A stretch of 64,000 bases of DNA from Seiridium cupressi (lineage: Eukaryota; Ascomycota; Sordariomycetes; Amphisphaeriales; Sporocadaceae), in contig JARVKI010000078.1 in the NCBI GenBank assembly GCA_036674765.1, positions 7,501 to 71,500 on the forward strand, in the 5' to 3' direction. The position numbers were made by a program, and so were the translations under genes. The notes beneath the pieces are model-generated. The model did no database searches, had not been told where the DNA came from, and saw only the letters and a list, made by a program, of their open reading frames with translations. Shown here in pieces: positions 1-64,000 of the stretch. Positions within the stretch are counted from its first letter, which is position 1. Every line of letters starts with the position of its first letter.

Positions 1-52
1 ACTGTAGTGCTCCCGGACGGGCGGGCTATAGCGGCCGCAGCCCGCTAAAAAC

Positions 53-139
53 GACTTTTCCAAACTGGTATTCATCTGTTTTTTAAGGGACCACTAACCC
101 ACTAGAGACCACCGTGACTTTTCCAAACTGGTATTCATC
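53..139 (+). repeat. 24-bp direct repeat, two copies
   Basis: The segments 53-76 and 116-139 are identical over 24 bp (gacttttccaaa followed by ctggtattcatc), with starts 63 bp apart. The intervening sequence is not obviously duplicated. No function can be assigned. Confidence 0.85.
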
Positions 140-478
140 ATTCGGCAGCTTTAGTAGGCTGCTTAACCCATTGACTTTGGCTTAGTTACTCCCACTAGGG
201 GCTGACTTCGCTACTCATCACTGGGGAGGTTGCTTTCATTCTTTCGAATTGCTGCTTCCTCATGTACCCTACGACTGTGTCTGGGTCTGAAACTCGACTC
301 AGGAGGTTCTGGTGCAAGCTTTGAGTTTCCGAAAAATTATTTTGTATGGGATTTTCAAAAAATCGACTCACGGCCATACAAAAGTGATCCGGGTCTGCAC
401 ACTTTTAAGGGACATGGAGAAATTTCGAGTCGAGAATAAAGAGTGAGTGGTGCTGTCGTCCTCGAGGGTCTTTTGGGA

Positions 479-655
479 AGTGTGACTCCTGGGAGTCCAC
501 AGGTAGTGGGTGGTCAACCCACTGGTAGGTGGTCTCTGGGTACCTATAGGTGGGTAGTCCAGCACCTATAGGTGGTCCTAGGTAGGCCCTGGGTACCTAT
601 AAGGTAGGGTAGTGGTCCCCTAGGTGGTCACCTATAGGGGTCCCAACCCACTGAA
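479..655 (+). repeat. GT-rich imperfect low-complexity block
   Basis: The block is built from irregular reiterations of ggtggtc, tgggtacctata and cctatagg, including several copies of acctatagg. It looks like a degenerate tandem array rather than coding DNA. No unit of fixed length could be set. Confidence 0.5.
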
Positions 656-1076
656 AAACTTCTTTTTGGTGGTCGAACCCAACTAAACCAAGGTGCCCAA
701 GCACACGTTTTGGAACACGTGTAGGGTGGTCCCGGGCCTGGGGGGTCACCCAAGCTGGTATCTCCAGAACCGCTGCAGCGACGACATGGTTGACGGCACC
801 ATCGAGGCGGGCTCGGGGAGACGGTCAGAACGGTATATAGCTCGTTCTGTTCACTTGTGGTTTGGCTGGGCTGCGGCCGGTTGAAGGTGGGTGGGGTGGG
901 GCATGGTCGGGCTGAGGGGTGTCACGTGATCTCCCCCCTACCGTATCTCGCCCACCACAAGCCGCCCGAGGCTGTAAGTAGTGCCAATCTGCTCGGCTCG
1001 CCGTTTCCAGTCGAATGCAGCTCACCTCGTGTCTGTATGTTGTCGTTCGGGTCGGCGGCGTTTGTTCCAAGAACTG

Positions 1077-2491
1077 CTCCAGGTAGGCTGGGTGAGACTT
1101 TTGACTCATGCCAGAAAATCGGAAAATCGATTTTCGCTCGAGCCGGCCAAACTCAGGTCGCTGAGCACGCCGCTGGGCCTCGCTGGCACCGCCGGTCACC
1201 AAACCTCGTATCTCCTCGGTTGACTACCCTACACCCACCTTGCATACCGCATTCGATTCGTCGTCTTATGCCCGCTCGAAGGGTATAGGCCTGGTCCTGT
1301 GGACTCACACGGATGGTCCGCAGTCGAGCTTCGAAAAGATTTAAGCGCTCCAGGTAGGCCGGCTCGAGGGTGTATGGGGTGGGTGAATTTTGCGGAAATT
1401 TCAAGTGAAGTAGCAAGCGCATCCACCGCGTAGAGCACATGAGCAGAAGACGAATGCTACCAGGACTGGCGTGTTAGGTGACGAATTGGGTGCTGTAGGT
1501 CAAAAAGAGTTGCGTTCCAGGGTAAGTTGTCTCACGGCTGAAGTCGATTCCGGGACGATGGGAAGGTGTGAGAGCACGAGCGGCACCCCCCTCGAAAGCC
1601 CATCCTCGGGGCAGTGGTTTGGCACAGATCATATGAGATTATCAGTACTGTGTGCTTGAAAATTGCGATTTGTAGTTTTTATGTCCAAGTTGTACTGGAA
1701 AGCTGTGGACGTTTCTCACTTTTGCCTGTCGCAAACTTATGCTCTTGACACTCAGAGGTCCCTTTTTGATTTTCTCAAGAACCAGTGGGCTTAAAAATAA
1801 GATAAATATACCGTTCGAACGACGCCAGCGAGCTTGCTCTAATGCACTATTTGGCATGTCCCCAGCCCTCATGCCCACTGAGTAGTGACCAGTTGACTTT
1901 CCGCTCCGGGTAGGCTGGGTCGGACTTTTGCCATAGCTCAGCGGAACGACATGCTATGCTGAAGATAGTAGTGCCAGCCGGCTCGTATGACTGCGTAGGG
2001 CACGATGGAGTTCAGTGATGCTGTGTCAAAGTGAGATCTGAACATGTCGGTTCGGCCGGCGGTGGGCGGGATACCAGCTCCAGGTAGGTCGCACCAGGGG
2101 ACGGGGACATAAAGCAGCCTTTGCTAGGTCGTGGGCGTGAGCCAGGTTGCAGTGATTCACTTTACAACGCTGGACCAGCCTACCCGCACCCGGACGTGGG
2201 CGGACAGGATGAGCTCCGGGTAGGCCGGCTCGTCCAGCCTACCCGTACCGGTCCAGGTAGGCTGGCTCCCACTTGGCCGAGCTGCCACAGACCTTTGCGT
2301 TGGGCAGCTCCGGGGCCAGAGACAATATGGGCCCCCTCAAAACGTGCCCCCCTAAAATCAGGACCCTCAACCCGGCGATTTGGCCGGTTCTGAGCCAGCC
2401 TACCCATAACGAAGATCCGGGTAGGCTACTTACCTGGAGCGAGTCCCAGGTTCAGGTAAGCAGGCTCGTGTTCTACGGGTAGGTTGGCTCA
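1077..2491. repeat. Dispersed motif CCRGGTAGGCYGG, about ten copies, both strands
   Basis: Near-identical copies lie at about 1079, 1351, 1906, 2081, 2216, 2255, 2417 and 2476 on the plus strand. Reverse copies (CCAGCCTACCCG) lie at about 2174, 2234 and 2396. They cluster most densely at 2170-2491. Flanking bases often extend the match (ctc before, ggctc after). None was noticed in the genic part of the window. The motif could be the core of a miniature repeat or a protein-binding site. Confidence 0.6.
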
Positions 2492-2583
2492 AGTGCTACG
2501 GGTCGGCTTGCTAAGGCGTACAGCTCCTCGGATTATAATTGGTTCCGTGCTTAACACTGATTGGATAGAATTTAAAAGCAAAC

Positions 2584-3072
2584 TGTAACGAATATACTAT
2601 CGTCAGGATAAACCTTAAGATAATACACCGGTGTTGGGTTTATGCTAACAGGGTACGTAATGTAGAATAGGAATACTGAGTCTTGAAGAATAAGAATATA
2701 ATCGTTAAGGCTTGGTAGGCCTCACTTATGGGTAGATAGATGCTTAGATTGATCACTAAGGTAATGACTGTCTATGTAGGAAATGTCCATTGTATATATA
2801 TCCATTCATTCCCTTACTGATCCCGTCTTGCTCATGTTTGCTCAGTGAGCAGGACTGATCACAATCAGTGTTGATCAGTGAGTCCCACTGATCACTACTG
2901 ATCTCTTGGTCCTGATTGGTTCCTGCTGTTTGCTTGTCTCCACCATACCAGCGCCTGGTATGTTTGTTCTTTACACAGCCGCACCTGCTTGCCCTCCCTT
3001 CGCTAGCTTGGTCTGTGCTCACGGGGTAGCGTTTGTTCCGTTCCGGCCTTCTTCCAGCCCATGTTCGTAACA
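2584..3072 (+). mobile_element. Solo LTR 1 (LTR retrotransposon), TSD CAAAC
   Basis: A 489-bp element begins TGTAACG and ends CGTAACA, so it has TG..CA ends. It is flanked by a perfect 5-bp target duplication, CAAAC at 2579-2583 and 3073-3077. It is closely related to the copies at 3242-3729 and 9080-9565. No internal gag/pol region is present, so it is a solo LTR left by LTR-LTR recombination. It carries TATATATAT and several TGATCA palindromes. Small antisense frames inside it are not genes. The superfamily (Copia or Gypsy) cannot be decided. Confidence 0.92.
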
Positions 3073-3105
3073 CAAACGGTAAGTTAATTTTTATAACTAA
3101 GAGCG

Positions 3106-3747
3106 AAACTATCACGGCACTAAGACGCCACTAAGGCGTTAGGGGTACAGCGCCTACAAAAAGCCGTTATACTAGTTTAAAACTTAGTTTCCTCCTTTCT
3201 TCTTCGTGTAATAACAATACACTAAATCACTAGCATATAGGTGTAACGAATATACTATCGTCAGGATAAACCTTGGGATAATACACTGGTGTTGGGTTTA
3301 TGCTAACAGGGTACGTAATGTAAAATAGGAACACTGAGTCTTAAAAATAAGAATATAATCGTTAAGGCTTGATAGGCCTCACCTATGGGTAGATAAATGC
3401 TTAGGTTGATGACTAAGGTAATGACTGTCTATATAGGAAAGATCCATCGTATATATATCCATTCATTCCCTTACTGATCCTGTCTGCTCTCGTTCGCTCA
3501 GTAGATCTCCGCTGAGCACAGCTGAGCACGCTCGGTCCTGATCAGTTGAACTCTACTGATCACTGCTGAGCTTGCTTCTGATTGGTCCCCGTCCTGGTCC
3601 CATATCCGCCGTGTTAGTGTTTAGCGTGTTTGGTTCTTCCGCCGGTTCTTTTGCAGCTGCCTGCGGCTGGTTGCGTGCGGGGTATTACTTATTCCGCTCC
3701 GGGGTCTTGGTTGGGTCATGTTCGTAACAATAGGGCCGTGATAAAAA
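3106..3747 (+). repeat. Left arm of ~145-bp inverted repeat, split by LTR 2
   Basis: Bases about 3106-3241 plus 3730-3747 (the LTR 2 insertion removed) form the reverse complement of about 9991-10138. Over the first ~127 aligned bases roughly 14 differ, and all but one are transitions, mostly with A/T in the right copy. LTR 2 inserted inside this arm and so is younger than the repeat. The outer end is uncertain because similarity fades before 3106. The arm ends about 12 bp from the NLR stop codon. It could be a terminal inverted repeat of a composite element or one of two separate miniature elements. Confidence 0.75.
3242..3729 (+). mobile_element. Solo LTR 2, TSD ATAGG
   Basis: A 488-bp copy with the same TGTAACG start and CGTAACA end as LTR 1, in the same orientation. 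It is flanked by a perfect duplication ATAGG at 3237-3241 and 3730-3734. It interrupts the left inverted-repeat arm and ends 29 bp before the antisense stop codon of the NLR gene. It differs from LTR 1 mostly in the GC-rich 3' half. Confidence 0.93.
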
Positions 3748-3758
3748 CCGATGTCCTT

Positions 3759-6700
3759 TTAACAGCTAGTTTTCCAATCTTTTAGGTCAAACCGAGTAGA
3801 CAGAGTATACGGATGTTCAGGCCCTAATACGCGCTCCCAAAGTTGAAGACAAGCCTCTAACAAAGCTACCGCTTCGTCCTTCCGAGCCTGACCATACCAA
3901 ATAATGGCAAGATTATGCATACTATTAAGGGTGTCTGGGTGCTCCTCCCTAAATGCCTTTGAACATTTAGCAAGTTCCGTAGCCTGTAATTCCTCGGCCT
4001 TTTCCCACCGGCCCTGATTCCTGTACGTCGACGCCAGGTTAGCCATGCTAATGAGCGTCGAGGGATGATCGGCCCCGAGCTTCGTCTTGCTCGTCTCTAT
4101 CACTTATATAAACAGCTTCTCAGCCTCTTCCCACCGGCCCTGGTTCTTATACGTCGACGCCAGGTTAGCTATGCTGGTAAGCGTATCGGGATGATCGGCC
4201 CCGAGCTTCGTCTTGCTCGTCTCTATCACTTGTATAAACAGCTTCTCAGCCTCTTCCCACCGGCCCTGGTTCTTATACGTCGACGCCAGGTTAGCTATGC
4301 TAATGAGCGTCGAGGGATAATCGGCCCCGAGCTTCGTCGTGCGAGTCTCTATCACTTCCACCTCTAGCTTCTCAGCCTTTTCCCACCGGCCCTGGTTCTT
4401 ATACGTCGACGCCAGGTTGGCCATGCTGGTAAGCGTATCGGGATGATCGGCCCCGAGCTTCGTCTTGCTCGTCTCTATTACTTGCATAAACAGCTTCTCA
4501 GCCTCTTCCCACCGGCCCTGGTTCTTATACGTCGACGCCAGGTTAGCCATGCTAGTAAGCGTATCGGGATGATCGGCCCCGAGCTTCGTCTTGCTCGTCT
4601 TTATTACTTGTATAAACAGCTTCTCAGCCTCTTCCCACCGGCCCTGGTTCCTATACGTCGACGCCAGGTTAGCCATGCTAATGAGCGTCGAGGGATGATC
4701 GGCCCCGAGCTTCGTCGTGCGAGTCTCCATCACTTCCACCTCCAGCTTCTCAGCCTCTTCCCACCGGCCCTGGTTCTTATACGTCGACGCCAGGTTGGCC
4801 ATGCTAGTGAGCGTATCGGGATGATCGGCCTCGAGCTTCGTCTTGCTCGTCTCTATCACTTGCACAAACAGCTTCTCAGCCTCTTCCCACCGGCCCTGGT
4901 TCCAAAGCGTCGACGCCAGGTTGGCCATGCTGGTAAGCGTATCGGGATGATCGGCCCCGAGCTTCGTCTTGCGAGTCTCCATTACTTGCACAAACAGCTT
5001 CTCCGCTTTATCCCATTGACCAATCAGCCTATATGCTGATGCCACCATACCTATAGCCCACAAGACCTCTTCGTCATCTGCTTTAAACAATTTCTTCCTC
5101 GCCTTCATAGCCAAGACCGATAGCTTCTCTGCCTCTGTCCCGTTACCTATTCGCAAGCAATACCAGGCCGTCCGATATAGCACAGTGGCCCATTCTCGTA
5201 ACGCATCTTGTACCTTTGGCGTCTTTGCTGCTGCCGATTGCGCATGCGGAAAAAGTGCCCGACATGTAACCCAGTTCTCGTATTCTCCCGTTGGCATCTC
5301 TTCACAGAGTTTTATAAGAAATCGACCTCTCCACTGCTCCTTTTGCTTGTAAAGTTCAAGCCATTCCAGCATCGCTAACTGCACTAGTCTATGCATCTCA
5401 AAAGTACACCCGTCCTCATTCGCAATAATAAACGAATAGTTTCGCAGTACTAAAACATCGTCCTCAAACCTATTAATCTCACTCTCACTCTCCTCTAATT
5501 GTATCTCGGTGGAATCGCTATCGCTCCACTCATTTTCATGATCGTCATCTTCACCCTCCTCTAAACCGTCAATTTGTACCTCATGGGAAACTAGCTGATT
5601 CGTTGGATCCTGATCGCGTAGTAAGATCTCAGGAATACCTTGCCGATCGCAGAAGCTCATAAGCGATAGCAAATCTGCCGCCGACGGTCTGACCTGCCGG
5701 ATATGCTCGAACGATATCTGCCATGTGATCAAGATGGAATTCTTCGCGCTCGTATCTCGACGAAGTTTCCCACCTTCATAACTAAGGAGACCGGTCTTTT
5801 TCCGATCACTTGCTTGATAGTTCTTAAGGTATTGCTGTAAGGAATATCGCGGCCATCGCTGGGAGATATAAGCCGCCGCCTGGACGATAGCAAGCGGTAT
5901 ATACTCTAGCGCGGCAACCAGTGTAGCAACGAGCTCGACCGTATCTTCAGCTACAGGTTGTTTAAGCTTCCGTTCAAACAGCATTACTGCATCTCCGACA
6001 TTCATTGGATCGACGGCGACAATGTCTGTATCTTCGACTAGCTCTAACGCTGCGCTTATGCCCCGCGATGTGACTAGGACCGATCCATGCTGGCAGTGCG
6101 GGATATACCATAAAAGCGGTCTAGAGTCGGTATTCTCCTCCTTGACCGACTGTGCTTCGTTTCCCGTACTCGTCGATATCAGGAAACCGGCGTCGTCGAC
6201 ATTGTCCAGAATCAGCACCCACGGTCCCTTCGTCTCATCACGCAGCCAGTCGTGCACTAGCTGGAATATGTTGGCCTTTGGGTTCTGCCGTCCATAGATC
6301 TTGACGCAGTTGGCAATGTCTCGGACACTCTGCTCGAAGCGGGCGGCGTTGCTCGCGTGGGCCCAGAAGACCCATGTTTGGGGCGACCGTTCTCGGATGC
6401 GGTACGCGTATTCAATGGCGAGTTGCGATTTGCTTACGCTGTTAGCCACCGCTCGGTCTATACTGGAACTGACTTACCCAACACCACCAAGTCCGACGAG
6501 TGCAGTCCGAGATCCGGGCCGGGTGTGCTTTTGATTGATCTGATCGAGTATGGTTCCTTGATCGACGGCGGTCGCTCGGTCGACGAAGTCTGTGTCGCGA
6601 CTGAACGGGATGACGATCGACGGCTTCGGCGGGGTTTCAGGACGTTCTACATGTGGCACGTCAGTTTAGATGATTATCCTAATTAGACCCGTGTGTGGAT

Positions 6701-6809
6701 CCATTTTACCGGGAGGGGCATGGTGGTGGAACTTTGCATTGACAGGGCCGTTGGCGACGCCGACTTGGAAGCCAGCATTAGCGTCTCCAAAGCTTATTCC
6801 AGTTGCCAT
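3759..6809 (-). CDS. NLR (STAND) protein: amyloid motif, NB-ARC, TPR array; in-frame stop
   Basis: A fungal NOD-like receptor. Exons are 6710-6809, 6478-6646 and 3759-6432, with introns of 63 and 45 bp. Splicing restores the P-loop G-L-G-G-V-G-K-S. Residues 5-27 form a short motif with core G-F-Q-V-G, followed by an HHH and proline stretch. Next come NB-ARC features (P-loop, Walker B with L-I-L-D-N-V-D-D, a T-S-R sensor, a P-L-A-I motif, an M-H-R motif), a linker, and tandem TPRs of 42 residues. A single TAA at 4106-4104 replaces the CAA seen in sister repeats. Translation would stop at 865 residues; the open frame beyond it would give about 980. In the HELLP/PNT1 and HET-S/NWD2 systems such receptors oligomerise on ligand binding and template amyloid folding in a partner. 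The divergent neighbour carries the matching motif. The gene may be a recent pseudogene, a truncated but working allele, or use readthrough. Confidence 0.88.
3984..4991 (-). repeat. TPR-coding tandem array, eight 126-bp units
   Basis: Eight near-identical 126-bp units (42 residues each, TPR type with G-R-W-E-E-A-E-K-L and A-D-H-P) encode the ligand-binding end of the NLR. More divergent units continue below 3984. Two unit types alternate with period three: P-D-T-L-T-S, P-D-T-L-T-S, then P-S-T-L-I-S preceded by a T-R-T-T-K segment. This gives a 378-bp higher-order repeat. High internal conservation of this kind is known for repeat domains of fungal NLRs and is linked to rapid reshuffling of specificity. 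Confidence 0.9.
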
Positions 6810-7054
6810 TGTAAAAAGTTAGCTGCAGGTAATCGCGGTAGCAGCCACGAACTTCAAAAATTGTAGCAGTTGAGTCGTCACGTAGGTGGCTACGTTTTCT
6901 CATGGGAACGGCTGAACTTAAGGCCAGGCTGGGTCGGAGATATATTTATCCCCTCCCGAATTTAATTGTCAAAGAGGGGATGTGAAATGGCCGTTTCCAT
7001 TCCTGAGCAGCATTGATATAAACCTTTCGGGGCGGGTAGGGCAACATACTCCAT
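6810..7054. promoter_or_regulatory. Shared divergent promoter of the NLR/effector pair
   Basis: Only 245 bp separate the two start codons, which face away from each other. The segment must contain both promoters and leaders. No clear TATA box or known operator was recognised. A divergent layout is usual for cognate NLR/effector pairs and would allow joint expression. Confidence 0.6.
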
Positions 7055-7977
7055 ATGGCAGATCCTCTTGGCATCGTTGCTAGCATCGTCGGAGTCACTG
7101 TTCCAGCTTTAGAAGGAACGAGACTTCTTCTAGACATTTTAGGGGAGATCAAAGATGCACCGAAGACCATTACACGTCTTTCGGGTGATGTTCGTTCAGT
7201 CGATGCAGCATTGAACTTGCTTAATGGTGTGGAAGAGCGAGAGTGGTTATTACTTGGCACCACCGTCGCCGAACAGTCCAAGACGACTATTAGCAGCTAC
7301 AGACAAGCGTGCGACCTTTTCAGGACTGATCTCCAGCGGTGGACGAAGCATTCGGAGGATGGGAAGCTGGCATGGCGGGACCGGGCAAACGTAGGATTTC
7401 TAAAGAAGGCTCAAATCAAAGCCATGTCGGGGCAGCTTCAGAATTGTCAGCTCTCGATCAACACCATCACCAGCATAGCTACTCTGTATGTGGCTTAAGA
7501 ACAAGCACGTTAAGATAGTGACTAGCTAACAATGCATACAGGTATAGCTCCGTTCGTAACAGCCACCTAACAGAAGAGATAAAGAAGTCTATCTCTGTTA
7601 AACAGGATGAGGTTAACGGGGCTATTATTACTACAGATCAAAAAGTAGTAGTATTGCAGAATAAGCTCAAAGACCTTGAACTCAGCAGCGACGAGGAAGA
7701 AGGGGATATGTCTCTGCAAGGCAAAGCTAAGGTCATGCAGCGCTTAAAGGACGAACGTGACGCGCTCAATGCGTCTCTGAAACTTCTGCAGGAGTTACTG
7801 GCTAAATCGCAGGAGGAATCAGTTGCAAAAGCTGCCTTAGGTAGCCAAAATAGTTCGACGACAATAAGCTTCGGCACGAACTCCTCAGGTTTCCAGGCAG
7901 GGATTATTAATGGATCTGTCAGTGGCCAGACCTTTGGAGGAAGTAGTTTGTCCCAGCCTTCGAAAGCTGGCCGATGA
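7055..7977 (+). CDS. HeLo-like-domain cell-death effector with C-terminal amyloid motif (HELLP-like)
   Basis: Two exons, 7055-7485 and 7542-7977, joined over a 56-bp intron, give 288 residues. The N-terminus (M-A-D-P-L-G-I-V-A-S-I-V-G) and the helical ~220-residue body match the fungal STAND N-terminal/HeLo-like class. The hydrophobic first helix is the part thought to insert into membranes in such proteins. A charged coiled-coil-like stretch (about 175-235) leads to a C-terminal motif at 252-275 with core G-F-Q-A-G. That motif shares about 12 of 23 positions with residues 5-27 of the adjacent NLR. By family knowledge, NLR activation would nucleate amyloid in this tail and unmask the N-terminal domain at the membrane, causing cell death. 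The motif resembles the PP class (related to RHIM) more than the HET-s class; that assignment is inference. Confidence 0.85.
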
Positions 7978-8149
7978 GGCTTTGTCACATGGAGACGGCT
8001 GAAACCCGGAGGCCAAGAGGTTATGTTCAATGTAGCGAATTTAACGAAGTCTTAAGTACAACCCCAATTTTGTGAGCAACTGTAATATCATGATACAAAT
8101 ATCACATCTTCCCGTCGTAGCCTTATCTTCGATCCCCTTCGCTACTACA

Positions 8150-9079
8150 CTACATTGGCGCTATTAGGGCTCTCAGTGGTGACCGCACGATTTCATCCTG
8201 CTCAACCTGTCCTTCGCCCACCCATGTCACCAGTCCCAGCGCGCTTATTTCTTGCTCACTTTCCGCTGCCTGCCTTATCGGCACCACCTTTGGCTCCAGC
8301 GCAGATATCCCTAGCGCAGTACTCTTCCTCTTCCGAGCAGGGCTTTTCTTGCCTAAGGGAGCTTCTTTTCGCTTTAAGCCGTATGCGGCTTTCTTGGCCT
8401 CTTTGGCAGCCTTTTTAGCCTCTTTCACGGACTCTTTCGCAACACGCTCCGCTCGTGCCCTCTCTAGGTCCTCGAAACTCATAACCCTTGCCGTCCCTAG
8501 TATTTCTGACCTAGTTGATCGGCGAACTTTAGCTTCGTTGTTTATCTGGGCTAAGAATTGATTATGTTCATGAAGAAGAGCACGCTCGGCAAAAGATAGT
8601 TGGGCCGCATTAGCAAGCTTTTGTAGGTGCCTTTGTAAACGTTGTTTGCTCATCTCATCAAGCATAGAAGCATCCTGTTGGATCAGCTTATGAAGCGACG
8701 TAACAGCTTCTGCTGACACTGGGGTTATAGGGGTTGGCGGTACTTGATCTTGCATACAGCAGCCTACATTCACCTCGAAGGCTTGAGGGGCTGTCAATGT
8801 AGTAAGATGCTTCGGTATATCACAGAGGACTTTGTTAGGGTTGAAAGGGAATAAACCGGCCTTGGTCCATCCAGCTCGTATGTTCCTAGACGTGAGCGCT
8901 TGATCCCGTGCGGGACTATATAAATAGGTGAAATGCTCCTTGCCGATTGTTCCAACACATCCTCGCTCAAGCCGTTCGACCTGGTCGCGGTAGGCTGCCT
9001 TTGATGGGTCAAATACGGAGATGTCACAGGGCTGAAGTTTATGGGAGGTGTGAGAAGGGAGACGGCACAGGATGATGTT
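8150..9079 (-). pseudogene. 5'-truncated pogo/Fot-type DDE transposase
   Basis: The frame encodes the C-terminal half of a pogo/Jerky-like DDE transposase. It starts at the conserved L-P-S-H-T-S-H-K-L-Q-P-C-D segment, which holds the third catalytic acidic residue. It continues through the N-I-R-A-G-W-x-K-A-G-L-F-P-F-N-P motif and ends in a basic tail. The helix-turn-helix/CENP-B domain and the first two catalytic residues are missing because LTR 3 abuts at 9080. The remaining ~309 codons have no stop, so decay is recent or protected. No terminal inverted repeat of this element was seen downstream. Confidence 0.85.
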
Positions 9080-9565
9080 TGTAACGGATATACTATCGTC
9101 AGGATAAACCTTAGGATAATACACTGGTGTTGGGTTTATGCTAACAGGGTACGTGATGTAGAATAGGAATACTGAGTCTTGATGAATAAGGATATAATCG
9201 TTAAGGCTTGATAGGCCTCACCTATGGGTGGATAGATGCTTAGATTGATCACTAAGGTAATGACTGTCTATGTAGGAAATGTCCATTGTATATATATCCA
9301 CTTATTCCCTTACTGATCTTGTTTGCTCATGTTTGCTCAGTGAGCAGAACTGATCATGATCAGTGTTGATCAGTGAGTCTCACTGATCACTACTGATCAG
9401 TGGCTCTGATTGGTTCCTGCCGTCGTCTTGGCTCCCCCGTGTTGGTGTCTGGTATGTTTGTTCCTTGCACAGCCGCAGCCGCTTGTCTCCTACTGCCAGC
9501 CTGGTCTGTGCTTGCGGGGTGAGGTTTATTCCGTTCCGGCTTTCTCTTGACCCATGTTCGTAACA
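9080..9565 (+). mobile_element. Solo LTR 3, no target duplication
   Basis: A 486-bp copy with the same TGTAACG..CGTAACA ends as LTRs 1 and 2. The flanks differ (ATGTT before, GCAGG after), so no target duplication remains. Together with the half transposase on its left, this suggests recombination between LTRs of two insertions, or a deletion ending at the LTR, that removed the 5' half of the transposase. Confidence 0.88.
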
Positions 9566-10289
9566 GCAGGGTGGCTCGCCACACAGTGATGGATGTTATT
9601 AAATTTAAATATAATTAATAATTTATTACTTAAACTTTAATAATCGTTAAACTTTTAATTTAAATTTTATAATATATTTTCTTTTATTTTTAATTTACTT
9701 TTAAAAATATATTTAATATTTATATTATATATTTTTTTAATTTAAACTTTTTTAATTTAAATATTACGTTATTATTATAATATTAAATTTAATATTTATT
9801 TATTTATTATATTAAAAATATTTTTATAAATATAATTATTAAATTATAATTATAATTTTAATAAATATATTATAATATTAAAAGATTTTTTTAAATATTA
9901 TTATATAAAAAAGAAAATTATAATTTAAAATTTAAAATAACGTTTTATATATACCGCGTTAATAATATTTAAAAAAACGTTTTAATATTATGTTACGGTT
10001 TTATATACTAGTGATTTAATATATTATTATTATACGAAGAAGAAAGGAGGAAACTAAGTTTTAAACTAGTGTAACGGCTTTTTATAAGCGCCGTACCGCT
10101 AACGCCTTAGTGGCGTTTTAATACCGTGACATTTTATATTAAAATATAATATTATTATAATTATTTTAAAAATTTAAATATAATTTTAACTTTTTTTTCT
10201 TTATATAATAATAATATATTTTATGTTAAAATATAAAACTATTATAAAATAATTATAATTTTATTTATATTAATTATTAATGGTTACTT
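9566..10289. repeat. Very AT-rich, RIP-like block
   Basis: From about 9590 to 10290 the sequence is nearly all A and T on both sides of the right inverted-repeat arm, with no usable frame. Such sharp AT islands in Pezizomycotina are usually repeats destroyed by RIP. The block stops exactly at the stop codon of the Hel2-like gene, which has normal composition. Confidence 0.8.
9991..10138 (-). repeat. Right arm of ~145-bp inverted repeat
   Basis: This is the reverse complement of the left arm at about 3106-3241 plus 3730-3747. It is the only moderately GC-containing part of the AT-rich block. Most mismatches to the left arm are C-to-T or G-to-A changes in this copy, as expected if it shared in RIP. 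It contains a small hairpin (taacgcc, then ttagt, then ggcgt). Confidence 0.75.
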
Positions 10290-12674
10290 TTAACCCCATT
10301 GTACGAGTACTTGTTTCCGGCTTTGTTTTCCTTTTTTTTTATTTTGGATATTATTACTTTCTTCTCCCTCATTTACTAGTGACTCAGTCCGTGCTGTACT
10401 AGTTGAGCCACTACCTCCCCAATTGAAACCTGTATTTCTACCACCTGTGTCCCTCCGAACGGCTCCGCTACCGTAACCGAAGATTGTTGTAGTCGGCTTG
10501 GGAGCTGCAGGGAGCGCAGGAAAGCTATCGTCACGCCCGGCTGGCTTGCTACCCCCTTTAGCTGTGGTTTGTGACGCACTGCCCGAGTTCCAGCGAGCCG
10601 CTGTTGGGGGAGGCCGAGAGCTACTAGACGGCAGAGCTGGAAAAGATGCTGCAAGCGGAACGGGCCTTGTAGATCCGGTTGCCGCCGACCACGTTGTGGC
10701 CTGTGCAGACGATCTCTGCGACTGTTGTGTTGAGCTTTTCAACTTGAGTACCCTTGTTGTATGTCGTTGGGACGGCACGGCAGTAGTAGTGGCTGGAGAG
10801 CTGGCTGCGGCTGTAGCCCAACCACTGTTGGATGTCGTGGCACCGTGCATCCCTGCCAGGCCTGGCAGTGTTGGATAGTCCTCGTTGATGGCACGCCAGT
10901 CGTTCCACGCTTTCCGCACTTGTTCCGCCTTGGTTTTGTCCTCAAACAGATCAGCTACCTCTCTAATTAATGTGCCAAGCGCTGTTGTGGAAGTTTCTGT
11001 AAAGAGTGAGAAGAATGAGTCGACCAGGGTGGCGGCTGATACTTTGTTCTTCTGGTAGGACGAGATGTGAGCACGGAATGTGGAAACCTTGGTTGCATCG
11101 TTCTGCAGCAGGTTAGAAGCACGCTCTATTACAGCGGCATGACGCATAAGACGGGCGCGCTCTTCGGGCGTCAAATTGGGGTCCACGAGCCTAACGCCTT
11201 CCGTCTCCGCGGTAGGGGGTGCACTGCTCGAGGATGCCGCGGTAGGATTATGACGCTGGGACGAAGAGAGTGTTGGTATTGGTGTCGACGTCGAGATGGG
11301 AGGGTTGGAGGATAGCTGGCCGCCGAATGTACGGTTGGAAACGGACTGCGATGAATGAATGGCCATTTGTCGTTGAAAGGCCAGCTGATCACGTCGCAAC
11401 GGCTGTGCAGAACTAGCTGGTATCGGTTCAGCGTTGGGGTCGCGGCCGCGTCCTCGCCCGTCCCTTTCCCTATCACCTTGTCCGCGGGTGCCACCTCGGC
11501 CTCCTCCTCCGCCTCCACGTCTTTCTTGTTGGTAAGATGAGCGGAAGTCGAATCCTGCCATGTCAACCAGCCTGGCATCCCTACGCACGTCCTTGGAAAG
11601 TGAGCTTCCGTGTTCGCTCAACTGGTGTGCCTTCAAGTCCAGTTCAGATGCGAAAACAACAAATTTCTTCTCCTGGCATTCACGGTCGACACAAGGATGA
11701 TGGTCTCTTCGAAAGTGCTGCTCAAGGGCGTTATAGTCGACATAGTAGTGAGGTTGTCTTGGATCTTCGCGGTCACAGAGGAAGCATCTCTCATGCTTAT
11801 TGCGGCAATGCTCATACAACTTATCATCGTCATAGAATCGCTGTCCACAAAACGCACACAACGGATGACCCCTGAAACCAGTCTGGTCAATTGCACCAGG
11901 ACGATCGTCGCCATGCCGCATGTGCCTCTCGAGCTCTTTATCCGCAAATAGCTCGTGCTCGTGTGTAAACACCTTCTTGTTGCGGGTACATAAGTCGCAC
12001 ATCTTCTTGTGGTGAACACTACGAACATGGCGATGTAGATCTGGCCAACCCAGACCGGCAAAGTCGCACTCGTCGTTGGGGCAATTGTACCGCAGCAACA
12101 GAACAGTGTCGCCCACGATATCTTCATTGTTGTATCGAATCCCAACATTCTCGTCAGTCGTGCTGATGTCTGGTGCTTCCGCCGAGTAGTCTTCAAATCG
12201 CTTGGTAGCATCGTCGGTAAAGATCACATAGGGTGCAGCTGTTCGACAGTGGGCGCATTCCTTGTTCTTGTACAGTGCTCGCATTCGGAGGGCACATATG
12301 TGACACGTTCTATGGTTGCAAGGCGCAACTGACTGATGGATCACAGGGCTGGCGCAGATGAAGCAGACCTCTGCCTCGACGTCATCTTCTCCCTCGCCCT
12401 CGACGATATTGGGAACTGTCGGGGTAGGGATCGGTTGTTTTGATGAAGCTGGACCTTGCGATACTGTATCCGGTAAGGCATTCACATCTATTGCTCCCGC
12501 CATCGCAGTTCCCCCTCCCCTACTGCGCCCGCCTCGTTGTGGCCTGCCTCCTCTTGAACTGTTTTGTGGCCCGCGGCCCCTGCCTCTGCCCCTGCCTCGA
12601 CCGTGATTTTCACCACGTCCATGGCCTGCACCTCCGCCCACTGGCGCACCGGATATGTTTGCCTCCGAAGCCAT
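10290..12674 (-). CDS. HEL2: Hel2/ZNF598-type RING and C2H2 zinc-finger E3 ubiquitin ligase
   Basis: Single exon, 794 residues from the ATG at 12674. That start follows the usual N-terminus with a Gly/Arg-rich (RG) stretch; an in-frame ATG 186 bp upstream is probably leader. A RING finger lies at about 104-145 (C-F-I-C, C-N-H, C-H-I-C, C-A-H-C-R), followed by several C2H2-like fingers rich in C-x2-C and H-x3-5-H. A long Ser/Pro-rich region ends in a basic K-K-K-G-K segment and the C-terminal Q-V-L-V-Q-W-G. The family ubiquitinates small-subunit ribosomal proteins on collided ribosomes and triggers ribosome-associated quality control. The gene ends directly against the AT-rich block, so its 3' UTR must lie in AT-rich DNA. 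Confidence 0.92.
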   Translation of the reverse strand: MASEANISGAPVGGGAGHGRGENHGRGRGRGRGRGPQNSSRGGRPQRGGRSRGGGTAMAGAIDVNALPDTVSQGPASSKQPIPTPTVPNIVEGEGEDDVEAEVCFICASPVIHQSVAPCNHRTCHICALRMRALYKNKECAHCRTAAPYVIFTDDATKRFEDYSAEAPDISTTDENVGIRYNNEDIVGDTVLLLRYNCPNDECDFAGLGWPDLHRHVRSVHHKKMCDLCTRNKKVFTHEHELFADKELERHMRHGDDRPGAIDQTGFRGHPLCAFCGQRFYDDDKLYEHCRNKHERCFLCDREDPRQPHYYVDYNALEQHFRRDHHPCVDRECQEKKFVVFASELDLKAHQLSEHGSSLSKDVRRDARLVDMAGFDFRSSYQQERRGGGGGGRGGTRGQGDRERDGRGRGRDPNAEPIPASSAQPLRRDQLAFQRQMAIHSSQSVSNRTFGGQLSSNPPISTSTPIPTLSSSQRHNPTAASSSSAPPTAETEGVRLVDPNLTPEERARLMRHAAVIERASNLLQNDATKVSTFRAHISSYQKNKVSAATLVDSFFSLFTETSTTALGTLIREVADLFEDKTKAEQVRKAWNDWRAINEDYPTLPGLAGMHGATTSNSGWATAAASSPATTTAVPSQRHTTRVLKLKSSTQQSQRSSAQATTWSAATGSTRPVPLAASFPALPSSSSRPPPTAARWNSGSASQTTAKGGSKPAGRDDSFPALPAAPKPTTTIFGYGSGAVRRDTGGRNTGFNWGGSGSTSTARTESLVNEGEESNNIQNKKKGKQSRKQVLVQWG

Positions 12675-14609
12675 TCTCTGATATCCGAGGTGTGTGACAG
12701 AAATGTGTGCAACGTGGCTCTTAAAAGATCGAAGTGGTGAGGGATTCGTTTGCCCCGCAACAGTGGAAGGTAAAACCGTGGCGTGAATTTGCTGCAAAGT
12801 CGTACAATGGGAACGCAGCTGTGCCTCCAGTGATGGCTGACTTCTGAATGAAGATGCCACCGCTCTCGGAAACTGTGTTTGATTGTCGATGCCGCTGCTC
12901 GTATGGATAATGCAAGCAGAGTGCTTCCGCTGGTTGACAAATGGTGGGGCAATTTGATGAGCTCATTCAATTTGACGCCGGTGCGAAGGACGAAGGCCCC
13001 GCCAGAATTTTACGTCGGCATGACTCAGGATGATGGCTGTGGCTGTGGCTGTGTAAAGTTGTGGCGCACGTGGCTGACTCACGCCGTCAAAGGATCGAAT
13101 ATGCGATGTCGATTGCCATATCATTCCATATTGTATCCTTATATCTGATGGGCCTCCAATCAGAGTTGGTCACAAACTCATTCGTGTCTCTGCCGTCACA
13201 GGAGTTTTCTGTTGCGTGCCTGTCGAAAAGAAACGTTCGGCCTTGGAGCCTCGGAGTAAATATCTTCCCCAGCCATTACACCAAGCGATTGAACATGGTG
13301 CTGAACCTGACCAGAGAGGAGAGTCCATGGGAGCAGAAGGATAGGTATTGCATTGGGTTCATTCGCAATCACTTGCACTTCATATGAATGGTATCGGGGT
13401 GTCAGATATCCGTTGAGTTCTCTCGCGACAATTTTGATGAACTACGAACATGACCAGCCCGAACGTAGCTCGGCGGCTGCGATTATGGACAAATTAGTCA
13501 ACGCATGCACAGTGGTGCGCAGGGTGGGCGATATCTGTCCGCACAACAATTTGACATCCCATTCATAGAGGGACTGCAAGTTTGCCTCCTGCTTAGATGG
13601 TTACGTACATGTAGCATGCAGATGAGCAAACTTGGAGCAGTGGAAGTACCTGCCGCTAAACCTTCTCCGGCATGACTTAGTCAGCTCATGTAGGGGCACG
13701 TCCCGGGACAGCCCCATATTTTACCCGCGTGATCGGGATCAACCGCCATTGGCTGGTGAAGCTAAAAATCCTATTGGGTGCCGGGGCCTTTCATTCAGCC
13801 CGCTGATCAGTGCCGTCGTATGGTTCGTTCAGTGCATCTCCACAATCGCGAACGAGCGTCAACTCCATTGAGGTCGTGAATGGGAATCCCAGCCACTTTA
13901 TTGTTGTTGTCGACGTGCAGTCTGTTGCTCAGGCCAAGATAGGAACAGCTGCGCACGTGTGTCTCTCGTTGGCATTCCTGCTGAACTTGGAGCACCACGG
14001 CCAGTCCTCCGAACCATTCCATTCACAAAACGTGGAGCTTCATCCAAGCCGCGTCCGGTCAAGCTTCGACGACGACGACGACTATACCACGAGTTACCTT
14101 ACCTCTCCACCTCTCTATCTAATCGACGTTCACGCTTCCGTCGCCATCTTGCTCGCTCGAATCCGAGTTGGGACAAGCTTGCTGAATCACGACTCGTCGT
14201 TTATACATTTGCCATTGATAAAACCCAAAGTATCGACACTTCTCAGCAATACCTCCTCCTTATACACCGTAGCTGAACCGATCACCATTACCTGTCGATA
14301 GATACAAGTCGCTTCAGGTCGCGCCGCAGTGCTATCGGGGCATCATTGCAGCCAGGTCCTGGTGCGCATTACCACTTGGCAAACTCCAGACGCGGGATTG
14401 ACGCTGGTGAAATCTGGGACTTCGTAATGGTGTAGCAGCCGACTACACAAGCCCCTATTCGAGATTTCCTTTTTTTTCTCAGTGTCCAGCTGCTCACAGG
14501 TCGTACTTGCCAGGCCGATTGCAGCAACACCTGGCGAAACGTCAAGACTACAACCCGCAGCTTCCGACGACTTTTCCACACAACTCATCGCCCCATCAAC
14601 TTTCTCAAG
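12675..14609. other. Divergent intergenic region, no gene seen
   Basis: About 1.9 kb separates the Hel2-like and SWIB genes, which are transcribed apart. Short frames on both strands lack conserved character. A ggctgt triplet of repeats lies near 13032. Both promoters should lie here. Confidence 0.55.
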
Positions 14610-15725
14610 ATGTCTGTACCTCGTATGTATGACCCTGCCTATTAACATCGGCTAGTAGTGTATTTGCGGAGTCGTGGTAGAAGCTCATTATTGGCTCGTT
14701 CTAGTGTCTAATAATTACTAACATGAACATTCAAGTATCCTCCGAGGAGCAGCATCAGTATACGGAAATCATCGATGGCATTCTGGCAACTGCAAACCTA
14801 GAGACCATCTCTCGCAAAAAGATCAGGGAGGGATTGGAATCTGCCCTTGGGGGCAAGGATCTGAAGGGCCAAAAGGTGAGTCGTGGTTCGAGGCTTCTCT
14901 CCTGCTTCTTCCGATTCTATTCAAACCGACCCATCAGAACGTGTACGTTCCAACAAGCCTAAGCTAACGTGTGTTCCTCTGGTAGGCTGCTATCAAACTC
15001 CTGATCGAAGAGCGCTTCGATGCCATTTCTACTAGTCCGCCGGAGAATGATCTTCCTGCCCTTCCGCATGCGATTGCCAGCTCGCCTCACGCCTCGCCCA
15101 AACGACAAGCGAATAGTCATAATAGCGAAGATATAGGAGCCAACTCCGAGGTGGATGAAGACGAGATACAGGTGTCGGCACAGCCGCCAAAGAAAAAACA
15201 GCGCAAGAGCGAGGGCACAGAAGATGCAGATGCCAAATTGGCAGCAATGTTACAGGCACAGGAAAATCGCTTGGGTCGCGCGACGCGCGGAGGCGGGTCC
15301 AAGTCGAAGCCGGCCAAAAAGAAGGCAACGCCGCGGAAGAAAAGCTCCAACAAAGTCCGTCTTGAAGACGACAGCGACCTGTCAGATAGTGACGCGTCAG
15401 GTCCAAAGCGTCGCAAGGCTGGAGGCGGTTTCCAGAAGCCTTTCAACTTGAGCACACCCCTAGCTGACGTGTGTGGCGAAGCCACGGTAAGTACCATCAT
15501 GAGTACGTGGGTGCATGTCTAATATCTGAACAGCTCTCGCGACCACAAGTTGTCAAAAAACTGTGGGAGCATATAAAGGGCAATCAACTCCAAGACCCAA
15601 AGGACAAGCGCCAGATTTTGTGTGACGAGAAGATGCAGGCTATTTTCAAGCAGTCAAAGGTGGACATGTTTCAAATGAATAAGTTGGTTGGTAATCATCT
15701 CTACCCTATAGAGGAGCCGCAGTGA
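14610..15725 (+). CDS. DEK-C/SWIB domain protein, UAF30/Spp27 type
   Basis: Four exons: 14610-14622 (only 13 bp), 14736-14875, 14986-15486 and 15534-15725, giving 281 residues. The first intron has a perfect TACTAAC branch site. Residues about 5-60 match the DEK C-terminal helical domain (E-I-I-D-G-I-L-A, R-K-K-I-R). A lysine-rich nuclear linker follows, and the C-terminal SWIB/MDM2 fold is at about 202-279 (F-N-L-S-T-P-L, V-V-K-K-L-W-E-H-I-K, M-N-K-L-V-G-N-H-L-Y). Yeast Uaf30 and fission-yeast Spp27 belong to the upstream activating factor for RNA polymerase I; the same role is plausible but not proven. Phase continuity across all four exons supports the model. Confidence 0.9.
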
Positions 15726-18065
15726 GCGCCAACCAGGTCTCTCGGCGATGATCAAGGGTCAACGCCAGTAGTTTTGAGGTGTCCAGTATTGGTGACATGA
15801 ATTCCCGACTAATGCGGGATCCATTACCGTTCTACCAGATTCAAGGAAATTCATCGTTTAAGGCATTATCTGGCTGGTTGGGGTTGCGGGTTGCGGGTTG
15901 CGGGTTTTGTTGGTATAGCCTAAGCCCAGACTAAAGTTAAAGCATATTGAAATAAGACTCAATGTGATTAACTCACTTTAACCAGGCTATGCGCATTTCA
16001 TCGTACTCCAACGGACAATATTCTGAGGGCTATTATATGTAAAGTGTTCTCACGCAAAAAGATACCGATCATGAAAGCTTTCTTATATCGAAAATCCAAT
16101 CAGTACCAATAGGAAACCAGATATCTCTCTATGTTTTCAGCCTACATTAAATTTCCGGCTTATGGAGTTGTCTCGTGGTGTGCTCACGTATTTGCTCAGA
16201 ACCTCCCACCTGAGTTCATGCCATCAAGGCATCAGATACATGTTAATGATACAGTCAAAGATTGCTTCGTTAGATGAAGCGCATTACTCACAGCATTTTC
16301 AAGGTGAAGTTCTCGATAATCTTCTTCATAATCGAACCAGACCAGTGGCCCCGATGCTATGAACTTACTTCATAGACGTGACCATCTGGGCCACTTAGGT
16401 AGCTCATACAGTAGTCTGATCGTAAGCCTTGGTGCTGCCAACAAATCATATCCTTCGAGCACTGCTCGCGTCAGCGTGTGAGTATGGTAAAGTTCACTAA
16501 CAGGGTACGATAGGAGGTCGACTTTTCAGCAAACATCTCTTGCCGAAGGATGATCCTATCCCGGGGGTCTCTAAGTATGACGTCGGTAATATCAATGTTC
16601 TAATGGGATTCGGTGATCCTTCTAGACATTGCAAGCCACCACCGCTGAAGGATTGAAACTTTACCGACCAGGGAGAAATCACCATGACGTTCACGCATTG
16701 ACCAAAATGGTCTCAGCAGTCGGGGAGGGAGCTTACGGAGTTTGGGTTCATACAATGGGCCTGTTCCCACGAAACACATGACATCGAGATTTACAGAGAC
16801 AAGAAGCAACTTGCTGCAGCAAAGAACGCTGAGCAACTGAGCAGCCAAAGCCCGATCCCGTCGGGACATCGATGTCATAAACAAAATGACCAGTGTTTAC
16901 AATCAACAATCAACAGGGTGTCGAAGCTTTTTCAAACCTTGAGAGCACACCATGACCTAGTTGAGCGCCAGCTAAACCTTGAACAGCAGAAACTTGGGCA
17001 TTGGTTGGTTGCACGACAAAGCATGAACCAACCCCACCTTCGATCGCCCGCCAAAGTCGGGTTGTGAAACAATTCGGCTCCAAAAAAGCACATGCCAGGA
17101 TGCATGCTGCAGCCCTGGCAGAGCTATGATATATAATTTTCAAGGAGTAAAGCAGAAAGAGGAAATGCAGCCGCATCAGTCAAGTGTCCGCAGTGATGGC
17201 CATTCTTTGTGTTGATGGTACGAGACAGGCTCGCTTGTCCTGCACGGTAAGCCGGGGAGATCAGCACAGGCATACCTCGCAAGCGAACCTTCCAAAAATA
17301 GTGGGCAGATGTGCGGCCAGGGCTGCCAGGATGGCGTCAACAGCATCTGCGGCGCAGGCCAACGCAGGCACCATTTTAACCAGAAAAGCAAGGTTGGTGG
17401 AAGTGAAGGAAGCCAACCAACAGCTTGCAGCATCCGTTCCCCCTGCTAACCCCCTTCCCGTCAGCGCCCAGGTTGGTCTCACTATCTGCAGAAGATCCTT
17501 TTACCCCCCTCCGTCCCGCTTGGATGGATGATTCTCCGACGTTCCCTTCGGATCCCAACACCTCATTCCCTCAACCAACCACGGTCATATTCCATCCCTT
17601 GACATCGAAGTGTTGCTTTCCAACATTCGCGCCGGCATCGTCTCAAAGTGCTTCTCGACTCTAGCGCTTCGGAGACTTGGAAACAGCAACAGGTACCCGT
17701 CGACTAGCGGACCCCGTGGAGCACATTTTCGGGGGTCTGTTTTGTGCGTCAGGGTGTGGACAGCCTGATCCGCTCTACAACATCCACACCGTACGACGGC
17801 GTGCTCGAGTATATTCGCCCAGCCACCTACCATACCCCGACCTTCATCGTAACATCGAGTGCTCTATCTACATTCAGTTGCAATCGCAACTGACCGTCCT
17901 TCTGGTGGCATTTCGTACCCAGGTTGTTACGCATCGTTTAATACCTTGGCAGGAGAGTTACTTTCATCCCTCATCCCTCATCCCTGGCATCAATCCGTGG
18001 TATTCGCCATCTGCTACGAAGCAATTCCGTACTTTCCGTCAACAACATAAGCCCTCGTCCTCAAT
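15726..18065. other. Intergenic region before IRE1
   Basis: About 2.3 kb without a recognisable gene. It holds three ttgcggg repeats near 15886-15905. Small minus-strand frames around 16500-16900 show no family features. The last several hundred bases probably include the IRE1 promoter and leader. Confidence 0.55.
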
Positions 18066-21000
18066 GTGAAGCCCACGCGACAGCCGCCCACAACGTCCTC
18101 GTATCAACCCGACTGTCAGGACTTTGCAGTTACCAATATGTTGCGACGGCCTCCTGCTGCAGGACGGCTCGTCGCGGAACCGCGGAAGACCAAAGTCTTC
18201 CTGGTTTTGGCCGTGATCCTTTTCTCCTGGTTGTCCCTCGCAGATGCTCAGCAGCAGCAACAATCATTGGGACATCAACAGTTGGCCATTGCCAATGCCT
18301 TGCGTGGTGCCGAAAAAGCGACGGAACATCACCAGCGACAGCACGACGACGACGAGCCCCAAGAACAGAAGCAGTCCGGTGATAGTGCCAAGTCTAGGTC
18401 ACCCTTCGAGGGCCAAGAGCCCATTCGCAAGCTTGCGTCCACCATCTCACAGGCTTCCTTTCCTCCGAGAGCGGGGCCGTCTGGCTCGAAAGATGGACCT
18501 CATGTCGTGACGACGGCTTACACAAACGAGCATGCCACCAGGCAGACGCGATCACTCGATCGCAAATACCCCGACCCTCACGATGCGAGCGCCCTCGCGA
18601 CTGTGGCTCCGGATTATCCCGTTCGAGCCGCCAAATCTCCACGACAACCGTCTAGCATTCTCACAGGTGCTGGATTGTCCTCGCCGCAGTCTGCGCGGAG
18701 TCTGGAGAGATGGGAAGTGGAAGACTATGTTCTTCTGGCGACCGTCGATGGACATCTCCGTGCCGTCAGCAAAGAGTCTGGCGAGGAGCGTTGGCACCTC
18801 GTACACGAGGAGCCAGCCGTTGAGACTATCCACTATCGACCAAACTCTTCTGTTCTCGACGAAGATAACCGATTGCCACATGACGAATATGTCTGGGCGA
18901 TTGAACCCTCACACACCGGCCCGGTGTACGTTTGGATGGCTTCTGCGTTGGGCTCTGGCCTGATGAGCGCCGGCTTCACCATGAAGCAACTCGTGGACGA
19001 CTACAGCCCATATGCCGTCCAAGACCCTCCGGTGCTGTATACTGGTGATAAGAAGACTACGATGTATATTCTTAATGCTGCGAAGGGGCAGGTACTACGA
19101 TGGTACGGACAAGGGGAAGGCTCGGTCGCGCCTGTCGCGACATGCTTCCAGCCAACGGGTATTGTGGACGCCGACATGGAGGAGTGTGCTGGTACTATTG
19201 CACTGAGCCGCACCGAGTATACTGTCAACATCCATCATCAAGATAATGGTAGATTAATTGCGACCTTGCGTTACCGCGAGTGGGGCCCCAACACTTTTGA
19301 CAACGACCTGCACAAGCAGTACAGCAGTACACGCGACAACCGCTACCTCACAAGCCGCCATGATGGTCGACTCTATGCGCTCGACGATAGCGCCGACATG
19401 CAGTCCATTTCTGTCTCCTTCCCAGCACCAGTAGCTCGAGTATTCGACGTGGCCCGTCCTCAGGATGTACCTCGCGGTGGGAATCCTGAGCTCGTGCTAC
19501 TCCCCCAGCCGGCACCTCCAATTCCAGAGGGCGAATCGGCCAGAGCTCGAGGCTCAAGCATCTATCTTAACAAGACAGAGATGGGTAGCTGGTACGCTCT
19601 GTCGGGCACCTTATATCCACTTGTCGTTGACGCGCCGCTCGCAAAGGTGAACTCGAGAGACGGAATTGATCTGGACCCTTACAGCAACCTTGTGCCAGAT
19701 GATAGTCTGATAGGGACTCATTCGCTGGGCGGTCTCGGAGAGGAGAACTTCGCCAAAGGTGCATCGCAGTGGCCCAGTCTTCCCGCACTTCCAGGCGTGG
19801 AACCAGATCATATCTATCCACCAAATTCGTCCTTGCGATCAACTGGGATGGACGATGATAACCCCCCTTTTCTGGTGCCGAAGGGGCTCAAATCTATGCC
19901 GTCCTATCTCGTTACCAGTGTGGTCCAACTATTCGAGAACCCCTTTTTATACCTAATTGCAGCATCTATTCTGGCGGTGTGGTATAAAACTCGCCGGGCG
20001 AGCATCGCAACACGCGAACCGCCTAGCTCCAAATCTATTGGGTCATCTCACGAATCCACGGAGCGTGTGAATGTTGTGGAGCAAACGGACTCAGTGGATG
20101 GGCTTATCTTGCCTCAGCCAGATCCAGTACCTGACAAGAACGATCATGTCATTCCGGTCTCCATCAACAGTGTTCCCGAATTACAGGCTCCAGCGCCTCC
20201 CATAGCTGTACAGGAAAAACATCAAGCCCAAGAATCTCAACAAGAACCTAGACAGGAGCCACAGCACGACCCCCAACCGGCCGCCGAGTCGCCCGAGAAG
20301 AGAAAGGCTCATCGTGGCAGGAGGGGCGGTGTCAAGCACAAGAGAAAGAACAACAGAGATGTGTCTTCAAACCAAGACGCCAAAACAACCGAGGTCGACC
20401 CCGTTGCCCAGGTCGACCAAATGGTTGAAGCACAAGAGCCTCAACTCAACCCAAACATCAAATCTATTGGTAGAGCCGACGATATAAGCGTCGGTGGGTT
20501 TGAAATCAACGGGCTCAAGGTGGACTTGGACGAACAGCTTGGCATGGGAAGCAACGGGACTGTGGTATTCCCTGGAACTTTTCATGGGCGCGAAATTGCC
20601 GTCAAACGTATGCTGCATGAGTTCAACGATCTTGCGACGCGGGAAACCAAACTACTCCTCGAGAGCGACAACCATCCCAATGGTAAGATCATATCCACGT
20701 TACGGTATCCATTTAGACTAATTCAACGCAACAGTGATTCAATACTATGCGATTCATCGAGACAAAACGTTCCTGTACATTGCACTGGAGCGTTGCCAAG
20801 CTTCCCTCGCCGACATCATCGACAAACCGCACATGTACAAAGAGCTAGCGCATGCCGGCGAGCGAGACATACCGAATGTGCTTCTGCAGATCGCCAATGG
20901 TGTGAGTCATCTACATGGTCTCCGCATCGTGCATCGAGATCTCAAGCCGCAAAACATTTTGGTCACGGTTACGAAAGAAGGCAAGCCCAGGCTTGTTGTG

Positions 21001-21870
21001 TCTGATTTCGGGCTGTGTAAGAAACTGGACGGCGCACAGTCGTCCTTTGGCCACACCGCGACACGGCCAGCTGGTACATCAGGATGGCGGGCACCGGAGC
21101 TACTAGCTGAAGAAGATGCTCGCGAGAACACAAACTCCGTCGCGAGTACGCACAGCGACTCGAGCACCCTCGTGGGTTCCGAGAATGCGCCCAACAGACG
21201 TGCTACACGAGCTATTGATATATTCAGCCTTGGGCTAGTATTCTTCTATGTCCTTACCAAGGGAAGTCATCCCTTTGACTGTGGCGATCGATATATGCGT
21301 GAGGTCAACATCCGCAAGGGCCAGTTGAACTTGCAGCCACTCGAGGTTTTGGGGGATTTCGCATTTGAAGCACGGGATCTGATAGGAGCCATGTTGAGTA
21401 CCGATCCACGAGTTCGACCCAACACCAGGGTGGTCATGGCACATCCATTCTTCTGGGACTCGAAGAAGCGTCTGGCATTCCTCTGCGATGTCTCTGATCA
21501 TTTCGAGAAGGAGCAGCGCGACCCCCCTTCGGAAGCTTTGGTTAGACTCGAAAAATTTGCTCCGCGTGTTTGCAAGGGAGATTTCCTCAAGGTTCTACCC
21601 AAGGATTTCGTTGAAAGTCTAGGCAAGCAGCGCAAGTATACAGGTACGCGGCTCCTCGATCTACTGCGTGCTCTAAGAAACAAATGGAATCATCGCGAGG
21701 ATTTAAGCGAGTCCCTCAAGAAGTCGGTGGGCACAAGTCATGAAGAATACCTTGGATATTGGACACGTCGTTTTCCGAATTTGCTAGTCATCTGCTGCGA
21801 GGTTATCTGGAGCCTTGAGCTGCGGGATGCTGTGCGGTTCAGGGAGTACTTTGAACCGATGAAGCCTTGA
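18066..21870 (+). CDS. IRE1: Ire1-type ER stress sensor kinase/endoribonuclease
   Basis: Two exons (18066-20682 and 20735-21870; 52-bp intron) give up to 1250 residues. The ATG at 18138 would place a signal peptide (F-L-V-L-A-V-I-L-F-S-W-L) nearer the N-terminus and may be the true start. A luminal beta-propeller sensor domain comes first, then one membrane helix at about 622-645, a charged linker with K/R runs, and a kinase domain from about 820 (G-M-G-S-N-G-T-V-V, A-V-K-R, H-R-D-L-K-P-Q-N, D-F-G). The KEN ribonuclease domain at the end retains the R-K-Y and R-A-L-R-N-K-W-N-H segments that hold catalytic Tyr, Arg, Asn and His in yeast Ire1. In fungi it splices the HAC1/hacA mRNA during the unfolded protein response. 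All catalytic parts look intact. Confidence 0.96.
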
Positions 21871-22859
21871 TTATATTGTTCATAGTAGTGCGGCGTCGGA
21901 TTCTGATGGGTCTACTATTTTGAATACAAGTGAATTTCAGATGTGGTGCCAGAGCTTCGTTTCTCTTCCAATTGTGTCATTCACACATTTAGCCTCTCAT
22001 GGGTGATATCATGCCCTTCTAGGGCAGAGGCGAGTGAACGCAACTGTACCTGGTCCAGATTTTCGTGTTGGACCCTGGCCTGCCTGGTTGCAGCTGAAGC
22101 GCTAAGACGACTAGGGTAGTGACGCTATACTCACAAAAGTACCTGATCCGCGGCCTTCGAGCTGAAAGCCAGGATCTCTTGTGCGTAAAATCATCAATGC
22201 GCAAATGGATCGCGGAGATGCACGTCAGGCTTTCAGGACCTTTGACATCTATTCATGCAGAAATCTCGAGGATTTCGGCTGAGAGAGTATCAAGACGGGA
22301 CTAGTTTTTTGGGGGATTCAATTAAATCATGAGCTTCAAAAAAAGCTCCATGTGTTCTGGCATCATAACAGTGACTGCCTCGATAAGACTGCTTACCGCG
22401 TATAAGCCTTCTCGGCTCTGCTGCCGGTCGGTTCGTCCGTTGTGTTTCTAAGCGCAAGAGTCGCTCGATCTGCCCGGAACTCCCATGTCGAACTTGTCCC
22501 AAAAGATAGCAAGGTACTGTTATTGTAATGTCTGATGCTGACTTCTGACTGGAGGGTTGGAAGAAGATATCGCGCCGGCGATTTGCTAGGTTCGCTTGGC
22601 AAGCCACATAATCAAGTCGCTTACCTACGATCAGCCCCTCGACCTCTCGTGGCACAACAAAGTGCTGTCCCACTCCAGTAAACCCGGTATTCCTCTGGAC
22701 GTCAGGCTGTTCGATAAGTAGAGCCAGCGGCTGAAGTTGCTTCTGGAAGAAACGCCACCTGTTCTCCCTTTCTATAACGGCCCGGCACACCGAGTTCACA
22801 TACAGCCAGATGGTAGCGCTTGCAGACCAAAGGCTATAGGAGACTATGATTTCGACAAC
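21871..22859. other. Intergenic region between IRE1 and receptor gene
   Basis: Nearly 1 kb with only overlapping short frames on both strands and no conserved product. It should hold the IRE1 terminator and the receptor gene promoter and leader. Confidence 0.5.
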
Positions 22860-24369
22860 ATGGCGTCCATTCTCGCTCCAGTCAGCGACACATTATCCCC
22901 ATTGTCAGCAAGTCATCGCAATGGGCTTATTGCCGTATCTACCTTTGGTTTCTTATCCTTCGCTGCAACCAGCACTTTGTTTGGATATTTAACGTTCAAA
23001 CTTATAAGGTGGCATATAAACAAATCACCGTCGCAAAACGAACTACACCATGTGGCCACAACAGACTTGTCCCTCGGACTATCTCAGATGCACTTTGGCC
23101 AGTCTAAACCGACTACCGCTGCTGCGCAAAACCACGATGCGAACCCACGGAACACCGTCCCTGCGGAGAGGACCCTGAATCAGTTCCTCGTCCTAGTATA
23201 CAATCTCTTGTTCGCCGAAATGCATCAGTCAATGGCTTTTATGTTGAACGTTTCGTGGACGTCATCCAATGGGATCTTTGTTGGGACATCAACGTGTTGG
23301 GCCCAGGGGTGGTTCGTATCGACTGGCGACTTGGCAGTCAGCTGCTTCATCACCGCTATTGCTGTCCATACATACCTGACCATTGTTCGAGGTTACAAGC
23401 CACCTCAAGGGTTGTTGTATCTCACGATCGCCAGCTTGTGGGTCTTTGTATATGCCCTTGGCATCATTGGCGTACTGATCACGAATAACGGACACGATGG
23501 AGGGGGTCTATATGTCCGTGCTGTCGCATGGGTGAGTTCCTTACGTCGCAATATTGACGACATAGTCTAATGTTTATCTGTAGTGCTGGGTGAACGTCAA
23601 GTACGACAATCTTCGTCTCTGGTTGCATTACTTCTGGATCTTTCTATGTCTAGCACTGACGAGCGGGCTTTACATTTTGATATTCTTCTCTCTTCAGCGC
23701 CGAAGTGCCTCTCCCGGATCTCCTCGCGACGCTCGCAGACCATCGACGGCGCGGTCCGTCATAGGTGAGGACCAGGCCATGGGCACCCACCCGGGATTCT
23801 TGGTATATCCGATCATATACGGCTTATGCACCGCCCCACTCGCTCTTTTTCGGGTAGCGACCATGTCCGGGAGAAGCGTGAGCGCAGAGTTGTTCTGCTT
23901 TGCAGCTTCGATGATAGCCTCAAATGGCTGGCTTGATGTTATCCTATTCTCTTGGACCCGCAGCTCGATCATCTTTGCGCCTTCTCCAGACGCTATTGGC
24001 ACGGGCCTCGATACCTTCGCCTTCATAAGGACGCCACCTTCAAGGCGTTATGGAAATATGGTGTGGGTACAAGGAGGCTCAAGAGGCAATAATGAAATTG
24101 ATGATCGCGGCCGAAACAATGGTGGTTGGTGGAGGATCGGTGGGGATGGAGGTGATCGCAAGTCAAAGAGCAAGATAAATCGGTGGCCCGGTGGTCCCAG
24201 TACTGGCAGTCAGGAGTCTCTGCGAGGTGTTGGTGGTTCCAATGAGATTCAAATGGACATCGTGACTAGTGTAGTCATCGAGGTAGACCGTCCCCGAAAA
24301 GAGTCGGCACTTTCTGTTAACAGTTTAGAGAAAGGAGTTGAGGGAAGCTCTGGTCGGATGCATCTGTAG
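22860..24369 (+). CDS. Seven-transmembrane receptor, Git3/cAMP-receptor-like GPCR
   Basis: Two exons (22860-23531 and 23584-24369; 52-bp intron) give 485 residues. Seven hydrophobic helices are visible: about 25-50, 105-130, 150-175 and 185-210 in exon 1, then three more after the intron. A conserved cysteine context C-W-A-Q-G-W lies near the second/third helices. The loop between helices five and six is Ser/Arg-rich. The C-terminal tail is Gly-, Ser- and Asn-rich and likely cytoplasmic. The pattern matches fungal Git3/cAR-like receptors that sense carbon or other nutrients through G proteins; the ligand is unknown. The ATG at 22860 is chosen because the frame upstream is not hydrophobic or conserved. 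Confidence 0.83.
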
Positions 24370-24998
24370 CCAGTGTATACCAATCTTAAATGAGTGTCTG
24401 TAGCCGAATTAAAAATTCTCGGGGGGTTGCGTCATTACCTAAAAACTTGGTTTCGACATACTGCAAGCCAATGGTCAAGTTCTAGCATCTTAGACATAGG
24501 GCGACGATAGATGATAGTGCGCTAATGTACCTCCCTAAGCCCCTTGCCATCAATTGACATCAAGTCCAAGTGTGCCCACCGAGCGCATATGATCGAGGGC
24601 CGATTCCCGGGTGAGACTCCTGCCACGGTTGCACACAAGTAAATAAAGTGCATCTTTCCCGGGTCATGTCGTTCTGCATGTCAGAGGGCCAGATTGGCTA
24701 CGGTGAAAGCAGGGGGAAAGTGAATCTTCCCGAGTGCATGATATTCCATCAAAAGGGGTGAATTATAAGGGAGGTAAGCTATACTGATTCTAAGATTGTG
24801 CAGGTCATTTCATTCCAAGTATGCGTCTGCTATAATAGACTGAATTGCAAGCATAACCGAGACTACAACTGCCGTGCCTCTGTGATGAAGTCAAGAATTT
24901 AAACAACCAACCGGCGACATCTATACAGGGAGTCTGAATGGGGACATGACCCTTGAAGAAGAAACCGAAAACAATCCATTAATCAATAAACATACACC
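24370..24998. other. Convergent intergenic region
   Basis: About 630 bp between two convergent genes. No gene or repeat is seen. It must include both 3' ends. Confidence 0.5.
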
Positions 24999-27900
24999 TC
25001 ACACCTTTGAACCTGCACTAGAGGGTCTAGAAGTGGTGGGAGGTGATGGTAGCCTCCTCTTAGCGGACTGCGATCTGTGCTCATTCCTATCGCTGCCCTT
25101 CATTTTAGCAACGGCAGGTAATGAATCATCTAATTTCTGGGCAGTATGCCCAACGAAGTTCTCGAGTTCCACCTTCGTTGGCGGCAGACCTGGACTTTGA
25201 CCATAGCCACTGGGTTTGACATCTTTCACCTGTCGTTTGAATGCCTTTCTTTTCTGTTTCGACATAAGTGTGAGTCCCATTTTCTTGATCGCCGGTGATG
25301 TCAAGATTTGGCGGGGTCCCGAAAGTGTTGCTGGGATAGTTTCATTGGTCGTATTCTGGCGGGCGCGCTCCCTATTCAATTTCCTGCTCTTTCGTCTTTC
25401 AATTGGCTTATGTCTTTTCCACACAGGATAATTGCCGGGGTTGATGGCATTGACATCGTTTTCATCTGAGTGCTTACGCTTGCTCTGTCGGCTATGACTC
25501 TTCAAGTCGCGGCCAATGTGACCAGTCTCAAAGACCGCTGGAGCGAGCGAGGTTGAATTTGCCAAAGTCGAAGGTGGCCCTTGTGTCATATGCAAGCTGT
25601 CGCTCTGGGTCTCGGGATTGGCAGAAACCTTTTCTAATTCTCGAGCATCAAGCGCATTCTGTGAGTGACTAGCCGCGGGAATCTCCTTAATCCTCTGAAA
25701 TAGGTCTGGGATACTAGGCCCTGGGATTGGAGCGGACGAAGCGCGATTCAGCTCAGTAGCGGGAGGCTGCAAGCTCTTCTTCGCGACAGTTGACAAACGG
25801 TCGCTTTTCGATGTTGAGACTTTGGAGCGAATCTGACTAGAAGATCCAATCTTCTGATATGAACCTTGTGATAGAGGAGCGACATGCTTCTCTGGCAGCT
25901 TCCTTCGACCATCGTCGTCGGAATCGGCAGCTCCGTTAGAGCTACCCCGATGTCCCGAAGACTCATAGGTTGGATCTAGATCCTTGGGATCGTTATTCTT
26001 CCGTTTCCCGTATGTGTCAATTGTGACCTTGCCGAAAGAACCGATAGCCCGACGATTTGAAAGTAACGCCGCTTTCCTGGGTGTGCTTGATTTCTGCAAA
26101 TCAACCTCGGTTATGCTCGTAAGCCATGCAGGAGAATCTTTCAAGACATACTCGATTGCAGCCGCATCTGATTGATGTGAGATTTGAATCGCTTCGTGGT
26201 TTCGATTAATCTCGTGGAAAGACTTTAGCGGTGCAGTGAGCAGAGATTTCTCAAAGGCCAGTGGAAACTTCTGGTACTCGGCTTGTTTCGCGGCAGACAT
26301 TGCAGGGATCTTAACCACAAAATTGCTGCTGCTAGGTTGTCTACCCTCGTGGTCGTTCTTGGCCTCCACAGGTGATTCCCTGCCTGATCGGGATCTCGTG
26401 CTTGGGGTCTCAACTTGAGATAATGCTCTCTCAAAATTGGGCGTAACCTCTAGGTCGGCATCATAGTGGTACGCCTTGATGATGCGCTCCGGCGTCTTCT
26501 CCCTGACTGGACGGTCTTGATTTGTCAGTTGTGCAAACGTGACTGGAACAGGTTCTGGCCGACGATCAGCGACGTCTGCTATCCTTTTAGAGGTAAGACG
26601 AGCTGGACGTCTGTAAGTAGGCGTTTCTACAGATCTAGCCGCATGGTTGTAAGGACTAGAGCTCATTGAAATGCCTAGCTCTTGGTTTGATGGTGGAGCC
26701 TCATGTGATAGTTGCTTTGGTGTGAGATTTGAAGGTGCGTCCGACTTAGCGGATGATGTAGTCTTAACAGATTGTGGGACGGCTATTGGGAGCTCCTCGA
26801 GATCGTCCTCGCTTCCAGTGTCAGACCCTTCACCATGAGATCCCGACGAGTCCTCATCGCTAATGAGTGCTTGAGCCTCTTTGCGGATCGCGGTCTTCTC
26901 CATCTCCGCAATCTTCTCTTTCGTCGGTGAGTCGTGCCCCTCCAGGTACTTTCCCTTCTTTGGACCGCTTCGGATGAGACCCTTGAAGGGACCGTCTGCC
27001 ACGGAGCAAAAGCCGAGGTGTGGAATGAAGTGGACCTCATAGTTGGTAAGCCAGCGCCGGAATGGTTCCGGTGTTCCAGCATCACGTTCTTCCACAGTCT
27101 GGTGATCTAATTCATCATCTGAGTTTTCCATGTCTGAATTACTTGTGTCCGAGTTATCTGAACATGAAAAGGCGTCACGCACACGCTGCGAGTACCCAGC
27201 TCCAATCGTCTTGGGTACCTGAGCCTTCGGCAGCGGGTTTCGAGGCGGCCATAATTTATTGATAGGCTTAAATGTTGTCGTTGGCGATATAATCTTAGGA
27301 GTTGACTGAGAGCGTTGCGTCGCGTTGCTGTAAGGTGGAGCACGACAGCCTTCTTGGTCAAAGGCATCAGTACGAACAGCAGATACTTGGGTACCAGTGA
27401 TAATATCGCCCAAGTCCTCATCAGAATGCTCGGGCTCCGCGAAGAAGGAGCTCGGTATTTGCGACTTCGGCTCTGTGAGATGAGGTTAGCATTTGGGATT
27501 CCGAAACTGTCATACTTGTGAAAGAGGACTCACTCTTGGCAACAAATATGGCCTTAGTTATCTTCTTGACATGAGCAATAGCGGCACTTGGCAACTTGAT
27601 TTGAGCTTCAGCTTGTCTTCTCGCTGCCTCTCTGTCTTCTGACTCGCATTGGAGTTTACCCGTCAAGTTCTCCACCGAGTTGGCAACGCGTAATGGGGTC
27701 AAATTCAAGTGTTCAATACTGATGGAACTTGTTGTACTCTTGCTGGAATTGCTTGAGCCAGATGGCATTCCCTTTTTAAGGAAAACGGGTACAGCGCCCT
27801 GCGAAGTCTCCACGAGGTATGCGGGGCCGCTTGCCTGCAGACCCGGTCTATAATCTTTCCTTTCTTCGACGATCTTCAAGTGGTTGTTAATCGTATGCGA

Positions 27901-28861
27901 GTCAGAGCGCTTCCCGTGGGCAGGGCGACTTTGTCGAGACGCATTGGCAATCATCCCCTCTTTGCGCCTTTGCATTATTGTGTCGTGCGAAAGCATTGAG
28001 TTGTCCATGTCATCTGAGCTTGGAGTCGAATCATCAATCGAGATTATCTCAACATTCGGAGAAACAGCCCTGGTACTCGTTGGTGCAGTAAGCTTTGGCG
28101 TCGCAGGAGGATTCGGCTTGCGGGTTTGTGAATTCGAAGTTGCGTTCTCGGCTCCATAGAGGAATTTCTTGTGAATGGGGGGCCTTGAATTCGTCTTCTC
28201 TACCCTGTCTTCGCTGTCCGATGGGATTTCATAAGGATCTCGTTTGCATCCCTTGCCTCCACTGGATTGAACTGAATCTGGGTTGATGGCACTTGAATGC
28301 AATACTTTCCGGGGATCTGGTTCAGTTTGTGGCATGATTCGGCTTGAAGACTGCGGTGGCTGAGAGACATGAGGTGCCGTAAAACTCCTGACGGCTGGTG
28401 TGAGTGCGCGTATGTTTTTCACGGAAGGTGTGACACTGCGCAGTCCTGCTGTTACAGCTAAAGTAGTCTGCGACGGGCACAAGTTAGTAGGACTGTTCAT
28501 GGACCGCGGATAGCTGCCATACTTTGGATGGAGTGCTTGATGTCGTGTGCTTCCGACCGAATGCCAGCACAAGCTTGAGCACTTCTCCTTGCTGGATGAT
28601 ATCGACTTCATCATCCATATCCACAGCACAATCCTTCTCATCGAGGATACTGCTAGTTTCAGCCTCGATGACAGCATCTAGATCCTCCTTGGCATATCTA
28701 GCAAGCGCAATATTAGCCAGCTCAGCAAATGTCGCATCCTCCTTCATGCGTAATCTGAATGCCTTCAGCGGATTCATTGTCTTCTCCTCGAAGAAGGCGT
28801 GCGGGAAAATTTGGACCCTGACAGAAATGTCCTTGCTCTTGAGTTGGTGACTTCCTGCCAT
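24999..28861 (-). CDS. Net1/Dnt1-like nucleolar protein (Cdc14-binding N-terminal domain)
   Basis: Three exons on the minus strand: 28523-28861, 27534-28467 and 24999-27472, giving 1248 residues. The first intron (55 bp) has a TACTAAC branch site; the second is 61 bp. The first ~100 residues have the ubiquitin-like pattern of the Dnt1/Net1 N-terminal family (V-R-V-Q-I-F-P near the start, K-A-F-R-L-R, A-T-F-A-E-L, then an acidic D-x-D-D-E-V stretch). The rest is long, disordered and basic, rich in Ser, Pro and Lys, ending in a K/R-rich region with K-R-K-A-F-K-R-Q. Net1 and Dnt1 hold the Cdc14/Clp1 phosphatase in the nucleolus and influence rDNA silencing and cytokinesis. The N-terminal match is moderate; outside it no domain was recognised. 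Confidence 0.72.
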
Positions 28862-30580
28862 GTCGCCCAGTTCCCAGGAGGCCGCAAGTTTGGGTAGATA
28901 TGATCCTTCCTCTGCATTGGCCTGCTATCAAGCGGATGAGGGACCTGACCCGGCCGCTGTGCAGATGATGTCGGCCAAGAGGAATATTCTGGTAATTGGC
29001 CGGCCAAAACGAGATATGGCAGAGAGAAGCTGTCGTGTATGGCTTGTTCGTAATACTGGGTGTGAAGCTCGCCAACGGATCCTTTCGATATCCGAAGATG
29101 ATTTCGGTGGTTGTCCATGCAAATGGAGCTACTGTACCAGGCTATTGACGTTGTGGTGATGGTTTAACTGAAATAAAGGCCTCCGTAATTGAAAAGTGCT
29201 TGATAATGGCCTGGGAACGAATGGATTGTCTGGTGACGATCACAATCGTTCCAGAGATGGGTCGATCCTCAAAATTTCTATTCGAGTTCGTTCTCCCTGG
29301 CATTGTTCTGCCATCGAGATTCCCCACCTGCGATGGCGGCGGGGCGACGCGTTTCTGGGCGTGCTCATTGCGCGCCCGTGGGCCACTAGCGCGTTTTCTT
29401 TCCATTTGAAGCTTTAATTGAAAAAGCAACGGGCCTCAGTGTGCCCATGCCAAAATCAGATTGCTGTTGACTGTGATGAGCCGGGAAATGAAGTACATAA
29501 ATGGGCAGGGGGTGTGCGATGTTTGCTTTTAGACTCCAGGTTGGAAGGCATGCTGTGGCTAGACCTTTTTCATCCTACAATCTTCACAAAACCATGTCTC
29601 GCTGCGATTGTGGATACATATATCACTTTTGCCGCAAGACGCGCATATTGCAGGCATGATGGACTGACTGACTGCTGAAACTCTGCGCTGCGAATCTCCC
29701 TTCTTCAGCGGCAGTAGCAAATCTCCACTGACTCCTTGTAGGAACCTTGTTATACACCAGTCCTGTTCATCCACCCCATCAGAAGAAATGTACGTTCGCA
29801 AGTATGGACGGAGTATGCAGTTCTCAGGATCGAACATGTGAACCACTCCTATTCTTTGCCCTCACCCTTGCGCCAGGTAAACTTGACTATGTCTGTATCC
29901 GTTATCAATTACGACCACGATGCGACGCACCCGGTTACGTGAGCATACATAACACACTGCAATGACATTCATGTGATCTAATGCTTCAAAGTGGAATGAG
30001 ATCTGGCATATGCGGCGTGCTGGTGAACCGCGCTTTTGATTGCCCAGAAATGAGCTACATCTTTGCGTCTCCATGCAGCGAGTTGACTATCAGAATTCGA
30101 GATGTTAAAAATATATGTTTGATATCCCTGGTATAACTCTCACCGTGGTCTTCGTTACGGGCTGCACTTTGCGAAGATATTGACTAAAATCACCGTAATC
30201 AAGAATAATTAGGAACCAAAAGGGTTATGGCCTGAACTTTAGCCTTTATTTATGACCGTCTACTATTTAGTGTCTATGGCGTCTCTCGCCTTTTCTACTC
30301 TTGCAATAGTTTAGTTGGTTTCTGGAACCATTTTTAACAGGTGAGTTTGGATGCTATAAACTCCCCTCCCAAATCAAATGACCCCAACTCCAACGCCCAA
30401 AGAGAAACTCCATAGCTAACCGAGAACATCGAGGAGCGGGGACTGAGAAATCAGTCGCTACCTGAATTTTGTGTTCGCCACTATCCACTCGGCATGGAGA
30501 AAGCGTAATCGCAAGCTGTCTCGGAATCGCGCAGCAACCACCAGCTTTACTACGCCTGAACAGATGTCTGTGGCACTGTC
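28862..30580. other. Intergenic region, no gene seen
   Basis: About 1.7 kb between the Net1-like gene start and the desaturase stop. A minus-strand frame near 29559-29846 has two C-x2-C pairs (C-A-S-C, C-E-D-C) but no other support. The promoter of the Net1-like gene should lie at the left end. Confidence 0.5.
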
Positions 30581-32075
30581 TTATGAAGATCCCTTGATGG
30601 GAGCGGTGCCCAGACCATTCCGGTTGCGGAAGAACAATACACCCTTGCCTTCGCCCTGCGCACCCTCACTGGGTTCAACCCACTGACACCAGCGGGCGCT
30701 GCGCCACATAGCCTGAAGGAAGCCGAGGGAGCCGTTCTTCGTGTCGGCGCGATAATGGCGACCCATGACCTTCTTGATGGCCTCGGTGGCCTCATCTGCG
30801 TTGTAGAAAGGAATGGTTGAGATGTAGTGGTGGAGGACATGGGTCTCAATGATGCCGTGGAGAAGCTGACGACCGATGAAACCGAACTCACGATCAATGG
30901 TGGCAGCGGCGCCGCGAACGTACGTCCAGGACTCGGGAGTGTAATGGGGAAGTGTGGGGTCAGTGTGCTGAAGGAACGTGATCGCGACTATACACTCTTG
31001 ATTAGCGTTGTGGTCACTCCACACAAGGGATACGTTTTCACTTACCAAGCCAATGGTTTACCCAAAGGTACGGGATGAAGTACCAAACAAGCATGTTGCT
31101 GAAGCCGAATGACTTGGACAGATAGAAGAGTGCGGTGGCGGTGATGGCCACACCAACGTCGCTCAGCAAAATGAGCTTGGCGTCCTTCGCCTCGTAGAGG
31201 GGGCTGGATGGGTTGAAATGGTTGACGCCATTCAGAAATCCGTTCTTCTTGCCTTTGCCGCGACCCTCTCTCTGGCGTTCATGAAAGTCGTGGCCGGTAA
31301 CGTTGGTCAAGAGGTAGTTGGGCCATCCAATGAGCTGCTGGCCTAGAAGGTGGATTAAAGTGACGATGGGTGTCTCTTCGCCGAGCTCTCCAAGCTCATG
31401 GACCAGCTTGCCCAGTCTAGTGGCTTGCTGCTCACGGGTCCGTGGCACAAAGACCATGTCTCGCTCCATGTGACCAGTTGCCTTGTGGTGTTTGCCGTGC
31501 GAGATCTTCCAGCTGAAGTACGGGACAAGAAGCGACGAATGAAGGGTCCAGCCGACGGTATCGTTGAGAACCTTGGAAGTGCTGAAAGACTGGTGTCCAC
31601 ACTCATGAGCAAGCACCCAAATACCGGTGGCGAAGAGACCTTGCATGATGGTGTATAGACCCCATAGGGCTGCGCGAATGGGTGTCTGGGGAATGTTCTC
31701 TGGTGTCACGTAGTTGTTGAATATGTAAAACGTGGAACCAAGCAGGACAATGTCGCGGAAAACGTAGGCGAGGCCCTTGACGGCTGATCGCTCAAAGCAG
31801 TGCTTGGGAATCGCATTGTGGATGTCCTTGATTGTATAATCGGGAATGGCAAACTCATTGCCATAAGTGTCGACAAGCTTGCCATGAGACGGCTTCTCGT
31901 CCATGGAGGACATGGAGGACAGCGAAGTCGAGGAGGCCGAGTGCCTGGGAGAGTCCATAGGCGAGGCCACAGCAGTTGAAGGGGAGGAGGAGAAGTCCGA
32001 GTCAGCTGTCGTCGACGTGACCGTACGGCGGAGGGCAGGATGTTGCCGCGGGGCAGTTGCAGTTGAGGAAGCCAT
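30581..32075 (-). CDS. Delta-12 fatty acid desaturase (oleate to linoleate)
   Basis: Two exons, 31046-32075 and 30581-30987, with a 58-bp intron, give 478 residues. The three histidine boxes of membrane desaturases are present: H-E-C-G-H at 157-161, H-G-K-H-H at 193-197 and H-V-L-H-H in exon 2. Hydrophobic pairs flank them, as does the conserved F-L-Q-H-T-D-P-T-L-P-H-Y segment just after the splice. The start is the ATG at 32075, followed by a Ser/Thr-rich cytosolic tail. The enzyme acts in the ER on oleoyl lipids using cytochrome b5, and is the usual source of linoleate in filamentous fungi. A delta-15 specificity cannot be excluded, but the overall pattern is that of delta-12 enzymes. Confidence 0.94.
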
Positions 32076-34817
32076 GCTGTGTGTGGATGTGATATTGAGC
32101 TTGGTGTTTCCTTGAAGCCTTACTATAATTATCGTAGAGTACCGTAGCCAAGTCTCGCAACTTGTGCAGGTAGCAATAGTAGAGGTGCGAGGGCAATTCG
32201 AGCCAGGGAAAAGAATTGGCGTGCCGGTAATCGCTGCGCAGAAGAAATACACAAGCGGCTTGCTGAACCGAGGTTATAAACTCGTGGAAGATTCTGTGAA
32301 AACTCCTGGGGGTTGATGCCACTGTCGCACGTTATTTCTCAATTTGTTGGGATGGTTCCAAATTTGGACTTGGCGGACTGGACTCGGGATCGACCGACAG
32401 CTCTCCCGGGTAGCAAGGTATGAACCACAGGGTAGACTGTTCTTTGGTACACGTTGCTGCACGAAGTCGTGATCTCTCAACGATGTAAATCGAAAGATTG
32501 AGCCAAACAACCGAGACTATATGCAACATGGAAGCGACCAGCGCAGATATATACTCGAGGGCGCCGGCGGGCGTCGAGCGGCTAGGCTCACTCACCCCTT
32601 TCGACCTGCCCGAGACTTGGTTCGAATTATTAGTGGTGGCACATAATACTCTCGTGCGTACCTAGGTATTTCTGGCGCAACCCAAGAACAGACCAATCAG
32701 AAAGGGCCACAATCAACTCACTTGCGGATGGCAAAAAGAGGCGGATCTTTCACCGGGAGAAGAAAATTCGTCTGTTGTGGAATCTGGGGCAATTCTCGAG
32801 CGGACTAACAGGGGGGCTGCAGGGCGCTGAGCTGGAGCTCTGGTCCCGCGTGTTGCCCTGCGAATTCAGGGATGCATCAATGGCTCCGATGCCCCACCAC
32901 ACGCGATTCCAGTGCTCGATCCTCCCGCTCAAAGTTAATCATGATACGTTAGAGTTGGATATCAGAGACACGATCTTTCGACTGTCATCATTACGACTCT
33001 CGAGCTAATTTCCCAGCCCTCGAAAAGGTAAATTCACTGTGTAATTCGAGTTGAGTCAGCAATACCTAGGGAAGTGGTATCTCCAGCTCCTGTTCTTCGC
33101 GCCTCTCACCGCTTTCAAACATACATAGGTATGTTCCGCTGCTTGGTCTGCTTCAGGAGGCACCCCACCCGGGTCCAGACAACGGTGATCTCTTGCACAT
33201 ATGCCAGAATCAATGACGGGCTCGCAAGCTGCAGCAAGCCAATGTACATAGTTTCTTTTCCAATGGCTTCCGTATCGTACCAACCTTCATGCTACCTAAC
33301 TCCATACCTAGTTCCGATTTTTGCTGGTTACTGAGGCAGGCTAGACCCGGGAACTGGTTCGTCTTGCAATGGCCACTCCGATTGGCCGTTGATAACTGTC
33401 CTGCAGTGATCTTTTTTGGTTTTGGGTTTTTCCATGTGACAGCGACATTTGCATGGAAGATACCTACTCTGCTACCTTACATTATCTACCAGCTACGCAC
33501 GTAGACTTGGCCAAGTGCCTCGGGCTGCACTAGCGTCCAGATAGCCTTATGCTCTGCATGCATACGTCGCCGATTGTCTCGCATCATATGTAGGATCAGA
33601 CAGCCGCATTTCTATCGTCAACGGCAACGGAATCAGATGCTACTACAGAAAGCCTCAAGGCCCAGGAATACGATCCATTCTGCCGTCATCTCTTAGACCT
33701 AAACGTAGACAGCCTGACTGTCATTTGCGCCATCGGCAGAGAAGAGTCAAAAACCCTGATAAAATACACATCAGCGGTTCGCTGTCTCGTCATTTGTCTC
33801 CGGTATGGTCTTTCATTAGCAGCCTACCCGTTGAACGATTTGTATGCAGTATACTGCGATACCCATCCTTTACCAAGGCAGAATACCATTCCCAGGCTTG
33901 TCAAACCCATGTCCACCCAGCAAAATATGGGCGGTGGATCTGGACCCCTGGATCTCGAATCGTGGGAAGCAAGGGCCAGGCGTGGTTTGATGGTTTGAGC
34001 TCAGGGCCCAGATTTCACAGGGTTTATCTTTCTGTTGGGGCACTGATTCGTTTTGTCCCACTGCGGAACCGAGCAAAATGTTGAGGTGGCTACATTGCAT
34101 TAGCCCCTGTCTCCCGCGCTTCTCAAGCTCTTCCTGGCTCTTGCCCCACCTGTCTAGGCCACGTGTGGTAAGCCGCGGGGAACATCACCACGCTTCGTTT
34201 CCTCACGTTGTCACTAAACTCAGTACAACGTAATGAGCTTCCAGAAGAATACCAAAAGGCGGTGCCCATAATCTGAACACCACGCGATTCAGCTTTCGAT
34301 CATCGTGTGATCATTCAGCAGAGATCGAGAGAGGTGACGATGGTTTGACAAGGAACTTCAGTGCCCTTTGGGAGTAGTTGGGAGAGGCTTCCAGCACCCG
34401 ACTCATCATGGTTCATACATGCAGCCATGATATCAGCCAATGCTGCTCAGTCAGCTGTAGTTCTCAGTAGCCAGGAATCCTTACCACTAAGTTTTTGGGG
34501 GGGTTTTTTTTTTCGCATGTGATCATAACCTCCAATGTAGTCAGCCCCCTGCTTGCTGCACATGCTGGCACATGCAATAATAACCATGTGGTCAACCAAA
34601 TGTACTGATGGATGTCAAACTACTATCTGATGTATAGCTTCGCCTCCTCTATCTAATTGTCTATCTAAATATCAGGCCACAAGATGCCATGAAGCGAAAT
34701 TACAACTCAAGGAAAGGCTCAGACAATGAGCGTCAACGAAATCGGATGCTTGCAATTCGTCGTCCAACCAGCGCCAGTTCTTAATGGTAAGCCAGTAGCG
34801 TGTTAATGAGAGGTGGA
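32076..34817. other. Long intergenic region, no gene seen
   Basis: About 2.7 kb with scattered short frames and no conserved product. A homopolymer junction (seven G, then ten T) lies near 34497-34513. The desaturase promoter should lie at the left end. Confidence 0.55.
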
Positions 34818-37800
34818 TCAGCGAGCCGAGGACAGCTTTTGAATCCTCTCCTCCAAATCGTCCACCCGACTCTTCATCTTCAAGTATTTGCCGAGAATTT
34901 GCTTCGGATTAGGGGTTGAAACAGAGAAGACTGCCTCAGTGTCTATAGTCATGGAACGGTCGTGTCGACGTAGCGGGCTACGGTTCCACGCTGGACTATC
35001 TTGATAGTTGAAATTTCTGTGACTGCGCGAGGTTTTGCTGGGCGTTTCGCTGTAAAACAACCCACTGCTCCTCCCTCTGGGTGGTGCATGCTGCCGTGGC
35101 CTCCGGTCGCTACGGTGTCCAGCATTCCAGAACGGTCTTTGAGATCTCCCATGCTTGAATTGATGCTTTTCACGTGACCAGACTCGCCGGGTCTTTTCGG
35201 TGTCGCACTGCCAGGGTGATACCTGCGCGTCTGTGCTGGACTGCCCTGGCTCTGGTGTTCTTCTGAAAATTCATCCGACAGAAACGATGCAGATGGCACT
35301 TGCACAGTACCGGAGGGAATACCAGGTCGCTTCTGTCTGGGCGTAAACAGCGAATTGGCTAGGAGTGCCATAACGTGTGGGAAATCGCCCTGACTACGAT
35401 TCATTGGTTGATGAACACTATGAGGCGAGGCAACCGCTGTTCCGGGTGTCTTCGACGGACTTGGAGCAACTTCCTGGAAGATTTGCTTCCCAAACTTCCT
35501 GGCTTGACCGCTAGAGGCTCTGAGAGATGGTGAAGATTATTCTAGGTGATCTCTTAGAATGGTGCCTGTCTTGGTCTTTCGTTTCTTCGTACCACGCACA
35601 TCACCTGTACCTTCTGCAGTATCGGGCATAGGTGCATTGTGTATGGACATCAAAGCTCCTGTAGGTTGCATTCTGGGGCTATTCTCGGGTTTCGAAACAC
35701 TCGCCTTTCGCTTCAGTCCCTCCGTTTTCTTGGATTTGGGCTTTTGCGTCTCACGGACTGGCAGCACAACCGTATCATAGTTCTTATTACCACGGCCTTT
35801 GTCGCGTGCCACCCGTGTCTGATTGCTGGCTGCATCGGACTCTGGCGACAGTTCTTGCCTGTCGGCGCTGCCCAGGTCATATTCTCTAACCGCTCTTGGG
35901 GACACAGAAAGACAATCAGTCAAGTTGGTCCTTTGCAGCCTCACCTCCCGCGTGTCAGGCAAAGAAGCCACGGCTACATGGCTACGGCCGTTCGGATATT
36001 TTTCGCCTTTGGTATGTTCCAATGTCTGACGTTTAGGGTCGCGGTTTCTCTCTCTCCTGCGCATTTGAAGCACGTTGAACTGCTTCTCAGGCCTTCCAAC
36101 GGTAGGAGCTGATTTAGTAACTATGCCTCGCGTCGGTGCATTCTTGCTTTGGCTGTAAGCATGCCTCGCTTCAAGGCGAGGGTTGCTATCAGGAGCTGGA
36201 GTTGGTGCCGCATACTGTCTTTTGCTCTGAGAGCTCTGTGTAGCAGATGACTCGGGTGTGGTTGATGAACGGGCCAAGGTTGGCTGCGGTGACAAGACGT
36301 ACGTGGTGGATAACACCGTATCGGAATTGGTGCCACTCCTGGACGTTGCATCATTTCTTAGACGAAGTTGCTCTGCGGAAATGGTGGGCACAGAAGAGGG
36401 TTTCCTTTGGAAAAGGGTTTCAATTGGAGGCATGACGGTGTCAAAGTCATCATCGTCGCTGGTAGAGTATTGCGGGATTGAGGGTGTGGCCCTGAGTCTA
36501 GGCTTATCCTTGGCCCTCGCCCCCTCGGTCACCATGGAAACATCGTCTGCGATCCCAGAATGAAGCGGGAGCTGATTCGTAGGATAAAAAGACTTGTTTT
36601 TACACCCAGACTTGGATCGTCGCCGAAGCCGCAAGGCCTCTCCGTCTTGGGCAATTGCTTCCTTCCCGGGCTCATCGGTAAATCGAATGTGAGTGCCCTT
36701 GCATGGGAGGATTCCTTGCGTTCGTCTGAGTGAGATTCCATAGAACCTTTTGAGGGCTGATTTCATCCTTATTTCGTCTTTGGAACCGGGTACGGTGCGA
36801 CCCTTCAAGAGTATGCAGACTTGTGCTGTGTACTGTAACATTATGTTCCAAATTCGTTCGACTGGCGCTAGATGTCTCGGATGATGTCGGGTCAAATCTT
36901 GTGCGTCGACCGGACAGCAGACAGCTCGGGTTGGGATTATGGCATTGGTCAAACGGGTTGTCAGAATCATCAGATATGCTTAACAATTCCGCCGCTTTTG
37001 GCTTTATTAGGAGATTGAGCGGGTCGGTAGGACCCGTTGATTGCGTCGGACAGTGCTTTGAGACCGTCAGAGAAAGGGGTGCACACCCAAGAGAGGCTAC
37101 AGGTTGGTCGGCCAATGTAGGAGGTGATATTTCCCTCGGTGCAGATTCCTGTTCCCCAACGTGGTTCCCGCTTCTTGATGAACCGGCAAAATCTCCAGGT
37201 GCCGGTGTCACAAATCGAAATTGGCATTCACATCATTATTGAAGCCACCATTTTTCTCGGGTCGCATCTCCGAATCCGCTGATGAGCGAGCGTAGTCCTC
37301 GAGGTCAGGATCGCAATCTCTGTTGTTGCTCCCGAGATTTTTGGGTCGCCCGGCTGACTGTAGATATCCCTGGTGTGTGTACTCATCGTGGGCGACATCC
37401 AGCATGCTGGCAGAAGGAATAGAGAGGCTAGTAATAGGTTGAGACGCTTCGCCCTCTCTTAACTTGGGAAACCATTCTTCCTGTATGGCTCTCTCCTCCA
37501 ATTCTTTCAGTAGGTTCAACATTTCGAGCCCGGCTTGCGATGTCTGAGGGCACAACAGTTGTTCCCCGGGCTTCGCAGCTCCGTAGTGGTTGGCGGGATT
37601 CTCGTCGGACTCTATCTCAACCGAGGTCATCGGATGGGGGTCTTCTGGTGGGAATGGGTTGTCATCTTCGAAATGCTCAATAAAATCCTCGAGATCACTG
37701 TCTCTAGGCGATGATGAAATATCATCATTTCCTTGATAGGGCTGTTTGAGCCTTGTCTTTCGGTCCTCGATTGCTGCCCAAATCGTGTCATTGAGGATAA

Positions 37801-38619
37801 GAGGCATACAATCCGTTGCAGTTTCTGCGTCGTCGGACTCTCGCAGAATTCGCCTGAGCGGTCCACGGCCGAACACTCTTTCCAGCGCACCTTGAGCTTT
37901 GGCCAACTTGATAATCAGGTCGCGAAAATCCTGGTAATAGACCCATTCATATTTCAGTGATTCCTTTCGCGAACCGCCGACCGGTGGTAATGCAGGCATT
38001 GCATCAATTCTATGCCGCTTAGAATTGGACTTCTGAACCCACGTCTTCAATAGAGACCAGTCGGAGAACACTGATCGTCTCAGCTTGTTCGATATTTTTG
38101 TATTGCAAGATTGCCAGAATAGTCGAACTGGAGAAATGCCAAAAGGTGTAGAGTCGAGCAACTCATTGCGACTCCGATGCACGATCTCTAGGATCGTAAC
38201 AGCGTGTCTCTCACGCTCGATCCCGCTATCCACTCCGTTCAACCGATGGCTCTCGGCAGCTCCATGGGTACTATTGGGCTCGTTTGTCTGAGGTTCTGGC
38301 CCATTCCCGGACGATTCGCCCAAGCGCAACGTCAACTGAAAGTTATATACCAACATTAGCTTCCACGGTATATCAAGTAACGTCTTGGTGCCCTTACCCA
38401 GTAGTTCGTGTCGCGGTCGAGCACCCCTCCCCCTACATCTAACCCATTCTGTTGACTACGTGTACCCGGTGCTTCAAATACGCGGACTTGAGGTGAAGAT
38501 GATATTGGTTCATGATTGATCTGGGAAGAAGGAGGAGGTGATGGTGGTATGGTGTTGTAGTAAGGTTTCCTGTTGAATGATGGCAAGCCTAACTTGTCGT
38601 TGGGATAGAGTGACGGCAT
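34818..38619 (-). CDS. Large uncharacterised multi-exon protein, extent and exons partly unresolved
   Basis: I do not recognise this protein. Exon 1 (38398-38619) starts M-P-S-L-Y-P-N-D and joins cleanly over a 62-bp intron to a frame ending near 37209. Coding-like frames then continue at 36672-37211, 35537-36970, 34949-35404 and 34818-35060. Linking them needs introns I could not place with certainty, or frameshifts. Visible parts: a conserved-looking N-terminal region with W-L-T-L-R-L-G and V-T-I-L-E-I-V-H-R, long disordered Ser/Pro/Lys stretches, a G-I-L then G-T-x-I-R-F segment resembling PP1-docking or CDK-site modules, and a C-terminal helical segment (L-K-M-K-S-R-V-D-D-L-E-E-R-I). A nuclear or chromosome role is a guess. 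The last part (34818-35530) could be a separate gene. Confidence 0.5.
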
Positions 38620-39718
38620 CTTGTCAAAGTTGACTAGGTACGCAGCTCAATCACTCGTCCAGCTGAGATGCATGTTCCTACAAGATACCAACAAGTTGAA
38701 TAACACCAATAAGACAGCTACTCCCGCGTCATCAGCCTTAGATGAACAGAGTCCAGTCTAGTTGCAGCAGGAGTTTGGACGTTGGAGCGCAATACATATA
38801 AAGCACAGGATGGAGTTGAAAGGAGAGGTTATAGGTAAGCTGTCTCGGGTTGAGGTGGCGGGCACATGCCCCGGTGGCATTTCGACAAGGCGTGCACTCT
38901 TTCCCGGGCGATTGGCTGGATGAGCGACCTGCAAACGCGTGAGGTTCGACACAGGGCTGCGGAAGGAGGCCGTGTCACATTGGGACGGGATGATCTCCTA
39001 TCCACCCTCAAGGGATAGGTGGGGAGGGCTCGAAGAACAATGTACTCATTTCGAGGGAAATGATCATTTAGTTGACCCGAGTACCAGGTAATGCTGCTAA
39101 CGCCAGGGTTCGAAATGAATGGAATATCTTACGGAACGCGAGTATATATTTGGCAAGGTGTCGGGCCCCAGATGGTTGAATGTGGCCGTACGAACGGTAC
39201 CACCCGAGATTTATCCCATGTCGCTGTAAATTGTGATTGCTGATCAGCTACCTCACTGTATAGTTGACACCCCTTCTGGCCCTTGAGTCTATAAAATTGC
39301 GACAAGTTCTCATTCAACAGTCGCGTGCCCAGGCTGACAGGGTTCTAGTGGAGTAATATCAGTGTTTGGTAATCAGCATGGTAGTTTAACGAAAATGACT
39401 ACTGATTGCTTTTCTCTGCACGCAGCAATGGCAGCGAGGGGGAGAAAGAAAGAAAAGAAGAAGCTCGTGTAGTCAAATAAGGAAAAGGAATTAACTAATA
39501 TAACTAATCAAATCGTCACAGTCCCGTTCGCACAGTGTAGTATGCTAATCTTGATAATCAACCACGAGACTTCAACGCACGAAAGAAAAGCCACCGCGTT
39601 TACTCAACTATAATGTACCGCCAAGTGAGTCTACAAGTCCTACAATTCCAGATGCGACTTGATTCGTAGCAGGTGATCACTGTGTTGAACCTGATGATGT
39701 CGGTAGCCTAGAGTCGCA
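38620..39718. other. Intergenic region, no gene seen
   Basis: About 1.1 kb upstream of the uncharacterised protein. It probably holds that gene's promoter. No repeat or RNA gene was recognised. Confidence 0.5.
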
Positions 39719-41440
39719 TCAGTCTCTCATAGTTCTTAAATACTTGGGTCCAACCCTACCTACCTCTTCAGCAACCGCGTCTACAGTGCTGCATAAGTGC
39801 GCGGCAGAGATAAGTGTCATTACTGCTGCGTCGACGACACTCAGACTGGTAATGCCATAAACCTTCGTATCAGTGCCAATGACACGTCCCCAATTCCTCG
39901 GCGCCATGGCATACGTGCCAGACAAACGTGCCAGACAAACGTGCCAGACAAACGTGCCAGACAAACGTGCCAGACGAACGACCTGTCGTCGACGGAGTGA
40001 AGTTTCGAACAGCTACCTCCAATCCCTCGGGAGTGGTTATGCTAGTGCCTAGCTGCATTTCGATGAGAGCAAATGTCTCTGTCATACTGGGAGTTTGGCG
40101 CAACCTGCGCATGAAATTACAGCTCGGCCTCGAAGATAACACCGATGAGGGCTCGAGAAGTGCCAAAGCCCAAGATAGGTTTGCCGTAGAAATCTTGATG
40201 GTCGAGAAGCCCAGTTTCGCGACTTACGCCTTCATCACTACCGTTGAGAACGATGGCCCGCCGTGAATTGGTATCTCCACAACGGCGTTGACGGTACGTC
40301 TCATCGAATCAGCAGGGAGATTACGCTGGGCGTCATAGACAGCTAGCTGCCTGCTCCGCAGTGTGGGATTGTGGAAGAAATTCGAAAGAGCTTTGAGCCT
40401 CAAAAATATCATCGAGTTCACCCTCGTCATCAGAGAGCCCACTAGGTTAAATACTGACACTGGTTGCTTGAAGGGTCTCGCCAAGAAGAACCTCGTTCAC
40501 CCGGTACCTAGTCAGAAATTGGACATTGGTAGAATCAGCTATTACATTATAGTAGGCGCTCACGGCATGCGACCAGGTCACCGTGGTATTGTCTATGGCA
40601 TTCTGATTATAGTCAGTTTCTAGTAAGAGCAAATTGGTATCAGAGAGACTCATATGATACTAGAAAACGCCATATGCCTTGCCGTTAGAAACTTCGATTT
40701 GGGAGATTATGTTAGGTTCCTCCATTCCCTGCCACTGAGGGACAGCAGGATATCAGCGGCAGCCTCGACATGGTACTGAGAGACTTGCCGAGACCCGGCC
40801 ATTGGAGCGGCGATATGCCAACATGGATTGGTGAATTCGTTCCATACACACTTGACTCCCAGGTCATATTGAATTGAGCAACCAATGCCGATGAAGGTTC
40901 CTGAAAGGTTGCACTCTAAATTTCGATCAGCCTCTTTACTCGACCGGACGTAGGATTTCATAGCTGGCACCTTAATAAAGTATGGCGATAATTCGTCGAA
41001 TCCCCAGTCGGTATCCTCGTTCAATTTAGCCCGATTTTTCTAATCATCCGCCACTCCATGATTGACCAATATGCCGTTGATAGTTAAGCCACCACCTAAG
41101 ACAGAAGCGAAAAGAATACTCGCTGTATTGATCCTTCTAAGCCTTCTTTGGGCACAGAACTAAAATTGAACAAGTCTTGCGGAGGGAAGGAGTTGATACT
41201 AGAAGAATCAATCTGTTCTGACCGATTGTCAAAATCGCTATATCCAATTATGACCACAGCTTTTGGGGGTGTCAGTCCGTGTGTTGTTCCTCTTCCCGAG
41301 GACGCACTCACAGTCCGTATTATTCTCTGATAGACAGTTTGCGACGACAAGCCCAGATTGGCCTCCGCCCGCTATGGTGTAGTCGTATTCATCTGCGACC
41401 GCATCAAATTCGACCTGCCGGGTCTCCCACTGGTTGTCTT
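39719..41440 (-). pseudogene. Decayed GMC-family oxidoreductase
   Basis: Fragments of a glucose-methanol-choline oxidoreductase lie in order on the minus strand but in different frames. The FAD-binding start (Y-D-Y-T-I-A-G-G-G-Q-S-G-L) is near 41400. The G-Y-S-D-F-D segment and a G-G-G-L-T-I-N-G-I segment follow near 41250-41080. D-W-G-F-D-E-L-S-P-Y-F is near 41000, a T-R-Y-R-V-N-E-V-L segment near 40490, and the C-terminal V-Y-G-I-T-S-L-S-V-V-D-A and A-A-H-L-C-S-T-V near 39800. A stop codon lies after the G-G-G-L region, and at least two frameshifts are needed. A 13-bp tandem array interrupts the C-terminal part. The intact family oxidises alcohols or sugars with FAD. Introns could explain some frame changes but not the internal stop. 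Confidence 0.8.
39913..39977 (+). repeat. 13-bp tandem repeat, five copies
   Basis: Five consecutive copies of acgtgccagacaa, the last with one change (g for a). The array lies inside the C-terminal part of the GMC pseudogene, where an intact gene would have unique coding sequence. A unit length not divisible by three would itself shift the frame. Confidence 0.92.
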
Positions 41441-42031
41441 AGATGTGGTTAGCATCCTGCAAGATGGATCAGGTGGAGGAGAGCAAGATTGAGAGCAAGC
41501 CAGGAACACATTTTGGTGCTGATTGGCGCTTGTTAGGGTAGGTACCCATCATAACCATACCAGACGTGACGATTCGGAGACCATTGCCTGATTTATCCAT
41601 GCATAAGTAGGGTACATACGATTGAGAGGGTCGTCTGGCCTCGGCTGCGATTGTTTGATGTATGTCGTACAGAAAATGCTCTATTGCCTCCAAGGCTCTT
41701 CTCATATGTATCTGTGAAACACCATCGAATATCGTAAATCAGTACATATATAAGAAAAATAATATACGCCTCCCCTAGCATATAACAAAGCTGGTTGTCA
41801 ATTAACGATTAACTCCATCAACCTTCTAAGCTACCCTGGAAAGTCACCCAATGAAGTTATCCGGCCCATCTGCACTAGATCGAAGCCCATGGATCGTCCT
41901 TATGCTTTTCAATAACAGCCAGATCCCCCGAGCGCCCATCAGAAGACGCGGGGCGAATTATATACAATAATACTGTACGAGTTTGATTGCGTTTCCGAGC
42001 CATCGGAATGATTATACAATGTGAAGGATGG
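41441..42031. other. Intergenic region, no gene seen
   Basis: About 590 bp between the GMC remnant start and the TBC gene stop. It may hold the dead promoter of the remnant. Confidence 0.5.
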
Positions 42032-44331
42032 TTAAGCCTTGCCGGCCTCGCGGACTCGTTGCATCCAATCATCCTCTCGCCCTTGAAGCGTCTTTTGAGC
42101 ACCTTCTGTCAAGGCTTGCAGGACTTCGGAGCTGTTACCAGCCGCAAGCAAGGCAGGTTCGCGTTGCATCAGCAACGCAACGGCAGCTCTTACTAGCAGA
42201 GCATCCCCTTCAAAGACATATACATCCCATAATCGAGTGCACTCATCGAGTGAAAGGTGTTGCGTAAACAAGGCAGTAAAGATGCTGAGCAGATAGTCCT
42301 CGGGCTCAATGGCGAGTGCCGTGCTTGTGAGGTGTTTGTGAAGTTGTGGGGCCTTCGTGGACAATGTTTGCAGAAGCAGATTGTATGCGGATGCTTTTGC
42401 GCCATTGTCTGAGGCGTAGAAGGAGAGTGGGAGCGGCCGGTTCAGTACGTTCGCAAGCGCAATGAAGGCCATGGTGGGGGAGGGCAAGTTGAGGAGCAAG
42501 ATGGCTGCGATGGTCTGCCCACTTTGTTAGCCTTAACTAAGCCCAGTTGAAGGGTTATACTCACGTTGCTGCCATTGACGTAGCCAATATCACTTCTGTA
42601 CATGGCATAGGCGCTGAGCACATCTACCAACGGTTGGTGTAGTGGACCACCAATTTGGAAAATGTTTAGCTCGCCCCATGTCTTGCCTTCAGTGTCGGCT
42701 CTGATCTTCTCTAGCCATTTGGCTTTCCGCTCGTCCTCGGTGCTTGCCTTACCCTGGGCCATACGAGCTTCCACCTCGTGCGCCCTGTTGAGCGCTGCCA
42801 GAAAACTCGTCTCAGTCAAGCCAAGTTCGTTGCCTATGGCCTGCGACCAGACATTGCCACGAGTTCGCGGAGCAACGCCTTTCCACCACAGCTCGCGAGT
42901 ACGTCGCTCGCGAATAGCATCGTTCCACCTCTTCAGGACGTCCTCCTCCCAAACACGTGCCAAGTTGCTCGCCATTGCATCTTTGTTCTTTTCCCTTTTT
43001 TCCCTTGCGGCCTGGCGACGCCTGTCAGTTTCAATACTGTTGGCCATTAACCTCTGATATTCCTTAAGGTGTTTCTTCTCTTCGGCAGGATCCTTGGGCG
43101 GCAGCCATGAAGGGCGGGTGCGCGAGAGGACAGCCTCCTTCTCCTTGGAGATTGGTAGAGGGTCAATCATGATGTTTGTTCTGCGCAGGGGCGGAAGTTC
43201 AGCCAACGCAGATTTGACTCGTGGCTTCGCCGTAGGTCGTATGATACCTCCAGAGACGCCGGTTTTGTCCAGTTCATCGAAGTGTTCCTCTAGCTTCTCA
43301 GTCAATGCCTTGGCCTCAGCACTCAGCTCCGACAATGCTGAGTTCCAGCTTTTGGCGCGGCCCTTGAGAGGAGACGGGCATATTCCTGGCGACGTGATTG
43401 ACTCATTCGAGGATGCTTCCGATCTCCAGCTGGGAGATCGCAAGGATCCTTGAGCAGCTGCGACAGGCGGCGTGCCATTGCCTACGCTCCGAACTCTTTC
43501 TTGCGGCTGTCGGTCTGGTGATGTCGAGGCCGAAACGGGACGACTAGTGGAACGACTATTGGAACGTTCGACGGGTGGCCGGGGAGAGATAGGGATATTG
43601 TCGAGGATGAAGCCTTCTGGGATGTTGTCGTCATCCTCATCACACTCCTTCTCTAGCTCAATGACTGATTTGCGTTCCAATGTCGACTGCCAACTACTCC
43701 TTCGTGGCTTCGGTGCAATATTCGGATCCTTGGGACTGAGAGAGCGGAGGGACAAATTGGGACTTGGACTTCGATGTCGGCGGTTGGAGCCTAACGCCGA
43801 GGCCGACCGTGCCGAAAGACTACGAATCGGTAATGGACTGGTGTGCGGCTGGGGTCCGATACTACTCAGGCCCTGGGTGCTTGTATCCCTGAACTGCGTC
43901 CGAATTGCTGGGAACTGTGGTCGGGTTTTCTGGGTAATGTCTCGTCGGGATCGTGGTCGTGCCAGGTCTCGTGTGCTCGTCGATTGCGCAGGATGTATCT
44001 TCGGCCCGACGTGTCTAGTAGATTGGGCGCGCAGATCGGCCGTGAATGAGCTGCTGTATGGATTCAAGCCCGATTTCGTCTGATTGATATCGTGTGCGTG
44101 GGCATTGTCGATTGTGATAGTATCGTCGTCGAGACCTATTTCTTCAAAATGGCCAGCATCCGCTAATACACTGCTATCGTCATCGGACCCAAACGATCGG
44201 AGAGAAGAGGTCTTGGAAGATTTAGAAGAGCTCATGCCGGGCGGTGATCCAGGGCTCGGTACAACCATGTGCATGTCGAGAGCGCCAAACCGTGAATTGT
44301 CGTAAGTCATGTTCGCATTTTTAACCATCAA
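42032..44331 (-). CDS. TBC domain protein (Rab-GAP-like) with atypical finger motifs
   Basis: Two exons, 42565-44331 and 42032-42514, with a 50-bp intron, give about 749 residues. The first ~430 are disordered, Ser/Arg/Pro-rich, with an acidic patch. The TBC domain follows: W-W-K-G-V-A-P-R-T-R-G-N-V-W, then I-R-A-D-T-E-G-K-T-W, G-G-P-L-H-Q-P-L-V-D-V-L, and Y-V-N-G-S-N just before the intron. Typical Rab-GAPs use an arginine in I-x-x-D-x-x-R and a glutamine in Y-x-Q; here those places read Gly/Lys and Asn. Family role: switching off Rab GTPases in membrane traffic; GAP activity here is doubtful. The start may be the ATG at 44331 or the in-frame one at 44310. Confidence 0.85.
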
Positions 44332-47115
44332 GGAAGATGTTCTCGGAAAACGTCGTTTGGGAACTGTTGCCTATGACGTTGTTCTGAGAAGCTTGCTGCA
44401 GCAGCGTATTGATAATGACGCTCGTAGGCAAGACTGAATCTTACGTCAGTTGATTCCGTTGTCGACGGCCGTGGGTTCTGTCTCGTTTTGCCTGGGCTGG
44501 TGCTCGACTGCCAGGAGTGCACGATATTTGTGTGTCCGTGAAGGTGCTGTGAGATGATAAATGTGGGCTTGTCGGTCGTAGGATTGCCTCGCGACGCAGA
44601 GGAATGAGATGGAGACAAGAATCGTACGAAGACTTTTAGGGTGTGAATACCAAGCCTCGTTTCCGCCTGTCTTGGATCAACAAGATAAAGAGATATGACT
44701 TTTTAAGCTGAGAAATGAGTATAGCGAATCATGCAAGTCAACACCTTTGCAAATGTTTGCGATCGTGTCTGGGGCTGAAGATCCAGAGGTCCCTGATTTG
44801 TGATCTCGTGGTGGTTGACCAGGCGAATTGGGAGTGACCTGTCTCACGATCCTGGCTAATTGACCCCTTGGAAGCTTGTGATGATGTGCTAGGGATGCAA
44901 TGCACAGGGAGCGTCAAGCCACCGAAATATACCAAAACAGACCGGTATTTCGGATATTGTAGACCCGTCGACGGGAAAGTGAACATACACTCTCGACGAT
45001 GATATTATGTTGGTATGATGCGTCGAGCGTCGAGCCCACCAGGTGCTTTCGAGAAACGGCGGGTATGATCTCACAGGCGTGAGTGAGGTCAGGGACTGTC
45101 GGGCTGGCAGGTATCGCTCGTGTCCAGTTGTTTCAAGTTGGTCAAAGATCAGACGAAACTCGACGCAGGGTGGTGCAGCTAGGGGAAATCCTTCTAATCG
45201 GCAGGCCGAGCTCGAAAAAAGACATTAACCATTCGGCCGATATGCTTTTACTTATGGCGAACTTGCGCAAATATTTACGTTCGTGCCAGCGTCGACTAGG
45301 TATGTGACTGCTGTCTAGCGAATTTGTGGGGAGCGAATGGGCAGAGCTTGAGCAGCGACGATAATCCAGGGAGAGCCTGGAGAGTGATGAATAGAAATTA
45401 AGCGACAGTAATAATGAAAGGCCGCGAGTAGGTAGAGCAAAGAAAGAATGACTATGATCAACTGAAGCAAAGGGCACAACAGAATACTAGTGCAAACCCC
45501 AGGAAATCGAGATAACGAACGACGGGGAGGGAGGGATTGAGCGAGCGGGACCGGCAAGGCGGTTGTGAGAATGATGATGCTGAAAGGTGCTGCAAACCGG
45601 AAAATGCTGCAGCCCCAATGCGAAAAGGAGAAGACCAGGCGGTCTTGGCTTCATGACCGTCCTTGATTGCCCCTGGTTGGCTGTTGGCTGTTGGCTGTCG
45701 GACGACACCGCTGATTCTGGTGGTCTGGCCCTTCAGAATGCCGCTACCGCTAGGCTTTGGGAGGATTGTCGCTCAACCCAATTGCTGGAGACAAGGAGGG
45801 TGGAGGCGCGTGGAGCGCTAGGTACAATGTACATAAAGTCGGGGAAAATAAGGTGTGAGATTATTAGTACATAGGGGTTAACTGTCGATTGAAATTTGCA
45901 CACACAAGAGCGACTTCCAAGTTGCAACATCCAGCCTGCCTAAGGGCTGACTATTGCGTTTCCGCACCTATTTGAAGTGTTTTCACAACCGAGTCCCAGG
46001 CACATTCATGATTGTTAGTGCTTGGTGGTTTTGCGAGGCTCGGAGAAACCGAACGGCCGTACCTGTGAATGGCAGCCGCTCCGTCAGTAAGACGGATTGT
46101 GCGTAGCAATACCGTACCGTAGCTCGTCTGAACTTTTGAGTCCATGACGTCTCCAGGGTTTTCCCAAAGGCAGTCGTCGTCACTGGCGTTGAAAACGGAG
46201 GCACCAAACTAGGTAGAATAGATCATCGCTAAGGACGGGATCAACGGTCACCGACCGTGGCTATAATGCCGTAATGAATTGCTCAGGGGTTTGAGGAGGC
46301 TGAAGTCCGTCGGTGTCAGCTAATCGGAAACTAATACCAAGTGGGAGTAGTACGGTTATGCTCCGGCGGATGCAATTTACTGATGGAGAGTCTTACATTA
46401 GGGTGGCCGAGACAGTGCGCTACTACATTACATGTATTTTTATGGGCTGTACAGCAACAGACGCTTGATGAGTGTTCGTCTTTTTTGCCAACATGGAGAA
46501 AAACCAACCACACCACGACAGAGGTATAACCTTATAGATCTTAGCAAAACCCAATTTCATCCTGCATCAAAAGATGGATAAGCTTGGGAGAGATTAGGCG
46601 ACCAATGGTCGTGACGCGCCCACATGCGCGCCATGGCGTGGATCTATCACTCAGGAACAAGCTTCAATTTCGTCAATAGCCAAGCGCCTATCCTTTGGCC
46701 AATGACGGATTGTGCCGCTCACAGACCTTGCATCAACCGGAAATTGCTTGCTTACTTACCTACAGATTCCACACCACTCACTCAGATGTATGTGTGATCA
46801 GTCATCCGTAGTATTGCTACCGGGTTGGGAAGCTGATGGATTTGGGCAGTATTGTGGCCGGACTCTCTTGCTCATGATCACCCGCTTCGTCGTATCCTCA
46901 GCGATTGTAATCAGGCCGGAACATGGGCTTGAATGTGGGGCATGACCTTACCGTGCCACTTTTTCTGTAACCTAATAAATTTCGCATGTACACTATTAAT
47001 AGCCTCCATAGGAGGTCTTCTGGCGTTTATGAGGCTATAATATTTCTCTGACTTCCATCATCCCCAATGGTTTGTTACTTGCTGCATCCCCTCATGCCCT
47101 CGATTGGGCTGCTCC
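44332..47115. other. Long intergenic region, no gene seen
   Basis: About 2.8 kb. Only short frames occur, on both strands. A ttggctg triple repeat lies near 45677-45698. The upstream half likely contains the TBC gene promoter. Confidence 0.5.
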
Positions 47116-48283
47116 TTAATTAATCATAAAAACATAGATGCTTGCAGCCACGAGACAAAGGAAAACAATTCCAACATAAGTTAGTGCTACTGTTTTGACC
47201 ACAGCCCGAGCCCAGAAGAATAGGCTCCAAATACGGCGAAATATCCCTGACTCTGTGGCGAGCAGAGCGCGGAGCCGCTGTACATCCTCACCGACAAAGT
47301 CGGCATATCTGTTGAGACTTGCAGACGGCGGTGGTGCTGCTGCCGACTGTTTTAACTACATGGATGAGACGGTCAGTGTTTGCTAGAACTTGCCGTTGAA
47401 TATCGATACGACATCGTGTGGGATAAGCAGATTGGATTCCACATCTTACATGAACACATTGCCAAACATCACTGCCCAAGATCTCAGCCTCCTTATGCTT
47501 GACACCACACTTGGCCGTAAACAATTCAATCATGTCTGGCAGACTCAATGTCTGGAATTCTGCTCCGGTGTAGTGTACGTTCGCAGCCAAGTTATCGTCG
47601 AGACCGCGATATCGCATATAGGCTGCGATCCACATACGGACATACCATGGTGCATCCGTATGGTCTGGTGCTTTGTCTTTCAAAATCTTGTGGTTTGGCG
47701 CGGCGAAGTCTTCACCACGCTCTCCCCAGATAGGCTTGCGAGGTAGCGATGGCGCCCGAGACCGTGCTGACCGTATCTCCTTGCCCCTCGGCTTGCGACT
47801 TCTGGACTCCTGATCTTTGATTCCGCTGGCATCATGCACTCTATAATCTCGCTCTTTTGATTCTCGGTTTCCATGGCGGTGCTCCCTGTGTCGCTTTTCT
47901 CTGACATCGTGTTCCTCGCGCCGTCGGTCTTTGCGATCACGATTCTTCGTATCGCGTTCATCTATGTCATGTCCTTGGGGCACAAGACGCATGTGTTCTC
48001 CTGCTTTTCTCTCTGTTGACTCCAGTATCGATGAATGTGGACCTGAGATCTTGTGAGGCTCTCTTTGGTTATGCTGGTCTTCTTGTCCTATCACATAAGA
48101 TTCGCCTGGCTGATAGTCAGTTCATTTGATATGCGCTCCCTCTTGTCTGAGACCCTCACCATCTAAGGGTCTGGCCTCTATAGTCTTGAGCTCCCACATG
48201 TTTTGCGCTGACGATCTTGACCCCGGTCTTCTCGAATCTTGCTTGGTGGCTTCAGATGCTCTTGATGCGGTTGCATTCTGCAT
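47116..48283 (-). CDS. Uncharacterised basic protein with C-terminal membrane helix
   Basis: I do not recognise this family. Three exons fit well: an N-terminal one ending at 48160, then 47450-48105, then 47116-47346, with introns of 54 and 103 bp in continuous phase. The first exon could start at 48283 or 48199 or extend further up. The N-terminal half is dominated by Arg/Lys/Asp/Glu/His repeats. A compact region follows (A-P-W-Y-V-R-M-W-I-A-A-Y-M-R-Y and M-I-E-L-F-T-A-K-C-G) that looks like a folded helical domain. The C-terminus has one strongly hydrophobic helix (T-Y-V-G-I-V-F-L-C-L-V-A) ending four residues before the stop. This would suit a tail-anchored membrane protein. Function unknown. 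Confidence 0.68.
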
Positions 48284-48850
48284 TCTCACGATCGCGAAAG
48301 AGAGAAACCCCGTGTATGAGCTTAGGACGGGTATAATCGTCTTCCAGTAGGGTTTACTATTATTTTCGCGCGATGAACCACCATTAATTATAGCAGCAGA
48401 CCACGAGGTAGATTGGAAACAGAACCTGGAAGAGAGGTATCCAATCGAGTTGGCTTAGACCGGGCTTAATCAGTTAAGTGTCTTTGTTCTTGCTAACGAA
48501 AACGGTACCTGACCAAGTTTGGCTACAATAAAGGACTATGCCTAAGGATTAGTAGTTTTGTCAAAGGATCAACTTCTGAATTGTAAATCCAGGGCAAGTG
48601 TGGTCGTTTCGTTTCGGGGCTGCACAATGGATGTGTCGTCGATGCCGTCACTGTACTTTTATTTTGTACTCGTCGGGTACAAATAACGCTGATTGAATAG
48701 GATTACGCGCAACCGGTATGTCATCAAAGGCCATTTTATGCTACCAGTAGAGAAATATGCCATACATAAACGCCTCACCCAGATTGCCTAACTCTTCGAG
48801 GCCCGAATCCTTCGTCTGGAAGACACCATGATCAACTGATTTAGAGCCGC
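48284..48850. other. Intergenic region, no gene seen
   Basis: About 570 bp between the uncharacterised tail-anchored protein and the eIF3b stop. An in-frame open stretch extends up from 48283 to about 48410, so part of this may be an additional exon. Confidence 0.45.
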
Positions 48851-51076
48851 CTACGCAACGATCTCTTCCGTCTCTTCCAAGACCTCCTCCACGATCTCCT
48901 CTATGACCTCGCCCTCACCATCCTCAACCTTCGGTGTTGGAGCTTCCTCCTCGGTCTCTGGCAAGCCGAGATCGATTCTGTCGTACCGGAGCTCGTCCTC
49001 CACGCTCTCGCGCCATGCCAGCCACTCTGAGAGTATGCGGCGACGCTCGTCGATGACAGCCTGGTCCGCACCAGCGACACGCTCGGCATCTTCAACATCG
49101 AAGACCTTGGAGTATTCGCGGAGGTTCTTACGGATTTGCTTCTGCTCGTCCTTGCTGAGAAGGGTTGCGGGTCTGGGCCGCCAAGCCCATTGCTTAAACT
49201 TGTCGATTGGCTCTTCGCGCAGTAGCGCACCCTTGAAGTCGTAAAGGTGGTAGCCATTCTCCATAGTATGTTTCCACACCGAGGCCCACGTAGCAACATA
49301 GCGGCCAGAGGGATCCCATTGGAGATCAGTAATCCCATAGTGATCGGCTGTGCTCATGTGCTGCAAATTGGCAGTCAGGTCCTTGTCGCTGTCGGGTTTC
49401 TCACCCTCAAAGTCGAGATCATAGAAATCCAAATCACTGCTTTGAGTGTTGGCAATGGTGGCGAGGACCACGAACCGACCCTTCGGGGACCAGTAGATGG
49501 AATTGTGATTCTTCTTATCCATCGTTCTCAGGTGCTTGAAGTTACCAATAGCGTTGCCCTTGGCCTTCTCGGGGCAGAAGAATGAGGCCGTGGTCTTGGG
49601 AGGGACAGCAGTCTGGCCGACAGGCTCAGTGGTTGTGATGATAACGAACCGATCTCCCTTGGGCTCCCACGAAAAGTTAATGACCGTATCCTTGATGGTA
49701 TCGACAACCTCGACGGGCACACCCTTCTCCCTGACGCGGAAGATCTCGAGGGTAGTGGCCTGAGACTTTTTGGATTTGGAGTGCCTGTCCACTTTGACGG
49801 CCAAATAAGAAGCATCTGACTGCCAGTGCAGCTTGGCATCGCTGACGCTGAAGAGGTTAAGGGATCGGACGACCTGCTTTGACGGTATGCTCATGAGGCC
49901 GACCTTGGCAGGGTTGCTGCCCATCTCCGGCGTCCAGTAGCAGAATAGTTGTTCATACTGCTTGTTACCTTCACGCTGGGGAGTCGCAGGAGCCCACTCG
50001 AAATCCACAACACCTTCGATCTTGATAGTGGTCTTGTCAAGGAGGTTCATGCGAGGGAGCTCATAGACAGAGATAGATTGGCCTGGAATCAGCCTGGCCA
50101 CATATTTGTCGTCCGCGGACCACTTGAAGACGGGCCAGGAGAATTTGGGCGGCGCCTTGACGGCCCCATCGGCAGCGGGAACGGGGGTGTCCAGGTTGGC
50201 AAAAGAACGGAGGGGCTTGCCTGTCTCGACGTCCCAAATGATGTAGTTCTTGCCGTCGTCGTCCACAGACAGCTGCGGATGCCCCTCCTCGGGTATCGAG
50301 ATAGGGCGGTTAGACCATGTGACAAGGTACTTTTCAGAGGGTGAAAAAGTAAGTAGGTTGACGAAAGGGTGGGCGAATCGCTTTTGTCTCGACCAGGAAT
50401 CCCCACCCCAGAGCTGAACTCCCTGTTGGTGTACAGAGGTCAGGTAAGTTCCGAGCGTGGACCACTGTATGAAGGATTCCGTCCAGTGTTGTCTGTCGAC
50501 GATGTTCTCTGCATTCTCCTTCTCATTGTTCCAAAAGACGCCGACCGCCTCAGCACGATGCATGGCAAACTGATCGCGGCCGCGTCCGCTGGGATCGGCA
50601 AGGAAGGATCGGAGATGCTCCTTCTCGGTAAATGGCTCCATCTTGGGCGGGACATATTCGTCGTCAATGCGGCCCTCGCGGCCGTATCGCTCGATGTCGG
50701 TCATCTTATTCACCCTCATGGTGTGCTTCTTGTCAAGCGGGACCAGGTCAAGTTGGCGGGCAGCGGCAGCAGCCTCGGCAGGGGACGAGAACTCGACGAA
50801 GGCAAAGTTCATCGACTTGCCGTCATCTCCCATGGGCATGAAGACATTTTCCTCCTTGGTCTTGCCGGCGGCGGTGAGCTTCTTGAGTAAGAATTTGACG
50901 AGCTTAGGCTTCTGGTCCTCGGTTACAGTTGGCAGGCCGTCAATGACAACAAAGGTGTCGTAACCCTGTGTCAGCTGAACATCGAAACGTTCCCTCAGAT
51001 CGGAGATGTCGATCTCGCTCTCATCGTAGTCGTCGTCCAGGTCTGCATCGCGCAGGGTATCGAAGGAGGGCGCCAT
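48851..51076 (-). CDS. PRT1: Eukaryotic translation initiation factor 3 subunit B (Prt1)
   Basis: Single exon of 741 residues from the ATG at 51076, which begins M-A-P-S-F-D and an acidic segment typical of fungal eIF3b. The open frame continues about 610 bp upstream, but that part is not protein-like. An RNA-recognition motif lies at about 40-125 (V-V-I-D-G-L-P and F-A-F-V-E-F), followed by a WD-type propeller (repeated [19 protein letters not shown]) and a C-terminal helix that binds other eIF3 subunits, with a Glu-rich end. eIF3b is a core scaffold of eIF3 and helps recruit the 40S ribosome. Length matches the family. The gene is divergent from CCT2. Confidence 0.96.
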
Positions 51077-51914
51077 ATTGGCGGAGTGTGGTATCTCTAG
51101 ACCTGTAGCGGCAGTCTGTGGTTTTGGGCCAAGTTCGAGCAAAGTCTGGCGCGAGCCGAGGTTGTAGATTGCAGATGTTGATAAGCGAGAATCGACAGGT
51201 TGGTATTCTGCGACCTGGCTGTTTCGACGCGGTTGGTTCTCTGCCTTCGACGTCGTCGCGATCGGAATCAGTGGTGGTAATTTTTTGGCTTTGGCAGACT
51301 CTGTGGGAAGGTGGGGAATCTGTGCCCCGCGATTGGCAACCAGAAGCTTAGGCTGATTTTCAGAATGCGGCCAGCGCAAGATGCCAAAGGCTGATGGAAG
51401 CGGTTTCGGACAGTTAGATATGGGTGCCCCCCGAAGCGGCCAGCCTGCAAACTGATGACTTGGATGTGAAAATATCTCTGAGCCTCTCAGAAACTTCCGG
51501 AGCGCATGCAAAACCCGTGACAGAGAAACTATCGCCACTATTGGGCATGCTCTTCCGCCTGCCTGTTTCCCAAACTTATTATTCCTTGCTGCATGGTGCA
51601 TTGTTGCACGCCAGGACACCCGGCCGTACGCCAAGTTGGTCGACATTACGGTGTCCCAAATTGCTACAGTACCGGTCCTGCACCCCACAGCTGCTAGCAG
51701 CTGAGGTGACTCTTATCAAGCACAATCGCCCGCCAGGCCGGCTTAGAGCTTGATTGGCTGCAGTGAAAAAAAGTTCCCAGAAGGCTTTTGGAGAGCTTGC
51801 ACCCCGTTGACGCCTAGCCCACCCATATTGACCGTGGGATTGTTACAATACATAGATTGTACTGGAGGCTCACGACACCATTTGACCGGCCACCATCTAC
51901 AAACTTGAGTCACC
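51077..51914. promoter_or_regulatory. Divergent promoter region of eIF3b and CCT2
   Basis: An 838-bp gap between two divergently read housekeeping genes. Both promoters must lie here. A frame antisense to it stays open by chance. No specific box was recognised. Confidence 0.5.
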
Positions 51915-53647
51915 ATGGTACGCGCTTGTGCAGAAATGCTCGCCATATCCCCCCTTCTGGCCCGACGTGCTAATCCATTCCGTTCTCTGTGTAGTCTTCC
52001 TTCAGTCCCACTCAGATCTTTGACGAGGGCACCACCGAGGAGAAGGGCGAGAATGCCCGCCTCTCGGCCTTCGTGGGTGCGATCGCTGTGGGTGATCTCG
52101 TCAAGAGCACCCTTGGACCCAAGGGCATGGATAAGATTCTTCAATCCGCCTCGACTGCCGAGATCATGGTCACGAATGACGGTGCCACAATCCTGAAGGC
52201 CATATCTCTCGACAACGCCGCCGCAAAGGTCCTTGTCAACATTTCCAAGGTACAGGACGACGAGGTCGGCGATGGTACTACATCAGTGGCAGTCCTGGCG
52301 GCAGAGCTCCTTCGTGAGGCCGAGAAGCTCGTCGACAAGAAGATTCACCCCCAGACCATCATCGAGGGCTACCGGATAGCGAGTCACGCAGCACTTCAAG
52401 CACTCGAGCATTCGGCCGTCGATCATAGCAAGAACCCAGAAGCTTTCAAGAAGGATCTGTTGGCCATTGCTAGAACGACACTTAGCTCCAAGGTGCTGGC
52501 GCAAGATCGTGATCTGTTTGCCAAGCTTGCGGTCGATGCCGTACTGCGCCTAAAGGGTTCGTCCGATCTTAGCCATATTCAAATTATCAAGAAGGCTGGT
52601 GGCAAGCTGAGCGACTCATATCTGGATGAGGGGTTCATCCTAGACAAGAAGATCGGTGTGAATCAGCCCAAGCGATTGGAGAAGGCCAAGATCCTGGTTG
52701 CGAACACGTCCATGGACACGGACAAGGTCAAGATCTTCGGTGCTCGCGTCAAGGTCAGCTCGACCAGCAAGCTTGCCGACCTCGAGAAGGCGGAAAAGGA
52801 GAAGATGAAGGCCAAGGTGGAGAAGATCAAGGCGCACGGTATCAACTGCTTCATTAACAGACAGCTCATCTACAACTGGCCCGAACAGCTTTTCACAGAC
52901 GCGGGCATCATGTCGATTGAGCATGCAGATTTTGACGGCATTGAGCGCCTGGCCTTGGTGACCGGCGGCGAGATCACATCCACCTTTGATCACCCGGAAC
53001 AGGTGAAACTGGGCCACTGTGATCTTATTGAAGAAGTTATCATCGGCGAAGATACTCTTATCAAGTTCTCGGGGGTGGCTGCCGGTCAAGCATGCACTAT
53101 TGTATTGCGAGGCGCTACCGATCAACTTCTGGACGAGGCCGATCGATCGTTACACGACGCCCTGGCCGTGCTATCGCAGACCGTTAAGGAGCCACGAACC
53201 ACCTTGGGTGGCGGGTGCGCGGAGATGTTGATGGCTAAAGCGGTTGAGGGCGCCGCCACGCGTGTCGAGGGCAAGAAGCAGATGGCTGTGTCATCTTTTG
53301 CGGTGGCCTTACGGCAGCTTCCCACCATTCTCGCAGATAATGCTGGTCTCGACTCAAGCGATCTGGTTGCAAGATTACGAAAAGCTATTTATGATGGCAT
53401 GTCTACGTACGGTCTGGATCTGATGACGCCCGGTGGTGGTATCGCAGACATGCGAGACCTGGGTGTCATCGAGGCACACAAACTCAAAAAGGCTGTGGTC
53501 TCATCGGCGAGTGAAGCCGCCGAGGTAAGCCGTTCTCCTCCTCCCTTATAATACCAAATCTTTGAACCTGTGCTTACTCTTGTCCAGTTACTGCTGAGGG
53601 TAGACGACATTATTCGGGCAGCTCCGAGACGACGTGAGAGGCAATAA
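51915..53647 (+). CDS. CCT2: T-complex protein 1 subunit beta (CCT2)
   Basis: Exons 51915-51917 (the ATG alone), 51995-53524 and 53588-53647 give 530 residues, close to yeast Cct2. The intron directly after ATG is 77 bp; exon 2 resumes [12 protein letters not shown]. Chaperonin signatures are all present: [30 protein letters not shown] and P-G-G-G-I-A-D-M. The ATP-binding and hydrolysis residues of the equatorial domain appear intact. CCT2 is one of eight subunits of the cytosolic ring that folds actin and tubulin. The last exon encodes the conserved [12 protein letters not shown] tail. Confidence 0.97.
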
Positions 53648-54012
53648 GAAGGGTCATGACTATGAGGCGTTGAAAAGCGGTCATCCGATCGATTGGGCGT
53701 ACTATAACGATAGACTTCTTATACCCAATAATGAGAACGAGCAAACAAAATCGCCCGACTGCCGCAGCGATATCAAAATTGGTGATATGCGGCGTTTAGA
53801 AATCGCATTATTCATTCTGTGTTGTCCTTGTTATACAGCGGGTGTGTACCGCTTGTCTCCGCCTCAACAGGACAACCCCGCTTGCTTATCTTTCACTACC
53901 TAGGTACTTATATAAACCGAGCTATTTTTTCAAGTAACTTGCTTGACAGCAAATCATCTCCAACTTCTCTAGATTCTGACCACTCCCAGATTTCAACATA
54001 CATGTAATCAAA
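53648..54012. other. Intergenic region between CCT2 and the dehydrogenase
   Basis: About 365 bp between two genes read in the same direction. No gene is seen; it must contain a terminator and a promoter. Confidence 0.5.
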
Positions 54013-55629
54013 ATGCCAGTTGACTTCCATCTGAGCCCCTCCGAAGCAGCCGTGCACAAGGCTGCTGCAGCTTTCGCCCGAGAGGTTCTCAAGCCGGCAA
54101 GGGCCAAGTATATGGGATATCATGAACACCATGAGCGATTTCAAGCGATTCAGCCTACCTATTCGGCCGCCGTATCCGCCGGGCTCGTGAAGGGATTGGT
54201 TTCACCCACCTTGGGAGGTACAGGTGGCAGTTTGATACAGAGTGCGATTCTGGTAGAGGAATGTTATGCTGTCGAGACTTCGCCGGCCTTGACACTCTTT
54301 TCCTCAGGTCTCGGCCTCACTCCTTTGAATTTGCAACAAAGCTCGCAGCACGGAGGATTTCTTGATCCCTTTCTTAGCGGGCAAGGCGAACCACTAGCAT
54401 CGCTCGTCTTCAGCGAGCCTGGTGGCGTTGCCAACTACGTCGAAGGTGGCGCTCCGGGCTTGAACACAACCGCAAGGCGTGAGGGCGACGAGTGGGTGAT
54501 TAATGGAGAGAAAATATGGGCTACGAACAGTGCGGGATGGGACTTTAAGGGTGCGGACCTCTCATGTGTAGTCTGCCGCGACGTGACGAATGAATCAGCC
54601 GCAGACCCAAAGGATGATATCATGATCATCTTGGTCACCAGAGCTGATCTAGACCGCAATGGCAACGAGAGCTGCTTCCAAGTGATCCGCCAGATATCAA
54701 CTGCCGGACACACAGCGGTGTCTGGGCCACACATCAAGTACACGAACGTACGAGTCCCTGCCAAGAATGTACTCTGCGCACCCGGTGGCGAAGGTGCTAC
54801 TATTCTTTCAAGGTCCTTTGATGACTCCGCGGTCCTCGTGGGTGCGATGGCTGTCGGACTGATGCGGGCTGCTTTCGACGCAGGGATTGCCTTCGCCAAG
54901 AATGACGACCGCCGGGGTAGAGTTCCTTTGCTCGAGCGTCAAGCTGTCGCAGACCTTCTCTCGGGGGTCAAGATGCAAATTGAAGCTTGTCGCGCATTGA
55001 CGTGGAAGGCAGCACACGCTATGGAGAATGGACCGGGGACCTATGATGCTCGCCGTGAATTGGCTCTGGCCACCAAAGTTTATTGCAGCGATGCAGCTGT
55101 GAAGGCTGTGACCGACGTGATCAACGCAGTTGGGGTGTAAGTGAATGGGATCCCATCTACCAATGGCCAAGACAAGAAAAAAGTTGACCAGGATTGCAGT
55201 TCCGCTTACGATGCCGACCAACCATTTGCTGAGCTGCTGAACAATGCCATGGTGCTTCCTATATTTGATGGGGGTAATGGTACGTATATATAAAAACCTG
55301 TTCCGGCGTTTTGCGTTCCCATGGTCAGTGGAGTCTACGAGAAGCTAATATGTTGTTTGTGATTCAGTGAGTACTGAAACGACCCTTTATTGTGTCCTCC
55401 CCTCTATGTTCGCCAACCAACAGTAATTCTTTTGTTTCTGTGCTGTACCATGAATGTGGAACTCCACAGATACGTGGAAATCTTTTATATTAGTAAGTGT
55501 ACGATGAACGGCTAATATGTTGTTCATTATCAGGTCGGGATTAGACGGCGGCATCTCCAAGAGCTTATGTTATCCCCGAGTTATGATGCTTGGGCAGCTA
55601 CATATGGCCCTTCCGTGACTGCTGAATAA
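54013..55629 (+). CDS. Acyl-CoA dehydrogenase family flavoprotein
   Basis: Exons 54013-55136 and 55200-55279 are clear. The C-terminal exon 55534-55629 encodes the conserved V-G-I-R-R-R-H-L end. Frame continuity between the last two needs a 23-bp micro-exon at 55470-55492, which has a CAG acceptor before it and a GTAAGT donor after it; the total is then 440 residues. The N-terminal helical domain is followed by the middle beta domain (L-V-F-S-E-P-G-G near 137, W-V-I-N-G-E-K-I-W-A-T) and the C-terminal helical domain with R-x-x-x-P-L-L-E-R-Q and the terminal F-D-G-G-N. The family oxidises acyl-CoA thioesters with FAD; chain specificity is unknown. No peroxisomal C-terminal tripeptide is visible. 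Confidence 0.86.
55344..55525 (+). repeat. Duplicated intron 3' end (gctaatatgttgtt)
   Basis: The branch-site region gctaatatgttgttt at 55344-55358 recurs as gctaatatgttgttc at 55511-55525. Similar bases lie upstream (tctacga and tgtacga) and a cag follows about 9 and 8 bases later. The copies bracket the proposed micro-exon of the acyl-CoA dehydrogenase, suggesting the intron was partly duplicated. Confidence 0.7.
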
Positions 55630-57242
55630 CTGTAGAAGCAAAGGGATTGTGAGGCCGCTCGCCCCTTATTAGTTTTAGGGTTTGTATACGTTGTAAGGGT
55701 TTAGTCTTGCAGGAAATTAACCAACAATAAGTAAAAGGCAAGATCGGTGAATGTATTGGATGGGTAACATAATCCTGAACGCGACTCTATATATTAGAGG
55801 CCAAGCCTGGCTCACCATGTACCAAACGTTTCACCGCCTCCTCAGAGCCAATCTCACGGAATCTTCATGTCCCAGAGATTGATCTCTTTGGAGCAAGTCC
55901 AACTTCAACTAGCCACATTCGAAGGATTGCCATGAAACTTGAGGCATCCATCGGTTCGAAGTTGGCTCTCGAGTTGTAAGGGTACTCATATGAATTGTTG
56001 TTGCGCTGAGGAGGGAATCCTCTCCAGCGCTCCAGTCTAGATACTTATATACATGGCGCACGGGCCATATGGTCCGTGCACGAACTCCTGTCACATGACC
56101 GTGACACGAGTCACCGATCTTAGTGGCTTTAGGGTCAGTGGGAAGAGCATGGATCAGTTCTCTCCTGGCCCATTTCGACTGTGGAGCCCATGGCACCACA
56201 TTGGGTCCGATCACTTTGGCCGACGAAAGGCTGAAATCAAGACACTTAGCTTAGCCTTTGCATGTCATCCGTTAGGCTTCCAAATGGTGATGAGCCTCAC
56301 GGCAGTGTTTCAGCGATATGTTTACCATCCTGAGCCTGTGTAGCATCCTCCATGTAACGACAGTGAGGTACGCCGCAGAGCTCTTGACCAAGGCAAGTAG
56401 AGGAATGGTGCAACATATTACCCGAGCCGCATCAGGAGTTGTTGAGTTAGTCATATAAGGCTGTTACAAACCTACCGAACGGGACCAAGCCAATTCGGAA
56501 TGCGCTAGAAGAAGCTGGGATGGCTGGATGGCTTTCTGCTTACTTGCTCTGCCTCAACGGGTCCCGTTGCGCTGGGTACATCCCAGGATTGGAGTGAATC
56601 CTCCAGCGGAAAGTTAGAAGCCGACATACCTGCCGGCCGGCGTTTTTATCAGAAAGCCTGACGTTCTGGCAGGTGAGCTAGGTAACTACTAGGTAGGTGG
56701 AGTGAAAGCAAAGTGTAAAATCGGCTCTTGAGCTTAACGTAGTTACGTACATTACCTAGGTATATATTGTAATGTAGGGTAATAAATGTACAGTGATGTA
56801 GACTCTGGCTCTGGCGGACTGATCGTTCCGCCAATTTGGCTTGGCAGCAGGACAGGGCGTCGAAACCAAGAAAGGCGGGGCAAGGATCGGACTTAGCGAC
56901 CACAATTTCACGATGCATGTGCTAGGGTTGCTCACTTGGCGGTGGGCGTGGCCTAGGGAAGCGGCAGGCGTAATCGCGATTGAATGCAGTCAAATTCGGG
57001 CCAATCCCTGGCCTACCATGCATGAGGCGCAATCAAACGATCGCGCTGTGTCTACCTGGCCCTCCATTGGAATTGTCAACTAGACCCTCGATTTCGCTTT
57101 CGCCCAAATACAGCCACGACCAACTTTCTTCCTCTATGACGTTGTGCCCGGCATCCACCATGCTCAGAGCGGCCAACAGCTCGCGACACCAGAACAAAAG
57201 TAGATTGCGCTGAGCAAAGAGACACTGAGATCCTGCGCCGAG
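55630..57242. other. Intergenic region, no gene seen
   Basis: About 1.6 kb with no recognisable gene. The right end should hold the glycosyltransferase promoter. Confidence 0.55.
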
Positions 57243-60200
57243 ATGGTACTGCTACAGAAGCCAGCAGCGATTGCTTTCTCGTAAGTCACTTGTGCCCAGT
57301 CGTTGGGCTACTTGCTGGCCAGATTTGGCCGCTGTAACTAATCTTATGATCTTGTCTCGCATAGGGTCCTCGGCTTGTCGACCGCATTTGTCTCGTCGCG
57401 ATACTATAAGAGCGCAGCCTTCGGTATGGCGGACTATTGCCCACGAGGAGGTCATCTGCAGAAAAGCTGACTCGCTCGACAGAACGCCCCTTCCACTTTT
57501 CAATCCTGACCCTCTTGGTCGCGGGCGCATTCCTGTTGGCTGGATCCAGACTCGTCATCGGTCAGAAATCCCGGTACGAACCGTTGGGAGCCTCGAATGA
57601 CCATGCATCCAAATACTCAGGTGGGAGGCTTGGCCGGATCGACAGCACGCTCAGGTCTCTGTGGCCAGCCTTTCTTTCTTCGACGCCCTTGTTGGCATTG
57701 GTGCTTTGCCTTGTAGCCCGGACCATTTTATTCTGGAGGACGATACGGACGATCCATTGCTCATGGGACGGACTCCAGGTGTGTGAAACGGCGCAAAGCT
57801 CGGAGATGCAATCAAGCTAATGTTGGGCAGAGTTTCTTGCCTTTCATTATATCGGCATACGACGCTTTTGAAGTTCAGGCCAAAGTCCTGCCGAGGAATG
57901 GACATGAGACTTCAGCCCGGCCAAAGGGAATATTTTCTGGCGCGTCACTATACACACTCATTGCTCTGGGATGGGGACTCGCTACGACCGATACGCTCAT
58001 CCTTACAGAACGAAGGACAGGCGCAATATGCCCACCTGGAATTCCCGAACGATTGATACCTCTGGCACAATTAGTCATGCTGGGTTGCGATGCCATGATA
58101 ATCGTGCAAGTTGGGCGAATAAGAAGGAACTGGGAGAACAAACACAAAACCTGGGGCACTCTAGGTTCTTTGAGCCTGCTGGCCGCGGCCGTGCTTGCGT
58201 TCTTGGCTTTCTGGTCGTGTTTTGACCGCGTCAACTTCCGCTGGAACATTTTCCTAACCTCTGTGTCTGTCGGTGACCTCGTCCTCGACAGCATAGCTGT
58301 CTCTCTAGCTTCAGTCTCTAGCATTTATCTGTTGGCATCTATCGATCCTGCGACGATCTCTGTATTTATAAACGCAGCAGCAGCTCTTATCCATTTGGAG
58401 CAGAGAGTGTTTGATGGAACTCTGATCAAAGCATGGTCTAGTACGTGGGGATTCGTCGCTGGTCTTGCAGCATTTCTCGGCGCAGGGGCGCTTTTCCAAT
58501 TTCGAAGGTCATTTTTAGTGTCCTCGAGCTTGGGGAATGAGGCGTCCCTTTGGAAAAGTCGAGCCGGTGGATACTCTTTGCTGGCTTTTTTATTTGTTCT
58601 TGCTCAGACCGTCTTCCTCGGTCCTAGCGGTGCTCTGCCAGATTCCGTCAGCCATGTCATTGCACAGTCAAGAGCGTACTCCGATGAGTGGATCGCCGGC
58701 GCCACGAAGAGTAACAACTTGAACGAAGCCACACTGGAATACAGTCGCAGACACGGGATTCCACCACCCCCTAATTTCGACAAATGGTATGAATATGCCT
58801 TGTCGGCTGATTCGCCTATCATCGACGATTTTACCCAGATATACACAGATCTTCTGCCTTATTGGGGCATACAACCACAGCTCCTCAGGGAGAGGACAAC
58901 TCACTTGCTCACCCATCCGCTTTATTCCTTCGGGGGCCTGATTATTCAAGACGGCAAAATCGAGATATCGCCCCACATCAAAGGCACTCATAGATGGATG
59001 ATGGATGTCATGCAAACAATGATTGAACCGTTCGCTCAGTGGTTACCTGATATGCAACTTGCGTTCAACCTGGACGACGAATGCCGCGTCTCGGTTCCCT
59101 TCGATCGATCACGCGCTTACATAACAGAAGGGCTCAGATCGCAAGGCCGTCTGGCATCGCATGTGGAATTCCATGGATTTAGTAACTCGCAGGAGCCGCC
59201 CTGGAGGAAGGACTATCTTGCGACCGAGGACGAAAAGGAAAAGGAAGCACTGTGGAAGGAGGAGTCGGTATGGTTCCAAAACTGGTCCAAATCCCCCATC
59301 TTCTACGAATGGATCTCCTCCACATGTCCGGCTGAAGCACCGGTCAACCAACTTCACTGGTGGAACCGGAAGGCAGCGTGTCCAAGCTGTGCTTCGCCTC
59401 ACATGACAGATGGTGTGGTCTCGAACTGGACTCTGTCAGGCGACTTGTGCCATCAACCGGACTTGGCATATCTCCACGGCTTCCTTCTGTCACCTTCCGC
59501 AATGACCGCCACCCACACGTTGTTTCCAGTATTCAGCCAGAGCCGTATGCACAATTTTGCGGACATTCTGTACCCCAACCCCTGGAACTTTGGGGACAAA
59601 GTCCAGTATGACGATGAGAAGGGAATACCTTGGCATCAAAAGCTCAATAGCGTCTATTGGCGTGGGGCTTCATCGGATGGTTTTGCAGCCCATGGCGCTT
59701 GGCAAACGTTTATGCGCGCTCGTTTTGTATATATGGCACAGCGCCTGGATTCTTTCTTTGGTACCTCGATCCTCAATCATGGCCCTAGTTCCCAGCAATC
59801 GCCTCAGCACTCCATCTATTCAAGCACCAACACGCCCGTCTCCGTCAATGTCTCTTTCGTCGGCAATTTTAATCGCTGCGATGAGCGTGACTGTATCGCT
59901 GAGCATACGGCATTTTACGGCAGCCCGAAGGCAGACCCCGCGCTCTCGCTAGACTTCCAGGAGCATTGGGGACACAGACATCTGATTGATCTGGATGGTG
60001 CCGCCTTCAGCGGGCGTTTCATGCCATTCCTCAAGAGCGCATCTCTTCCTTATCGTGCGGCGCTTTTCCGCACATGGTGGGAAGAGCGAGTGCACCCATG
60101 GCGGCATTTTGTTCCACTCGACGTGCGACTAAGCGACCTCTGGAATGTTGTACGCTATTTCGGCGGGAGGGGTGACACAGATGCCGAGAGAATCGCAAAA

Positions 60201-60329
60201 GAGGGTAGTGAATGGGCCAAGAGAGCTCTACGGAAGGAAGATATGCGTGTGTACATGTTCAGGTTACTTTTGGAATGGGGGCGACTGCTAGATGACCGCC
60301 GGGAGGAACTGGGATTTGTCGCTCAGTGA
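57243..60329 (+). CDS. CAP10-type glycosyltransferase (GT90) with multi-spanning N-terminus
   Basis: Model exons are 57243-57280, 57365-57423, 57462-57778 and 57831-60329, giving 970 residues. Introns are 84, 38 and 52 bp; the 38-bp one is unusually short, but the frame requires a break there. The N-terminal ~300 residues hold about eight or nine hydrophobic helices. The C-terminal ~500 residues form a CAP10-like domain: A-D-I-L-Y-P-N-P-W-N near 715, W-R-G-A-S-S-D-G, and near 890 the W-W-E-E-R-V-H-P-W-R-H-F-V-P-L-D stretch. GT90 enzymes transfer xylose or related sugars in the secretory pathway; fungal members act on glycans or capsule. The substrate here is unknown. The gene is convergent with another glycosyltransferase. 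Confidence 0.88.
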
Positions 60330-60946
60330 TGTTGTTATGAGATTTTGCTGCGGGACTTAGTCATACCATTATACCCAAGAGATATGTGAGAATGAGACCA
60401 CGAAACAAACTATTTGAAAACTTAAGGACTTGAAATCAACGTCACCAATCCCGTAAGTGGTTACAACCAATACGGCCTCCTTATCCTACCCCACCTCGAA
60501 GTTCTACGGCAAATGACCAACAAATGTCTACACCTGCTCAGTCACGGATTGTTTCAAGCACAATAACAACAGTCAAATGACCTTTGGAAGTATCAATTCT
60601 GTTTGCTCAGTGATGAGTGTAAAGTTCAGCGCTTTAATGGCAACAGAGGGAAACTCTGATGTTCACCATGCGGCATACAGAATCCTCGGATGTGATAGCA
60701 CTTGAAAGCTATAGTCATCTATTCGGGGAGAGGTATAAACCCGACTTAATGTAGTGTGCCAATGCCAGAGGGCTACAAGTAATATACATTTCAAGCTCTG
60801 TGTAGTAAAAATGAATCAAAAAATAAACAAGTAAAAATAAATCCAACAAAGCCCAGGCTTTTGCATCGCCTCCCTCTATTGGCATGTACGCTTGATGTCG
60901 CCCTATTGCTCCTTATAACGCCTTGCCCACATGTTAAAATGGAATA
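60330..60946. other. Convergent intergenic region
   Basis: About 620 bp between the 3' ends of two glycosyltransferase genes. No gene is seen. An A-rich stretch near 60810-60850 may include polyadenylation signals. Confidence 0.5.
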
Positions 60947-62731
60947 TTATTTCCGCCATACCATTTCGATGATGCCATCTGCCTCGTTGGCTTCGGAGTT
61001 TCCTTTCCAGATATACAACTGCTTGAACTCTCCATGGTTGCTGAACTCGGCGTCCTTCAGCTGATAGCTCTTCTTCTCGTCCGGGACAAGCTTCCTCCTC
61101 AACGGGCCGATGCTGAAGTCGAAATCCTCATTGGCGTTGGACCAAGTTCCTTCCATTCGGTCAAGGTCAAGGTAATCAATGTCGTAGAGGTATTTGACAA
61201 TAGAATATCCATTTGTGAAGACAGTATCAGCTCCGAAGCGCCATCGCTGAAGGAAGCAGTCTCCACAAAACTGAGAAGCAGCGCCCATCTGGATGACAGG
61301 TGCTTGGTACCAGCTTTTCCAGTGGTGAAAGTTGATTGCTTGCACTCCAGATTCGAAAAACCCGCTCGCATCCTCTTTCATATCCTGCTGGAAGAGGCCA
61401 GGAAGAATCGTCAGCTTCGCTTTGGAATTCTTGTATACACAATCTCGGATGATGATATCACCCTCGGTTCCAGTGGCATCCTCGATGCACCTGTCAAGCT
61501 GGTTTCCCAGCTTCTTCGCGAGCGGCGCTGACAGATATGCACCAGCGCCGCCAAAAGCCATAAACCCAAAGGTGCGGACGGCTTGGAGGTCCTCGGACAA
61601 GGCTCCCACATAGTGGTCCTTGGTAGGATCAAGTTTGGCAAGTGCATCAGATAGAGGTTTTAAGCCGCGAGGGACTAGCATGTGCCGTCAGCGTATAGTC
61701 CGTGGGAAGAGGTGCGAGGGTCCCTCGCTTATGCGGCATTTCTTCCAACGCTACTTACAGAATGTGTCATCGTCAAGCAGACCGTACCACTGCGTCTCGG
61801 GGGTGCTGTAGTTGAGCATGTGTGCGATGACCGTGAAATGAGACTGAGACGTCGAGTACGACCTATGAAGTGGCTCCACCAAAACGACGTCGACGCCGGC
61901 ATCGCGAAACTTCTGATCCAATTCCTCGATCTTGGCATTCTTGTGCGATGAATAGTCAGTGACGAGAGCTACCAGCTTGGCCGGGTTCCCGGAGGGTCGT
62001 GACAGCCAGTGCGCAAAAGCACCAACCGCATCTTCGAGCCGCTCGTAGTCCGTGGAGACGCCAAAGATAAGGTGCGAGACATTGAATCTGGCGTAGGGCT
62101 CGGGCACGTGGACCTTGACGGAGGTGCATCTGGGCAGCCTAGCCTCGTTACATTTGTGAATGTCAATCGTAACTTCGTCGCCGAAGAGGGAGGTGGAGAC
62201 ATTGGCGACTTCATTGCGATCAACGTCGGGTGAGAAGATGGGCTCGACGCAAATCTTCTTGTACCGCACTTTGTCGCTCAGCTGCTCCCGCGAGTGCACG
62301 CGCTTCATGAAATCCAATTCTGGGCACTGTCCCGGCGGAAGAATAGGGTCGGGCTCGTCATATTGGCTGTCGCCGGGATGCAGCAATTCCGCTGGTGTTG
62401 CGACCGGCTTGGCGTTGATGGTGGTGGAATGTGCCACCGCAGGTGCAAGAGACTCAGCGCCCAGGCTGTCGGGCTGAGTTTCGCTTACTGGTGAGACAGC
62501 ACTACTGCCAATCCCGTCTTCGGCAAACGGTCCTTCGCCAACCACAGCCGGATCCCCCGGCCTCGTCGCATGGCTCCAATCTGCTTCTTCTCCCTTTGGC
62601 TCAGAATGTGTGATTGGCGTTGATGGATAGTATGTCTGGTCGTCGTATAGATAGTGGTTCATGCCCAGGACCAAGATGGTCAGGACAAACCCCGCCAGAA
62701 TAAAGACGCGCGGCACCTTTGAGAAGACCAT
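60947..62731 (-). CDS. Fringe-like type II membrane glycosyltransferase
   Basis: Two exons, 61759-62731 and 60947-61674, with an 84-bp intron, give 566 residues. A short cytosolic start is followed by a signal anchor at about 9-24 (V-F-I-L-A-G-F-V-L-T-I-L-V-L-G-M) and a Ser/Pro stem. The catalytic domain has L-L-D-D-D-T-F-F (the metal-binding DxD, with the last Phe split by the intron), F-G-G-A-G-A-Y-L-S, and T-E-G-D-I-I-I-R-D-C. These are the hallmarks of the fringe/DUF604 group of beta-1,3-type transferases in the Golgi. The sugar and acceptor are unknown. All key residues look intact. Confidence 0.9.
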
Positions 62732-64000
62732 GGCTCAGGTTGTGAGTACTGCATTGCCGGGCGGCCAAGGCAAATGCAGAGTTTGGCGAAAAGCAACAGG
62801 CGAGGATCGAGCAGCAGAAGCAGCAGCAGAGAATGCAGAAAATCAGGGGACTGGATTAAAAGGATATCATGATACGAAAACTGGCGCCTCGGGAAGCTTT
62901 AGCTAGGTGGTGACCCTAACAGAGTAGCTCGTACTCGACTTGGAATGAGGACTGGGGCCCCGCTCGTCCTACGTGTAGGATCTACCACTCCAAGGATCTA
63001 TGTAAATTTGCACATAATCTTGTTATCAGACGTTTAGCTGTAGTAATGATAGGTCTCGACGACGGTCGGCTGCACCCTAGGGCAATTTTCACTATTCCGG
63101 AATTCAAACGTACTGCAGGAGTTTGGCCGGGCTGCGTTGACGGATGGTTCATGTTGTTAATGTAGTAAATGTAATGTAATCGTGCGGAGCCAGTTACTGA
63201 TCCAAATTTTTCGTCAGCGTTGTGTTACATACATTATCTACCGGTAGTCGTATGGCCACTCGCTGGATCGGCGCGATCCACCTTAGCCCACATTAAGCAC
63301 CCGAGCTGGGTGGCCCACACCATTTAGCTGGCCCCTTTTACGCCAAAACTTGACCTCGTACCTGTTCTGATGCGGCTGCGCGACGGCAAGGCGGGAGGTC
63401 CCTCACGTCTATGCGTTTCAGCTAACTGGCGTGGCGCACAAATAGCTAGATCTGACAATAGCGCTTTCCTGCAAATCTTCTGTCTGCGCAAACGGCTGAA
63501 TCCGGACCAACGCCCTCGGACCAGGGACGACCATGGTCACTAACATGAACCGCCCCGGGGTGCAACTATCCGCGAGTCATTTGAGTTGTGAGACTTATTA
63601 CCAATCATCTCTCCACTTCCAACATACATTACGGAATGAGTGCAATTCCTCAAGCTATACCTCGGAGCGGGATCCGCCTGCAACAAATCGTCATAACCTA
63701 AAGCTGGGGTGAGGCCATGGCTAAGATGGCAGTAGGCCCTTCTGGTGCTTTAGTATTATGTACTATGGTATAGCAAGTAGCGACGACAACTCGTAGGTAG
63801 CCCAGGAGATGTACTGCCTTTGTTTCATATACTAGTATCAACGGGGCCCGAATTACTCGTCACAACTTGCAAACAACTTTATCCATGGACGAGATGCGTG
63901 CGTTAATGCAAAGACAATCGAATTCCGTATCAAATAAGGGGTTTCTGGCTCAGGACCCTAAACAAAGCGAAAAGCCTTCCCACAACAAATTAGATTGATA
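62732..64000. other. Right end of window, no gene seen
   Basis: About 1.3 kb upstream of the fringe-like gene. Its promoter should be at the left. No frame has conserved character, and no repeat or RNA gene was recognised. Confidence 0.55.

What the first reader, a model, noticed from the sequence alone, without database searches (positions are those of the whole stretch)
3759..7977. Divergent NLR / HeLo-like effector pair sharing one amyloid-type motif
The spliced NLR N-terminus (residues 5-27) and the C-terminus of its divergent neighbour (residues 252-275) share I-S-F-G, G-F-Q-x-G, N-G-x-V and a final F in the same order and spacing, about 12 of 23 positions. The neighbour has a HeLo-like N-terminal domain. 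Known systems of this layout (HET-S/NWD2, HELLP/PNT1) use the shared motif to pass an amyloid fold from the activated NLR to a pore-forming effector. The Q-x-G core resembles the PP motif class, which is compared to mammalian RHIM. This particular pair has both genes, a 245-bp shared promoter and a clear motif match. I cannot tell whether it has been described.
Basis: partly seen in the sequence, partly recalled or inferred. Interest (0 to 1): 0.95.

Follow-up and report, generated by a model that had tools for sequence, protein, structure and literature searches.

The report
Fungal receptor and cell-killer gene pair
Two neighbouring fungal genes encode an immune-type receptor and a predicted membrane-targeting killer protein that share a short amyloid-type motif; this looks like a new example of the known HELLP/PNT1 cell-death system, with a stop codon inside the receptor's repeat domain.

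Summary
The - strand gene (exons 6809-6710, 6646-6478, 6432-4104) encodes an NLR with ISFGDANAGFQVGVANGPVN from residue 5, an intact P-loop after splicing, and a near-identical TPR array. The + strand neighbour (7055-7485, 7542-7977; 288 aa) has a HeLo-like (PF17111) domain and ends in ISFGTNSSGFQAGIINGSV. A profile of homologues' effector motifs finds this NLR and a profile of homologues' NLR motifs finds this effector; the next open frame of the window scores E=2.1 or worse. Homologous pairs occur in many ascomycete genera, four with consecutive gene numbers. The layout is that of HELLP/PNT1 (PP motif class), shown in Podospora to kill by amyloid templating. So: a new member of a known kind, probably from Seiridium or a close relative. 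It is a CAA to TAA difference in the context of repeat-induced point mutation, so the receptor may be shortened or dead in this strain. The S. cupressi allele has fewer repeats and no stop. The deposited S. cupressi models mis-splice both key elements. Partner-specific co-variation of the motifs was tested and not found. Amyloid formation and killing are inferred.

The parts
6710..6809 (-). NLR exon 1, ATG at 6809, encodes the N-terminal amyloid-type motif
   Evidence: S. cupressi P0121 identical over 565 of 565 residues after taking out 2 residues at the intron-2 acceptor
6726..6797 (-). NLR motif ISFGDANAGFQVGVANGPVNAKFH (PP-type)
6647..6709 (-). NLR intron 1, 63 bp, GTAAAA...TAG
   Evidence: GxQxG lies upstream in the same predicted protein in 91 of 120 listed homologues
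6478..6646 (-). NLR exon 2
6433..6477 (-). NLR intron 2, 45 bp; acceptor AAG. The alternative CAG at 6439 would insert VS into the P-loop
   Evidence: P-loop GxGGxGK[ST] in 115 of 120 homologues
4104..6432 (-). NLR exon 3: NTPase core and TPR array, ending at in-frame TAA 4104-4106 (865 aa product)
3759..4103 (-). Same frame beyond the stop: further TPR units and a C-terminal end that matches S. cupressi P0121
3867..5174 (-). 126-bp TPR repeat array, 9 registered copies; internal copies 84-94% identical to the reference copy
6810..7054 (.). 245-bp intergenic stretch between the divergent start codons, presumed shared promoter
7055..7485 (+). Effector exon 1: HeLo-like domain (PF17111), hydrophobic first helix
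7486..7541 (+). Effector intron, 56 bp, GTATGT...CAG with CTAAC branch-like site
7542..7977 (+). Effector exon 2: helical stretch, linker, C-terminal motif, stop
   Evidence: structural proxy P0003
7864..7935 (+). Effector motif ISFGTNSSGFQAGIINGSVSGQTF (residues 252-275)
7841..7888 (+). In-frame 48-bp GT...AG stretch equal to what the deposited S. cupressi model (P0001) leaves out; it holds the first part of the motif

Best explanation
This is a two-gene amyloid signalosome of the HELLP/PNT1 type. The NLR is thought to bind a ligand through its TPR array, oligomerise through its STAND NTPase, and bring its N-terminal motifs together so that they fold as amyloid. That fold would template the matching C-terminal motif of the HeLo-like effector, whose hydrophobic N-terminal helix would then insert into the fungus's own membrane and kill the cell, as in non-self recognition or defence. 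Shown here: gene structure, shared motif, domain content, recurring pairing. Inferred: oligomerisation, amyloid templating, membrane killing, biological trigger. In this strain the NLR's TPR array is cut by a stop codon at 4104-4106, so the receptor is either a shortened allele or inactive.
For: Reciprocal motif profiles from homologues. GxQxG in 91 of 120 listed NLR homologues within the first 120 aa and in 70 of 120 listed effector homologues in the last 40%. PF17111 at E=2.2e-14 and TPR_10 at E=1.7e-103. Effector homologous over nearly its length to Sordariales proteins of HELLP size: Podospora australis P0262, 38.8% over 276 aa; Dichotomopilus funicola P0265, 40.5% over 279 aa. Consecutive gene numbers for NLR and effector in four fungi: Coleophoma BP6252_09458/09459, Leptodophora ACEPPN_000485/000486, Trapelia MMC30_009217/009216, Neopestalotiopsis G7054_g1707/g1708. 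Eighteen of 63 NCBI-named effector rows share their longest-contig length with a listed NLR. In 49 aligned effectors the motif (mean column identity 0.76) is as conserved as the HeLo-like domain (0.76-0.82), while the 7 residues before it (0.51) and the acidic linker (0.65) vary. The motif region is predicted unstructured in the monomer (pLDDT under 50 at 242-278 of proxy P0003). Experimental precedent: PMC7885112.
Confidence: 0.88

Rival explanations
1. Relic receptor: the pair is of the HELLP/PNT1 type, but the NLR is inactive in this strain because the stop removes the last TPR units and the C-terminal end; the effector is intact and could be activated only from another source of the motif.
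For: TAA at 4104-4106 in a frame that is otherwise open to 3759. The S. cupressi allele P0121 runs to the same C-terminus without a stop and with 4 matches to a repeat signature against 9 over the whole window frame, 7 of them before the stop. The other repeats have CAA where this one has TAA, a CpA to TpA difference. Twelve of 17 transition columns among 7 core repeats lie in RIP context against 6 of 56 invariant C/G columns (Fisher p=3.8e-6; I added the stop column, which holds three bases, by hand; without it 11 of 16, p=1.1e-5). RIP-inactivated NLR-family pseudogenes are published for Podospora (PMC1805685, passages).
Against: The first 565 residues are identical to S. cupressi apart from the acceptor choice, so there is no general decay. 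Seven repeat-signature matches remain before the stop, and pnt1 of wild Podospora isolates has 4 to 10 repeats (PMC7885112 figure legend). In the Podospora pseudogenes the repeats themselves were not heavily RIPed. The repeat columns share ancestry, so the p-values overstate. The stop could be an assembly error in a repeat array.
Confidence: 0.3
2. The motif belongs to the sigma family rather than PP.
For: The NLR N-terminus matches PF17046 (Ses_B) at E=0.017; two listed NLR homologues (P0225, P0235) and one effector (P0269) carry PF17046 in the precomputed domains.
Against: 15.5 bits against a cut-off of 23.2; the effector motif gives no match. In the published survey most PP motifs lie at NLR positions 5-9 and sigma motifs have their relative majority at 50-99 (PMC9815663, passages). 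The partner is a HeLo-like protein beside a TPR-type NLR, as in hellp/pnt1.
Confidence: 0.04
3. The shared motif is chance similarity of two Gly/Ser-rich termini.
For: The motif is short and Gly-rich.
Against: Reciprocal profile hits, 0 of 2000 shuffles, only two six-frame pattern hits in 64 kb, and recurrence of both motifs in linked homologues.
Confidence: 0.01
4. Splicing gate: the 48-bp in-frame stretch in the effector motif and the two in-frame acceptors at the NLR P-loop are used alternatively in vivo, giving disarmed isoforms of both partners.
For: The deposited S. cupressi models fit exactly these choices (P0001 lacks 16 residues including ISFGTNSS; P0121 reads GVGVSKS) and both keep the frame.
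Against: Automatic gene models can pick false introns (general knowledge); no RNA was available; 115 of 120 homologues show the intact P-loop and many other effectors keep the segment.
Confidence: 0.04

Closest known systems
HELLP/PNT1 of Podospora anserina (and CgHELLP/CgPNT1 of Chaetomium globosum)
   Same: Adjacent genes; HeLo-like effector with a C-terminal GxQxG motif; NLR with N-terminal motif, NTPase and TPRs; variable TPR number (PMC7885112, parts 1 and 2 and passages). Sordariales homologues of the effector (P0258, P0262, P0265, P0266) are 39-41% identical.
   Different: Motif core GF(Q)(A/V)G, against GMQIG in Sordariales homologues P0265 and P0266 (P0262 has GIQTS, P0258 GFMIG). The P. 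anserina and C. globosum proteins themselves were not compared. No third partner (SBP lipase) with a PP motif was seen in the 41 loci examined. The NLR has a stop inside the TPR array.
HET-S/NWD2 (HRAM class)
   Same: Two-gene effector and NLR layout with a shared amyloid motif and a membrane-targeting effector (PMC7885112 part 1; PMC5485727, passages).
   Different: HeLo rather than HeLo-like domain, two-fold HET-s repeats, NACHT and WD repeats. A pair resembling this class, with ankyrin repeats, lies elsewhere in the same genome.
Mammalian RHIM (RIPK1/RIPK3) and MLKL

Membership tests
HELLP/PNT1 (PP-class) signalosome | Effector with N-terminal HeLo-like domain | tested here: met
   PF17111 E=2.2e-14, 53.8 bits against cut-off 27.2
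HELLP/PNT1 (PP-class) signalosome | Same short motif at effector C-terminus and NLR N-terminus, with GxQxG core | tested here: met
HELLP/PNT1 (PP-class) signalosome | Pseudo-palindromic core NxGxQxGxN (as worded in PMC9815663) | tested here: inconclusive
   NLR NxGxQxG, effector SxGxQxG; in both the last N is one place later. Strict form in 5 of 157 effectors and 6 of 120 NLRs of the family, so the wording seems to describe a logo, not a rule; the NLR07 profile was not available
HELLP/PNT1 (PP-class) signalosome | NLR with NB-ARC and TPRs | tested here: inconclusive
   TPR met; P-loop GLGGVGKS met; NB-ARC Pfam model 14.8 bits, below 23.5, but PF00931 assigned in close homologues such as P0122
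HELLP/PNT1 (PP-class) signalosome | Effector and NLR genes adjacent | tested here: met
   245 bp apart, divergent
HELLP/PNT1 (PP-class) signalosome | Motif forms amyloid and templates the partner; effector kills at the membrane | not testable with these tools
   Needs bench work
HET-S/NWD2 (HRAM) | HeLo domain and HET-s 218-289 repeats | tested here: not met
   Effector matches PF17111; neither PF14479 nor PF11558 is among its 5 listed families at E up to 0.1
Sigma (Ses_B) motif | PF17046 match over cut-off | tested here: not met
   15.5 of 23.2 bits for the NLR end, none for the effector end

The most novel reading that the evidence does not exclude
The pair is armed and disarmed by splicing: an in-frame 48-nt intron cuts the amyloid motif out of the effector and a competing acceptor breaks the P-loop of the receptor, so that one splicing change disables both halves together. 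The deposited models of a near-identical locus fit exactly these two choices.
Probability: 0.04. Interest if true: 0.6.

Novelty: new member of a known kind. Interest (0 to 1): 0.3.

Why it matters
It extends a well-studied fungal cell-death system to a probable Seiridium genome and to a family with a common GFQAG/GFQVG motif core, which differs from the GMQIG of two Sordariales homologues and from the RHIM core. Natural variants of this kind could help show which residues set amyloid seeding specificity. The stop codon and the repeat-number difference fit receptor repeats evolving under repeat-induced mutation. It also shows that automatic annotation can hide such pairs: both deposited models of the sister locus break the functional element.

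Tried and rejected
Partner-specific co-evolution of the two motifs was tested twice. The first run (25 pairs) had some rows out of register and gave no signal (4661 of 5000 shuffles as high). The corrected run (17 pairs) also gave none. For it I picked one NLR per effector by hand and left out the extra NLRs on the same contig and two effectors (P0024, P0039).

Same-contig linkage rests on equal longest-contig length, not on mapped positions. The tally 19 of 64 is therefore 18 of 63 plus that row. Only the best 120 of 1340 NLR hits were visible, so misses are not informative.

Sequence search of PDB chains with the effector, its family profile, the motif profile and the NLR gave nothing useful. 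Foldseek gave no match at E of 0.001 or less. VIA-align 2 rows are of the kind that may mean only a common arrangement; a HET-S HeLo structure is not among the 50 rows shown. Rfam found nothing in 1-14000. A search of the plasmid collection found nothing and was of no use for a fungal locus. A genome search with PF17046 gave one weak place elsewhere and not this pair.

Literature, held library only. Seiridium with NLR and genome: 0 papers. Seiridium with heterokaryon incompatibility: 0. Seiridium with amyloid: 13 papers hold both words, 5 listed, all taxonomy by title. The two HELLP searches listed no Seiridium title. The view that this pair is undescribed rests on these five searches. Passages of PMC7889193 and PMC12258605 were seen and added nothing that changed the reading.

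The source organism is inferred from near-identity to Seiridium cupressi proteins, not looked up. The branch-site argument for the AAG acceptor and the view that gene predictors pick false introns are recalled knowledge.
Full report
What is there. The window lies in a 45.4-Mb genome of 228 contigs. Two divergent genes start 245 bp apart. The + strand gene has exons 7055-7485 and 7542-7977 with a 56-bp intron, and encodes 288 residues. The - strand gene has exon 1 at 6809-6710, a 63-bp intron, exon 2 at 6646-6478, a 45-bp intron and exon 3 from 6432. Intron 2 has two possible in-frame acceptors. The AAG at 6433 gives GLGGVGKS; the form GxGGxGK[ST] is found in 115 of 120 listed homologues. The CAG at 6439 inserts two residues and breaks it.

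The stop. The receptor frame meets TAA at 4104-4106 after 865 residues and is then open again to its next stop at 3759-3761. The stretch beyond the stop encodes further TPRs and ends in the same sequence as the Seiridium cupressi protein P0121. P0121 agrees with the window protein at 565 of 565 upstream positions once the two acceptor residues are taken out. By one repeat signature P0121 has 4 matches, the window frame 9, of which 7 lie before the stop. Nine registered 126-bp copies are seen in the window. Within 7 core copies, 12 of 17 transition columns lie in CpA or TpG context, against 6 of 56 invariant C or G columns (Fisher p=3.8e-6). I counted the stop column in by hand because it holds three bases; without it the figures are 11 of 16 and p=1.1e-5. 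The columns are not independent events, because copies share ancestry, so the p-values are only a guide. The stop is a CAA to TAA difference of that kind. RIP-inactivated pseudogenes of an NLR family, with a stop at the beginning of the 7th WD unit mentioned, are reported for Podospora, but there the repeats themselves were not heavily RIPed (PMC1805685, passages).

The shared motif. The NLR carries ISFGDANAGFQVGVANGPVNAKF from residue 5, the effector ISFGTNSSGFQAGIINGSVSGQT from residue 252. Ungapped identity is 11 of 24; the best ungapped 23-mer gives 12, reached by 0 of 2000 shuffles. A profile of 69 effector motifs finds the NLR exon at E=6.6e-7, and a profile of 90 NLR motifs finds the effector frame at E=2.7e-6, among 1934 sequences; both S. 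cupressi proteins were left out of the profiles. Among 120 listed homologues each, 91 NLRs hold GxQxG in their first 120 residues and 70 effectors hold it in their last 40%. The effector list includes truncated rows, and some full-length rows have a changed core (such as GFAAA or GFNAG), which the pattern misses.

Relatives and pairing. The effector has 139 homologues at E of 1e-5 or less, the NLR 1340 at 1e-10 or less; the best is in Seiridium cupressi for both. Four fungi show consecutive gene numbers for the two partners, and 18 of 63 NCBI-named effectors share the longest-contig length with a listed NLR. A profile search with ten divergent members reached Sordariales proteins of HELLP size; Podospora australis P0262 is 38.8% and Dichotomopilus funicola P0265 is 40.5% identical to the window effector over nearly its full length. 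The P. anserina and C. globosum HELLP proteins themselves were not among the rows seen and were not compared. No second copy of either gene was found in the own genome; the best-scoring other NLR match is 32% identical and the only other effector match is 38% over 65 residues.

The NTPase. The spliced NLR scores below the Pfam cut-offs for NB-ARC and NACHT. The assignment rests on the P-loop and on close homologues that carry PF00931, such as P0122 at 71% identity.

How it most likely works. In P. anserina a PP-motif NLR beside a HeLo-like protein forms a cell-death signalosome: the motif regions of both form prions, convert each other, and send the full-length effector to the membrane region (PMC7885112, parts 1 and 2 of the text and passages). 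The layout here is the same, so the same mechanism is the best explanation. Every step after sequence and domain content is inference. The trigger is unknown.

PP or another class. In the published survey most PP motifs lie at NLR positions 5-9, go with pore-forming and enzymatic effectors, and sigma motifs lie further in (PMC9815663, passages). The window NLR fits PP. The sigma Pfam model scores below its cut-off. The strict PP wording NxGxQxGxN is not met, but only 5 of 157 effectors and 6 of 120 NLRs of this family meet it.

Result against a stronger claim. If each pair kept its own motif, linked partners should resemble each other more than shuffled partners. They do not (17 pairs; also the flawed first run). 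The motif looks family-wide rather than pair-specific, so cross-talk among related pairs cannot be excluded. In 41 loci from this genome, picked by NB-ARC, HeLo-like and HeLo matches (10 of the 15 HeLo matches had a locus) and by the two proteins, with about 1.5 kb on each side, no further PP-type motif was found. The rest of the genome was not searched for the motif.

Annotation warning. The deposited S. cupressi effector P0001 lacks 16 residues including the first part of the motif, equal to a 48-bp in-frame GT-AG stretch at 7841-7888 of the window, and the NLR P0121 has the residues given by the P-loop-breaking acceptor. A survey relying on these models could miss the pair. Alternative splicing is possible but not supported by any RNA seen here.

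Verdict.

Noticed in passing
L045 (own genome C228:198000-207500), 1115-1987 and 2793-5223, - strand: A second amyloid-type pair: a HeLo protein with the HET-s 218-289 region (PF14479 E=7.2e-50, PF11558 E=9.9e-24) next to an NPHP3_N (NACHT-like) and ankyrin-repeat NLR whose N-terminal exon holds a short HET-s-like stretch (PF11558 E=0.3, below cut-off).
   Followed up: partly
window 2584-2822, 3241-3479, 9080-9318; arms 3106-3239 and 10002-10135: LTR-like dispersed repeats bracket the gene pair, and a DDE_1 transposase remnant lies within 8150-9217; several frames from about 10.3 kb onward match housekeeping-type families.
   Followed up: partly
own genome: 15 HeLo (PF14479) and 9 HeLo-like (PF17111) six-frame matches at E of 0.001 or less, counted exon by exon, several with stops inside.
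   Followed up: no
homologues P0005, P0006, P0008, P0014, P0068: Some effectors keep the motif frame but replace the central Q (GFAAA, GFAAA, GFAAG, GFNAG, GLVVG in that order). Sources: a metagenome, Exophiala, Chaetothyriales, Leptodophora, Chaetothyriales.
   Followed up: no
homologues P0142, P0191, P0205, P0217, P0240: NLR relatives that carry PNP_UDP (PF01048), SesA (PF17107) or HET (PF06985) domains in the precomputed list and have no GxQxG in their first 120 residues, as if the N-terminal module had been swapped.
   Followed up: no
window 10290-12962 -: ZNF598-type RING and zinc-finger protein next to the repeat-rich stretch.
   Followed up: no
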